Part shown: positions 1 through 64,000 of the stretch, in pieces | How positions within the stretch are numbered: position 1 is the first letter of the stretch | Layout: every line of letters begins with the position of its first letter | Source of the DNA: Owenia fusiformis | Taxonomy: Eukaryota > Annelida > Polychaeta > Sabellida > Oweniidae | Direction of reading: 5' to 3' | NCBI GenBank assembly: GCA_903813345.2 | Contig: CAIIXF020000007.1 | Coordinates: forward strand, 10,979,730 to 11,043,729 | DNA length: 64,000 nucleotides | Made by a program: the position numbers and the translations under genes | Notes under the pieces: generated by a model | The model's input: the letters and a program-made list of their open reading frames with translations, nothing else | Database searches by the model: none | Told to the model about the DNA's origin: nothing

Positions 1-1323
1 GTTCGTATCATATTCATGTATGGTCTTGGTGTTCCTCCTCTGATCACTTCTGTCTTCAACTTATCTTTGTCTTTATCACGCAATGTAATGCGATCATCTA
101 CATTCGCTATATTGCTCGGCAGAATGCCAGATTCTGGTACCAGGATGTAGATTTTACGAGGCATGTATGTGATGTCCTGGTTCTCACGGGTGGCCAGGTG
201 CTTTTCAATGCGACCCTTCAAATCTAGAAATTATACATATTGATTTTTGTTATCCAGTTATCTCAACGCAGAAGCTATCATTGAATAAAATAAACTCATA
301 GGCTAAATTAACAATGCTTTAGGCTAAACTGTAGCTAAAATGGTACAAAGATTGATTCATGTAGTGAGAAATTGAATCATGACTTACTAAGCATTTCACC
401 CGTAGGACCTTGTGGTGGTACTATGACATTCAAATAGGAGTAGAAGTACCCCCAGGCCATGCCAAACCCAACATCATTTCCAAGTAAGTCAATCCTCAAT
501 GGAGGAGATTTATCTACAAATATTAAACGAGGCATTAACATGCAAAATGTCATCCCATTACTTTCGCTACAGACGTTGAATGCCAACTGCTGAACACCAA
601 ATGCCGAACACTTTCCACAAAAAAGTTGGAGACTATAACAATATGTCACCACTTGTGATAGTGACATAATAAAAAATTATCTTGGATTAAAATATTTTAG
701 CTTGTTTTATAAATCTAAAACAGACATCCTCATTAAAATTTCATGATTTGCTGATGAAATGCAGCTAAACAGTTTAATCAATCTTTAAGCTATAAATCTT
801 AATCATATCATAAGAGGAAATCACCAAAAATATTATTGACATTCATCTCACATTTCTGCAAGTTAAATGATGTTAAATGTAAATGAAATGTTTTACCAGT
901 TAGAGCATATCTGAGCAATTCATCACGATTTGGATTGGCATAGTCAATATCATTTCCCCAGGTCAAGAACTTTGGTAGCTCTCTTTTATCCTTTCCCTTT
1001 CGCAACACAATCACGTATCGTTCACTCATTTCAATCATTTTAGATATTCCTCGTTGTGCATCATACATAGACTCTTTTTGCTTCAGAAAATTCTCAGTAA
1101 CAAGCAGCATTAGACGCCTTGACTCTTTCATTTTTTTTCCTGACTCCAATAACATTGGCATGCCAGGTGTGAAGTCGTCTTTGCTTAGCATCACTGAGAA
1201 TCCTGCTTCTAACAACATGGCTTTTACTTCATAAGCCTCTTTTTCATCCTTTTCTGCATAGGCCAGATAGACATGGTACAGTTGACCATTTTCAAGGGGT
1301 GGTACTGTAACAACTGCTTCATC
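1..1323 (-). CDS. TIR-STING unit B (partial, runs off left edge)
   Basis: Exons are 1323-897 (TIR), 513-388 (first STING exon) and 223-1 (second STING exon, cut by the window edge). The TIR reads YHVYLAYAEKDEK with the BB-loop DDFTPG. The STING part has MAWGYFYSYLN and RPYMNMI like unit A. The TIR exon starts after a TTGCAG acceptor in phase 0 and has no in-frame Met before its core, so an upstream coding exon is required. The nearest upstream coding exon seen is the last exon of unit A, which offers a phase-0 donor. B may therefore be the second half of a TIR-STING-TIR-STING protein; the alternative is a separate gene with an unseen short first exon between 1324 and 1998. The TIR is strongly diverged from that of A, but the visible ligand-binding exon is identical in protein. 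Confidence 0.88.
520..668. repeat. dispersed repeat, copy 1 (intron of TIR-STING B)
   Basis: The stretch ending in aacaatatgtcacca and containing gccaactg recurs with divergence at 21360-21500, 22080-22235 and around 28470-28530. It lies between the TIR exon and the first STING exon of unit B. No coding content is seen, so it is probably a short interspersed or miniature transposon. Confidence 0.5.
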
Positions 1324-1435
1324 CTGCAATATTTGTATAATTTGGCAGAGCTATAGAGCGTGGCATTGCAAGCAATATATTCAAGTGACCTACTTATTTA
1401 TTATTTTTTATTTTGTCTAAATATGATATATTCCG

Positions 1436-1890
1436 GATGATCCATGGTATGTTATGAATTGGTGAAGTTATTTAAGGATTTAAGCCCTGGACTCAGTGCA
1501 TTGTGGATTAAATCATTCCTCAAAAGGTGTTTTTCAAACTTTGCACGAGATGAATCAGCATTGAGTGTGAAGTTTAGGAAATATCACCTGAGTAGAATGA
1601 ATCAGCCACAGTGCATCAAGTCTTTGGCCTACATTCTTTTCACACTTTGCAAAACATGTACTATGAAACCTAAGAGATACGAAATCACTTAAATAATCTC
1701 AATGAAACTTTTTGGATCAATCATCATTTTCAATCTGTAGAGTCAACTTGTCACCTTGACCAGTACCATCTCAACAAATGACCTTGGGTGTTTAGTATTG
1801 TTATTGTTATATAATGGAGTGAAGCTATGTGGATTACTGTGTTCGGAATGGCTGGAATCGTAGACACCCTACCTAGCTATGTGTGAATTA
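1436..1890. repeat. dispersed repeat family A, copy 1
   Basis: This block contains taagccctggac, a run around ctttgcacgag, gtcaccttgac and tgtgttcgga, in the same order as copies at 38373-38870 and 39784-39965 in the PNKD-like gene. It fills most of the interval between the TIR-STING units. No open frame with recognisable protein was seen. Confidence 0.55.
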
Positions 1891-1998
1891 GAATTCAAAC
1901 TGCTGCAAATGTATAAATTCTCAATTGTGTCATTCTGTTTGTGAGCATCCACATTGGTGGCATTTATGTTTAACAAGTTACATTTAAAGCATATCTGT

Positions 1999-3686
1999 TT
2001 AAAAAAAACACACCATAACTGTTTGATCTTCTTCAATGTTCATCGGCTGCTCTGAGGAAGTGGAGGTCTCAATGTCACCATCTAACTGATCATTTTTTAT
2101 CCTGTCCAACAGTTCTTTATGTAGTGGAACAGGCTCATCAGTGGTCCCATCTCTAAGGTGCACCACTTCAACCATTGCTTGTTGCTCCTTAGTGAATGTG
2201 TTACTTATGATGTTCTTTAGGGTTTGATAGAAAACCTTGATTTGTACTTCACGGTCAATGGCTTGAAATTCAGTCAAGTCCTTGTTATCTTCCATTTCCT
2301 TCAGTGGTTGTAAGACAGTGGCATATTCCACAAGGCACTGATACTTCTATGAATAAAGATGTTTAATTTTTCACATTTAGCCCAAAATTCCATCATTAGG
2401 GTTTGAAACCCATGAAAAGTCTGATACAAACCAAAGAGAAAGTCAGAGCTTGGAGTCAACTGGAGGTTCTTACACATATATTGCAAAATTGACACTAAAA
2501 TAGATGTTATTTTGAAAGCAGCTTTAAATTCACTAATATTAATTTTTCAACAATTAAAATTTCTTATTTACCTTTCCACCATCTTCAATTGTTCGTATCA
2601 TATTCATGTATGGTCTTGGAGTACCTCCTCTGATCACTTCTGTCTTCAACTTATCTTTGTCCTTATCACGCAATGTAATGCGATCATCTACATTCGCTAT
2701 ATTACTGGGCAGAATGCCAGATTCTGGTACCAGGATGTAGATTTTGCGAGGCATGTATGTGATGTCCTGGTTTTCACGGGTGGCCAGGTGCTTTTCAATG
2801 CGACCCTTCAAATCTAGAAATTATGCATATTGAATTTTTGTTATCCATGCTCTCTGATGTGATAACTGAGTTTCCTCTGGAATTTATATTCTACATTGCA
2901 AATGATTGTATGTGAAAGTAAAAAGAGTTAATATTTTGTCATGATGACCTACCAAGCATTTTACCAGCAGGGCCTTGTGGTGGTACTATGATGTTCAGGT
3001 AGGAGTAGAAATAGCCCCAAGCCATCCCAAATCCAATGTCATTTCCTTGCAAAATGATATCCAATGGTTTGATGACTAAAAGTACAAAATGGATGTAGGA
3101 TTATTATTATATTGCATGGCCTTTATAGGACTCTAGAAAGTCCATCCTATATCATCTACAATCTTTATTATCATCAATTTCTATTTGTTGTAATAATCTC
3201 ATTCTATTGGAATTTCACTTTTAAAAATAAGAATAACAAAAATTATTACATTGTACCTGTTATTGCATGTTTTATTTTTTCCTGCCAAGGCACTTGTTTC
3301 CATGGGTCTTGATAGTCAATGTCAGTCACCCAACGGAGCATTGGTGGTACCTGTTTACGTGTTATCCCATCTCGCAGCACAATCAAAAAACGCCGATCTT
3401 GCTCCAACATTTTCTTTATGCCTTGATAGGACTCATACATAACACGAGGGTTTTTGATTGAATTTGGTGTTAAAATGACAACCATACGTTGCGACTCAGT
3501 TGTCCTCTTCATTAAATTCTGTAAATAGGGTTCACCTGGATGATAATCTTCCTTGAATGCCATCACCTTCATCCCTAAATCTGTTAGGCTTTTCTTAACA
3601 ACGCTTCCCAAATCCCTGTCAGCACCAGCAACTTCCAAAAACACATTATATTTGCTTTTGTCTAAAGGAATTTCTACCTTCGCCAT
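1999..3686 (-). CDS. TIR-STING fusion protein, unit A
   Basis: Four exons are read on the minus strand: 3686-3257, 3075-2953, 2813-2572 and 2346-1999. Phases join cleanly and give about 380 residues. Residues 1-143 are a TIR domain: it opens YNVFLEV and has the BB-loop motif DYHPG. Residues 144-380 are the cytosolic ligand-binding domain of STING: MAWGYFYSYLN matches the human helix holding Y163 and Y167, RPYMNMI matches human R238-x-Y240, and EYATVLQPL matches E260 and T263. The four N-terminal membrane helices of vertebrate STING are absent, as in oyster TIR-STING. STING binds cyclic dinucleotides such as cGAMP; here the TIR would be the signalling or effector module. The start ATG lies 15 bases after a possible splice acceptor (3702-3703), so a non-coding first exon is likely. 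The apparent end (VCFF then stop) may be intron read-through: a GT donor sits at a codon boundary at 2013-2012, and splicing there would join unit B. No vertebrate-type C-terminal tail is seen. Confidence 0.9.
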
Positions 3687-3747
3687 ACTTTATGTACTGA
3701 TCTGTAAATAACAACAATACCCAGGACTTCAATTTAACTGTTACAAT

Positions 3748-4620
3748 TAGAGGTATAACTCCCGAGTCCGTATCTCGAGTACAGCTCGTCAGAGCTGCCT
3801 ATACATTGCCTCGAGTTGTCCTCTAGAAACTCGCAATCTATTTCAACTTGTGAGCTAGCTATAACTCGAGTAAACTCGCGAGTTTTGCCTATCTTGCAAG
3901 CATGTAAAATGAATTCGGGTCCGAGAGATCGTGCAACATTACTTCATTAGGAGAGTAATATACCAATGATCGCCATATTTAGCGTCCGTCACCTAAAAAA
4001 CACTAAAAGCTTCAAAAAGTTCAACAAATATCGAGGAATGACAAGTTACACCAAAAAATCAGAAAAAGATTGACTATCGAAGGAACTCAAGCGGGCGATA
4101 ATAGAGTAGTCACTAAAATAGAATAAAAAATGGTCCCCTTATTCTCACGTCGTTTACACAACTTTTACATAATGTCTGTCATTGAATTAAGATCATGAGT
4201 CATAACTTTAGATCGATATCCAGCAGTCTTTAGTAGAAATAATGAAGATAATCCGGGAAAACCATTCATTAATTTTAGGGGCCCTTCTGGGTTTTCTAAA
4301 ATATTGTTTGGTTAGATTCTTGGTTCATTTTAGCAATCTCTAGTCCTTACCGTATGCGGCGACGTCTATACCAGATCGTTTTTGATTGAAATATGAGATA
4401 ACTGCAATGAATACCATACTTTCTTATGGCCCCAACGTGTTAAACAGCTTTTAGATGTGACTTAACCAGAGAAACTTGCCGCTAGAAGTTACAGTAATTT
4501 TGTGTACCTGGGTTTACAATATGTACTGGACGAAATGAATTAACTCGAGTTTTACTCGAGTTGTGGAAATATTTGGCAAGTTGAACTCGAGTTGGATTTT
4601 TCTGGCGAGTTACACCTCTA
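3748..4620. mobile_element. non-autonomous hAT-type DNA transposon, 8-bp TSD
   Basis: The element starts tagaggtataactc and ends with gagttacacctcta, which are near-perfect inverted ends. It is flanked on both sides by the 8-bp direct repeat gttacaat (3740-3747 and 4621-4628). CTCGAG-containing motifs recur near both ends. An 8-bp duplication is typical of hAT transposons. No transposase is seen in its 873 bases. It sits about 60 bases upstream of the unit A start codon, probably in the first intron or promoter of the TIR-STING gene. Confidence 0.85.
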
Positions 4621-5372
4621 GTTACAATATGTCAATTCTATAAAAGTTTCTCTCTGTGCCAAATTTGTTGAGACAATAAATATCTCTTTAATCTGGTCAC
4701 TTGGTAAATATTTGTAATATGATTTTACATATTACATATGTACAGGGCACTTTCATATGTTTTTATTTTTCCATACAATATTAAAATGTAGTTCTTCAAT
4801 CCTTATTTTTTAGATTCAAAGTGAAACTGTTACTAGAATTTCCATCTGATTGTTCTGTAGGATTGCAGGAAAGCATATTCATGATTTTTAAGAATATAAA
4901 GCATTTAAGACTCTCTTTCCCTTCTAACTTCTTTATGTACTGCGACTACCTGTGCCTTTAAATTAAGTCACATTACCTTATATGATGTTATAAATTCCCC
5001 TTTTCAATATTCCGAATCACTAAAAGCTGGATGTTTAAAATGGAGTATAAATGGGGAATCCCCTTAAAATTGCAGTTTGGTATTTTTTTGAATGATACAG
5101 CCCCATCAAAAATCAAATATTTACTGTTATTTCTTCAGAAATGAAGGTCATGCAGAGTATTTCAATATTGTTTTGCTTTCTTGGTGTTACATCACCTTAC
5201 CTGTTAATTATCCCGTTCAAATCTTCCAAATAAATAATTCTTTTTTAAAGTACAGGTTATATTATAGGGGAATCCCCTTATATTTGCATTTTGGTTTTTT
5301 CTTTGAGTAAGCCTTTACACACAAGCAAATGCACAATATCCAGAATTATAATTGAATCTTGTATTATGTTTT
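4621..5372. other. intergenic, no gene seen
   Basis: AT-rich sequence without a convincing reading frame. The only structure noticed is a short motif around ggggaatcccctta that occurs twice (near 5053 and 5265) with similar flanks. Confidence 0.5.
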
Positions 5373-5454
5373 ATTATGTCCCCACCACATAGTGTGGGGC
5401 CTTTTGTCGGCCTATTATGTCCCCACCACATAGTGTGGGGCCATATTGTCGGCC
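5373..5454. repeat. two tandem 41-bp units with hairpin
   Basis: Two nearly identical units beginning tattatgtcc each contain the palindrome ccccaccacatagtgtgggg. They head a longer interspersed repeat that continues with runs of gtccgt-type motifs. Confidence 0.7.
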
Positions 5455-6062
5455 TAGGCACATCCGTCTGTCTGTCCTTGGTGGTCCGTACGTCCGCCAG
5501 TTTTCTTCAAAACCACTACAGATATCACCTTCAAATTTTCAGGGATAACTTATGAGTGCATACAGATGTGGACGAAAAATACGATACATACTTCCTGTCG
5601 GCCATTTTGAAGTCAAATGCTAAAATAATTTGTATCATATTGAATGGTTTTTTGAGTTTTCATACTTTAACTATTTAGTAGCTTCATAAATAATTTCAGG
5701 TGCACTTTATTGTAAATGCCTATGTCATTGTTAACAGTAGTTATATGTGATAATTTTGTAAAAAGAAATCAGCAAAAACTCATAATCACATTTTTATTGT
5801 CGGCCATTTTTATACCATCTCAAAATTATGATAGATGTCCAAGCATACCTTATGTCTGACTAAGATTGTGTCAGTGTTTTAGTGTTTCACATCCAATTAG
5901 TTTGAAATAGAACTTCGCAGAAGTGGCAGTACTGATAATGTTGATCTTAAAGGTCAAAGTTCATGTCATGATAACATTTAGGTTTTTATTTTGCAAAAAA
6001 GCTTAGCGTCAATGCATGACAAAAGTGTTTTATATGATAAAGCAACAATGAAAATGTGTAAA

Positions 6063-6436
6063 AATTTGTTGAAAAATTCAAAATGGCCACCACGTAGTTT
6101 ACCCAGCATGCCCTAAACCTAATCAGATCTTGGCACTAGTCTGCTATTGCTATCTGCTATCAACAAACCTTCAGTGACCTTGAATGTGTCAAAAAAGTTG
6201 ATTTTCTAAATTGATATTTTGGATTTAAATCAAAATGGTCACAAATGATGTTATCCAAGTTTCTCAAAGTTTGAGACTACAAATCAATTCTTGTCATCAA
6301 AATTCCAAGAAAACCGCTAACCTGTTCAACTTGAAATTTTTACACATGCAATAGCAGACTAGTGCCAAGATCTGATTAGGTTTAGGGCATGCTGGGTAAA
6401 CTACGTGGTGGCCATTTTGAATTTTTCAACAAATCT
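6063..6436. repeat. inverted repeat, 88-bp arms
   Basis: Bases 6063-6150 and 6348-6436 are reverse complements, essentially perfect by eye, separated by about 200 bases. The arms belong to the surrounding repeat family. Confidence 0.8.
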
Positions 6437-7040
6437 TGTCATCAAAATTCCAGGAAAACCACTTATCCGTTCAACTTGAAATTTTTACAGATGCAAGAGC
6501 AGACTATTGCCAAGATCTGATTAGGTTTTGGGTATGCTGGCTGAATTACATGGTGGCCATTTTGAATTTTTCAATTTGGCGGCCATTTTGAATTTTTCAA
6601 CTTGCTCCAAATTGACCAAATTTTTTTTTAAAAACATCTGCAAGTTCTCAGAAGTTCAAATCTGACCTTAGATTTAAGATTTGACTTTTCGTTGACCTTC
6701 AGTGACCTTGAAAAGGTCAAAAATTTGATTTTCTAAATTGATATTTTGGATTTAAACTTAGGTCAGCTTAATTACAAAACACCTACTGAGGTCTGAAAAA
6801 GTTAAATTTTCAAGGTCAAAGTCATTAAACTAGGTCACAAATGATGTTATCCAAGTTTCTCAAAGTTTGAGACTTAAAATCAATTATTATCATCAAAATT
6901 CCAAGAAAACCGCTAACCTGTTCAACTTGAAATTTTAGCAGACTAGTGCCAAGATCTGAAAAAGTGTAATTTTCAAGGTCGAAGGTCATCAAATTAGGTC
7001 ACAAACAATGTTATCTAAATTTTCCCAAAGTTCAAGACTA

Positions 7041-7650
7041 CAGTGCTGGTATATATTAATTGATCAGTCGTTTAATTGGCATATTTTCTTGAATTTAAAC
7101 ATTTAATGTCCCAAACTCCCACAAACTGCAGAAAAGTATACCCCATAAATCATATTTACCAAAATGAGTGTCTCCAAGGCTTCACACCAGCGTATGCATA
7201 ATGCATTTTTCACGAGTTTGAGCTGAAATTTCGCCAAAATGAAGTAGGCTAAGGGTAGTCTCTGCCAGGTTTGTTTATTGTGGTAAGCTTGTAAGTGCTC
7301 GGAAGCAAATAATTCAAGTGCGCAAAATAATCAAATAATCTAATTGGTCTAAACTTTGCTGCACATGCGCACAATGTGTGCCATGTTTTTTTCTAGTGAT
7401 TTCGTTTCGTTTCATTGAGTTTGCGTTTCAGTGTAACTTCCGCAAAAATGGCCGACCATGGAATGAATTAACAGGTAAAATCACTTCGAAATTTCAAGAG
7501 AACTTTTTACCTATAATTGCAAAACTTTTGTTTTATTTGTGCATTCTATCTATCAGATAAGAGTTTCAGGGGTATGTAGGCAAATTCATTTAGGTAGGAA
7601 CACTCTTTTTAGTTTGAAAACGCACCCTATATTATTATATTTCAGCACTG
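7041..7650. mobile_element. Tc1/mariner-type non-autonomous element, TA target site
   Basis: The ends are inverted (cagtgctggtatata at left; reverse complement of the right end is cagtgctgaaatata) and both flanks are TA. Removing the element and one TA rejoins a sequence matching the uninterrupted repeat near 6262-6310, so the empty site can be inferred within this window. The interior shows no recognisable transposase. Confidence 0.8.
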
Positions 7651-7864
7651 TACAAATAGATTCTTGTCATCAAAATTGCAGGAAAACCGCTAACCTTGTC
7701 AACTTGAAATGTTTACAGATGCAAGAGCAGACTAGTGCCAAGGTCTGATTAGGTTTTGGCCATGCTGGGTTAATTGCATGGTGGCCAGTTTGCTCTTCAA
7801 AGTGCGATATTTATCACTGTGTGTCTTGTTGCTCTTTATTGTCTCATTATAAAATAGGATCAGA

Positions 7865-7950
7865 CTAAGCAATACAAAACAATATAACACAGCACAATAA
7901 CATACAATGCAATACAATACAGTACAGTACAATGCAATATAATACTTTAC
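7865..7950. repeat. microsatellite-like ACAAT/ACAGT tract
   Basis: A degenerate five-base repeat of the type acaat/acagt, in the intron or region before the talin exons. Confidence 0.6.
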
Positions 7951-8255
7951 ATTCATAGAGTTGTCTGATTAAAAACAGGTATTCTTAACACCACATTGTC
8001 TGATCATGATCAAGTGTCAGAATTGTAAAATTCAAAATCCAACAAAATATGACAGTGCCATTGTTTGGTCATGCCTATTATATTAGAAACTTTAGAAAGT
8101 TCAGTAGTCCATTCATCTTTTCATGATCATGGAAAATGAAAATTAATTTTCTCTTTGAATTATTTCTCCATCATGGAAAATACTATGAATTTCATGATGC
8201 AAAATTGCAATTAATATTTCAACTCCTAACCTGCTTTCCTATAATGTATTTCCAG

Positions 8256-9954
8256 GCAAAGCTTGTAGCTGCAGCCACCCACAACCTTTGTGATGCTGCA
8301 AATGCAATGGTCCAGGGCCATGCAAGTGAGGAGAAGTTGATATCCTCAGCCAAGCAAGTGGCTGCCTCCACTGCACAACTGCTTGTAGCATGTAAAGTGA
8401 AGGCAGAGGGAGACTCCATGGCTATGAAGAGACTACAGGTGAGTTGTATATTTAGATTGCATGAATCATCAATTGGCACTGTTTTGAAGAAGGTGAATGT
8501 GTAACATTTAATATTACTTTTTCTCTTGGTGCCCTTGAGAGGGGGAAAGAATTCGTCAGGATTTCCCTAAAGCATATAACTTAACCTCTCTACAGATTGG
8601 AATATACATCATTGTAATCAACAGGATCCTTATTTTTTAGTGCTGTGCAAAAGGCTCTGATAACCATAAAACTTATAGGAAATGATGTCTTGTTAAAAAA
8701 TCACTACGTGATTGGGAGTCATGGGTGTCCATATGAAGTCCTTATCTAAACCCTCAGCATTCATTCTGTTTATAGGCTGCTGGTAATGCAGTAAAGAGAG
8801 CCACAGAGGCCTTGGTCCATGCTGCCCAGATGTCAAAGGACAGGGCTGATGATGAGGAACAGTTGCTGCTGAATGAAGGAATGGTACGAGGAATGAAACA
8901 GGTAGGTGCAGCTTTCGACTCTTCATTATTGTAGATTTACGTTACTAGTATCTCGATGTTAAAAATTGCCAAAAGATTATTTTTAAACTGTTTTGAATAA
9001 TTTTTTTGATCATTGTAGTTATGATGGACTGTCTCTAGTATGTTATAAATTGTCTCTATTGATTATTTTTAACTCTCTCCCTTTCTCTGAATATTTGAGA
9101 TTTTCTCTTGTTTGAAAAAATGAATTTCTGTTATTGTAAATTGTCTCTTTATTATCTTTTGATTAATTCTTCATTATTGTAAGTTATTTCTTCATTATTA
9201 TACATCTCTCTTAATTGTTGTGAATTAATCAGTAATTGTAAATTGTTGCTTGAGTATCGTAAAAAAAATTGTAAATTCTTTTTTTTGAGTGGTGACATAT
9301 TTTGGCCTCCATTTTTGCAATTGGCATATTGCTCTGGGGTCTGTAACAAATGGTTACATTTTAGTAATTGTTACCAGGTGGTTACATTTTGTGTTGTCAA
9401 TGCCTTTTTAATTGTATTCTGTTAATTGCTGTCTGAGTATTTAAAATTGCCTGCTCTATTGTAAATTGTTCTCCAATAATTTGAACCAACTCTGATTATT
9501 GTAAATTGCCTCTTAGTCATTTGAACTGCATCTTTAAATTCTATTACAACATTATGTTTGATTGCGTTTACACAATCAGAATTTAAGGATTGTGAATGTA
9601 CATGCATCATGCATACCCTCAACAGAATACTACATTAATATTATACAATTAAATGATAACAGGAATCAGTCATCAACTTAGTAAGACACAGTTATTGTAC
9701 ATAATGTGCTGTAGTAATTGTTATACTTTATATCATTATAAAAGAAGAAAATTGATGAGCCTGCCATAAGTTGTGCCAATAAAAATCCTACATTGTATAA
9801 ACTTATTTTATTCCAGGTTATAATGGCACAAGAAGAAATCCTTATTAAAGAAAAAGAACTGGAGAAAGCCAGAAGAAAACTAGAAGTTATATACAAGGCT
9901 AAATACAAGGACAGGTCTTCACCTGAATCTGATGAAGGTGGAACTTCATTTTAA
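8256..9954 (+). CDS. TLN: talin, C-terminal exons (partial gene)
   Basis: Three exons are read: 8256-8438, 8776-8901 and 9817-9954 (TAA), all joined in phase 0 and giving 148 residues. They match the very end of animal talin: VAAATHNLCDAANA, VQGHASEEKLISSAKQVAAS, VACKVKAEGDS, then AAGNAVKRATEAL and AQEEILIKEKELEKARRKL. This is the C-terminal end of the I/LWEQ (THATCH) actin-binding module plus the dimerisation helix. Talin links integrins to actin at cell adhesions. Splice sites and the stop codon look intact. The exon that should precede 8256 was not found down to 3700, and the left 3.7 kb holds an opposite-strand gene, so either this intron exceeds 8.2 kb and contains the TIR-STING locus, or this is a separated 3' fragment. 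Confidence 0.9.
9005..9520. repeat. degenerate attgtaaattgtctc repeats in talin intron
   Basis: Imperfect copies of attgtaaattgtctc occur at irregular spacing through the last talin intron. No reading frame of interest. Confidence 0.5.
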
Positions 9955-12900
9955 GGATTATGTGATTTAAATACACAATAGCTGTACAGTATATAAAAAT
10001 ATGATAAACAAAACACTACTTATCTGATTAGAATTGTTAATGGTGGTCAACTAAGACTCCTGACAGAACATCTTGTATTTTTTGATTATCTGCACATCTC
10101 AGAACTGCTTTTCCAAAAGAAGATTTATATCGTTATTTAGCACTTGGCCCTCATAGTATTTGTGGGTTGCACATTTTCGGGTTCAGTTGTGTAAAATACT
10201 GATATTATAGTCTTGATTTGCTTGTATCGGAACGCAGACCCCTGACTATGATTTAAAGTACACTTTTATTAAGTATTGAATAAAATCAATATCATTTCGT
10301 CCATTTTTGTTATCAGGTGCTATTTGTGTTACGTTTCTGCTCATGTGCAAATTGATTTGTGTTAAGATGTGCAAAATATTTTTAAAATTAAATCTTCTGC
10401 TAAAAATATTTTTTGTGTAAATCTGACAATGGCGATTGATCATTGAATGACATTCTTCAATTTTAACATTTTCAAATGCCAATTTACATATGTTTTGATT
10501 CATAAGTGAATGCCAAATAAAAATTAATCTGCCAAACGAACATTTAATTGTGTAATTGTGGAACAAACAAGCTGTGCCTTATGTCATTTGGACGAGAGAA
10601 TCGGAAAAAATCTCATTGTGATAAAATATTTTGAGTATGAGAGTAAGAAATGCATTAGAAATCAAGGATTATTCATGGCAGTGTAAAATATGTATATTGA
10701 TATTAAACAGTTGAAAAACAGAAGGTAATGGGGATACATCTTTCATGTTTTTGCTGTGTTGATGTAGATATAACAAAGATATATATTTGAAGAGACTCGA
10801 TTTTCATTTTGCAAGAGCAATATTTAAGATATATCTTTATGATATCTGCAGCAAAAGTTTAATACATGTTGAATTTATCGTGTGTACAGAATGTAGTTTT
10901 TTATTACCCAAATGTGACAAAAATTTTGTTATGTAGTGTGTGTACTACAGCGCTTATGACGTGTGTCTTGTACCATATATACATAGTAAATTAATATAAA
11001 TATATATATATATTTACCACATCATGTAGTGCAGATTCTTATGTGTATAATATAAGTTCATCATTCAAATATAATTGTATTTACTCATCTAAGAGAAGCT
11101 CATAATTAAGGATCAAGCACACAATTTGATTTCTATGTCTAGTTGCTGACTCTAACTGTCCCTCATTGACTTGATAAGTTGGACATTTGAATAAAATTTG
11201 ATTTATCTTCATTCATGACCATATTTGGACAATGAACTGTACTAGTCTGCCAATTAAAGGTGCTTATTGAATCTAGGTAGAAAATAGTATGATAGCTCTA
11301 ATGTAGAACCATTTGCTCTAATGGGATTTAGACAAAGACTACAACACAGCACAGTAGTTCAAGCCAACAAAGTGTGAAGTATTTGCATTTATTAACAGTG
11401 CAATTTTGATTCATTCTGATATGAACTGTTTCATGGGAAACAATCAAAACTATGTCAAGGTCACTTTAGTTTATTATTTATTAATCCGAGTTGTCACCAT
11501 TTTTCATTGTATGTAATTATTATTTTATAATCTACATATCATGCTTCAACTTTAACTCAACATATCAATGGTTTATATATTTCTGCCTTTCAATCAGTTG
11601 TACCAAAACAAATGTATGAAAAAATACTTAAAGATCATCAGTCTTAGAACATTCATGACACAAACATACATTTGTTGACTATTAATTAGGCCCCTGTAAA
11701 GGAACCAAATGGTAAGATATGAAAAATTTAAACCATGTAGGTTTTTGTATGCAAAATAAATGACATATTATATTATTCTTGTATCTTGTTGATGTATCAT
11801 TTGCAAGGGCATGTTTACTGAGAGGAAATTCTTGATTGATTGATATTTTCCCCTAAATACCGCATTTAGCATCCAAAGAGACATCCTTCTTCAAAGGACT
11901 TCATTTATGCTTAAATTCAGCCCTTCACTTAAGCCCAGTTAGTTTCATTTTAGGGGTCATAAATAAGCTGAGTTTCCTAGTGGTCAACGCAGAAAATGCG
12001 TTACCAATCACAATGCTCTATACTAATTTCAATGGGCATGTTTTGTCCTTGCTCTGTTTATGACCCTTAATAGGATGTAAATTACTTATAAATTGGATTC
12101 TTAAAAAGAAATGCATCCAGACTGGGGCAATAAACTCATTAGTGAACATGTAATGCTCGTTTATCACTGTGAACATCTTTAGAAAATCTTTGTTGATTTT
12201 GACCATTGATTGTAACAATGCTTCTGATTCGCTAGTGATTTAAGGGCTATTTGAAAGTTTGTTTGCACAATCCCAACAATTGTATAGGCTGCACCAAGGG
12301 TATGGAAAGAAGTGAAATACCCTTGGACCAAGGATGCCAAAGAGATTGAATTTATCTTTTCATGAGGAACTTTCTAAGAAGGCTCTCAGAGGAGAGGTAT
12401 ACAATTTTTTCAGTCTACTTTATCTGTAGATCTCAATGTTCTTAGGCCATACAATAAACTAGAAGAGCGTAGACATTTTTTATGTCATTAAATATAGTCT
12501 AATATTCAAAATTCAGTAATGTCATATTTGAAATCACATGTAAAAGAACATCTAGTAATATGGTCTCGAAAATTGTTTATCAACTTTGAAAATTTAATTT
12601 TTTTTGAAAATGCGACTTTATTCGGGGAGATTCCCATAGACCCCATGTTATAAAATCACGAAAACTGAAATATCTTCTTGTATTGAACATGTAATATTTT
12701 CTTTAACTGGACACATTTTAATTTGCATAACTATTGGATACATAAGGGTGATATGAAAATCGAAAAGATTGAACCACTAAAACATAAAAATATTTAGCCT
12801 TGCCCAAGTCGGTCTTTTTTACTCATCTTGATTTCTTTTATTATGTTCTATTAGGTAATAATTTAAGACCAGATAAGTAAAAAAATACTGACTTGGGCAA

Positions 12901-13936
12901 GGCTTAAAAATATTTAAGTTAAAGGGAACTTTCTACTATACCCGCCATGCTATCTGACCCGAACGAGCCACTTGGCGGTGAAACTGGTAACTACCTACTC
13001 GCATCTGAGTTATTTAGGCAATTCACATCTTGAGGAAGAGGCTTTTGATGGTTGGTATTTTTGAACTTGGTTAAAGTTGCATTAAACAGCATTTGATAAC
13101 TGCTTCAAAGAACAATCTAATATTGAATTTACATTCATGTGGGTACAATAAGAACTGACAAGCAAGCCAGTTTGACCTGCCATCTATTTGAGTCGTCGAG
13201 CCATTTTAATACACACAATTACTATGTCATTGCAGAAGTATTAATTGATAACTTATTAACTGAAATACAAATACTTCTTCTATACATAGATAGTACAAGC
13301 TCAAAGTTCTGACAACATTCTTTTTATCTTTTCTCCATATTACTCTTGGTATCTCTCTTTGGACTTAAAATACTAAAACCTTGTATACAAATACAAAATT
13401 AAAATCTGTGTGTTAATATTTCTGAACACATTTGAGTATATGGGAAGCAATTATTCAACCTCTTCACAATAAATTCATCAGTTTTAGAACTATAAATCTT
13501 CAAATGGACCATTTGAAGCGTATAATAATGAAATGATATCTGAATATTTTCCTGACTTTTGAGATACTTTCAGCAGGATAGTGCTTCAAACGTGCTTCAG
13601 CTATTTACATGTGGTGACTGGTGAGTACCAAGGTGGACAGGACCAATACCAATCTATTATCACATCTAACAGTGTTTGTGATAAATTCTTCAAAATGACA
13701 ACAGTGGAGTTAAAAGATGATTCATTGTACCAATAGAACCATTGAAAAACTATCTGTACATCATACATGATGATATTAATCCTGTGACATGATATAATAA
13801 TGTGACATGAAACAATAATGTGACATCAGCTAGCACTGATTTCTCTACAAAAAGCGTATTCATTTTGATGGCCAACACAAAAATCATTCATTAATTCCAA
13901 GCAGGCTGCTGGAGAAATTTATTCTTGTAAAATAAA
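9955..13936. other. talin 3' UTR and intergenic region
   Basis: AT-rich and non-coding by inspection. The first part is probably talin 3' untranslated sequence; AATAAA occurs near 11190 and 11756 as candidate poly(A) signals. A short AT microsatellite lies near 11000. A small inverted-end element lies at 12796-12904. No gene is seen. Confidence 0.5.
12796..12904. mobile_element. 109-bp MITE with 11-bp direct repeats
   Basis: The ends agccttgcccaagtc and gacttgggcaaggct are perfect inverted copies. The flanks carry the same 11-base word taaaaatattt (12785-12795 and 12905-12915). The length of the direct repeat would suit a Mutator-like element, but the AT-rich word makes the exact duplication length uncertain. 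Confidence 0.75.
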
Positions 13937-14398
13937 ATGTTTGCGCTCAGTGGTCTATTGCCAGCCAAGTTTCTGTGGATACCATATGTGTCAATGGTTG
14001 GGTTTATCCTCCTAGCACTCGTGATTCACTTCAACATCTGGCACTCGAAGAACCGCTACAAATACCACAGACGCGCCATCTATGCATCTCACCAAGAGCG
14101 GATGCAATTGAAAAAAGAGCTGCAAGAGCAAAGGAATGATGCATGGCAAAGTTTCAAGCACCAATTCAAACGAAGTTTGAGTATTGGAAACTTTCCAAAA
14201 TATCATGTTCGAATGGGGATGTCCCGTAAAGTGCCCAAAAATGACAGTTCAGTACAAGTGGCCCAGAGGCAACCAGAAACTTGCGCTTCTACCAGTAATA
14301 CTGAGGATATTGATAGAGATAGGTTTGAAACAATTTGCGAAGATGAACCTTTGTTGAAGGTAGATACCAAGCCAAGTTACTGTATAAGTGGTATTTAA
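13937..14398 (+). CDS. hypothetical single-pass membrane protein
   Basis: An open frame of 153 residues with a good context ATG (ataaaATG). Residues about 13-35 form one hydrophobic membrane segment, followed by a basic stretch (NRYKYHRRA) that predicts a cytosolic C-terminal side. Next comes a charged helical segment (ERMQLKKELQEQ), then a polar tail. The tail ends with EDEPLL, which fits the acidic dileucine sorting signal [DE]xxxL[LI]. I do not recognise the family. The reading frame looks coding because of its biased composition, but there is no homologue evidence; it could also be the final exon of a longer gene. Confidence 0.55.
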   Translation: MFALSGLLPAKFLWIPYVSMVGFILLALVIHFNIWHSKNRYKYHRRAIYASHQERMQLKKELQEQRNDAWQSFKHQFKRSLSIGNFPKYHVRMGMSRKVPKNDSSVQVAQRQPETCASTSNTEDIDRDRFETICEDEPLLKVDTKPSYCISGI

Positions 14399-17300
14399 TC
14401 TGAGTGGTTAATTTTCCGAATGGTCAAATTTCATCATTTTCCTAATTTTATTTTTCCTAATGACAAGAAACCTCCCATTGGATAACATTATAAAGACAAT
14501 ATTTCCGACATTTAATTTTCCGAACCTGGCAAAAATTAGGAAATAGGAAAATTAAATGATTAGGCAAAATAACCACTTATACAGTATTACCTAGGTATGG
14601 ATGGAAGTGTTTGAACTTGGCTATCAACTTACGTACAATGTGATATGAAAATATTTTTCACGTAAAATTTAGCTTACGCTGGAATGAAAAAGTGGCATAT
14701 ATTCCATACAAAAACTTGAAACAATTTCAAGTATTTCTGCACAAAAATAACCGAGGATTTAATGTTTTGCACAAATTATTATAGCAAATTAAATAATTTT
14801 AGAACATGTTTTCCAACTGAACACAAATAAATGCATGTCATATTGGATCTATCCATGCAAAACATAACAGATTAACAGTGTTATGGTATCAATGCCATAT
14901 TTCAAATAATGGTGAGAAATGATCTCAATAGAATGGCACTAATATAAAACTTATACATTGACCATTAATGTGACCTTGATATGAACTAGACCTTTTGTGA
15001 CCTCAATCATGTAGACATACATTAACCATTGACCTTGATCCTTACCTACATATTTGAACCAGAGTTGGACAATGCTAACAAAACATTCCCCTCATATTCC
15101 AAATATGTGTAATTCAAGCCTCTATATAATACATTATGAAAACTATTTCAATATATTGTTTCAACCATTTGAAACTAAAAGTTTGAACAGGCAAAATGAC
15201 CGAAATGAGAAATGAAATGGAACCTCTAATTTCATCTGGAGATTTCTATGGTTTCACTCATTTCAATATTGTTTTGCCTTTAGTCTACTTCCTTGGTTTT
15301 AATCAATTCACCTATTTCACCAATACAAGCACTTAATCTCAGTAAATATGGGATTATCTCACTACAATGTCCAAAAACAAACAAATACACACTATATGTT
15401 TTATGATTTTATTTTATGGTAATATCAAAATGTACAAGTATTTACATTATAAAACACATTCATATAAATGTGATATTCAACACAAATATACGATTTACCA
15501 ACATTGTTAAAAATGCATATCTTGAAAAGATGTGCATTTTGAAAACCTTTTATAAGAAGAGGATTACTGTATGTACATTGAGTGATACCAGTTGAATAGA
15601 CCATCTGGTCTTATAGCTAGGAGGTTTTTTAAGTGCTTATTTCCAACATTGAATTTTCTACTTTTGTCATCTCATGCTTTTAATCTACCATATTTCTACA
15701 TGCTTAATTCCTAATAAAGAAATATTCCAAATTTGTTGCTTTTCTAAAATGACTATGGAAATTAATTTTATCTAGATATGGCAAATGGGGGATACGAGTG
15801 AACTTCAATTTATCTTGATTGACAGAAGAGCAATGTATTGCACATACTGGTATATCATTTGATGTCAATTATAATATAATACAATCTCAGAATATATACA
15901 AGCTTTATAAATACAAATATTGTATCACATTGTTTTTTTTATAAAATGAATAAAAATGAGAAAATTTAGTGACAGTATTTCTCACTGAATTTTCTCATTT
16001 TTTATACATTTCATAAAAAATATTTTTCACACTATTCTAGGTATATTAGTGCACTCTTTGTGCAAAACTGAAAGATGTAGACAATGTGGAGAAGGATGAA
16101 TTCAGAAAAATAACATGTATCTCAATAAAATTATGGACATGCAGGACAACCTTAAAAGTGAAAAATTAGAAAAAATGTTGTACAGTTTCATTTTATTTAA
16201 ACTTAACCATTTATTTCCTCTTGGTTATTTGCTCCCCTCACCTTCAAAAATGTATACAGTATTCAATTTAATATTATTTAATAACAATGTTGACTTTGTG
16301 CTGGGTGAATTCTGATGACCTATGAAGCCCTCAAACATAATTTAATTGACAAAAAAGAACTTTACTTTCCCATAAGCTTACCAAGAAGGCACTTATTAAT
16401 CCAGATGAACAATACTCAGACTCCATAAAACTTGTAGAGTATTTACATGTTGGCATTTACAAAATTAAATATAATTCAAATACACCTTAACCACAAACAG
16501 GCAAATTCACAACACAACAGGAAATTACACAACTAGAGGGCCAATTACCCACATAGGATTTTTGATAAATTGGGTTGAATGAAAACCTATATTTTCCAAT
16601 TAAATTTCATTACAACAAAATTATTTCCCAAAACAATTAAAGTAAGATTTTTTCTCGAAAAATTCAAAAACGAATGATTTGATAAAATTCCCATGTCCCA
16701 TAAATTTAGATATTTGTCATATCCATTGATATTTGCTGAATCCTATAAATATGGGATTTTGTCTATGCATTTTGAAAAATGCAAGAATTATCATACAAGG
16801 ATATGTTATAAATCCCATCACTTTGAAATAAATAGAGTGATGAGTGTCTTGAGTGACAAGTGAATAAGTTATTGTAAAACAACAATATAACATCTAGTCA
16901 CAACCCATTTTTACACATAACTCAAATATATACCATGTATATAATACATTAATTTAAGTGCTACACATTCTACATTTCAATATAAATCAATATATTGTAT
17001 ATACCGTATTCTACATATTTAATATTAAAATGATGTTTTTGGGATCAATAACATAAATTGATTCTGACCCATGGAAAAATACATTGTAAAATATAAATGT
17101 TCTACAGACCAAATACGTGACAACTATAGAGTTTAATATGTTATACAATGATGCATAAGCTAATATTGCATGTTTTAAATATTAAAAGATGCATATGTTA
17201 ACGTTGCATGTTGAATGAAATTCAGAAACCAAGCACGTGCATCAGTTTAATGCCCAATCTCATGAAATGGCTAAAACTGGGCAAATACTCTATTTATTTA

Positions 17301-17710
17301 TAATTGTATTTGGGACTGATCATTGCACTGAAATCATATATTGCATTTTTGAATCGGATTACTACAGTTTAGAACATTACATTGAGACCAACTTCGAGGT
17401 GCATGTCTCTGCATAGCCTAGATTCCAATTACATAATTTTCATGTTTTCTCTTTTCGAGCAAAGTTGGTATACACAGTACACTACTGAGCTGTAGAGAGA
17501 ATTCAAAACAATGGTACATTAGTCAAAAGAATGAAATATATGTGTATGAAGTAATGAATATTAGTTGTTTTATAATTATGATTGAACATTGCTTAATACT
17601 TTAATACCTGAACAGATATGCTGCAGTTGTGTATACTTGTGTAAAACCATGGTCTCTTAGGAAAAAACTGGGATTTACCCAACTAAAATTTATTTAATTT
17701 CTGAGTCATA
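14399..17710. other. intergenic, no gene seen
   Basis: AT-rich sequence between two convergent genes, probably including part of the SLC35F5-like 3' UTR. A hairpin with arms of roughly 35 bases around gagaaaatt/aattttctc lies at 15937-16019. No coding exon is recognised. Confidence 0.5.
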
Positions 17711-18775
17711 CGAGGGTTGTCCCAGAAGTAATGCACTATATGCTCTAACTTTATCAATAATTGATATTTTTCTATGAAATTTTCAGTAAATGTTCCTTAG
17801 AGACATTTTGATTGTTCTAGAAAAATTCATGTTGACTGATAAAACTATATTGCTGTTATAATAAAATCAAGTTGGTGTGTTTGGGTAGGGCGGGGCAGGT
17901 TATACAGTCACGTCAAAAGGAATAAAAAATTGAAAATATGAAATAATTAATCAACAAATGCCATTTGGTGTAGCTATAAGAAGTATGCTCAAAATACATT
18001 TTAAGATACTAAATTACTCTGAGCACATCCTAGATTTAATGAATGTATATTGCACAGTGTCCCATATCACATTTTCTCAAAATATTGCCCTTTGCATGTT
18101 ATGTACTTTTGATGCCTGTCAAGTCAAACACTCTCGGCAATTTCTTCAACTTTGACTTGTGGAGTTTTTGCCTCCTATGTTTGGAGTTGTCATCTAGGGT
18201 CAAATCGTCTATTTTAAATCTCTTCTGCCACCCTATAATTTTAGTTCTATCTGGTATATACTCCTTATATACTTTCTTCATGGTAGCATTGTTTTGCGTG
18301 GCTGTGAGTCCAAGTGAAGTATGAAATTAGGCCACCAAACGCAAAGCCTTCTGTTATCAGGTGAGAATTGCAGCCATTTTTGCAATTTCTAGACTGTGAC
18401 TGTATTTGAATTTGTGACTATATAAATGTGGTATTATGACATCACAGTGTTAAATGTCATTATTTGCACTTGGTTAACATCATGCTGAATAAATTTAACA
18501 GTTTCCCAAACATTTTGACCATTTAAAGGAAAGAAATATTAATAAAATAACACTTTATATCTTTTCATAATTAGAAAAATTGGTACCTGCCCCGCCCACC
18601 CCTACCCCCATGTTGTTATAGCAACCATATTGAGACTTAATATTAATGTTGGATGCCGAAACTTCAGTATATAATAGATAAAACTTCAATTGTTATATAC
18701 ACAAAATTTCAGCTGAATTGAAGAATATTAAAGGAAGTTAGAGCATATAGTGCATTACTTCTGGGACAACCCTCG
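17711..18775. mobile_element. mariner-like element, TA target site, defective
   Basis: Inverted ends of at least 40 bases: cgagggttgtcccagaagta at the left, and its complement in tacttctgggacaaccctcg at the right, each flanked by TA. A minus-strand frame at 18281-18099 contains RTKIIGWQKRFKIDD, resembling the helix-turn-helix part of mariner transposases. No complete transposase frame is present in the 1065 bases, so the copy looks dead or non-autonomous. Confidence 0.75.
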
Positions 18776-18959
18776 TATTGAATAAATTCTGGTTCCATAA
18801 GCATCCACATTGAAACCTAATTATCAGTTTATTTCTTGTAGACCATGGTTTAAAATGTATAAATAACCCATAACCAGGGTTTGTTTGATATTTGTAGCCT
18901 TATCATTCCAGTTTTGTCTTCCTAATAGCTATGACTGTTGAACATTCTTCCATACATGA

Positions 18960-19370
18960 AAAATAAAAGTAAACCCTCATTAAGGTGAACACCCCAAGAC
19001 AGTCATTTGGGTTCACACTGACATGTGATCATACAGAGATTATATCCATATGTAGAACCAAAGAGGGTTCACATTTCAAGGTGTTCACATAAGACAGGTT
19101 TTTACAAACCAGATTTACTGTATCAGCAAAGGGAACAGGCACACAGTTACAGTTCATAGTCTTGTTATATACAGAAATGTAAATCAAAACAAACATAGGA
19201 TAAATACAGTTGAACCTGTGAATGTGAACACCTCTTTATAGCGAACACCTCAAAATGGAAACATCTTTTAGTAGTTCCATTATCGGTTAATACATGGATA
19301 AAACCTTTTAATTTGAACAGTCCTCTCAGTCTGAACCCTACAAACCGGTTTCAGATGCATTTTCTTCAGA
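18960..19370. repeat. remnants of aacctgt/gtgaacacct-type repeats
   Basis: Two neighbouring stretches carry gtgaacacc and gttcaca words and end with aacctgt- or acaggt-type motifs, like the better-preserved element at 51784-51949 and traces near 33260-33420, 35806-35945 and 36580. Confidence 0.4.
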
Positions 19371-19734
19371 CAGGTCTGTCATGTCCTAGTAATATTCTAG
19401 TAATGTTTCTTACTTTTAGTAGTTTTAAATAATCCTCATTATTAGTAATTTGGTCCCACAATATGAGGTATATACTATACAACGCTCTATGTCATTTAAT
19501 TGCAAAAAATACTCATCTTCATATTTCATGGTTCAGAAATAACAATGTAGAGAAATAGCTTCATAACAACTTCCCTTCCATTTCCTCTATAGTATCTATA
19601 CATTTGGCAATGTGTTCAATATACCTGGACATAGCTAGGCAGGCATGAGGTAGCGAGACAACTGCCTCATCAAAATTTACAGAAATATATTTATACAGAT
19701 TTTTTGAAACCGAAGTCCAATAATAACTTTTTAC

Positions 19735-19800
19735 TCAAATTTGCCTCTCCTATTTAAATTTGCCTCTCCTATTTAAATTTGCTATTTGCCTCGCCTATTT
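19735..19800. repeat. short tandem repeat of atttgcctctcctatttaa
   Basis: A unit of about 20 bases (tttgcctctcctatttaaa) is repeated roughly three times inside a larger repeat remnant. Confidence 0.6.
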
Positions 19801-20028
19801 TAAGGACCTGGCTATGCCCCTAGCCTATTTCCATTCAGACATTATTTCTTAACTCTTAGCATTCTGCATGGACCAATTCACTAGATTTGCACCTGAGGTC
19901 AGCTATTTTTCAACTGGATGGTAGACTGATAGGAGTTAACAGATATGAGACTGTGCCGATGTGCTTCATTGTATAGTGTGATATAAAGTGGCACATGGAT
20001 GGTGTAAGAGTGTGTATTTAAGCCTATG

Positions 20029-23000
20029 CTATGAATCAGTGTTGATTCCTATTAAACTTTCAGATTGTTCTCTGTCTATATCTGTCCTTTCTCTGAACCT
20101 GAAAAACCAATCAACAATGCATTCAACTTTGGGAGCAGCACTTTTAAGATCTGTCATATAAATAAAATACAAAAATGAATATATACGCCCATAATGACAA
20201 CAATGTATAATTTTGCATGCAATCATTCTATGGCTAAAAAGTATATTTTACACAATAAAATGAATTTTTGCCAAATGTTTTACAGGCTTACCTTGTAGGT
20301 ATCATTACAAGACGGCAGACACCATGAACTATTTTTTTGATGAGTACTAATACAGGATCCCAACTCTCATAGTGAGACATCAAACTGACAGCGAAAAATG
20401 CAATAAAAATCGGAACACTGCCGACATAGAACATCCATGAGTATGTAACCTGGAAAATACCAATATGTATGATAGCAATACTTTTCACATCAGTTATTGG
20501 CACAGAATAACTTCATATAACTAAATATCAAAAATGAGTAAAGAGGATAATGTTGTCATATAGAAGGCCATTTCTTGATAATACTGTAAATAATGATTTC
20601 TGGAAAAAAATCTAGTTTTTATAATGACATACATAAAAGTAGATAATCATGAAAAGCAATTTAAATCTGGAATCATATTCAAACTGTAGTGAGTAAACTT
20701 ACTCCCTTGAAGACAACATCAGCCAACATAGTGAGAGGAATGGTTAAGCTCAGGGACATTGTTGCTAAGAGAGATGATGTCAGAAAACACCCCCTGAAAA
20801 AAACAGAGAATAGAGTGTCAGAGTTTATAATGATAAAAATGCGCAATAAAGTGGGAATTTTGTGTGTCGTATGAAATGATGCAATTGTGTCAATAAAACT
20901 GATTTACACAAAATTAAATACAATTCATTGAAATCATGAATTCATTGAAGTGGCATATATATTTCTTCCTCGTTCTAACATCTGGCACTATATTTTACAT
21001 TCTATATCTACTCACCACAACCAAAGTAACTCTGATAAAGTGGTCCCGATGATTCCATTCAGTGCCATATACATCCATTGTTCCTTATTTGGTAACTGGA
21101 ATTCCTCTGCTCCTGAATAGTGTAAGATGAAGAATCCCGGCCATAATAATAAAATGTTGAAAAACCCGACAAATCCTGGAACGAACAATAAAATGACTTT
21201 GTCATGAACCTTATACAGCATATATCATGAAACACATTTAAATAAAATTTATTTTTAGTTTCATATCGAGTGTTTCCATTCTGCAACCCCTTAAATGTCA
21301 TTACAAAATGAAAGTGTATGCGTACAATGGCCAATACTAAAAAATAAAAAGTAAAAATAACAAGGCATTAACATGACAACATGTCACCACCTAGCTGCTC
21401 ACAATATTGTAACAGACGCTGTTCAACAACCACTGATCGCCAACTGCCGTCACAAAAAAGGAGACAATAACAATATGTCACCACTTTCTGGTGGTGACAT
21501 AAAATCAATGTTTAGAAGCAGCAGTATAAGTTGAGCCTCCCAAGTTTTACATGTAATAAATGGCACTATTGAATTTCATGTGACTACAACAAGCACTCTG
21601 TAGTCATTTTAAAACTTACCAAAAAACATAGGGATATCTAGTTTGTCTTCATTGTCTACCTTTCTTTTGATGAGTACTAGGTATACTGCATATAAGAAGG
21701 CCCCGCAGAGCGCCCATAGTGCCCCTATAGGGATTTCTACGTCTTTCTCTAGGTTTAGATCCGAAATACTGACTAGAACCACTCCTCCAATACTATATAA
21801 AAAATAGAACATACATATAAAAATTAATATCAATAATTATGTTACTGTGAAAAAATTGTACATCATCCTCGATGCCAAAGTTTATTTTTCTTTCATCATC
21901 TTAATTCTTATTTTTTCTGCTGGTCTATAAATTTTACTATTTACCAATATAGTGTATAACAAGTTGAACAATCTATGGTTCCTGAGATTTTGAATCAAAA
22001 TAAGAGTCAAACCCTTAGATGTTTATAGAGTTTTAGAGTCGGCAGCAACTTTTAAGTAAAAGCAAGGCATAATCATAAAACAAATATCACCAGCTGGAAA
22101 TGGTTACAAAAGTGTAGCGATGGTGACAGTACAGACGCCAACCACTAACCTCCAACACTGAGAACCGATATCGAATGTCAGCCACAAAAATGGAAGCTAC
22201 AACAGTGTTACCATTTCTTGATGGCGACACAATTATCAGTGTCTCTCTATAGTGTTCAATACAAAAAGCACACTCACCTTAGTAGTACTGCTACAAACTT
22301 GGAGAGTGTGACTTTATCTGATGCTGCACTGGGGAACAAAGCTGCTAGGACCAGAGTGAACAGGCCAGATGTGGAGGATAAGACATTCACAATTCCTGCC
22401 TCTGTATCTTTAAGGGCTTCCTGATATGCCAGATTAGCACCATACCACTGAAGAGACAAACAGTTCAAAGTCGAAATATCACCATGTTACACCTATCAAC
22501 TAGTGAATTCCTTTTTGCTGATAATATGCAAAAAGTCAAAGATTAAGACATGGAGTTAACTTAAATGTTGTCAACATATTTTAATATAATAATGTAGACT
22601 AAATGAATAATATAACAATAATTACAAAAATATTAATAAAATTAAAGAAATGAATATGGAATCTTTAATCAGTCTCACTTGGAGCAACATCCCCATATAA
22701 TTCAAAATAATGCTATTACTATACTTACAATAAAGCAAAATATGGCACTTAATTTTGCGACTTGTTTGATGGTTAGACGACTTGCCATTCGTTGTTTTAA
22801 CTCCTCTGACCTCATAGTGGCGCTGTATGACAGTCTGGCTTGGATCATTGCGTCTGCTTGCACATCTTAAAACATGGACATATTTTTGTGGATATGTGAG
22901 CTAGGATATGATGTATGTAATAATATTACATTTTATTGAGATAAATACCTGTGCATCTTTCACAAGCAATATCCCTGAAGCCCAGATATTGAATTCACCA

Positions 23001-26000
23001 AAAACAGAATGAGATATTTGTTTTATTCTTCTGTATAGATTTTTCCTTTGAGAAACAGGATTATGACGAACTCACAGACGGAGAATATAATTTAATATTT
23101 CCTAGTCACGTGTACAGCCGAAGATTATCTTATTTCTGAGCTACGTGTAGGACAGACTAATTGCTACCGACCAATCAGAGAGTGAGGAACATGACAGTGA
23201 TATAATAAAATGTATTATTGCTCCAACTATGAAGAGTAGGAACACTGCACATTTATCCAGTCATCAAACAGTTATTTTGGGCCAAGTTATCTTTCAGTTT
23301 GTAACAAAATGTAACATAATTAGATTATGACCACTACACACTTTTACAATAAAAATAATTTTGATCTTCCCAGAATGAAAAAATATATGTTATTAATATT
23401 GACAAATACCATTACATACCTGATAATTGCCTGACCTCAGACAGTTGGCTGAATCTGACTGATCTGGTCTTCCCCAAGTTATCTGAAAATGTGACACACA
23501 TACACATTTAATACACTGTACTTATTTTGTTAAAAGAATGGGACACACATACAGATTTCATACACTGTACTTATTGTAAAACAAATGGGACACACATTCA
23601 CCTTTAATTCACTGTACATATTGTTAAACAAATGGGACACATATTCACCTTTAATTCACTGTACATATGGTTAAACAAATTGGACGCACATACACTGTTA
23701 ATACACTGTACTTATTGTTAAACAAATGGGACACACATTCACCTTTAATTCACTGTACATATGGTTAAACAAATTGGACGCACATACACTGTTAATACAC
23801 TGTACTTATTGTAAAACAAATGGGACACACATTCACCTTTAATTCACTGTACATATTGTTAAACAAATGGGACACATATTCACCTTTAATTCACTGTACA
23901 TATGGTTAAACAAATTGGACGCACATACACTGTTAATTCACTGTACATATTGTAAAACAAATGGGACACACATTCAGCTTTAATTCACTGCACCTCATGT
24001 TAAACAAATGGGACACACATACACCTTTAATTCACTGTACATATGGTTAAACAAATGGGACACACATTCAACTTTAATTCACTGTACATATGGTTAAACA
24101 AATAGGACACAAATTCACCTTTAATTCACTGTACATATTGTTAAACAAATGGGACACACATACACCTTTAATACACTGTACTTATTGTTAAACAAATGGG
24201 ACACACATTCACCTTTAATTCACTGTACATATTGTTAAACAAATGGGGCGCACATACACCTTTAATACACTGTACTTATTGTTAAACAAATGGGACACAC
24301 ATTCACCTTTAATTCACTGTACATATTGTTCAACAAATGGGACACACATTCACCTTTAATTCACTGTACATATGGTTAAACAAATGGGACACACATACAC
24401 CTTTAATACACTGTACATATGGTTAAACAAATGGGACACACATACACCTTTAATACACTGTACTTACTGTTAAACAAATGGGACACACACACATTTAATA
24501 CACTGCACTTATTGTTAAACAAATACATACACTGTATTTATAGTTATTGTTAGATCCTCAATCTAAATACACATTTGAGATTCTTCAGAGTTGTGGAATT
24601 GTCCATAGTACTATATGGCATCACCCTTTTAGAGCTTGGCACATGCTATTTTATTTACTTCATACATCGTGTCATTTACTTTGTCAAACAATTACATAGA
24701 CTAGAAAGAGTTCATTACATAATCTCCATCTAAAATGCTTTAATGATTTGCTATGCATAGTGTATAAAATAGAATATATTGCACTGCATGAAATATAGGT
24801 TGCTTCATTGGCCCTACCTTTATCAATATAGGATAAACAAAGGAGGGGAATAAATATATTCTAAATCCAATATGCCTATATTGACAACTATTTTATGATT
24901 GTTTATTGTTGTTATTTACATCAAATAGACTATGTATGTGTGGCAAAGAGATAGCAGAGAGGTAAATAGTTCAAACGGTATCTGATAAAAATTTATTATT
25001 TACTGAGGTTGAAGTGTAAACATAACATATGCACTACAATCAGCCAGTGAGATAATTATAAGGTTTGAAACTGTGTACACTATATAATCAATTGCATAGA
25101 TTTATCAAAATATTTCACATAGTCTATACTTAAGAAAAACTAATTTTACATATTCATTTATTAGTGTAATGCCTTGGTCACATTTGCTCTGATTTTCACT
25201 ACGGCACCCCGAAGATTGAGTAATTTGTTCAGAAATGTATTCAATTTTGAACAAAATACTCAATTGGCCGGGCGCCGATTTTCGCAGCAAATGTGACCCA
25301 GGCATAAGCCGATGACTTACTTGTGATATCATCAGATTCATTTCCGCTGCTTTTATCATCAAATGCAGTAGGTACATACATGGGGTCACTCTGTAAACAC
25401 ATGATTATATTTAACTTGATTTTTAAACGCAATTCAAAATGCTATCGGGCAAGGTCAGTTTGACATTTCATTTGTGTAATTTTATAATTGTCCAAATAAA
25501 TCATTGAAGTTAAATGTTATGTGAAATTTAAACATTATTTACTCAAAAATAATTGTTTTACTTATTATAGGAGAAGATGCCATGAATAACTTTAGATAAA
25601 ACTATTCAAAATGAAAGATTATTACTTCAAACTGAATTATCTGATACGGCAAAAGCACAAACAAATCAATTTATATACCTCTTAACTTGTATAAATCAAG
25701 ATTGCATCAAGGTTGCAAAATATATTAGTGATGCCTTCCGAATTTTAGAAAGCAATACTTAATTTAGAAAGGCTAATTCCTGCTGCGCAAAAAAGCATTT
25801 TGTAGTAAGACATATTTTACATTTTACAGTATTAAGCATATATTATATGTAGTATATAGTAGTCTAGTGTTAAATCATATATATTCTTTTTGTGTACTGC
25901 ACTTTCTTGTACCTGACCCTCAGGGGTGTGAATGTACTCAATAAATATTCTATTCTATATTATCAAGAGACATGTTGAAATGTCTTTCTTGTGATTATCA

Positions 26001-27446
26001 CTCTTAAACAAGAAGCACTTTATCTTAGTATTTTACTTCCTCTATAATGACTCATAAACATGTGGTTGATCAATTGTAAATATTTTGCTTACCAATAATT
26101 TTTCAGTCTCTATTTTGTCATCACTGTCTGATCCATTCTAGGAAAAAAGAACATAAATTATGATTAATACTAGAATATGATATAGTTCCATGTTCTGAGC
26201 AAGATAGAATTGGTTCCTGCATAGGAGGTTTACCTGTTATAAAGCATTCTTTAAATAAATGTCCTCTTAAATATTAAATACATAATTAAAAGTGAAATAA
26301 ATAAAAAAAACAGAAATGTTTTACATCCTCAATGACTTGAAATGATGACATGCGTTGTAGCTTTCACTAATGTCTTGATAGACCTGGTGTTCTGTTGCAA
26401 GAGAAACACTGAAGATTTCATTTTGTCATTCATTGTAATTTTCATTATGACATTTATAGGAGAGAGGTATTTAATTGACAACAATGAAGAAAACTTGAAT
26501 GTTTTATTTATGTTTGTAATATTTCCTACATATTTCAAAATCCCAGATAATGTCAATGCAACAAAAATATAACCCAAGTAGGTTATGGCCTACATCTTTT
26601 ATTTACTATAGTACTATTGGTATTACATTCAGGGTTTATCTAGAGGGAGATATATACAGTACATACCAGGTGTGCCTTGCGACATTGTTGTATCCATGGT
26701 CTCCAAAACAAGAATCCTAGCAAGAACACTACAAACATTGACGTCTTTAGGAATGTACTGAAGTATGGTTTGTCATAATGTTCGTCCTTGAAGATGTACT
26801 GAAATAAATCATATATGTTTAAAAAAAAATTATATTTTGAACTGGCAATGGCTTGTAGTTCAAAATAATGTCATGTCTGACTGTAAATGCTATATCAAGT
26901 ATATTTCCATGTTAGAATATTTGTTCTTTACCTTTATTAAAGGTGCTACAAATAGTGCAGGGGGGCCATTCAACGATCATCGACAAGTGTCAAAATATAT
27001 TTAGGTTTGGATATTTCATCAAGACTAACATATATTTTCATTATCTACAAAGAAACCCTCTGGATGAACATTATTTCAGCTGATATTCCTCTTGAAACAT
27101 GATGGATCTTAAAAATCTATAAGTGGGACTCCCTTTATAGAAGCTTTGAATTGAATTTACACTTCTTAATGCTGAAATTGATAGTTTATACATACATTTT
27201 ATGAAAATAGGAATGTCAAAGAAGGTATTAAGCCAAATATTGACCTGATAGCTCAGAAAAGATAAAAAATTTCGAATTTTCTCTCTACAGTCCTTATTGC
27301 CCCTTTAAAGTCACCAGTTTTAACTAAATTAAGTGGCTCACCTCAGTCAGCTCAGACGATGCCACCCATATTAGATCTACCACTAGAAGTACAAAGATCC
27401 CAAGTACAAGTCGCTGAGTCCGCGTCAGATTCACCAAACCAAACAT
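20029..27446 (-). CDS. SLC35F5: solute carrier family 35 member F5-like transporter
   Basis: Twelve exons, read from the ATG at 27446: 27446-27342, 26798-26667, 26137-26093, 25390-25321, 23482-23420, 22865-22729, 22447-22278, 21792-21620, 21175-21016, 20793-20703, 20449-20292, 20098-20029 (TAG). All phases join, giving 457 residues against 523 in human. Diagnostic stretches include [34 protein letters not shown]-like [52 protein letters not shown] and [18 protein letters not shown]. It belongs to the drug/metabolite transporter superfamily with about ten membrane helices, the SLC35 nucleotide-sugar transporter relatives; the substrate of F5 is poorly defined. The tail EQSESLIG matches the human C-terminal EQCESLI. 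One intron carries a 1-kb minisatellite and two others carry dispersed repeats. The E6 acceptor ends in AAG, slightly unusual. Confidence 0.95.
21360..21505. repeat. dispersed repeat, copy 2 (SLC35F5 intron)
   Basis: Shares gccaactgccgtcacaaaaa and aacaatatgtcacca with the copy at 520-668. It lies in the intron between 21620 and 21175. Confidence 0.55.
22080..22235. repeat. dispersed repeat, copy 3 (SLC35F5 intron)
   Basis: A more diverged copy with acagacgccaaccactaacc and gccacaaaaatgg, in the intron between 22278 and 21792. Confidence 0.45.
23493..24546. repeat. 47-bp minisatellite, about 22 units
   Basis: The unit (roughly gttaaacaaatgggacacac plus attcacctttaattcactg and tacatatt) repeats about every 47 bases across about 1 kb in the SLC35F5-like intron between 25321 and 23482. 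Variants such as attggacgcac recur at intervals of two and three units, suggesting higher-order block copying. Confidence 0.9.
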
Positions 27447-28697
27447 ACTGCTCAACCAGGCTTAAGTCCCCTTGCTGAAGAGAGGTGTTCTAACACGTTA
27501 CAGCCTACTGGTTGCTGTCACTATATACTGTCTTGATGGCGTGACAGTTGCAGATTTAAGTCACTCTTCAAAGGATTTACTCGTCAAAGCTTATTTAATC
27601 ATGTTGAAAAACTGAAAATAGTCAAATTGAAATTATTTTAATAATTTTCCACCTGTTTATTGAAATAAAGCAAAGGCAATAAAATTTAACTTTTTTCACT
27701 AATACATGTAGTTTTACTGTAAATGTAGATACTGGTACATGAACAAACTAATGAATCATGCATTCTAGTATGCCAGTTTTGATTAATTAATAATTAGTTT
27801 CCTTAAAATTAAATTATGCAGGTTATACTGCCAAGATCGCATTCTTGAAAATTGAAAGTCAAAACAGAATTTTGGAACTGAGACGGTATGCCATACATCT
27901 TCTTTAAAGTGTACAGACATTAGACAAGTCTATAAGAATGAAGATTTCACAGAAAGCAACTGGCTATTCACATTACAACCGAATGGCTTATTTTGCCAAT
28001 AATGGCAGTATTAGCACCTAATTTGACTATCCTACACTGCTAAATTACATGTGTTCACCTACTGTCATACAATGTTCTCCCATATTACTATTGACAAGTG
28101 CTGAAAAAGATATTTCATCATATTTATGGTCATTCCGACCATGCCCATTATGACCGTGGTCATATAAATGATATTTGAAACTGGTAAAACTGACTAGAGG
28201 TCAAAATAGAACTCCTTAAATGTATCTTAGTTGAAAAAGTTTAGAATTTTATGACTAAGCAGAGTGAGACCTTAATGTACCTTGACTCACAGTCGGACAA
28301 TTCTATCATGGGCTTTCTTGAAACCACACAATTCTTTACTGAAAATTCCTCTACCATGAAATTTTTAGATCATTTAACATTCTTATGATTTTGTTAGATT
28401 TTGTATCCAAGCATAAGGCCTTACTATTATGAACTCAACATCACAATAATGAACCCAATAACATGGAAAATGTCACCCTTTGTCCTTGTTACAGACACCA
28501 ACCGCTGAATGCTGAATAACATCCCCCATTCTTACAAAAAAGAAAAAAGCAATTTTGTAAAATTTGTTGAAAAATATTGTTTGGCTGCGTTCCACAATGT
28601 AACCTAGCAGGATGGATGACAGAGAACAAACTGCTAAGTAGACACATGGTAACATTTCATTATTTCATTATTTTAACCATATGAACTTCTCACTATA

Positions 28698-29086
28698 GTA
28701 AAATTTTAAATGTTTGTGAGTACAGTACTTTGAATTTAAAAAATATGCAATCAAATGACCAAATTGAAACAGTTTATGTAAAAATAGAAACATTTATATA
28801 TATCCTAACTTTTGTATATTTTAGTTTGTTTTGTAGTTTAGCTATCATATTTGTGTCCTCTTATATTTTGATACTTCTCTGCCATGTTATTTTCGGAAAA
28901 ATTAACATGGCTGAAACTCCCTAAATTACAGAAGGCCACAGCTTTGCTGCACATTATACATTACTATCTGAAATATACAAAAGTTAGGATAAATATAAAC
29001 ATAAACATTTACATAAACTGTTTCAATGTGGTCATTTGAGTGCTTATTTTTTAAATTCAAAGTACTCACAACATTTACAATTTTAC
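28698..29086. mobile_element. foldback element 1
   Basis: Arms 28698-28824 and 28968-29086 are inverted copies with roughly 90 percent identity by eye, ending inside with tttgtatatttcag-like sequence. The core 28825-28967 is homologous, in inverted orientation, to the core of the element at 30484-30872 (shared gccatgttaat and aaaataacatggcagagaa). Confidence 0.75.
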
Positions 29087-29399
29087 TGTAGAATAAGTGT
29101 TTTATCTTTATAGAGTGATTTTCAAGCAATTTCTGAAGCTGAAGCTTTGTCTATGTCAATAATCTGCAAAAGGCTAATAAGCCCATATATAGCAGATATA
29201 TAATTTAACAGTGATAGAATTTGAATAGAATATGTATATATGCTTTATGTTGAAATACCCTGGGGTGACTGTCAGGCTACCGCGTTGACATCACCCCTCT
29301 TTACCAGTAGTGCAGGCTTGTTGCTGTGCACTGGAAACCTTTTACATTAAAACATAGATCTATATTAAAAACACACCTATTTAATTGCAGTTATTGACA

Positions 29400-29770
29400 T
29401 AGTATGATGATTTAAAACTACTTAGACTGTCACAGTCAAAGATGTCACCAGGTAGAGGGTTCCATTTAGCTATTGTCCTAGGGAAATAGCTGAATTTGTA
29501 TGCATCCGTTCTAGTTGATGGTTGTATGAGCATAGAAGGATGATACAACCTAGTGTTGGTATTGATCTGTTGGCGGAAGTATGGAGGTACGTCGATGGCT
29601 GCTAGGTTCTGCTTTCCTTTGTAGAAAAGGAAACTCTAGAGCAGCAACTCGACGCTCCTTCAGTGGCTCCCACTGTAGACCTTGAAGAGCTTTGGTGACG
29701 CAGCCTGGTTCCCTTGAGTGACATTTGGTTACAAACCTGGCTGCTCTTCTCTGTACATGTTAACCCGTAG
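29400..29770 (-). pseudogene. LINE reverse transcriptase C-terminal fragment
   Basis: On the minus strand one frame reads RRAARFVTKCHSREP followed by LQWEPLKERRVAALEF; after a frame change another reads AAIDVPPYF and TDAYKFSYFPRTIAKWNPLP. These are the conserved C-terminal motifs of CR1/L2/jockey-type LINE polymerases (RRAARFV, then SFFPRTIxxWNxLP). The frame break and the truncated 5' end show it is a dead fragment. Confidence 0.75.
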
Positions 29771-30483
29771 CTTTCTGATTTATTTTGAAGTTCAATGAAG
29801 TTCAAGTTCAAATCAATTTGATTTTGAACTGGGAGTGGAATTCGAATTGATTTACAATGTAAAATGTGTCACACTAAATCTAGCATACACTTTCTCAAAT
29901 GAAATATATGTATTCGAATATAACTGATTGTTTTCAACAGAAATTCGTTAATAACTTCGACAATCCAAAATGTCTACTAAACAAGTACATACCTAATATA
30001 ACCACAAATATTGAAGGAATTTCACACACCCATTTCCGTGTTTTCATTTTTTCAAGTCTCGCATATTGCGTTGATAAACGAGATTCAATATAGTCTCGTA
30101 TTTTTTTCTTTAAATACATTAGTGGCTCTTCATCAATCCATCTACGGCAATTTTATTCATTGTATGAGATTTAACAATACGAAAATTATATCCATAAAGA
30201 ATAATACGATTAGATATCTTCTCAATATGTTTTCCATTTTGCAGAATTTTCGAATTAATTCATCACGTGACCAAAATTTGGGGGAATTCCAAATTTACAG
30301 AATTTTCAATTTTAAAAAATAAAATGCTATTTTATCATTTTAATGCGAAATGTTAAGCTTATCGACCACTGGAATCATTGGAATACCATTGTTTGTTATT
30401 CTATATTTGATTTACAGAAGAATGCCTAAGGCAGGGAGTCCACTTTTTAGATTAGGGTGAGAAATTAATTATTTTAGACCTAA

Positions 30484-30872
30484 AGTCCATTTCACTGCTT
30501 CAGTTCGTCAGTAGAACGGCAAAAATAAGAAATTGGGAGACCATTGTGCAATAATATATGGAAAAGTATATTCATAATGTACATGAATGACATTTGTATA
30601 TTTCAGATTTTTTAGTTTTTTGTGCAATAAGCCTGTGTCGTCTTGTAATTTGAAGAATTTCAGCCATGTTAATCTTATTGAAAATAACATGGCAGAGAAA
30701 CATCCAAATATAAGAGGCCACACACTTTATAAGCCAAACTAGAAGCAATCCAAGATATACAAATGTCATTCATGTACATTATGAATATACTTTTCCATAT
30801 ATAATTGCACAATGGTCTCCCAATTTCTTATTTTTGCCGTTCTACTGACGAACTGAAGCAGTGAAATGGACT
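30484..30872. mobile_element. foldback element 2
   Basis: Arms 30484-30606 and 30755-30872 are almost perfect inverted copies (one or two differences). The arms do not resemble those of the element at 28698-29086, but the core 30607-30754 does, in the opposite orientation. Confidence 0.8.
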
Positions 30873-33437
30873 CTAAGCTTACTCCTTGTGTTAAAAAGGC
30901 AAGAGCGTAACTTCGACATATAAGTGTTACCTGATGAAAGGGACCCTCGCGTGCCTTCCAAATGGTAGTTAACGAACTCCTATGTAACTACATCAGCTTA
31001 TCTTTCCGTCCCATCAAGATTCAACAATAAGTACAGTTATACAAGAAATGTAAACGAACTGAAAAAATTCCCAAAAATGTTCCGAGTGGCTTGTCATTTC
31101 CGGAAGTTATGATACGTTATAATACCGAACATGTGGGAAAATGGAATGTTTGTTCATTCATTTAACCATGGGCTTTCAACTAGAAGGGTAGGCAACTTCC
31201 CATATTTCATACATAAACATTGCCTTTGGGTTTTCAAAATTGGAGAATGAACACATTCCAAGAAAATCTTATTTTGTACTTTTTATTGATGATTAAAAGA
31301 AATAACTCAAAAATAAAAACATGATCTTCTACATACATCTTGATGATTTAATAAAAATTGGAATTCATCATAATTATGACAATACAGAAAGTGAACATTC
31401 TCCCACAAATTATGTTTTTATTGGAATGTGTTCTTGAATAATTACCCACAATGCAATACTCAAAGAGAACATCTTGATAACTCTTATTCTTATTGGTCTC
31501 TTCTGTTTACTTTTACATGATATTGAATATATTTTATGCTTAAATCATATTAAAAATTGATTTTTATTCAAAATAATACTAAAACATATACATTTATCTA
31601 ATACTTTTTGAAATATTGCCATAAAAGGGAAGCATGGCATTGTTCATTTTGAAGGTCTCATGTTATTGCCAATAAAGAAATAGAGGCGTGAAAACTTGAA
31701 ATTTTTTCTGACGATGTGTCTAACCCTCCTTTGGACATAAAGTCCAGAGCTGAATATATTAGCACATGTTGATGATTGGTAAGTAAAAACAATCTATCCT
31801 TATAATGTAACATATTTTCTATAGTTTAGTGAATTTCGGTCACGAACCATTCGGAAACAACGGTTAAAACAAAGATTGTCCGCGTCCGTTTTGATTGCGT
31901 TAACGAGAAACCAACGGGGTCTTCTCATTTGCATAATCAGGTCACCTTACACTGCGCTATAGAGCTGGGTAAGGGGGGTAATACTGACTGACAGAAAACA
32001 CAATCGCCACTTCGAGTACATTTCCCTGTTTATTCTGTTCGATTAACCCTTATTTACATATCATATATTTAAGTTAATCAATTATGTAGCTAATGATTTG
32101 AACGGATTATATATATATATCTTTTATTGACTCTTTAGATGTCATGACCTGACATATTAGTCATTACAAAATGAAATTTCACAAAACTACACTACACTAC
32201 ACTAATATATACAATTTATACAAAAAACTTGTTATTTACATATGTTATAATATACTTTAGGTGTGATGCATCCAAAATGTTAATCTCCAGGCAAGTTTAA
32301 GTTTTTGAATGATTTTGTAATAAAACTTCCAACTTGCTTTTGCACATATTTATCTTTTGAAGATTGCAATGCCATAGAATAAAATAACCGCAAAAAGGTA
32401 CAGAAAAAGGTACCTAGGTCTGAGAAATCCTACCCCTCTATACACCATTGTCTAATGCAGACCAAACAATGCCCCGGATGTTGTCCCATTTCTCGTTTCG
32501 TTTGGTACACAACTAAGCCCCGGGTATTAAATACGCCCTTGCATTATGTTGATATTTTTAGAAATCGTTTTTTATGAAATGCCGATACAGTAAAAATCCG
32601 AACGGCGAAAAAAAGCGAATGTATTCCATTCGGTCTTTGCACGCAATTGCCGTACATGTCACGCATTTGGTCCGAAATATGTGTATATATCACGCATTCG
32701 TTTCAAAAATATTTACACCTACCCCCCATTGTCACGGTTATACCAGACTTTCATGATAACACTATCGCTGTCATGGCAGGATCCTTGCAAAACATAAAAA
32801 CACTTATAACATGGTGACGGTTGTGCTGGCATATGTCTTGCAATAGATAGCATGTGGGTCAGGCCAGGAAATCAGTTTTAGTAGCCCTAGTACTACGCTA
32901 CAGACAGTCTACTACTGTACACTAATTATACAGTGTTTCAAATGATTCTTCTGACTACTTTGATTGACATGTGAATATAAGATTTAGCTAAGGAATGATA
33001 CTGTCACTTACAATGTACCTTCCAGAAGTTCAGTTCACATAAACTTTGTAGCATCAACCACTGACTGAGCATAAATTTCATGAAATGTTTAACAGATTTA
33101 CTTTCTTCATGAATTCTGGAAGTTGTGATTTTGAGCAGGCGCAATGCAGCAGGTGCAATCTGCGCAAGATTAGTCTTTTCTGGTTTGTATTTTCGCACAT
33201 GCACGTTTAACAAAGACTTCCTTCCCATCATTCTTGATGTTTTTTGTAACAGATTCAGTTGTATTACCAGTCTTATTGAACACCTCTCTCTAGTGAACAC
33301 CTCTTAGCACATTCTCCATTGACTTCTGTATAAAATTGCCTCCACTGCATGTAGTGAACACCTACCAACAGTGAAGACATTTTTGTGGCTCCATAGGTAC
33401 TGTATACAGGTTTTACTGTAATTGTTTATATTTACAG

Positions 33438-36400
33438 GTATATGCTTTATACAAGAACAAAAGTTGGCTATTTTTACCATAGAAGAGAATTGGCAAAAGC
33501 AAGACAGAAATATGATGATGGACATTCTGTTGCTCAGATGGCAGAATTTGATGGTAATTCATTTATTATCCACCCAAATGAAGATCATGAAGAGACCTTA
33601 AAGAGGCTCTATGCCATAGGATAGTACAATCAAGACCCCTCTGGTCTTGCATATCAAGTTTCACCACATATTCACCCATCTACTTGCCATAGAAAAGGTC
33701 CCGAATCCCCCTCTTTCAGTGAAAATCTTGCGATTGTGCTGGCCGATCTAATCATTTTCGCGGAAATTAATTTAATCTGAAGTTTGAATATACAGGGAAA
33801 GTCCTGTTGTCATTTGATTGGTCGTTAAATTTGTTCATCATGAACCTGATTGGCTGCCTTGTTCAAGGCACTTGTGGGTGCTTGTGTGACTCAATGGGGA
33901 TTCCCCTCACTAGCCGAGGAATCGATTGTGTTTAATTCTGGAGGTTGGTTGTTCTGTTGATTATTTCAATATTTCGGCAATAATATAACCAAAAGTTATT
34001 CTCAAGATATATCCACGGTATGTGAGATATTATATGAGCAATAACAATAGGACATCATTGATTGTCTGAGGGAGAAACCTATGGTATAATGCATCTTTAA
34101 TAAAGCATCTGTCTGTCCATTCATCAGTCTGTATTTCTCTTATTATATGGAGGTAGAGTGAAAAGTTTTTAAATGAAAAAACAAATTGACTCGATGCTTT
34201 TAGAAATAATCTTTATTTTCATGATTAGATAGGCCTATTTGAAATTATAATATCATACTGTTCATCTAAATACATAATTACATCTCAAGATGCCTTCATG
34301 CTTTGTTAACTTTTAAAAGTGATTTCTAGGTAGGGCAAAGGCTTGTATCCATCCTCCTGAAAAGTGATATATCTTTTGTTTTATATCAATGAACTACTGT
34401 ATTGAGTTTTCCAGATTGATTTTTCTATTGATAGATTTGATATTTGAGATCTGATAGGTTATTCTTAATTCAAGTTAAGGGTTTAGTTCTTCATAAAAAA
34501 AAATCACCCACCTGGTTTTATTCATTATTTTAAGAATGCCCTTTTCTCAGAACTTATTGATCATTCAGTGAATATTATTTTTATTTTTTTTTATCATCTT
34601 TCATATTTATTGTAAGCACAAGTCATTTAGATACAATTACAAGGGGCAAAGCGCTGTAAGCATTAGATGTCCCCTTATATAAATAAACAATAAAGTACAA
34701 TATTCATCTTAACCTGGATGTCACCTGTAAATGGTAGAATGCCTTGCAATGAAACAAAAGATAGGAGGGCTGCTGATATCCTGGGGGGGGGGGTAGTATG
34801 TTGAAAAATGGAAACAGGTCATAGGCAGGAAAATATTTAGATTCTGGTTGTGTTTTCAATGAGATAATTCGCGATAATCGTGAATATTATGATATTGCAG
34901 GTTTGCGAATTATTCCTATTCCAATTATAATGGACAACTACTGTTACTTGATAGTAGATGACAGAACACAAACTGGAATCCTTGTTGATCCAGCTGATCC
35001 AGATCTTATCTTGGTGAGTTTTATTCAGCCAGTTTTTATTCATAAACATAGTTTTTCTGTCAGGGTGATAACTCAAATACCAGTTGGCAGATTTGGATCA
35101 AATTTTATAGGGCGATGCACTTTTGTTCTTTTCTTGCAGCCTGTCCTGAAGAAAGAGTCAGTGAACATTGTTGCAGTACTTTGTACACATAAACACTGGT
35201 AAGTATGCTTTTGATTCAATTTACATTAATTTATCACACCCTTGAATCAGTATTTATGAGTACAATACAGTATAGTTAAGCTACTGAAAATTCTGGATAA
35301 AACAATTTTTAAGTTCTTGTCCTATTGATTTCCATGTAATACCAGAACCTGTAAATTATGTAAAAACCCAAACCATCCATTTTGTTAAAGTTATGAAGTA
35401 TAAGACCTCCTCCAGATTATGACAGCTCACATTTTGTAAGGTGTAAAACAGACAGTCCATGGTAAAACACATCTGTTCCTTCAAACCTTAGATAAGGTGG
35501 TTTTTGGAATGATTTCTCTCCAATACATGGTCTAAAGGGTAATGACCCCTGATTGACCCACTTGAACTGTGTGTAAAAATACCATGAACATTTTAGGTTT
35601 ACTGCTCAAATGCAATAAGAATACAGGTTTTATTGTACATGCAATGTGTCACATTTTGCTTCCCTATTTATTTGTTGTATGTTTGTAGGGATCATAGTGG
35701 AGGGAATAGCACATTTAAACGTCTATACAGCAATATAAAGATCTATGGTGGGGCAGTTGATAGAGCACAGGCTGTAACACAGTAAATATATTCAATACAG
35801 AGAAACCTGGATATCTGAACACCTCTCTTATCTTTGATCTTGCATTATTACAGACTTCCATGTTAAAAAAATTGAATGTGAGCACTTATCAATCCAAAAA
35901 CACATGCCTGGTCCCAGTGGTGTTTTGATTAGACAGGTTTATTGTATTTCAATTTTTTATTGATGTGGATACATGTTCATCTTTTCCCTTGATGTATTTC
36001 TCTCAGTCCAAACTTCCAAAGATTAGGGGAAAAATAATGATGAAAAGATGAATATGAAACATCTCAATAGACTGGAATATTTGATTAATCTATATATACA
36101 AGAATATGCCTTGTTTTATACATTATGGGCTGTAAATTAATCTTTTTAATCATGTCAATGAAAGCGTGCGACCCATTTTATTGTTATTATAAATTAAATT
36201 CATGTCAAATCTAAAAGTTTAAATTCTTTCCATAATTTACAATTTTTGAGAGTGAAAAATTTAGGATATGAATGAGTCAATGCTATTATTTCATGAAAGT
36301 TTATGAACAAATGTCTTGACAATTTGTTACTTTCATTGACTTTCACATACATAGTTTTCATTTTATTTCAGTCCTGTTGCAGACGGTGATGTCTTGGATT

Positions 36401-39400
36401 TTAGTGGTTTGAAATTTACTGTGAATTTCACCCCAGGACACACTGTAGGCCATGTGGTGTATACTTTAAATGGTGCCCCATTCAATGCGCCTGACAGTCT
36501 CTTCTCAGGGGACCATCTGTTCTTAGCTGGCTGTGGTAAGTTAACTGTAGATAATATGATACACAGATACACTGATATATACAGTAAAACCTGTCTAATC
36601 GGAACGCTACTGCGACTTGCCAAAAGTGTTAATGATTTGCACATGTGTTCACATTTCAAGGTTTTTTAGTATGTGAGTCAATATTTCAGTCCCAAAATTG
36701 TTGCTTAGAAAAAGTATTCTCATTGAGGGGTGTGCAGATTAGAGAGTATGAAATGAAAAATTGGATGGGATTTTAGAATATGCACATTTCTTTATAGGGC
36801 GTATGTTTGAGGGTTCTTCAACTACAATGTTACGTTCCCTTGATGTCTTGTGTGCTATGAAAGATGACACTCTAGTATGGCCAGGTAAGACAACTAAAAA
36901 TCATGGGTAGATCCCCAGACCTTGCATGTTCAGTGAAGGATGACACATTGACTGGATTAGATTTTGTTGTCCAATGATCCTTGATATATTATGAAATGGT
37001 GAAGTTATTTTAGTTTTGAAATGCAGGGATACAAATGTAAATATTTCAAAATTAAATATTTGGATTTCTAAAGAATTAATATGACAAGGATTAATATGAG
37101 ACCAAAAGCTTCTGAAATGGAGAGTGTTTTGGAAACTTGCTCTCTGTTTTTTTGCTTTTTGAAATAATTATGGCCTTAAATAATTAAAAATAAATCATCA
37201 AATCATCTGGAACCTGTTTTGTAAATATAAAGCTTTAAAAATATTAAAAGCAACATACATCATCACAATTATATACATGTAATAACTATACAAGTTTGTT
37301 CAAACTACAAGTACATATAATGTTTTCAAAAAATAAGCTTTTTACTATTCTCCGATGGTGCAAGTTGTAGATTACTTTGAATTTTTCCAATTTAGTGTAT
37401 TTGAATTGCATGAGTCCAAAGGACGATTCTCGGTTTGGAGAACAAAGTTCATCAATCTAAATGAGCATTATCCCTGCTTCGGACAAATTTGATTTTTTTA
37501 CATAATATACATTTGAATGTCTTCTTTTGAATAGTCATAATTTAATTTGGGTAATATTTCTAGATTTTTCGCAAAAAATATTTGCGCAGTACACTGATGA
37601 ACTTATTTCCCCAAATCGAGACTTGTATTTTATTGAATCGGTCTAATTGAGCGTTACCCCTGCTTCAGACCAATTTGTTATTTTTACATCTTGTAGATTT
37701 AAATGTCCTCTTTTGAATATTCATAGTTTAATTTGGGTAATATTTCTATATTTTTCATGAAAAAAATTATTAGCCCAGGAGACTGTTCTCCAAACCGAGA
37801 ATCGTCCTTTCAAAACAATACAAAAATGTAGTGGACGCATTTGTATAGATGGCAAGCATGATGTGGTTAAACTGATAGTCCATGTAGACATGAAAGATGG
37901 CAGCATAATATGCAGTAGATATAAGAGCTCACAATTAGTTGAAGATTTTTTGGGTCAAGTGATAAGAGTGATGCGTCATTGGCAGATATAGCTCAATCCA
38001 TGTAAATTATCAGGGTTATCATTGTTAGAGTAGTTTTGTGCAACAATATTTTGGGTGGTTCTTTTTATACATTATGATGAACATGAGGTATTCATTCCTG
38101 TGTAGATTCATATCAGTCCCTGGTACATGTTAAACAAAGTGTCGAACATCAAAAATAAATGATTTTAATTCTCTGAAGGAAATGAACTGGATTTATTTAA
38201 TGAAGTATTTATGTTTTTTTCTTCGTAACTGAATTTTTGTTGTTTGATATAAACTTTATGTGACACTTTTACATGACATGTTAATTATTGGCAAGTATCC
38301 AGAATATGTAGTTTAGTTATCAGTTCAGTGTTATCAATCATGAATGATTTATTAGCATTTACATAGTACTCTGCGCCTGGTTAGAGGATTTAAGCCCTGG
38401 ACGCATCGCATTGTGGGCTGATTCATTCCGTGAAGGTGTTTTTCCAGATCTTTGCACGAGTGAGCAGCAGGAATGCAAAGTCAAAGAAACCATGCTTGAG
38501 TGGAATGAATCATCCACAATTCATTGAGTCCTAAGCTTAAATTATTTTCATACATTGCAAAAGATTTTACGCTATATCACTCAGTAGACTGATTTTTTGC
38601 AAGTGTCAAATGAGGTCAACACTGATTTCATCACCTTGACACACATTCAACACTTACCATTTGACCTGCATAAGCACCTGTACTGGCTTGTTATTCAGCC
38701 CTGTGATACTGTTTTCACTCAACTATGAAATAATCAGTTTGTCAGTTTCATCAGTTTTGCCCGGTGCATTAGATGCCATTCAATTACACGAAATAATGTA
38801 TTCTGATTAGCTAAAATTGGACACACCTTGTCTAGCTATTTGTGATAAAGAATATTGAATTGGCTACAGGTTTTAAAAGAACATTTTTTCTGGTATGAGA
38901 CAGTTGCCCAAATTATGTATTCACCTAGCATCTTAAGCAATATGCACCATCAAAATCCTTCTCTTGTTAATGTGTGCCATGCACAGAAGGTCTGAATTTT
39001 CAAGAGGACAACCATAAAATACAATGGTTTAACTACATACATCTACATTGATTTTGATTTGCTTGGGAATTTGGCTAGCATTCGTGTTTGACTATATACT
39101 CACATTCAGCAATGATTCACATGGTCAGTAGTCAATAATACTTCCCATTCATTGACCAATCAAAATGAAGTATGTATCATAATTATTGTTCTATGTCTTA
39201 GGCCATGAATATGCAAAAGACAACCTTGAGTTTTGCCTCACCATAGAGCCCAACAATGATGCTACAATGGCAAAGAAGGCCTGGGTGACTGAGCAGAGAA
39301 AGAATAGGATAAGTACGGTAAGAAAATTATTATTATTTATCAAATATCTTTTATAGTCTTGTATCATTTTGATATTTAACTATGCTGCTGTACCTGTATA

Positions 39401-40354
39401 ATAATATTATGTTTTATATTATTTTTATTCAATTTAGGTAGATTCTACATAGAATCATTTTGATATTTCATCATTGTTTGTTATGCTCCTGTGTGGATGT
39501 GTAGCGTTATGATGCCATCCTTCCAGTTTAAGAGAAGAAAAAGGATTAACTTATTTTAATTTTCAAAATCTTCTCACAATTTTTTATACAATTATTGCTG
39601 CCTGCAAAGTATGGCATCATAAGTCCAGCTGATGTATTTCAGGAAAATGATATTATAAGTGAAATATTTAATAATTGATGTAATTTTGCTCTGCTCTCAT
39701 TCCAAGAATTTTGATCATGTAGATCAAAATTACCTAAAATATTCGATATCACTAAAAGAATATATTTTCAATGAAATGTTTTGCAAGGGTCAAGTCTGCA
39801 AAGTATCAATTTCAATCTGCAGAGTCAAGTTGTCACATTGACAACCATTCAACAAATGATCTTGGGTGATTTATTGATTATATAATGCAATGGAGTTATA
39901 TGAAATACTGTGTTCGGATTGGCTGGAATCAGACACTCCTTGCCTAGATTTGTATGAATTTTCAGACACATGTCTCAAAATAAAGTAGAGTCTGTAGTTC
40001 TGCTACCTAAAAATGCACCAGGTATTAAAAGGAAAATATACAAAATACTGACTGTTACATTCAAATATACTGTTGATTGTGATACTCCCTGTTTAATATG
40101 TTATTTAATTAAAGATGAAATGAATAGTAATGGGACGAAATTGATATCACATTCATTACCATAACTGTTACTTTTAGTGTCCTTCTACCATTGGTGAAGA
40201 AAGACGTTACAATGTGTTTCTACGAACTGGAGAATCTTCAATCTGGGAAACTCTGGGCCTTGACAATGACACAGAATCTGAAAGGGACACTATTCGAGTG
40301 AAAGCTCTCTCATTGCTACGGCAACGGAAAGACAAGTTTAAATATAAATTATAG
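33438..40354 (+). CDS. PNKD: PNKD-like metallo-beta-lactamase-fold hydrolase (5' exon missing)
   Basis: Exons: 33438-33553, 34901-35013, 35140-35198, 35689-35781, 36372-36535, 36798-36884, 39202-39317, 40178-40354 (TAG); phases agree and give 307 residues after an upstream exon I could not place. The first exon reads YTRTKVGYFYHRRELAKARQ, like human PNKD YTRTWLGYLFYRQQL. The hydrolase domain follows: PIPIIMDNYCYLIVDD, metal motif THKHWDHSGG, TPGHTVGH, FSGDHLFLAGCGRMFEG, WPGHEYA. The C-terminal CPSTIGEERRYNVFLRT is typical of PNKD and of the related glyoxalase II (HAGH). The metal ligands expected for the family are present. The precise substrate of PNKD is uncertain. The residues before YTRT should be membrane-associated in the vertebrate long form. 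Introns contain several transposon remnants. Confidence 0.92.
37417..37812. mobile_element. inverted-end element with internal duplication (PNKD intron)
   Basis: Ends ggacgattctcggtttggag and its complement ctccaaaccgagaatcgtcc face each other. Inside, a block of about 185 bases containing cctgcttc and tttaatttgggtaatatttc occurs twice in tandem with divergence. No transposase seen. Confidence 0.7.
38373..38870. repeat. dispersed repeat family A, copy 2
   Basis: Shares taagccctggac, ctttgcacgag and tcaccttgac with the copy at 1436-1890. It lies in the long PNKD-like intron 36885-39201. Confidence 0.55.
39784..39965. repeat. dispersed repeat family A, copy 3 (partial)
   Basis: Corresponds to the right part of the copy at 1436-1890 (caatctgcagagtcaa, actgtgttcgga, ggctggaatc). 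It lies in the last PNKD-like intron. Confidence 0.55.
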
Positions 40355-43300
40355 ATTTTATATGGAGTCCATATTTTGATGAGCAATTCCTTATTTTATT
40401 AATTTTATACAAAAAATGTAAATATTTGTTCCAGACTTAGCAGGTGTAAAACTGAAGCAAAATGTTGATTTAAAGAATAGTTATTTAAAGTAAGAGAAAC
40501 AAATTTTTGTTAACTTAATTGTGTTTTACAGTTTTGTTCATGACATGTTCTCTGTGATCTGAAACTTAAGTATTTTTCAATTGGTCAATTAGTATTTGAG
40601 ATCATGAATCAAAAAGGTTGCGTCCTGAAGTTACTTCGGGTGAAGTGATATTGATATGGCCCCACCTAGATTAGATTAGTAATTTGACTATCATATATCT
40701 TTGAAACAAATACCTACAAAGTAATTCATACTTCTTAATCAGAACTTTTTATCAATTTATTAACTTTATAAATGTTATTATTATCACGCTGTTTTGACTA
40801 ACTTACTTGGCCAGTATTTTATACAAATATATTAATCACATGCAAATAAAGGAAAATTCCCAATTTACTGAACATATGCAGGCCCTTAGCCAGGGGGGGT
40901 TCGGGGGGTTCGGGCAACCCCCCCCCCCCCCCCTGGCCAAAATTTCTTTCAAAACCATGCAGTTTTTCACCATTCTGACTATTTTTTGAGTGATTTTTGG
41001 CCAAATTTGCCAAAGTGAACCCCCCTAGAATTTTTTGGAAAAGTGAACCCCCCTTGGAAAATTCTGGCTACGGGCCTGTTATGTATTCATTCATAATGTT
41101 GAGTGATTTTGAATAATTATTAATTTTAACTACCAGAGTAAAAGCTTGTGGAGCAAAGTTTAATAGATTCATCCCTACAATTGATGACATATCATATTGT
41201 CCTAAATACATGCATGTAAAATACAATCTATTGTCTTATTGTTCAATCAAAGAAGACGAGAGATAATATAAGTTTCTGATGTGCGCACATAGCTTAAGTT
41301 AACACTATCTCCAGCCCAGGTAAATATAAGTTTATCAAAATGTAATTTGATAAGAAGATATGTAAAGGTAGTTCATGAGTTGTTCAACAATAGAATTCAT
41401 TTGTTATCACAGGTTCAACATATGGTAATACGTTCTAATAACCAATTGCCCGACAACCAAATATTATAGGATTTTTCAATTTGGAGACATTGAAAGTTTA
41501 GGGTACCTGTATTTGGGTCATTGTCACAGGTATACATTTGCACCCAATAAGGGTCGAAAGGAAAATGCCCAAATATAGCTTGACAACAGAGCCGCAGGAA
41601 ATCACTGCAATAAAAGACAATGCTGGGGTAAATATGGTTATTTTAATTTTTGTAAACACTGAAAATTTATTTTTAGAATTTTTAAATAAAGTTAAAATAC
41701 AATTCATTCATACTTGAAATTAGATTAAATTAAAACACTATTTATTCTTCATTAAAATAAAATTCTAATTTTTAATTAAAAAGCGGAATTTCATGCATAG
41801 ATAACATAATTTTCGATTGCATTCATAAATTATCATGAAATATTTATATTTGACATTTTATGACTTTATAAAGGTATTTACAACTTTGACAATGAAATAA
41901 ACCTCCAACCCATGCAATAGAATTCACAATAGGAATCTGTATTTATTGTATTCTTGCATAATATAAACTTAAAGATTTTCACTTCATGTCTTGTTGGTGG
42001 TTATATGATTTAGGTATTTTAATATATATCTTGTTCACCATCATACCATATAGTTTATCAGTAAATTTTCAGTACTGATAAACCTTTTTAAAATAAACAC
42101 TGCCGGAATTGGCCATTTTAGTTTTGAAAAATGATAGTTTCTTTATTTTCAAAATATTCAATAAACTTATTTCTTTTAGGTTTTAAAATGTTGTGAATAG
42201 TTTTAAGAGATGTGTGTGAATTTTGATGTATTGTTATAAGGACGTTGACCGTTGCAAATGCATATTCAGATAGTCACATGTATGGAGGTTTTACTGTATT
42301 TACATTCTGATGCTTGTCCTTCATCATCAAAACGAGTACAAGTACGTACAAGTACATCCTCCTTAGATAAGACAATAATAAATCACTTGTTTCTTTCTTG
42401 CTACTACATATGCGTAGGTCGCAGGTTGCCTTCGATTCCACTTGTCATATTTGATAAGACTCTTCATACACTGCTAGTGTGTTTATTTGTTGTCACAGAT
42501 TTTATCAAATTTACATTTGCTTTTTTGAAAACATTCTTTTGTTGTCTAATTTACGCAGGTGCCAAAAATGTAAATATGTTGTTGACATCCTTTCTTTGAC
42601 GTGTTACATACTTTTAGGACATTTTGCAAGTCAAGGTCAATGTTATGGAGGAGTGATTCCACTGGTTACATATATGTTCGTCAGGCTTAGGTATATTGTT
42701 GTGAACAGTTTGAAATATTGGAGTGTTGGTCTAAAGGTGAAATGTCAGTTTTGCAAGATCACAAGGATGGGTCTAGGTTGATGTTTTTAAGTGCTGATGA
42801 AGGTCAACATTTAAGAGATCACAGATGGACAAAGTTACAGTCATATGTCATCAGGAGGGCTACACAACTGGTGTATGGTTTTGTATTTTAATGCTCCTTT
42901 AATTTTGGTGTAAAATATTTAGGGTTATGGAAGGTCAAGGTCAATTGAAAAGTCAGTATAACAACATACATGCTTCAGTTAAAGCTCTGATTGATGGAAG
43001 AAATCCCAATCTCAATTCTTACAGAGTTTCACAATCTAAAGAATTTTAATTTTCAATTTGGTATTTTCTGACATTTTGAATTCCCCTACAATGGAACTAC
43101 AAATCCTTATCGCAACTGTGTTGTGTTGTGTAATATAACAGTCAGTTTCAGTAGCTAGGGATTACTAGGGTGTATTATTTATTTGTTATCATTTATCTCA
43201 ACTATTAAGGACTTTCACCCAATTGTGTCCCGTATTGCCATATGATAAGCCATACTTTGATGATATCAAACTCAATTTTGTGTCACTAAGCTATGAAGAC

Positions 43301-46048
43301 ATATCAGTTTGATTTACTGCATTTATGTAATTCACTTAGAAAATGGCTATTGTCTAACCATTTTGTTGGATGAGTTCAAGTGGATAGCAATACAGTATAT
43401 AAAGTATTTAGTACTTCAAAATTATGAATAGACTCTTGTGGATTGGGTTGGATGCTGGTTTTTTCCATAAGAAGTCACATAAATTAGTCACTGACACATC
43501 ATTCCCTCGTCTTTATTATAAACAAAGGAATGCATTTGGGATTTCCCTCATCCTTAAAATGTACAGTTTGAATATATTCTAAACACTCTTAATTGGAATA
43601 TTTACATTTTTTGCTTTCTCCAAATAGCTTTGGATGTAGGGGTAATTATATATAAAGTTTCACATAAGATTACATGACATAAAATTCATTTTAGACAATT
43701 TGTGGGAACCTATATTTTCCTTGAGCTCAACTCTGTCTTTAGTTTCAAAGGCTCTTATAAAATAAGCAATGATTTTGATCTAGCCTCTAGGAATGTGTCG
43801 TTTCAAAATGAGGAAACTACATTTGTGGCATAAAGTACAGCTAGAAAAAATTATCTGATATCCCATTTCACATTTAAACTCTCATGAAATATCATTTATA
43901 ATTTATCACCATCAAAGCAATATCATCTGTAAGTTTTTTTAGTGTACGTTGCTTGTCAATGGGGATTCAAGATGGAGACCTTTATGTTACAGTTCAAAGT
44001 AATTGTCCAGTTGGTGCTACTTATGGCTGATTGCTTGAATGCCTTTTATGTTGCCAACTTAAAACAAAATATAAAAGAAAAATTCATATTGGATCATATC
44101 TTTCACATTAATAATAAGAAGGAGACTTTGTCTTAATCATTGTTAGAGACATAACCTTTAAGAAAAGAAGTATGCATTGTATACCCTGTCGATTATATTT
44201 CATTGAACTTATTGATTTACCAAAGTCCAATATATCGACAGATTTAAGTTTTTTAAAATAAAATGTCAATTTGGTTTGTATTTGTTAAGGTTAGGGTGAT
44301 CTTGTCAATTTTTTCTTCGTTGAGATTTCATATTTTACATGAATAGAATAAATATAATTTGAGTTATTTTGTGTTTTCTAATGTTGCCCTTGTGGTTTTT
44401 AATATATCACCTAAAAAGTAGATACTGGTAAAGTGCATGGAAAATAATATCAATGTAAATCTTGTAAACAAAACCCTGACCAAAACAAAAAGCACCTCAA
44501 TAAATATTTTAGGTACCATATTTTATAAATTTATCTTATCTACAATACAAGCTATATATTAAACCTTAGAGTGTCAACAATGTGTATGTCTGAATGATGT
44601 ACATGTACGTAATCATGTCATATGTACTTTCTGTACACCGTGGGGGAATTTTCCACTCAGATATGATTAGATGATTGGCTGTTTTAGATACTTCCGCAAC
44701 ACATTCTTTTGAATTAATTTCGACTTATTCTATGATTTAATGTTAATGATTTATGAAGTCTGAGATCACTTGAAATCTCGTATCATTATATATGGTCACC
44801 TTGAAAATGACTGTAGTTTTAGTTTTATGGGGAGTCCCTTTATTAGTATTCTAGATTAATGGCTAATATGAGGCAGCTTATAAATATATATTTTATATAA
44901 GAAGGCCTTAATAATTTATGTTATATAACCTGTCAAAAGTGAATGTTTTTAGACTGAATATTCATGTTTGACTCTGTTCGTTTCTCATGCACAATCTTAA
45001 AGGAAGCATTGTCAATAGAAAGGCAAAACATTGATATTTGTTTCTCAACAGAACAGACCCATTAAAAAATTATACATATTGGTTTTAAAAAAAATTCTGA
45101 TATTTTGTTCTTCATAATATTAAATATTGGGCTTATGATGTTCACATCAGATTATTTTAGACTATTTTGAAGTATTAGTTTTTGAAATATTCCAGTTGTG
45201 AGGTTTTCTGTAAGAGAGCTCTCATGCAGATTTTTAATATACCTATTTATAGCTTTAGTATTTTCACAGAATATATATAAATATGGAAACATGTTTATCT
45301 AATTTTTGTCTGTGAATTTATTATCAACACAGTGTGTAATTTGCACTACAATGTTAGGGGAAAGTTTAAAGTGTTTCCCAATATACCCTCATTAATTGTT
45401 AAACTTCAAAATTATTCATTAAGTATTTAATGAACAAACACATAATATGTAAAATGGTTGAACACCCTTTTTGAACAGTCAAAATAAACATAAATAAATC
45501 ACAAAATTGCGTAGTTGGATATTGTTATCAATGAAAGCAGTACAGTAGCCTACTTGTTATCTTATAAAACACTGAAGGACCTTTTTGTAAATTCACTTGT
45601 TTTAATGTAGTTGATAGTATTTACATCAAGTAGACCTAGATTATCACCTAGAGACTCAGAAGATTATATATCAATGAGAAATACTTTCATTTTTGAGCAA
45701 TATGTATAACTTAAAGAAGGTGGGTAAATTTAAATATCTCTTGTTTTTTTAACATGTTTTATTTGAAAAAATAGAATAATGAAATACTAGTAAATTATGT
45801 TTATTTAAGTAAAATATATGAATATATCATTCTTTTGGACTGAAATATGAAAATTTGCTAATTACAAAACTTTAAAAGTAAGACATTCTATGATTTAACA
45901 TGACATAGTTATAATGTTAAAATTCTTCTTAATTATTTAATATATCTTCTCATTTTGAATATTTGAATAAATGTCTCGATTTCAGTGTGATGATAAAATA
46001 TTATCTAACATCTTAGTCAACTTAAATGTTTAAACTTTACCATTTCAG
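40355..46048. other. intergenic region, first SLC6 exon not located
   Basis: Contains the PNKD-like 3' UTR and the upstream region of the SLC6 gene. A repeat with inverted ends lies at 40879-41078. The SLC6 initiator exon should lie here or in the large upstream region, but no candidate was convincing. Open frames here are short and show no recognisable protein. Confidence 0.45.
40879..41078. mobile_element. short G/C-tract element with inverted ends
   Basis: Begins caggcccttagccaggg and ends ctggctacgggcctg, an imperfect inverted pair. It contains long G and C runs. Such CAGGCCCGTAGCCAG-ended elements are common in animal genomes. A clear target duplication was not seen. Confidence 0.65.
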
Positions 46049-49000
46049 GGAGGTAATTATGATATATCTGCGAGTCCAGATCCTGACATTAAGGTGACTG
46101 AGGAGGGGGATGATGAGGAGACTGAACGTGGTCAGTGGGGAGGATATTGCGACTTCCTCCTAACATGTATAGGATATTGCGTGGGACTTGGAAATGTATG
46201 GAGATTTCCATATTTATGTTTTAAAAATGGAGGCGGTAAGTTTATTTCAAGATTTTGTATGATAATAGACACAAATTGACATTATATTTTTTAATTACAA
46301 CTTATGATCATGGCATAGTTATGGTGATATGCATATAACAGATTTTAAAACAAATTTTTGTATATATTTGAAGTTTCAAAATATCCTTGTTTTATTTACA
46401 CTCCCCTTCATAAGTTTGGCAATCAGATGTCCCAAACATTGATATACTTTTATATACTATCAGATGAAAATTTTTGGTTGCCTTTATGGAGGGGAGTGTA
46501 CATTATTTACATTTTTGCTATCTTTTTAATGGCTCCTTAACTTTACTGAAGGGTTATAGATGATAGATTAAGACTATAGATTAAGTTGAAATCATGGAAT
46601 GACGTCATTGCAAAGTTACATTCTGAACTCCGAACTTATTAACATGACAAATAAATAAATAAAAAAATACAAGTTAAGAATTTGTATTGCAAAAATGATG
46701 ATGGCCTCAATTGTGAATCATTGGACATTGGAGGACCAACTTATATTCTTCAATATTGATTTTAAAGTTTTTAGGTACATGTTAGGTCCCCCAATGTTAA
46801 ATTGTCGATCCTTTATCAATCTCTAACCCTCCGTTTACAAATTTAAAGCTGGTGCCAATAGTTTTACAAATTTAATTTACAAGTTGTTACATTTTGTTAC
46901 CATTCAAAGGTGATGATAATTGATTATCTAATTGTCTTCCCCTTTCTTTATTGACTGTCATCGTAAATTCACCATTTAAGAACACCTCCAAATAGTTTAT
47001 AAACGAGGTCCAAAAGGTGTTCAGTTTATGGAGGTTTTAATGTACATGTACTAGACTAAAAGTGTAATGGTGAAGGGATTTATAATCTCAAAGATATAAT
47101 TCAAAATAACCTAAATATGTTTTTAATTTTTATTAATTATAGAACTTATTGATAATATTGTATTTACATTCATTCCTGGGCGTGCAAGCACTTCACCCTT
47201 CACTCTATTGCATAAATTGTGAAGTCACCAAGACCATATTTCTGCAATAAAAAAGATTCTCATAAACCCAAATGATTGGATACCATGAAAGGGTGTGGAT
47301 ATCATGAAAGGGTGTGGATATCATGAAAGGGTGTGGATATCATGAAAGGGTGTGGATACCATGAATGGGTTTGGATACCATGAAAGGGTGTGGATATCAT
47401 TGAATTGAACAAGACCACTTATAGAATATTCCCTCTTCAAAAATCTGGACTCTTAAATGACATGGTACAAAGTGTATGTGACCTAAAATCATGAGTAGAT
47501 TACTTCAATGTAAATTCTATGTTATGTGTGACATATCTAATGGTTTTTGCGTATAGCTAGTTGAACCCAACGTTTTTACACATTTAGTTAATTTATAAAC
47601 TCATTGCATACATTAGATTTCATGTTCTTCTCCATCAGTGTTATTCAAAAACTGAGTGTTGTTTGTGACAAGTTGAGATCATGTCCACATTGTTCACTGT
47701 GCTATGTATACACTAAATATTGTAAAATAATGTAAAAAACTGAAAGTGGTGCATCAGACATGTCAGATTTATGCCTACTCCAAAGGAATTGAGAAGGGAT
47801 AGAGATCAGTTGGGAGTTTCAAAAAAACTGTCACATTTTTTAAAATATTATTTGTGGTCTCATATCATTTCTAAAGAGAACCCATTTTCAATCCTAATGA
47901 ATTGGACATTTCTTCATCTAAAATTTCAATGATTAGGTTTATAAGGCATGAATTTTGAAAAGATTGCTTTCAACAATTTATACTCTCTTTCCCTTCTAAT
48001 GGATTAATTTAGAATGTACAAATGAGTAGACTCATGAATACCAGATATGTTGTATTAGAGCCTTTCCTTAGAACCCCTGCACATGAACACCCAGAGAGAA
48101 CATTACATCTTTGAAAGAGCAAAGTCAGTCCAATGCACATGCCAATGAAATAAGTCAACCTTGAGTCATTGCCTTGTGGCTGTGCAATGGACTGGAATTA
48201 TATATTGTGTACTTATTTTAAGTTCCTCCATTTTAGGTGCTTTCCTAATCCCCTATATAATTTCCTTGGTGTTGATGGGTATTCCCCTATATTTCATGGA
48301 ACTGTCGATGGGTCAGTTTCCAAGTAAGGGCCCTATCACAGTGTGGATGATGACCCCACTATTTAAGGGTATGGTATTAAAATTCTTGGGTCTAGACATT
48401 CATTTTTGGAAAGCATATGACACATTGACATAATGCAAAATACTGGCAAAAGTAGAACTATTTTTGAATTGAATGGAATCCAATGGAAATACATGTATAT
48501 TCTATTACAAACCCTTACCTCACATAATCAATGATGGAGGTCAGTGCAATTATGTCAAAATATCAGATGTGCCAAAAAACCTGTGTCTAGACCCAAAATT
48601 GTTGCACAGTATTTTACACATGTTCTTTAAATTATATATTTCTAGGGGCGTTTCTGATCCCCTACATAATATCTTTATTACTTATGGGAATACCCCTGTA
48701 TTTCCTGGAATTATCATTTGGACAGTTTGCTAGTATTGGACCAATAGCAATATGGAAGGCAGTTCCTGTATTTAAAGGTGCGGTGAGAAAAAAATTTGAT
48801 TTCCCCTTCAGGGCTGACTTGAGTTTAAAGGTAAAATTGGAGAAATTGTTTTAATTTTCAGTCTTTGGCACTAATCTTATCAGTTCTAATTGCCATTGTT
48901 TTTTTCCTAAAAATCTAAAAGTTCAAATCTTTTAAGGTATTAATTTTTCTCCAATCCATTATAAAGAATGTATACGTGACACATTGAGTCATTGACTGTT

Positions 49001-52000
49001 CAATTATACCTTATTAAGATGTTATATTTTGGAACGATTGATTGATAATTGAATAGTTTTCCAAGAGTTTCCCCTACTCAGCAGGGCAACCCAAAAGGGA
49101 TGTGTTTTAATAGAATGTACAATTTATGCAAAGGCATGGGTATATCATATCTTAATATGCTTGACTTGTTTTTTCTAATCATTATAATGGTACATAAATA
49201 AACTCCAAAAGAAAATATATTTTTAGCCATATATAGAGGTTATTTAATGGGAGGGATGGAATATGAATATTTTATTCCGAGGAAAAATATGATATTGGGC
49301 AAGGAAAATATCATATTAACCAAGGGTGACAGCCCAAGTGTCAATATCATATTTTCTGAGGCCAATATCATATTTTCTCGAGGAAAAATTCATATTCCAT
49401 CACGGTCATCAATAACCTATTTATTCCATCATATTTTTCTGGTGCCATAAAATGATACAATTTGATTGTCATATAACATTTTCAAAGTTTTAAAATAGAA
49501 GGAAAAATCCCAGGAAATAGTTCTGATACGGGATCTGATACGGAATTTGGGCTAATACGGGATCTGATACGGGATTTTGGCTGATATCGGATCTGATACA
49601 GGATTTTTTGAATATCAATTCTATTCCTCGTTTATTTCCCAGGGAAAACATGTTATTATGGAATAAGTAAGGTTATATGTGAATGTGATTTTTTGTAAAA
49701 ATGTAAAATTCATAGCTGTTTTTTATGTTACAGGTCTCGGGTATGCTATGGTTATAGTAAACACAGTTATATCTCTGTACTACATTGTGATTGTCGCATG
49801 GGTCTGGTACTTTTTCTTCACATCAATGCGCTCCCCACTCCCCTGGGTGGATTGTAATAATCGTTGGAACACACCAAATTGCTTTGATAGACAACAGGCC
49901 ATCAATTGTACTGCTCTGAATGCTACCTTCTTTAATGGAACTGTCTCAAACTGCTCAGAGGTTCCAGAATTGTTATCAAGTAAGTACTTTTGTATAATGA
50001 GGTGTTGTCTGAAAACCTTCAAAATAAATTTGATTTGATTTGATTTTTACTGTTATTGTTTTCGAAAAAAACATACAAGAAAAATTATTATGGTGACATA
50101 TGGGAGTCCATTGTATTTTAAATATTTTGATTCACTCACTTGTGGCGGATAAATTATCCACCTTTGAATAAAAACCATATCCTATCTACATTTCTCATCC
50201 ACATTTCAAGGAGGTTAAAGGTACAGCAAAGATTAACACTAAAGTTGAGAATAAATTTCTCAAAATTTTCATTTCATAAGGAAAGATGAACATGAAAATT
50301 TAGTGATGCGTCTTTATAAAATCAAAGTTAAATGCATCCTGGTTAGTTTCTTGACATCAATGTATCTTTCCTTTATTTCAGAAACTCAAACACCAGCTCA
50401 TGAGTACTTCTAGTAAGTGAGAATTCTTATCAATTCGTTATAATAATATTAATGGTAGAAAATAAAAATATTGCAAAATAAGCATATAATGATAATGTTA
50501 CAGTGCAAATGTACTGTATTGTGAGTGTGACATTAAAGAACAACTTTAAGTAACATATTTGTAGTTTATGAGATTATGTATGAATTTTAAAATAGCACTA
50601 CTAGACAATGTTGTACTTATGTAATGGGAATGTTACTCTAAATGTAAATACTAAAAAATTCTGCATTATTTTGTTTATTCTCTTAAAAAGATCCAGCATT
50701 TGGAAGGAATATAAATTATTTTGCTTTAAATATTATATATTATGATAACAGATGTTCAAAATCATTAACAATTGAATTGAAAATGTACATGCATTCACCA
50801 TATTCTATTGTAGTAATCATGTGCTTGAGTTGACTGATGGTTTGGGTGACTTGGGAGGGATGAGATGGCCTCTTCTGGGTACTTTGTTCCTCAGCTGGGT
50901 CATTGTTTTTCTTGTACTTATTAAGGGTGTGGCCTCACTAGGGAAGGTATGTAATTTATCTATTTCTATAACATTTATTACATGTACGAGGGTTGTTCAA
51001 AAAGTCTTGAACTTTTGCTCAAATAGCATCAAATATTATTCTTTTGGCTTCATATTTCATCAGAAATATCTTAAGTATTTATTGTCCAATCTGTTAAGAT
51101 GGCAAGAATAACACAGCTAGAATTCAAAAACTGTTTAAACTATAGCAAAAATGTCAGGATTTTAAGACAAACCTCGTATATTACTGTAAGCTTCGTTTGC
51201 ATGTTTGTTTTTTTACTCATAAAGCATTCCTTCTCATAAAAGATATTCTGGATCTTGAGCTCATGTTAACAAAGGTTGTTTAAGGATTTATGAATCATTT
51301 TCTCAAGAAGGTGTTAATTCAACCTTTGCACTGTGTGTGTTCACAATCCTGTACCAGTAGTCAATTTAGTAATCATTTAAACAATAAAGAGATGTCATAA
51401 TCATAACAAGAACTGAGACATTAGATTTAAGGATAAAAGAGGCAACGACATAATAAAATAACACTAGAGCAGAACATTTTGTGAAATGAATTTCAAAACT
51501 TAAAATCGCTGTATTTATTTTCACAAATATCTGTAATATGAATGAATGTGTATGCCCTTATATTGAAGCTCATGATTATCATTCTTCAGGTTGCATATTT
51601 CTCCTCGTTGTTCCCCTACTTCATGATGACAGCCCTGTTGATACGAGGTGCCACATTAGAGGGGGCCAGGAAAGGAATAGAGTTCTATATGATACCAAAG
51701 TGGGAGAGACTAGCTGATATACAGGTTTGTAGACCTTTTGTTCTTTGTAGACATTGAACACCCAATATACAATCAGACAATAGAACCTGTGTAAGTGGAA
51801 CATCTTTGATCATTTTAAGAGGTGTTCCACTTGGGAGGTATTCCATTCTTAGAGGCTCATTTAACATGGAGCCAGTTGGACATTGGTCATCTAAAATTGT
51901 TCTATTCATGGAGGCATTCCACTTACAGAGGTGTTCCACTTTACAGGTTTCACTTTTTAGTACTTTCACTATTTAATTCTGACCGTACTTCGATCTATTG

Positions 52001-55000
52001 CAGGTATGGAGTGATGCTGCTAATCAAATCTTCTACTCTCTCGGCATTAGCATTGGTACCCTGACTGCAATGTCCAGCTTTAACAGATTCAACCACTACT
52101 GTCTACGAGATGCCCTCATTGTACCATTCATTAACTGTGCCACCAGTATATATGCTGGTTTTGCTGTATTCTCAGTGCTTGGCTTTATGGCTACCAGGGC
52201 CAACCTGCCTGTGGAACAGGTTGCTGTGTCAGGTATTTACTTACAAAATGAATCTACATTTCTGATGCCAATAAGATATTTCATGGCCTTTTTGGGGACT
52301 AAATGTAAAATAAATGTGCTATTCAGTAAATGTAGCAATTGTGATTTTCTAACTTCATATTCTGATGGTGCATTAAAAAGTCTGTGTAAAGGGTTATCTC
52401 AACATGTATTCTAGTTTAGTAGAATAATTGATATATTTTATGCAAAAATTGTCTGAAACAGGAAAATATGGATATGTAAACCAATGTAGTCGTACATTCC
52501 CTTGCATTCCTATTATATTTTACGTACATCTACTATGAATGTTGTACTTACTGTTCCATCTTGTCAAGGTGATCTCCATAGCAACCATATTTTTTGTAGG
52601 TCCAGGGCTTGTGTTTGTAGTGTACCCCGAAGGACTAACTCAGATGCCAGGATCCCCTACCGCCTGGGCCATCCTTTTCTTTATCATGATGATGTTTCTT
52701 GGATTCAGCTCACAGGTCAGTAATATTTGCTTTGATTGTTACATCTGGTATATTTTCATGTCTGCCATACTTTGTGTTAACACATCATATAATTATTTGA
52801 CCAAAGTAAATAAATCATCTAATTGAATGTTGCCCTTTGTTCCAGTTTTCCCAAGTTGAGACGATTATTTCAGCATTTAATGATGAATCCGGGGGCTGGT
52901 TCCTCAGAGGAAGATGGAGGGGTTTAGCATTCAGGGCAACTGTGTGTCTCATTATGTTTGCTTGTGGAATACCTCTAGTCTTTCAGGTAAGTTGAGGTAG
53001 AACCCAAACACCAGTCCAGCCTTAAGTTGTATCTCCCACAACATCTACCACCTCTTCAATTTAACATTTGTACACCTTAAGGTAGTTGTATCCTGGAAAT
53101 AGATGGCGCTATGCTAAAGTAATAGTATGTGAGAAATGATTTGACAGGTGTTCAGGTTTAAGAGGTATTTCGTGATATCACACTTTTGAGAAATGAGTTT
53201 TTTTATTTATATCGATGCATAATTTTTATGGATTCAATGAATTATATCCAATAATGGCCTTTCTAATGTTTGTTTTACTCTTTGGTATACATTTAGCAAA
53301 ATGTTAGACAAAAGCATCCAAAAATTGAAAATATTATTTTGAAGCGTAATGATAAAAAATGAAACTATGTTTAACTATGAAGCATAATTATATCCTGGTC
53401 ACAGCTACCTTAAGATGAAATTTTGAACTAAGTTGAAAATCTAGTCTAGTATTAGATTAGGCTAATGTCTGAATGATAGCACTTCAATTTAACATTTGTA
53501 CACCTTAAGGTAGTTGTATCCTGGAAATAGATGGCGCTATGCTAAAGTAATAGTATGTGAGAAATGATTTGACAGGTGTTCAGGTTTAAGAGGTATTTCG
53601 TGATATCACACTTTTGAGAAATGAGTTTTTTTATTTATATCGATGCATAATTTTTATGGATTCAATGAATTATATCCAATAATGGCCTTTCTAATGTTTG
53701 TTTTGCTCTTTGGTATACATTTAGCAAAATGTTAGACAAAAGCATCCAAAAATTGAAAATATTATTTTGAAGCGTAATGATAAAAAATGAAACTATGTTT
53801 AACTATGAAGCATAATTATATCCTGGTCACAGCTACCTTAAGATGAAATTTTGAACTAAGTTGAAAATCTAGTCTAGTATTAGATTAGGCTAATGTCTGA
53901 ATGATAGCACTGATCAATCAAATCAAAATATGAAACTGATATACATTCTCATCTATTCTGTTTCCAGGGTGGCTTCTATGTGTTTACAATATTTGACACT
54001 TATGCTGGAGGATTCCCTCTCCTTATAATAGGTCTACTAGAAGTCATTGTTATCACATATATATATGGTAAGTTTATGCATGGGCTTTCTCTTGAAAACC
54101 CATGGTTTATGTTTTGACTATAATGATCAATGCTATTACATTATATGCCCTTGTCGTTGGCGGATCTAGCGGGGGCAGGGGTTGGGCCCAGAATCTTTTT
54201 ATAGGGCCTCAATTAGTGGGCATTACTAGGGCTTTTTGGGCCTTTTTAGGCCAAATTATCAAAAATGGGCCGTACATTTTCAAAATTTTGAAAATTTGGA
54301 TTTAGGGGCCCAAATTTTTTTTTTCGAATTTCAAATGTTGGCACCCCCCCCCCCCCCCCTGTTAGCTTCTTGATCCACCAGTGCTTGTATTGTGATATTA
54401 CCCTGTGTTAGTTGTATCAGTGTATCAAAGTTGTTTCAGTGTATCAAAAATTACTTCTAGAACCAATCAGATTGTGAGGTATCAATAAGATGTATGTTTT
54501 CTTGTAGGATTCAATAGATTTGCTGAAGATATTCAGATGATGATTGGGTATAAACCAAGTTTGTTTATAAGAGCTTTTTGGAATGTCATTACACCACTAC
54601 TTTTGTTGGTAAGTTGTTGTTTTCATCATATCAAGCACAGGAAGTGATCAGAAATGTCTTCCATTAATCTGATAAACTCAGACCATCAATGAGTTGTATA
54701 ATTTTTTTAACTTGATCACTGCTCTATATTGTTCCATCATTTATATGTATTTATATGCCATACCTTTGAACATTAATTTTATCCCTGCTATCTAAAAATA
54801 TCCCATAAATACATGCAGCACAAACCCAGTGAGCAATTGACTGCCTTTAAATGATACTATGTTTTTATTCCTTTCAGGTGATCATTATACTGAAGATTGT
54901 GCAATACAAGCCATTAACATTTGGGGATTACACATACCCCCCTTGGTATGGAGGTAAGTGAACATTAAAATGAATATTGAAAATCTTTTGTTACTGTATC

Positions 55001-55946
55001 TTCATCATTCATATTTCAATTCGTTATGGAAGAACCCTTTATTCTAAGGGTGTGATTGAGAGCAAAGTCTGGAATATTATGGATTTTTACTGACATTTTA
55101 ACTGAAGTAACTCCATATGGCTTTTCACCTGTCCTTAAAGAGGGGACTCTTGAATCGTATAATATGACATATAAAGTTTGTGATAAGATAATTCAGTATA
55201 GAATATAAAGAGTATGATACAAATATAATATACAAGATGAAAGTTTGAATAAATAAGAAACATGTTTGTAGATATTATCTTTTATTTCTGTTTATATTAA
55301 GTTCTTTCATGTAAAAGCAAGTATTTCAAAAATTTGTAGTGATTTACAATATCTCCATGTATTGGATACTTTCAGCAATATCATGGTCGCTGGTTGCTCT
55401 CCCACTGTTATTCATTCCAGGGGTTGGGTTAGCAGTGCATTGTAAAAATGGAGGTTGGAAGGTATGTTTCCAGAGCTTTCTTCCTTAAATACTTAAATTA
55501 TGCATGATACCAGAATATGTAATAATAAAAAAGTATACTACTGTAGATCTACTTGAATTTATCATATTAATTAATAATTATTTTGTTAAAATGTGGCTAC
55601 TTTTCTGAAATGCATTTTATACATATTTATATCTTAATTTCAGATATTTAAGAAGACACTTGCCCCCGCGGCAGAATGGGGACCTGCATTAAATAAACAT
55701 CGCACAGGACGATATGAACCAATCGTTAAAAACAGGATAGAACTTGAATCAGGACCATCATTCACTCCATCAAGTGGGGATGAACTACCCCCTGCATATA
55801 TTAATGCATATGATAACACTACTAGTAATTACTACGCAAATGCTAATGGTCATATACCTAGTAATGAGAAAAATGGACCAGAACAAACAATGAATAATGA
55901 TGGTGGAAAGACGAACTTAGCGTTTGAAGGAGAGCAAAGATTTTAA
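46049..55946 (+). CDS. SLC6 neurotransmitter:sodium symporter, glycine-transporter-like (5' exon missing)
   Basis: Exons: 46049-46235, 48237-48368 or 48646-48777, 49734-49979, 50382-50412, 50814-50946, 51590-51724, 52004-52232, 52600-52715, 52846-52986, 53968-54067, 54508-54608, 54878-54953, 55376-55461, 55644-55946 (TAA). Using one exon of the pair gives 671 residues after an unplaced start exon. TM1 reads [20 protein letters not shown], the family sodium-site signature. The second extracellular loop has [10 protein letters not shown], with its paired cysteines, and four N-glycosylation sequons (NCT, NAT, NGT, NCS). TM6 reads [13 protein letters not shown] and TM7 has MSSFNRF. It would carry an amino acid into cells with sodium and chloride. 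[12 protein letters not shown] and [12 protein letters not shown] are closest to glycine transporters (SLC6A5/A9) from memory, but the substrate is inferred. AATAAA signals follow at about 55982 and 56022. Confidence 0.93.
46399..46498. mobile_element. 100-bp MITE with TA target site (SLC6 intron)
   Basis: Ends cactccccttcataa and ttatggaggggagtg are near-perfect inverted copies flanked by TA on each side. Confidence 0.75.
47277..47399. repeat. 19-bp minisatellite, about 6.5 units
   Basis: The unit tggatatcatgaaagggtg is repeated head to tail with a few substitutions, in the first identified SLC6 intron. Confidence 0.9.
48237..48368 (+). CDS. SLC6 alternative exon 2a
   Basis: 132 bases, phase 1 at both ends, acceptor ccattttag and donor GTATGG. 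It encodes [20 protein letters not shown] then [19 protein letters not shown] and TPLFKG, covering TM2 and the first intracellular loop. It is homologous to, and interchangeable in phase with, the exon at 48646-48777. Confidence 0.85.
48646..48777 (+). CDS. SLC6 alternative exon 2b
   Basis: 132 bases, phase 1 at both ends, acceptor atttctag and a weaker donor GTGCGG. It encodes [20 protein letters not shown] then [19 protein letters not shown] and VPVFKG. It lies 277 bases after exon 2a. Including both would duplicate TM2, so mutually exclusive use is the simplest reading. Confidence 0.85.
49250..49410. repeat. imperfect palindrome rich in aatatcatatttt
   Basis: ggaatatgaatattt at the left pairs with aaattcatattcc at the right, and inner copies of aatatgatatt/aatatcatatt also face each other. 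Lies between SLC6 exons 2b and 3. Confidence 0.65.
49519..49605. repeat. short tandem repeat of gatacgggatctgatacgg
   Basis: A unit of about 33 bases built on ctgatacgggatctgatacg is repeated about 2.5 times in an SLC6 intron. Confidence 0.75.
50987..51176. mobile_element. 190-bp mariner-like MITE, TA target site (SLC6 intron)
   Basis: Left end cgagggttgttcaaaaagtc; the reverse complement of the right end starts cgaggtttgtcttaaaatcc. Both flanks are TA. The end resembles that of the larger element at 17711-18775. Confidence 0.7.
51784..51949. mobile_element. aacctgt-ended MITE (SLC6 intron)
   Basis: Ends aacctgtgtaagtggaac and gttccactttacaggtt are inverted copies. Related but decayed sequences occur near 18970, 19210, 33260 and 35806. 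Confidence 0.65.
53054..53909. repeat. 428-bp tandem duplication in SLC6 intron
   Basis: 53054-53481 and 53482-53909 are almost identical; at least one substitution was seen (ttttactcttt against ttttgctcttt). Each unit contains a smaller element with inverted ends cttaaggtag and ctaccttaag. Confidence 0.9.
54157..54381. mobile_element. short G/C-tract element (SLC6 intron)
   Basis: Left ttggcggatctagcggggg and right ccccctgttagcttcttgat followed by ccacca are imperfect inverted ends. The core contains gggcc words and a long C run. Same general style as 40879-41078. Confidence 0.6.
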
Positions 55947-56832
55947 ATGTAACACTTAGGACATCTGTAGATATTATGTTTAATAAATATGTAGATACTA
56001 ATATTATGTAGAATATCTTTAATAAAATTCTATCTCATACTGAGAATATTCCTGTTTTGTCATCTTTTCTAGTTCTCCCTGCTTCAACTTGCCACTAACG
56101 GGACTGATTCATGGCCCACAAAACTAATTGTTACTAAAAATATGCCACTCACTAATTTTGTAATAACTTTATCCGGAAGGAATCTTTGTGATTTTTTTGC
56201 GTAGATAGAGTGTTCGATGGGAGAAAGATTGTTTTCCATGCTATCATATTAACCATTTTTTAAATAATTTTGTCTTTGATGAACTGACTCACTTGTCGGA
56301 TGAACTTTAAAAAGGACAGATTTCTAATTTACATTTTCAGTGATTTTGTGTTTAAGCATGCATACGCGCAAAATGAAATATCTCTTAATTTCCAAGTTGT
56401 TGATGCGATGCAAGGATACCAGTCTTTCTTCTATTGAACAATCTATCGACGCATAAAAAACATGAAGTTTCCAAAATGAGTGGGTGGAATTTTTGTTGTC
56501 ACCCTGTAATACTACTGTAGCATTTCCCCTACCTTGAAATGTTGTGTAGGTATAAGCTTCTGTTATCAGTATGGCCCTTGCGCCATTTATTAAAAGTATT
56601 TTCAGAATTAAGTCAATGGGCTTTTAAGATATCAATTTTTGGTCTACATGAGTGTTCTTTGAGAAAACTTTTCTGACAATGGTTGTTTATTTTCCTCTTT
56701 GATTTTTGATAGAGTATCACTACTTTTCCTTTTACAGTCATTAACTAGCATCAATATTATACTATTTTGACAACCTTTTGTTGGACATCAAATTTTCCAT
56801 GTTTTTCATTCTCACATTTCCACAGCTGGATG

Positions 56833-57248
56833 ACTCTAACTGCAGTTAGCATCATTCTCAATGGTTGCCGAAATTCTCTCGTTTTCGACAAACCTCCGAT
56901 TTCAGCTAATCTAAGTTGAATCTTGATTCCAAAAGTTTTGCCATGCAAACTAAGAAAACTATGATTGTAAAAAAAACACAAATAAATACCCAAACACCCT
57001 CAATATTAGAGAATTTGAAAGAAAATGGCTTCACTTAGAATGACTCTAACTGAAGTTGAAGCTGTTTTTTTTAAAATCCACCCATATCACGGTTGTTAGA
57101 GCATTTATCTGTGTTTACAATCGTAGCTTTATTAGTTTGGCCAAACTTTTGGAATCCAAATTCCACATAAATTAGCTGAAATCGGAGGTTTGTCGAAAAC
57201 GAAAGATTTTCAGCAACCATCTTGAATGACGTTAACTGCAGTTAGAGT
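56833..57248. mobile_element. foldback element 3
   Basis: Ends actctaactgcagttag and ctaactgcagttagagt are inverted; homology continues inward for about 140 bases per arm (shared gacaaacctccgatttcagc). The centre has a further gactctaactgaagttg copy. Confidence 0.75.
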
Positions 57249-57797
57249 GGAACAGTGATTGGATTATATTATATACAAAAAATGATTTCCTTGTATCCTT
57301 GCAGTTTATGTTGTTCTTTTATAATAAGTTGAAACCAAAAAATCAATATTAAATTCCATCACTGTTAAATTACCTGCTTCAAATGGGCTAATTAGCTTTT
57401 GCAGATTATTGACATAGACCACCCGGTTAGACCACTAAGGTTTTTTTAGATAAGAGGCTGCGTGCATTTTCGTACAGTGCTTCGCGGTGTGCACATTCCA
57501 AACTTTTCCAAACTTGTACTATGGATTTATGAACATCTTTCGAAATGAAAAGTTCATATGTATGGAGTATTTATTAATTTTATAAAATGTCGGTATATTT
57601 AGGAAAATGAACTATTGAAAATCGATTGCAGACTATCATAAGATTTGGATGGTGTAATTTATAATTTCCGGTTTCAAAAAGTCGCAAACTTGCTTATTTA
57701 GTCTATAACAGCCTGTTGTCCCATGCGACGATACTCAGTCTAAAGGTCCAAACGAATCTAAGGTGAATAATTGGTGTTTTATTGTGTTAGGTTTTAT

Positions 57798-57827
57798 CAT
57801 GGGCTTTCAACTAGTTGAAAGCCCATG
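57798..57827. repeat. 30-bp perfect palindrome
   Basis: catgggctttcaa, ctag, then ttgaaagcccatg is a perfect palindrome. Related words (catgggctttc) occur near 28310, 31168 and 54079, the last as a near-palindrome in an SLC6 intron. Confidence 0.8.
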
Positions 57828-57911
57828 GTTTTATACTCGGCTAAAACTTACAAGAATTTGTATCATTATTTTATCAACTTCTGACATTCAAATCACAGGC
57901 TACAGTAAAGT

Positions 57912-58190
57912 TAGTTCAACAAGTTAAACCTAGTCTGGGCCTTATTTATTATCTGACATTTCTTGTGGCCCGCCCTAGGTTTAACATCCGTGCCTATTCG
58001 GCACTTGATGCAAAAATTTTTAATGATGGCCTATGGCAGCGCATGGAATTCCATGCGCGTTTTATTGATAACTGATTGTGAGAATTTGCAACCAATGAAA
58101 GCATAGCACGGAAGTTAAACCCAACCACGGCAACAAGAACACTCAGATTATAAATGAAAGCCGTGGTATTGGGTTTTACTTGTTGAACTA
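57912..58190. mobile_element. 279-bp MITE with 9-bp direct repeats
   Basis: Ends tagttcaacaagttaaacc and the inverted form ggttttacttgttgaacta. Flanked by cagtaaagt on both sides (57903-57911 and 58191-58199). The class is uncertain. Confidence 0.75.
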
Positions 58191-58590
58191 CAGTAAAGTA
58201 TGCTAATTGACAGGTGATGAGAAATTCCCAATAATACTACATATTTCTGTGGTATTATGGAGAACTTGAGAAGGCAGCCATTTTCTTAAGATATCAGCAT
58301 TTCGTGTTCAACTAAAAGAAGACAATGAAATGATGCTTTCCTGAAAAAATAAGGAAATACACAAATTGCCTCCATACTTTATAATTGTGCAGTCATAGCA
58401 ATTTTTGCGAGGTGTACATTAGAAAGGATTTTTTTAAACGAGTGAGAAAAAGTGAAGTAGCAAATTCTGTAGTGTGAGGAAAGACTAGAGATTCATGCAG
58501 GGATGTCTTTTAGTGTCCTGATTTGTTTTATGCCTTAGGTGAAACATTCGTAAAGGTCCATGTGCAGTATGGCAAGTGATTTTAGACAGA

Positions 58591-59985
58591 CATATCTTTC
58601 ACCATGAGTATATTCTGGGTATAAATACAGGTGGTTTTTATTAAAACAATATGTTTTCTCTCAAGTGAAATCCCCGTGGGGTTTGTAGAGAAAAACGGGT
58701 ACCGGGTAGTAAATCCTCCATGCTGGGTTAAAAATTGGTATTCGATCCCCTGTCGAAAAAACCGGGTACACAAAAAAAATGAAAAATACAAATACATAAC
58801 TAATATCATTAGAAAACGTGTAAGATTTGTTTTGAATTTACACAAATGTATGCAACTTCCTTCAAAATTGAGCTAGAAGCTTCAAATGAAAAGCATTTAA
58901 GGCTCTTTTCTTCCTCTATTTTCATTGGTTATGGGGGGGGTGCGATCGCACCATCGCACCCCATCCTGGCTACGTCTGTGACATTGTAAGACGATTTGAA
59001 AAACATTACAAATCAATCTTACTCTATTTTCAATAGTTCGTATGTTGGTACATGAATTGTTTTGATTATGATTTAATTCTGTAAATAGCTATCGTTACTT
59101 TAGCAGAGAGGTGACATGTGTTAATTTACATGATGCAACGTGTAAGATTTTGATTATTAATCATAATTTAAGTTATCCCAATTTTCGACAAAACGTCCAC
59201 TGAAGTGTTAATTGTTACGTCTTAAAATGTCATAGGCGTAGCCAGGAGGGGTCCATAACCAATGAAAATATGACCATGATGATAGAACCTTAAAATGCTT
59301 TTTATTTGAAGCTTCTAGCTCAATTTTGAAGGAAGTAACATACATTTTTGTAAATTCAAAACAAATCTTACACGTTTTCTAATGATATATGTTATATATT
59401 CGTATTTTTCGTTTTTTGGGTACCCAGTTTGTTTTGACCGGGTAAGTTTGAACCCAGCATGGACGATTTACTACCCGGTACCCAGTTTTTTCTACAAACC
59501 CAATCCCCGTGATAGTAAAATATCAATCCAACTCTCTGAAAAATTATGGATTCCCCACCTTGGCACTTCTTAAGAAATGTTAGGCTTATTTTCTAAAAAA
59601 GAGGATCTTGTTTTTCTCAATTTAAACATATCGAAAGTCTCCTCTACATTATATTAACAATCCCATGTTATTTTTCTATAGGGAAAACTTTTGCTATCCA
59701 TTGTTTTCAGCATAATTTTGGTCATCGAAAATTGATATCTTCAAAACTAGACTTTCAATACCATTCTGTTTTTGAAGATGTTTTAGACCCCTTGTTGAAT
59801 AATCTTTCCATGCAATAAAAATCAGCAAAGGGAGATCCTCTTTTGAGTAAATAGGTTCAATATTTTTCGAATTGTTTGATTGATATTATTTTTTTTATCA
59901 TCATGGGGACTTCACTTGAAAGAAAACATACTGTTTTCATAAAAACCACTGTAATTATGCCCAGAAAGTACTCGTGAAAGATATG
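58591..59985. repeat. large interrupted inverted repeat upstream of the Kelch gene
   Basis: Outer arms 58591-58680 and about 59902-59985 pair (catatctttcac against gtgaaagatatg; aagtgaaatcccc region). Inner arms about 58674-58935 and 59233-59515 pair (accgggtagtaaatcc, ttgaagcttctagctcaatt). About 390 bases are unpaired on the right between inner and outer arms. Confidence 0.7.
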
Positions 59986-60136
59986 ACTGTCCAAAATTAT
60001 ACTGAACATGGTCTTTTTTGGACTAAAAATAGTTATGTTGTTGATAATGTAGCTGTTGTACAAGTACTATTCAAATTTTTGTGGCTTTTAATTGTATTTT
60101 TTTGTAATTTCAGTTGGTCGCTTAGATCTCCTAGTG

Positions 60137-62092
60137 ATGTCGTCATCTGATTCTGACAACCATGACTCAGATAATGGCTCTGATAGGGATTCAGTCAGTC
60201 ATTATTCCAGCATCAGAAGTTCTCCGTCCTCCAATCATTCACGAGGCAGTTCACCCCCTTTGTCACCTAGATATTCTGATTATTCCGATACAGAGGAGCA
60301 TAATGGACCATCCAACGAGATTCATGACCCGGCCTTTAATGAATCAAAATCTAGGCTTAACATCAGTGAAATGCAAAAGAATGGACGTTATTGCGATATC
60401 ACTATTCTTGTTGGCGGCAAAAGTTTTCCTTGCCATAAAGTCATACTTGCATCATGGTCAACCTATTTTGACTCCATGTTCTCAAGTGGGATGACTGAGA
60501 GCAACAGCAAAGAAATCACCCTTAAGGACATATCAGTAGAAGCATTTCAGGCCATAGTGGACTATATGTATAGAGGCGTCATTAAACTGGATTCCGTTGA
60601 AATTGCGTTGAACGCGCTTAAAACAGTGGACATGCTTCAGTTCGACAAAGAATTCCACAAACGTTTGGTGGTATATCTCTGCTCTGAGTGTCATCCGGCT
60701 AACTGCTTGACTATGTTAGGACTTGCCGATCTGATTGGCGAGGAACAACTAAAGCGACATGCTAAATCCTGGGTCTTGAGTGACTTTAAATATATAATCC
60801 AAACTGAAAGCTTTCTGCAAATGGATGCAAAACTTCTAATTGAATGTATCAGCGATGTGAATCTTGTGGCAAAAGAGGAAGAAGAAGTTTTTTTCGCAGT
60901 GGTGAAATGGCTAGATGTAAATTACTCAACAAGAAAACAGTTCGCTGCGGAACTGTTATCCAATATCCAATTCTGCTTTATGGAGTCGCATGTATTGTTT
61001 GATTCTCTTGAGAAAAATGAGCTTCTCAAAGACTTGCCCGAATTCCAAAGATATCTAAATGAAGCTAAACGCCATCAGGTTATTCCATGTTATCGTCACG
61101 ATGATCATGGTAGACGCTGTAGGGCAAGAACCTGCAACACTAAAGTTCTGTTGATGTTTCCAGAAGATGAAGGTGGTCCTATCGAGAACCCTTTTCATGT
61201 CCCAAAATCTCACGAAGAAACATATGAACCAATACCATTGCCTCATAAAATTGGTGATGCAGTTGAAGGAAATGGAATTGGCGCTGTTAAAGTTTGTCTT
61301 GTTGGACACACAATATTTGCATGTGTATCCGAATCCATGTGGAAATGTCAATATAAACATAACCCCCGTTATTCCAAAGACCCCGAGCAGCCATACTGGT
61401 GGGGTAGCTGGCAGCCATGTTCTCCCAAGTCAGATTTCAGGCATTTCTTCAGTCTGACTCTGGCTGGATCTTATATCTATGCAGTGGGGGGCAAAGACAT
61501 AAACGGTAGAGGTTCTCGCTTGATTGAGAGATATGATTGGGAAGAAGACCAGTGGAGAAATCCAAAAGATGGGCTCATTACTGGTGTTTTCGGTCATGCT
61601 GCAGTTGTAGTTAAAAACAAGCTGTATATTTTGGGTGGCATAACAAATCTTGATCGTGCAACTGATGCCGTTCAAGTGATCCATCTTGACCAGAAAAAGA
61701 TGAAAATCGTAAGTGGCCCTAAAATGCTTGAACCCCAAGAGGGCCATTCTGCTGTTGAGTTCAATGGTCGTATCTACAGTGCAGGCAAGCAGTTTTTGAT
61801 GTTCGACCCTGAAACAGCTGTTTGGACAAGACTCTCGTGGCCCAGTGGACGCATTGCACATACTCTCCAAGGGATGACAGTCTATGGTTCAAGTATCATG
61901 ATGTTTGGAGGAGCTCTAGAAAATCTCAGTGATATTGATAGTTACGATGGCCACAGCAGTATGGACCTGCTACGAAAGATTGTCTCTTACAATGTAGAAG
62001 AGGACTCATTTGATCATGGAGACTTACCTAATCCAATGGCGTTTGGAGGGGCACTTTGTGTGGTAAATAATAAACCCCTGAAGTGGTTATAG
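60137..62092 (+). CDS. BTB-BACK-Kelch protein (KLHL-like)
   Basis: A single uninterrupted frame of 651 residues. I chose the ATG at 60137 (MSSSDSDNHDSD) because the 15 codons before it cross a splice acceptor (tttcag at 60108-60113). Residues 1-65 are a Ser/Asp-rich, probably disordered, extension. BTB spans about 85-190 (CDITILVGGKSFPCHKVILA). BACK follows at about 195-295 (CLTMLGLADLIGEEQLKRHA). Kelch-type beta-propeller repeats run from about 360 to the end, with YAVGG, LYILGG and IMMFGG. Proteins of this kind usually serve as substrate adaptors for Cullin-3 ubiquitin ligases. I cannot assign a specific KLHL orthologue. The coding region lacks introns, unlike its neighbours, so it might be an old retrocopy that gained a 5' exon, or an ordinary single-coding-exon gene. 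Confidence 0.93.
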   Translation: MSSSDSDNHDSDNGSDRDSVSHYSSIRSSPSSNHSRGSSPPLSPRYSDYSDTEEHNGPSNEIHDPAFNESKSRLNISEMQKNGRYCDITILVGGKSFPCHKVILASWSTYFDSMFSSGMTESNSKEITLKDISVEAFQAIVDYMYRGVIKLDSVEIALNALKTVDMLQFDKEFHKRLVVYLCSECHPANCLTMLGLADLIGEEQLKRHAKSWVLSDFKYIIQTESFLQMDAKLLIECISDVNLVAKEEEEVFFAVVKWLDVNYSTRKQFAAELLSNIQFCFMESHVLFDSLEKNELLKDLPEFQRYLNEAKRHQVIPCYRHDDHGRRCRARTCNTKVLLMFPEDEGGPIENPFHVPKSHEETYEPIPLPHKIGDAVEGNGIGAVKVCLVGHTIFACVSESMWKCQYKHNPRYSKDPEQPYWWGSWQPCSPKSDFRHFFSLTLAGSYIYAVGGKDINGRGSRLIERYDWEEDQWRNPKDGLITGVFGHAAVVVKNKLYILGGITNLDRATDAVQVIHLDQKKMKIVSGPKMLEPQEGHSAVEFNGRIYSAGKQFLMFDPETAVWTRLSWPSGRIAHTLQGMTVYGSSIMMFGGALENLSDIDSYDGHSSMDLLRKIVSYNVEEDSFDHGDLPNPMAFGGALCVVNNKPLKWL

Positions 62093-62319
62093 AGGAACAT
62101 CTATGATGATTTCATGAACTACATAATATGTACATGTACTATAATTTGACAGTATAACAGACCAGATCTGATGCCTATATATATCCAGATATACGTGCAG
62201 GATTCTAAAGAAAAACAGGAAAACCTGTTCAGTCTAATCCGAAAACCATTGGGACTAAACAGACGTGTCCAGACTATCAGATGAAAGCAATCATCACTTT
62301 GGATGTTGCTAATCTTAAC

Positions 62320-62786
62320 TAGTGTTGTCGCGATGTGTCATAATCGTACATCGATGCATCGGCAATTTTCAGCAGTAAACATCGATGCACATCGCGATGT
62401 ACATAGAGAAACAGTTCGAGAAAAGTGCACTGAAATACCGAACGCTAATGCACTAAAATACCGAACAGAACAAATTAATAAGAGTGCGCTGGTACATCCG
62501 GGAGCTTCTAGTGGCGGTGAAATGAAAGTAAAGTAATTTTTTAGATTAATTGTTCATTTCGACAAGCTGAAACAGTTTTAAAGCGAAAGAATATCAGAAA
62601 ACATTGAAAAATGAAATGACATGAAAAAAGCTAAGCGATTTGCGTCAAAATAAGATAAGAAAGGGTGATTTTTAGCGAATTCATTTTTTTTAAAAACATC
62701 GATGTTTTGTTTCAGACATCGATGCATCGCCAGAATCAGCTTTGGCGATGTATATCGCGATGTATCGATTAATCGCGACAACACTA
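62320..62786. mobile_element. hAT-type MITE with 8-bp TSD
   Basis: Ends tagtgttgtcgcgat and atcgcgacaacacta are perfect inverted copies, flanked by atcttaac at 62312-62319 and 62787-62794. The 8-bp duplication and the tagtgttgtcgcgat terminus fit hAT elements. Inner catcgatg/atcgcgatg words form further hairpins. No transposase. Confidence 0.85.
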
Positions 62787-63081
62787 ATCTTAACTGAGTG
62801 GTAAACTTGTACCAGAGCAGTGTTATCACCACTGAATATTTCCTGAAAATATTTTAATTGAGATTGCTTTCCATGCATTTATGACATGTTGTCCAAAATT
62901 CTTAAAGATCTTTCTTTTTGTAAAGCTGTAATCAAAGTAAGTGCAAGTTTTGAAGATATAACATTAATATAGAGTCACCATTCCTTCAGCCATATTCGAA
63001 AAGTAAAATATTACCAAGAATAGAATTCCTAGTCAATTGATGAGCAGTTCAGGGTTTATATTATATTTGCTTACTAGATTT

Positions 63082-63392
63082 CTGTAGATACACTTAATTT
63101 GGCAACCGTTTTAATTTGACGGATTGGCGGATTGAAAAAATCCGCCAATTTTCAGATCTATTTTGGAAAATCCCCAGGGATTTTGTAATTTGGTATTATT
63201 TCACTTGTGTAAGTATTCCTATTTGAATGTCAAGACTGTAAGTAGAACACATGAATCTGAAATCCTTATTTCCAGATAAATGACAAAACTTGAGGTGCTC
63301 AGTCCTAACTCCGCCAAATAAAATAGCAGCCAATATTTGAAATTGACCAAATCCGCAAAATTAAGTTTGCGTCAAATTAAGTGTATCTACAG
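63082..63392. mobile_element. 311-bp MITE
   Basis: Ends ctgtagatacacttaatttg and caaattaagtgtatctacag are perfect inverted copies. A clear target duplication was not identified. Confidence 0.75.
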
Positions 63393-63439
63393 TATATTGT
63401 AGAGTTGGTTTATTTGTAATCATTCACATAAAGTTCATG

Positions 63440-64000
63440 AAATTACTCTGTTAATGATGATATGTTTATAATTTCGAAAAGTTATAATCAAAAAAGAATT
63501 GCCTGTAAAAGTGTTACTGGAATATTTTATTTTATTATTTGATAAAAACTAAAAGGTTTAAGAATTGGAAAAATGTCATCAGGTGATTCATAAGTACCTT
63601 GTTAGTCAAAAAATAAGTCAAACAGGAGCTAACCTGGGGTGCTTTAATTGAGATTGTACAGATAGTTAACGGTTGTACTCACTTATTGTTGTAATATATT
63701 TATAATTTTGAAAAGTTATAACCATAAAAAAATTACCAGTTAAAGCGTCACTGGAATATTTTATTTTATTATTTAATAGAAAAATTTAAGTATTGGAAAA
63801 ATATAATCAGGTGATTCATAAGAACCTTGTAAATCTTAGAATAAGTCAAACAGCAAGAGCTAACCTGGGGTACTTTAATTGAGTTTGTACAGATAGTTAA
63901 CGGTTGTACTCACTTATTGTTGTAATATATTTATAATTTTGAAAAGTTGTAATCATAAAAAATTACAAGTAAAAGCATCACTGGAATATTTTATTATTTG
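63440..64000. repeat. tandem repeat of about 235-bp units, runs off the right edge
   Basis: Blocks containing actggaatattttatttt, gtgattcataag, agctaacctgggg and gatagttaacggttgtac recur at about 63440, 63680 and 63910; the last is cut by the window end. No coding content. Confidence 0.85.

Follow-up and report, generated by a model that had tools for sequence, protein, structure and literature searches.

TIR-STING of the oyster Crassostrea gigas (6WT6/6WT7) carries one TIR domain followed by one STING ligand-binding domain in a single chain, and the account in PMC9402430 describes it as a dimer with a linker that crosses the dimer interface. TIR-STING is also recorded from the annelid Capitella teleta (PMC6723221), and the animal form is described as an independent fusion in PMC10732462. 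The bacterial CBASS TIR-STINGs (SfSTING and ElSTING) have the identical domain order, again with a single unit per chain, and are described as assembling into filaments upon ligand binding, which brings the TIRs together (PMC9402430, PMC12421889). Human STING has a ligand-binding domain that can be aligned with those studied here, but it is membrane-bound and has no TIR. In every case known to us STING functions as a dimer, the halves of which are identical and come from one gene. Two TIRs within one immune-receptor chain are known from mollusc Toll-2, and PMC4929906 reports that a tandem-TIR mollusc Toll has stronger antimicrobial-peptide-inducing activity in S2 cells.

We examined a window of 64,000 nucleotides from Owenia fusiformis (contig C7, CAIIXF020000007.1, positions 10,979,730 to 11,043,729), which begins with two TIR-STING units, A and B, all features of which lie on the minus strand. 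Exon structure, and a second instance of the same arrangement elsewhere in the genome, indicate that A and B are very probably one gene encoding one TIR1-STING1-linker-TIR2-STING2 chain. As in the oyster and bacterial proteins, TIR precedes STING, but the gene model has two of each domain where those chains have one. Unlike Toll-2, which is a Toll with the TIR alone doubled, it is the entire TIR-STING unit that is doubled here. An earlier note, made from the letters of the window, had placed TIR-STING in oyster and bacteria, to which Capitella can be added, and knew of no doubled chain. We likewise found none among the literature matches listed; an unremarked protein-database entry may exist.

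In both units the TIR is N-terminal to the STING ligand-binding domain, as judged from Pfam matches and exon models. The first exon of unit A (3257..3686) contains the ATG and TIR domain 1 (TIR_2, 46.1 bits; the cut-off is 28 bits) and ends in a phase-1 donor. Its ATG is at 3686; an in-frame stop lies 6 nt, and an acceptor-like AG 15 nt, upstream of it. Exon 2 (2953..3075) is the start of STING in the gene model and carries GYFYSY, which holds the equivalents of Tyr163 and Tyr167 in the alignment with human STING. The middle of STING is in exon 3 (2572..2813), with PRPY and the equivalents of Arg238 and Tyr240. Exon 4 (2014..2346) contains the end of STING (VEYAT; STING_LBD, 44.7 bits against a cut-off of 27 bits) and an acidic tail of 26 residues, eight of them acidic and none basic, that stops at a codon boundary. 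In unit B, exon 1 (897..1323) encodes TIR domain 2 (TIR_2, 40.8 bits) with MYDAQ and has no start codon before the core, exon 2 (388..513) is the modelled start of STING with GYFYSY, exon 3 (1..223) is the STING middle and runs on past the window edge to -18, and exon 4 with the stop lies left of the window at C7:10979403-10979137 (45.8 bits in Pfam). All four exons of B are open. When scanned singly, exon 3 of A (23.1 bits) and the windowed part of exon 3 of B (20.1 bits) fell below the STING_LBD cut-off, each being a fragment of the domain.

The TIR exon of B is in phase 0 from its first base at 1323. Ahead of it the frame stays open back to a stop, reading LCQIIQILQ, and contains no ATG, and the earliest in-frame ATG is codon 36, within the TIR core, so the earlier note's description of an exon in phase 0 without a start before the core holds. 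The note had also placed a GT donor of unit A exactly at a codon boundary, ahead of a four-residue tail and a stop. This too is what we found: the donor (ATG|GTGTGT, 2012..2013, minus strand) is in phase 0, and read-through past it gives VCFF and then a stop. Joining the last exon of A to the TIR exon of B across a putative intron of 690 nt (1324..2013, minus strand; flanked by C7:10981743 and C7:10981052) leaves an open frame of 729 residues with the order TIR-STING-TIR-STING, in keeping with the four-domain chain, acidic linker and intron of about 0.7 kb that the note had proposed. The score of the A donor is matched or beaten at 4.2% of 1150 background GT sites and that of the B acceptor at 10% of 1037 background AG sites. 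The B acceptor, like that of unit G described below, scores lower than all 21 within-unit acceptors. The A donor is thus only moderate, and the acceptors of both B and G are poor, so that the splice sites by themselves are no proof of the junction. An alternative, extended TIR2 exon from 1350, also in phase 0 and open, came top in a crude ranking by pyrimidines but was at background level under a matrix built from the 21 introns, where its acceptor is equalled by 43% of AG sites vs 10% for 1323; we do not favor it, and it would bring no start codon.

A diverged second head-to-tail pair, F and G, is found on contig C5, with the F-G junction at C5:30327073 | 30327307. The F-G model has an open frame of 729 residues, the same length as A-B. 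Intron phases are 1-1-0 within the models of units A to G, in which some splice sites were picked by homology rather than by crude rank, and both unit-to-unit joins are in phase 0. The F donor (CAG|GTAAGC) is strong: its score is matched or beaten at 0.2% of background GT sites and, with leave-one-out scoring, by none of the 21 within-unit donors. The score of the G acceptor is matched or beaten at 16% of AG sites. The gaps between paired units are 690 nt (A-B) and 233 nt (F-G), and introns inside units A to G are 139-1273 nt long. As a comparison, among separate units, B lies 10077 nt from C, and C lies 4480 nt from D. From IKxD to the TIR core the linker is 39 residues in A-B and 41 in F-G; the two linkers differ in sequence, and both tails are acidic. 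In G an in-frame ATG stands right at the TIR core (residue 9), with two out-of-frame ATGs ahead of it, so the only strictly startless second unit is B.

We also examined four single units (C, D, E, and H; H was located but not spliced, and was left out of the trees and of the TIR alignment). In each, the TIR exon contains an ATG and STING is followed by a stop, which both A and F lack. The doubled arrangement recurs in F-G and is absent from the four single units examined, which is more than chance. The one-gene exon logic of the earlier note is thus supported at the level of gene models, now with a second instance. No TIR exon was found near four more STING-like loci (on C9, C10 twice, and C12) in pieces of 7.5-8 kb at E ≤ 0.5, and no STING exon near another TIR-like exon (C9:22513999) in 9 kb at E up to 0.001. 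Matches to Mab-21_C in the genome number at least 12.

A tree built from whole units places each half with its counterpart and not with its neighbor: A+F has support of 94/96 and B+G of 91/94, just short of the mark of the tree tool for a firm branch (95/80), and in 4 of 200 shuffles the three labels clustered equally well. This whole-unit grouping suggests that the doubled pair is older than its own duplication. No inner branch in any of the three trees that we built reaches the mark. The same grouping is weaker in a separate TIR tree (78/93 and 88/96), and in a separate STING tree A+F falls to 54/82 and B+G is absent; conversion between A and B may be the reason. Exon 3 of A and B differs at 8 positions over 242 nt, all synonymous. 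The STING half of B compared with that of G gave a dN of 0.23 and a dS of 1.09; by this measure it is constrained, despite B being without a start of its own. Because dS of the TIR was undefined in seven of eight pairs (3.0 in the eighth), we base the case for constraint on the STING domains only.

Four other explanations have to be weighed against one gene with one product. One that overlaps with it is that the locus makes both the spliced double protein and an A-only TIR-STING, the latter by read-through to the VCFF end and intronic polyadenylation. The gap between A and B contains AATAAA motifs at 1412 and 1402, which make a short A-only transcript possible; the moderate A donor, with a stop four codons beyond it, fits as well. 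By contrast, neither AATAAA nor ATTAAA was found in the 233-nt F-G gap, and the F donor outscores every within-unit donor. We regard a dual output as somewhat unlikely. It is improbable that A and B are separate genes, with B using an undetected start exon or a non-ATG start and G using its own TIR-core ATG at residue 9. In the six TIR exons with a start codon an acceptor-like AG lies 8-45 nt ahead of it (scores of 5.8-13.2 in five and 4.1 in D), so that they probably have a 5' leader intron, which would suit separate genes, and small ATG...GT candidate exons occur in both gaps. Their number in the F-G gap (8 vs a shuffle mean of 3.8) is an excess that counts against the double-gene model. In the A-B gap there is no excess (9 vs 11.5), and the best candidate donors were equalled in 91 (A-B) and 102 (F-G) of 300 shuffles; we did not take a start exon inside the gap as support for separate genes. 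Only 233 nt between F and G, the out-of-frame ATGs ahead of the G ATG, and the absence from both A and F of the stop seen in the single units also argue against two genes.

It is very improbable that B is a startless relic or that the pair is an assembly error. The near-identical tract of about 280 bp around exon 3 of A and B is in its favor, but the TIR exons share 61% and the last exons 68% DNA identity with gaps set aside, which is no false duplicate. The open exons of B, the constraint on its STING half, and the equivalent pair on another contig also speak against it. The least probable alternative is an operon transcript that spliced-leader trans-splicing separates, with the leader providing the start codon of B. 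The TIR exon of B does open at a 3' splice-like site without a start codon, but single units in the same genome have their own ATG, the upstream units have no stop before the donor, and only coincidence would account for the phase-0 join and for an acidic linker whose length is conserved. One gene encoding a single doubled chain thus remains the reading that we prefer.

Residues of the predicted cyclic-dinucleotide pocket are mostly retained. In the alignment of unit A with human STING the equivalents of Tyr163, Tyr167, Arg238, Tyr240, Glu260, and Thr263 are kept, and the position of Arg232 is Ile with an adjoining Arg. The motifs of unit A for these ligand residues are also present in B, F, and G. 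Exon 3 of A was assigned to the STING middle by this alignment in addition to its sub-threshold Pfam match. The STING family reported for the individually scanned exons was PF15009 only, with no Prok_STING (PF20300), and no transmembrane-like stretch was found. In helix C the putative catalytic column of the TIRs, which we take to be that of the catalytic Glu of TIR NADases, is Glu in seven of eight aligned TIRs and Asp in TIR2 of A-B; a Glu at this column does not show activity. TLR TIRs also keep this Glu.

The predicted fold of TIR2 is that of a TIR. The best Z score (18.0) was to oyster TIR-STING 6wt6, but 6wt6, 6wt7, MyD88 (7beq), Hydra TRR-2, and the SPARTA TIR (8ifl) are all within 1 Z, so the model cannot separate adaptor TIRs from NADase TIRs. 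Foldseek ranked MyD88 first and 6wt7 sixth. Sequence searches with TIR2 matched chains of MyD88, TLR2, and SIGIRR, and the oyster chain was absent from the best 12 listed. Against the CAP12/Pycsar TIR model, TIR1 scored 17.5 bits, below the cut-off of 24.7, and TIR2 had no match at E up to 1. As a comparison, the best PDB match of single unit C was 6wt6, over residues 5-347 of 351 (E 1.1e-21).

How such a protein might act can be outlined with what is described of STING pockets, filaments, and linkers in PMC12421889 and PMC9402430. The product would be a soluble receptor of 729 residues made from one mRNA. A cyclic-dinucleotide pocket needs two ligand-binding domains, and both would be on one chain here. 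Since an acidic linker of some 40 residues would tie them together, the receptor would already be paired when made, as a pseudo-dimer whose two TIRs are not identical. Binding of a cyclic dinucleotide produced by a cGAS-like enzyme would shut the pocket and, by analogy with the bacterial proteins, stack receptors into a filament in which the TIRs are brought together. The TIRs could then act by recruiting TIR adaptors or, should they be enzymes, by cleaving NAD+. We put forward such a pre-paired single-chain cyclic-dinucleotide receptor tentatively. More speculatively, it might work as an obligate heterodimer of STING within a single chain, in which two different halves make up one pocket and the two TIRs have different roles, the putative catalytic position in A-B being Glu in one TIR and Asp in the other. 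The gene probably originated by tandem duplication, after which the upstream unit would have lost its stop and been spliced to the following TIR exon, using the acceptor present in these exons immediately ahead of the start codon.

If this is correct, animal STING sensing could occur without prior assembly of a dimer and could be tuned to asymmetric cyclic dinucleotides, and the architecture would be old enough to have been duplicated and retained on two chromosomes. A natural single-chain double receptor would free each half to evolve separately. It would also provide a covalent, defined construct for testing ligand-driven pocket closure and the coupling of pocket and TIR, and the same construct could probe the role of the TIR in animal TIR-STING, which is called unclear in PMC10732462. 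Together, these two loci would illustrate one way for receptor genes in tandem to merge into a single protein.

On the minus strand of contig C7 (the window spans C7:10979730-11043729, and the contig coordinate equals 10979729 + the window coordinate), Pfam and a genome-wide STING_LBD search (498 Mb) identified unit A, with one TIR exon and three STING exons (window 3686 to 2014), and unit B, whose TIR exon starts at 1323 and which continues past the window's left edge. The genome search gave at least 14 exon-level STING_LBD matches. The remainder of unit B was recovered from the 30 kb inspected to the left of the window, and in the gene model its exon 3 extends to window coordinate -18, with exon 4, including the stop codon, at -326 to -592 on the minus strand. 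The earlier note proposed that unit A is spliced into a startless, phase-0 TIR exon of unit B from a donor on a codon boundary. The sequence features at both ends of this predicted junction were confirmed. The GT of unit A is at 2013-2012, exactly on a codon boundary, and reading through it gives VCFF followed by a stop. The TIR exon of unit B begins in phase 0, no ATG lies in frame upstream of it before that frame closes after 9 codons, and its first in-frame ATG is residue 36, behind at least four out-of-frame ATGs. The last exon of unit A carries an acidic tail after the STING domain (26 residues; 8 acidic, 0 basic). The gap of 690 nt agrees with the expected intron of about 0.7 kb, and splicing A to B gives a gene model of 729 residues with no stop.

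A second pair was reached via the STING search at C5:30322000-30331500, where units F and G lie head to tail on the plus strand. The tail on the last exon of unit F is likewise acidic (12 acidic and 3 basic among 33 residues) and leads to a phase-0 donor, CAG|GTAAGC. The TIR exon of unit G is 233 nt beyond unit F; it is in phase 0 and is immediately preceded by a stop codon. Unlike the startless unit B, unit G contains an ATG in frame at residue 9, just ahead of the TIR core, and two out-of-frame ATGs precede it within the exon. The predicted F-G chain is also 729 residues long, and the linkers between the IKxD motif and the TIR core measure 39 (A-B) and 41 (F-G) residues, with unlike sequences. 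This second instance supports the gene model of a tandem four-domain chain with an acidic linker that the earlier note had predicted.

As controls we used four single units: C and D to the left of B, E at C7:12.83 Mb, and H on contig C346. In each of them the TIR exon contains an ATG upstream of its core, and STING is followed by a stop. Between separate units the distance is 10077 nt from B to C and 4480 nt from C to D, compared with 690 and 233 nt within pairs; introns inside units A-G range from 139 to 1273 nt. Unit H is a distant TIR-STING whose TIR matches are divided between two stretches; this TIR therefore probably occupies two exons, as opposed to one in units A-G. Four more STING-like loci were seen (two on C10, one on C9, one on C12), for which no TIR exon turned up in the sequence retrieved, and for one TIR-like exon (L012:6000-6389) no STING exon was found within 9 kb.

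Open frame, score and homology guided the choice of splice sites. Site strength was measured with a matrix built from the 21 within-unit introns, against a background of 1150 GT and 1037 AG sites. The unit F donor is excellent (equalled by 0.2% of background GT sites) and the unit A donor moderate (4.2%). B and G have weak acceptors, equalled by 10% and 16% of AG sites, and both score under all 21 leave-one-out acceptors. A crude ranking did not put the chosen site first at four junctions. For the A-B join, acceptor 1350 ranks above 1323, both in phase 0; for D S1-S2 and F S1-S2 (exons 2 to 3) the higher-ranked alternatives share phase 1 with the chosen site; and for B TIR-S1 (exons 1 to 2) the phase 1 choice ranks fifth, below two phase 1 and two phase 0 sites. 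With regard to alternatives to a single spliced product, the A-B gap contains two AATAAA and nine candidate start exons, no excess over a shuffle mean of 11.5. The F-G gap has no AATAAA, and its eight candidate start exons exceed the shuffle mean of 3.8; their donors are of ordinary quality, the best being reached in 102 of 300 shuffles.

Within the predicted protein, alignment of the unit A ligand-binding domain with human STING chains shows that equivalents of Tyr163, Tyr167, Arg238, Tyr240, Glu260 and Thr263 are kept; at Arg232 the aligned residue is Ile, and an Arg is adjacent. Units B, F and G carry the same motifs. Oyster TIR-STING is the best PDB match to single unit C (E 1.1e-21). The B TIR is predicted to adopt a TIR fold (mean pLDDT 87.9, 8-row alignment). 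Structure comparison places oyster TIR-STING first (Z 18.0), tied with MyD88 and others; Foldseek places MyD88 first and 6wt7 sixth, and a sequence search gave only MyD88, TLR2 and SIGIRR chains among the matches listed. The Glu of the helix C YE motif is present in seven of eight aligned TIRs and is Asp in the B TIR (window 1323-897). No transmembrane-like stretch was found (best 19-residue hydropathy mean 1.0-1.1).

Maximum-likelihood trees were built for units A-G, the seven with gene models, and H was left out. The whole-unit tree gives A+F at 94/96 and B+G at 91/94, and the TIR tree gives the same groupings with lower support (78/93 and 88/96). No inner branch in the three trees reaches the program's mark of 95/80 for firm support. 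Since A groups with F and B with G, the head-to-tail arrangement is probably older than the C7/C5 duplication; it survived divergence to 45% (A-F) and 50% (B-G) TIR identity. In the STING tree A+F has only 54/82 and B+G is not recovered, possibly because of A-B conversion. Between the two units, exon 3 shows 8 differences over 242 positions, all synonymous (97% DNA identity), and similarity falls from 38-39/40 in the exon 3 tract to 16-22/40 in adjoining intron stretches. This exon-sized tract, about 280 bp long (window 2847-2568 in A, about 256 to -18 in B), looks like a recent gene conversion. Six TIR exons carry an ATG, and in five of them (A, C, E, F and H) an acceptor-like AG with a score of 5.8-13.2 lies 8-45 nt before the start codon; the best in unit D scores 4.1. 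These sites suggest a fusion origin in which a stop-less upstream unit was spliced into the leader acceptor of a TIR exon.

Elsewhere in the window, the plus strand has a talin-like I/LWEQ exon (8127-8504), sodium:neurotransmitter symporter exons (49667-50038 and 51983-52414) and a BTB-BACK-Kelch protein in a single long open frame (60092-62092). Upstream of unit A, a 30-base sequence with CCCCAC...GTGGGG arms, noticed by eye, occurs in two tandem copies 41 bp apart (5442-5413 and 5401-5372) and may belong to a small mobile element.

TIR-STING is already known from oyster and the annelid Capitella teleta (PMC6723221), eukaryotic TIR-STINGs are described as rare (PMC10732462), and tandem TIRs are found in Tolls of molluscs (PMC4929906). 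Because no doubled TIR-STING chain appeared among the literature matches listed, what we regard as new is the predicted doubling within one chain. At least 12 Mab-21_C matches were found in the genome, so cyclic-dinucleotide makers are possibly present; many Mab-21 proteins are not cGAS-like enzymes. The STING of C. teleta is reported to bind 3'3' dinucleotides and 2'3'-cGAMP (PMC8204762). In known systems, two STING domains form one cyclic-dinucleotide pocket and ligand-driven filaments bring TIRs together (PMC12421889, PMC9402430), and in SfSTING a dimer-mate residue completes the TIR active site (PMC9402430). The near-identical exon 3 in both halves of A-B, which includes the Arg238/Tyr240 equivalents, fits a shared pocket, and the TIRs within pairs (35% identity in A-B, 33% in F-G) look specialised. 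With both pocket halves and both TIRs on one polypeptide, joined by a linker of about 40 residues, the doubled chain would be a pre-paired receptor.

Follow-up and report, generated by a model that had tools for sequence, protein, structure and literature searches.

A probable tandem TIR-STING-TIR-STING gene in the annelid Owenia fusiformis, and STING cores behind different N-terminal exons in the same genome

Gene layout at the locus

The window analysed here, a stretch of 64,000 nucleotides of the O. fusiformis genome, carries on its minus strand two units in which a TIR domain is followed by a STING core. Both units match the Pfam families TIR_2 and STING_LBD as well as the solved oyster TIR-STING (6wt6/6wt7), to which the spliced unit 1 is matched over residues 13-351 with an E-value of 1.8e-17, far above chance. 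The window contains most of one predicted gene of eight exons, whose full model comprises 729 amino acids and whose parts are arranged as follows.

3257..3686, minus strand: exon 1, the ATG and the first TIR domain (unit 1, 'B'), with a phase-1 donor (TIR_2 E 8e-12, TIR E 2e-8)
2953..3075, minus strand: exon 2, first STING core, alpha1 with the equivalents of Y163 and Y167 (splice sites, pocket alignment)
2572..2813, minus strand: exon 3, first STING core, lid with the equivalents of R232, R238 and Y240 (STING_LBD E 5e-5, stretch 2554-2820)
2014..2346, minus strand: exon 4, end of the first STING core (E260, T263) and an acidic linker, stop-free to a phase-0 donor (STING_LBD E 8.5e-11, stretch 1999-2337)
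1324..2013, minus strand: inter-unit intron of 690 bases, GTGTGT...ATTGCAG (splice implied by database protein P0001)
897..1323, minus strand: exon 5, second TIR domain (unit 2, 'A'), with a phase-0 acceptor and Asp at the NADase-glutamate position (TIR_2 E 3e-10, stretch 808-1329)
388..513, minus strand: exon 6, second STING core, alpha1 (STING_LBD E 0.009, containing open reading frame 377-667)
1..223, minus strand: exon 7, second STING core, lid, extending 18 bases beyond window base 1
G000:C7:10979137-10979403, minus strand: exon 8, with E260, T263 and the stop, outside the window, 327-593 bases below base 1

Further features were recognized elsewhere in the window, the first four by eye and the last in the raw sequence.

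8127-8504: talin-like exon
34825-36669: exons of a metallo-beta-lactamase-fold hydrolase
49667-52414: exons of an SLC6-type transporter
60092-62092: single-exon BTB-Kelch gene of 666 amino acids
about 5375-5442: palindrome-like element TATGTCCCCACCACATAGTGTGGGGCC, in two direct copies whose starts are 41 bases apart

An in-frame TAA is positioned two codons 5' of the ATG of exon 1, so that an upstream helix-coding exon is not expected, and hydropathy analysis of the window protein detected no membrane helix (highest 19-residue Kyte-Doolittle mean 0.99). The initial annotation had described two TIR-STING units whose TIR domains take the place of the four N-terminal membrane helices of STING, and both statements hold: the profile and structure matches establish the two units, the TIR exons are in place, and a hydrophobic segment is absent. 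Upstream exons coding for membrane helices, which that annotation had set against its own reading, are ruled out by the stop codon together with the lack of a hydrophobic segment. Bacterial contamination or recent transfer is likewise ruled out by the GT/AG introns, the chromosome-scale contig, and the fact that the nearest relatives of the TIR are animal TIRs.

TIR-STING units in the Owenia genome

When the Owenia genome was searched with the STING_LBD profile, 14 exon matches were obtained, and these could be resolved into 12 STING units. In eight of them a TIR domain precedes the STING core: D, P0002, A, B and P0003 on chromosome C7, a and b on chromosome C5, and a unit on C346 whose model was joined by eye. 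The C5 locus repeats the design found in the window: its eight exons agree in phase with those of the window gene, an acidic linker is again present, and the spliced model has the same length of 729 amino acids. Database protein P0004 is identical letter for letter to this C5 model; compared with the window protein, it shows 59% identity across 99% of the latter's length.

Scaffold or NAD+ cleavage by the TIR domains

A profile of the eight Owenia TIRs gave 53 matches at E-values up to 0.001 among solved sequences. The best of these is a TLR15/TLR2 entry (8e-17), next come TLR2 and TLR1, and the oyster TIR-STING (2.4e-13) and MyD88 (1.1e-11) follow; lower ranks are taken by 7uxr, a 'TIR domain protein' (2.4e-9), and by AbTIR, an NAD hydrolase (4.7e-8). 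SARM1 is absent from the 53 sequence matches, but it is found among the structural ones. In the structural comparison with VIA-align, the TIRs of the NADase SPARTA are level with those of Hydra TRR-2 and MyD88, and the fold alone can therefore not decide the role of the TIR domain.

It is conceivable that the Owenia proteins work like bacterial TIR-STING, in which case ligand-induced filaments would trigger NAD+ cleavage by the TIRs, and the cell would be killed or stalled. The position of the NADase glutamate is indeed occupied by Glu in seven of the eight Owenia TIR-STING units, among them window unit 1; TLRs, however, retain the same Glu and are not known to be NADases, and window unit 2 carries Asp at this position. 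The Trp four residues before the Glu (W-x-x-x-E) is present in all four single units and in the four oyster sequences compared, but it is lost from all four tandem TIRs. NADase TIRs (SPARTA, SARM1) are among the top VIA-align matches, PF10137 is named in the precomputed domain list of the paralogue P0004, and there are sub-threshold matches to CAP12-PCTIR_TIR, although that of window unit 1 reaches only 17.5 bits against a cut-off of 24.7 and no match is listed for window unit 2. Matches reported by PADLOC were set aside as TIR-only resemblances. A precedent for this type of activity exists in SfSTING, as described in the consulted sections of PMC9402430, but the closest relatives of the Owenia TIRs by sequence are those of TLRs and MyD88, and we consider NAD+ cleavage by these proteins to be somewhat unlikely. 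A scaffolding function of the window TIRs is favoured because they resemble the TIRs of TLRs and MyD88, because Asp stands in one of them where the catalytic Glu would be, and because the Trp is gone from all four tandem TIRs.

One tandem protein or two neighbouring genes

The donor of exon 4 and the acceptor of exon 5 are both of phase 0, and unit 1 can thus be spliced in phase into unit 2. Precisely this splice is read through by database protein P0001, all 638 residues of which form the beginning of the window model; missing from P0001 are only exon 8 and the three residues at the end of exon 7. P0001 stops at RTIED, 5' of exon 8, and perhaps stems from a different assembly or a different version of the gene model. 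A tree of TIRs with 12 rows groups the first TIRs of both tandem loci together (support 92/93) and likewise their second TIRs (93/96), which places the origin of the tandem before the split of the C7 and C5 loci; the STING tree reproduces this pairing of units with weak support (61/86).

The alternative, which we deem unlikely, is that annotation has merged two adjacent single TIR-STING genes, each yielding an ordinary protein of the oyster type. Single-unit paralogues (P0002 and unit D) are present in the same cluster, the 3' end of P0001 is incomplete, and two polyA-type hexamers lie within the C7 inter-unit intron. The corresponding C5 intron, in contrast, is devoid of AATAAA/ATTAAA, and its 233 bases would be very short for a terminator, a promoter and a leader. 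A plausible ATG 5' of the TIR of C5 unit 2 could start a separate protein, but an in-frame ATG 5' of the TIR core was looked for in exon 5 of the window and none was found. Moreover, the last exons of both first units (C7 and C5) are stop-free into the donor, the acidic linker of these two units has no counterpart in P0002, P0003 or the second units, and two loci with 59% identity share both their phases and the length of 729 amino acids. We therefore predict that the two units probably form one TIR-STING-TIR-STING protein of 729 amino acids. The initial annotation had not noted this link; both of the units that it described are real.

The ligand pocket of the STING cores

Ten pocket positions were compared by alignment to human STING (162, 163, 166, 167, 232, 238, 240, 260, 263, 264). 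Seven of them are the same as in the human protein in both window units (Y163, Y167, R232, R238, Y240, E260, T263), and these seven are kept in all eight TIR-STING units modelled in the Owenia genome. At the remaining positions, both window units possess Gly at 162, Ser at 166 (human Gly) and Val at 264 (human Pro). The alignment agrees with the initial annotation as to the retention of Y163, Y167, R238 and Y240 and the presence of Gly at 162. That annotation had assigned E260 and T263 to one unit only; they are present there, but they occur in both units once exon 8 is added, the discrepancy arising from the fact that the last exon of the other unit falls outside the window.

The R232-R238 loop of the window STING cores is one residue shorter than that of human and oyster STING in alignments read by eye, and it is a possible handle on ligand choice. 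The best fold match of the window protein is the oyster TIR-STING solved with 2'3'-cGAMP. An AlphaFold model of P0004, in which a STING dimer within one chain was sought, is weak (pTM 0.37) and does not separate an open ligand pocket from a closed one.

Exon 3 (2572-2813) and exon 7 (1-223 plus the 18 bases outside) are 96.7% identical over 242 bases, and all eight differences are silent and located at third codon positions. The surroundings are less alike, with 73% and 62% identity in the flanking introns and 77% and 69% in exons 2 and 4 relative to their counterparts. The near-identity of the two exons looks like the result of a recent gene conversion.

That the STING cores might have lost the sensing of cyclic dinucleotides and be retained solely for dimerization, with another input switching the TIRs, could be argued from the shortened loop and the variation at positions 162, 166 and 264, but it is very improbable in view of the seven contact positions kept in 8/8 units, the silent differences between the two copies of exon 3, and the occurrence of catalytic-type cGAS-like receptors (cGLRs) in the same genome.

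The evidence for such receptors comes from a genome search that the initial annotation had proposed as a check, and cGLR-type genes are indeed present: Mab-21, representing the cGLR superfamily, gave 32 exon matches. Ten of these loci were read. The strict pattern G[SGT]...[DE]x[DE] is found in four (L021-L024), and five more (L020, L025-L028) keep GS...(D/E)x(D) as judged by eye, while the top match (L019) does not possess it. The call of a catalytic type is based on the G[SGT]...[DE]x[DE] part of the active site. Putative enzymes able to make a ligand are thus present in Owenia.

STING cores behind other exons

A canonical STING membrane domain was not seen in any of the 12 STING units in the parts that were read. 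Four units carry N-terminal exons other than TIR: a short exon with a VQVG motif precedes the STING core in two of them (C9 and C12), and a connexin-like exon does so in two others (two copies on C10, 4 Mb apart).

L017:5862-5641, minus strand: VQVG exon on C12, phase-1 donor before STING exon 2
L018:6680-6504, minus strand: VQVG exon on C9, phase-1 donor before STING exon 2
L014:903-1581, plus strand: connexin-like exon, C10 copy, with STING exons at L014:4105-5686
L015:9361-about 8683, minus strand: connexin-like exon, C10 copy, with STING exons at about L015:6115 to 4202

The motifs of the VQVG exons, VQVGNRN and VQVGSGTN, look by eye like RHIM or other amyloid signalling motifs when judged against what we take to be the RHIM consensus. 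Pfam gave no match for these exons at E-values up to 1, and the name RHIM consequently denotes a resemblance only.

The two connexin-like sequences beside STING are each a single exon; their E-values for Pfam Connexin are 1.5e-13 and 9.6e-15, and among solved structures Cx36 (gap junction delta-2) is matched at 6e-8. The hydropathy profile displays two strong peaks above 1.6, not four, so that the four helices are counted from the resemblance to connexin and from inspection of the sequence by eye. At its 3' end the exon has a phase-1 donor (CAAG|GTAAAG), and STING exon 2 is the first in-phase exon recognized after it; a connexin-STING fusion formed by splicing is hence possible in this annelid. 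At least 13 connexin-like exon matches occur genome-wide, including the two beside STING; their places include C10:29.79-29.83M, C10:32.28-32.33M, C10:36.57-36.68M, C3, C8 and C12. For four others (L037-L040), the downstream 10 kb were read. Three are followed by an open frame of 860-908 amino acids with a P-loop-like start, which is STAND-like by eye and for which Pfam yielded nothing above cut-off, and the fourth by a Death domain exon (E 5e-5, above cut-off); each follower has a phase-1 type acceptor, as judged by eye. A 2022 survey (PMC8769644) detected, according to the sections consulted, no connexin-like proteins outside the chordates, with the exception of one unconfirmed sea-urchin transcript. 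The connexin-like exons described here occur in a protostome, a group in which these sections report connexins to be absent.

At all junctions that were spliced or read, the STING core begins with a phase-1 acceptor, and the preceding exon ends in a phase-1 donor; this concerns TIR exons in five units (B, A, C5a, C5b, D), VQVG exons in two and connexin-like exons in two. We tentatively suggest, without giving this reading an even chance, that the STING core is an exon-shuffled cassette that was joined through its phase-1 intron to at least three kinds of N-terminal effectors, namely TIR, an amyloid-like VQVG motif and a connexin-like four-helix pore, and that the two double chains could form a single-chain ligand-binding dimer.

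Relation to known TIR-STING systems

TIR-STING is an established protein type of oysters (PDB 6wt6/6wt7; PMC10732462 and PMC8218723, consulted in excerpts). The accessible parts of the literature treat TIR-STING as rare in animals and cite oysters as their example (PMC10732462, PMC10855445). PMC10732462 regards TIR-STINGs as rare among eukaryotes, and its proposal is that the fusion in animals took place independently of that in bacteria. The protein of Crassostrea gigas shares with that of Owenia the N-terminal TIR of animal type, the STING core directly after it, the absence of membrane helices and most pocket residues. The oyster proteins, however, possess one unit per chain and a C-terminal tail (P0005-P0010), whereas Owenia has tandem double-unit genes with an acidic linker between the units and without the tail. 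Identity between the two is about 20-26%, the R232-R238 loop differs as noted above, and the oyster sequences contain Gly at 263 in two of the four compared and also vary at 162 and 264. Orthology of the two and an independent fusion were weighed against each other in the trees, neither of them being favoured: the TIR branch between Owenia and oyster has a length of 1.77 changes per column, and the STING tree joins long branches.

Bacterial TIR-STING (SfSTING, CBASS) has in common with the window gene the order of TIR and STING and a presumed ligand-induced assembly. SfSTING is, according to the consulted parts of PMC9402430 and PMC8204762, an NADase activated by c-di-GMP and partnered with a CD-NTase; the window TIRs, in contrast, are of animal type with a CAP12 match under the cut-off, and their intron-bearing gene is located on a 39.8 Mb animal chromosome and not in a CBASS operon with a CD-NTase. 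Human STING1, the canonical membrane-anchored form, shares the ligand core and the contact residues, but it has four N-terminal membrane helices where Owenia has a TIR. Proteins P0012-P0014 from amphioxus and bivalves contain a related TIR, and the STING domain is absent from their precomputed Pfam lists.

A profile search of 5.8 billion proteins gave 15 matches. Where such a match has a STING domain and carries a species name, the species is Owenia or an oyster (Crassostrea, Saccostrea, Ostrea). This search finds only relatives that share exact 5-residue words, and the missing of other annelids is therefore no evidence of their absence. In the part of the open-licence literature that was searched, we found no report of an annelid or tandem TIR-STING, of a connexin-like STING, or of annelid connexins. 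New in this analysis are the tandem form, a set of eight TIR-STING units within a single annelid, and the placement of the STING core behind VQVG and connexin-like exons.

Proposed working of the tandem receptor and its implications

Two intact units, compatible splice phases, the lack of a hydrophobic segment, the kept cyclic-dinucleotide contacts and the recurrence of this design at another locus make it rather likely, in our view, that the window gene represents most of a soluble tandem TIR-STING-TIR-STING receptor of 729 amino acids acting in an annelid cGLR-STING system. STING cores of characterized relatives act as dimers. In the envisioned sequence of events, cGAS-like enzymes would make a cyclic dinucleotide, which the STING cores would bind at a dimer interface formed within one chain or between chains; ligand binding would then align the linked TIRs into an assembly that may recruit partners of the TIR/MyD88 type. 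Of the predictions in the initial annotation, that of a soluble sensor is supported, whereas the binding of cGAMP-like ligands and signalling through TIR assembly are proposals. As one chain contains both halves of a possible dimer together with two non-equivalent TIRs, this receptor offers a natural test of how STING dimerization is coupled to TIR assembly.

An annelid with eight units, of which four are apparently fused in two tandem pairs, indicates that TIR-STING is not merely an oyster oddity. A genome with 12 STING units and three kinds of exon at their N-termini would make effector swapping in animal STING directly testable. If the reading of the STING core as an exon-shuffled cassette is true, Owenia would be an animal with a bacteria-like set of interchangeable cyclic-dinucleotide effectors, possibly including a cyclic-dinucleotide-gated channel.
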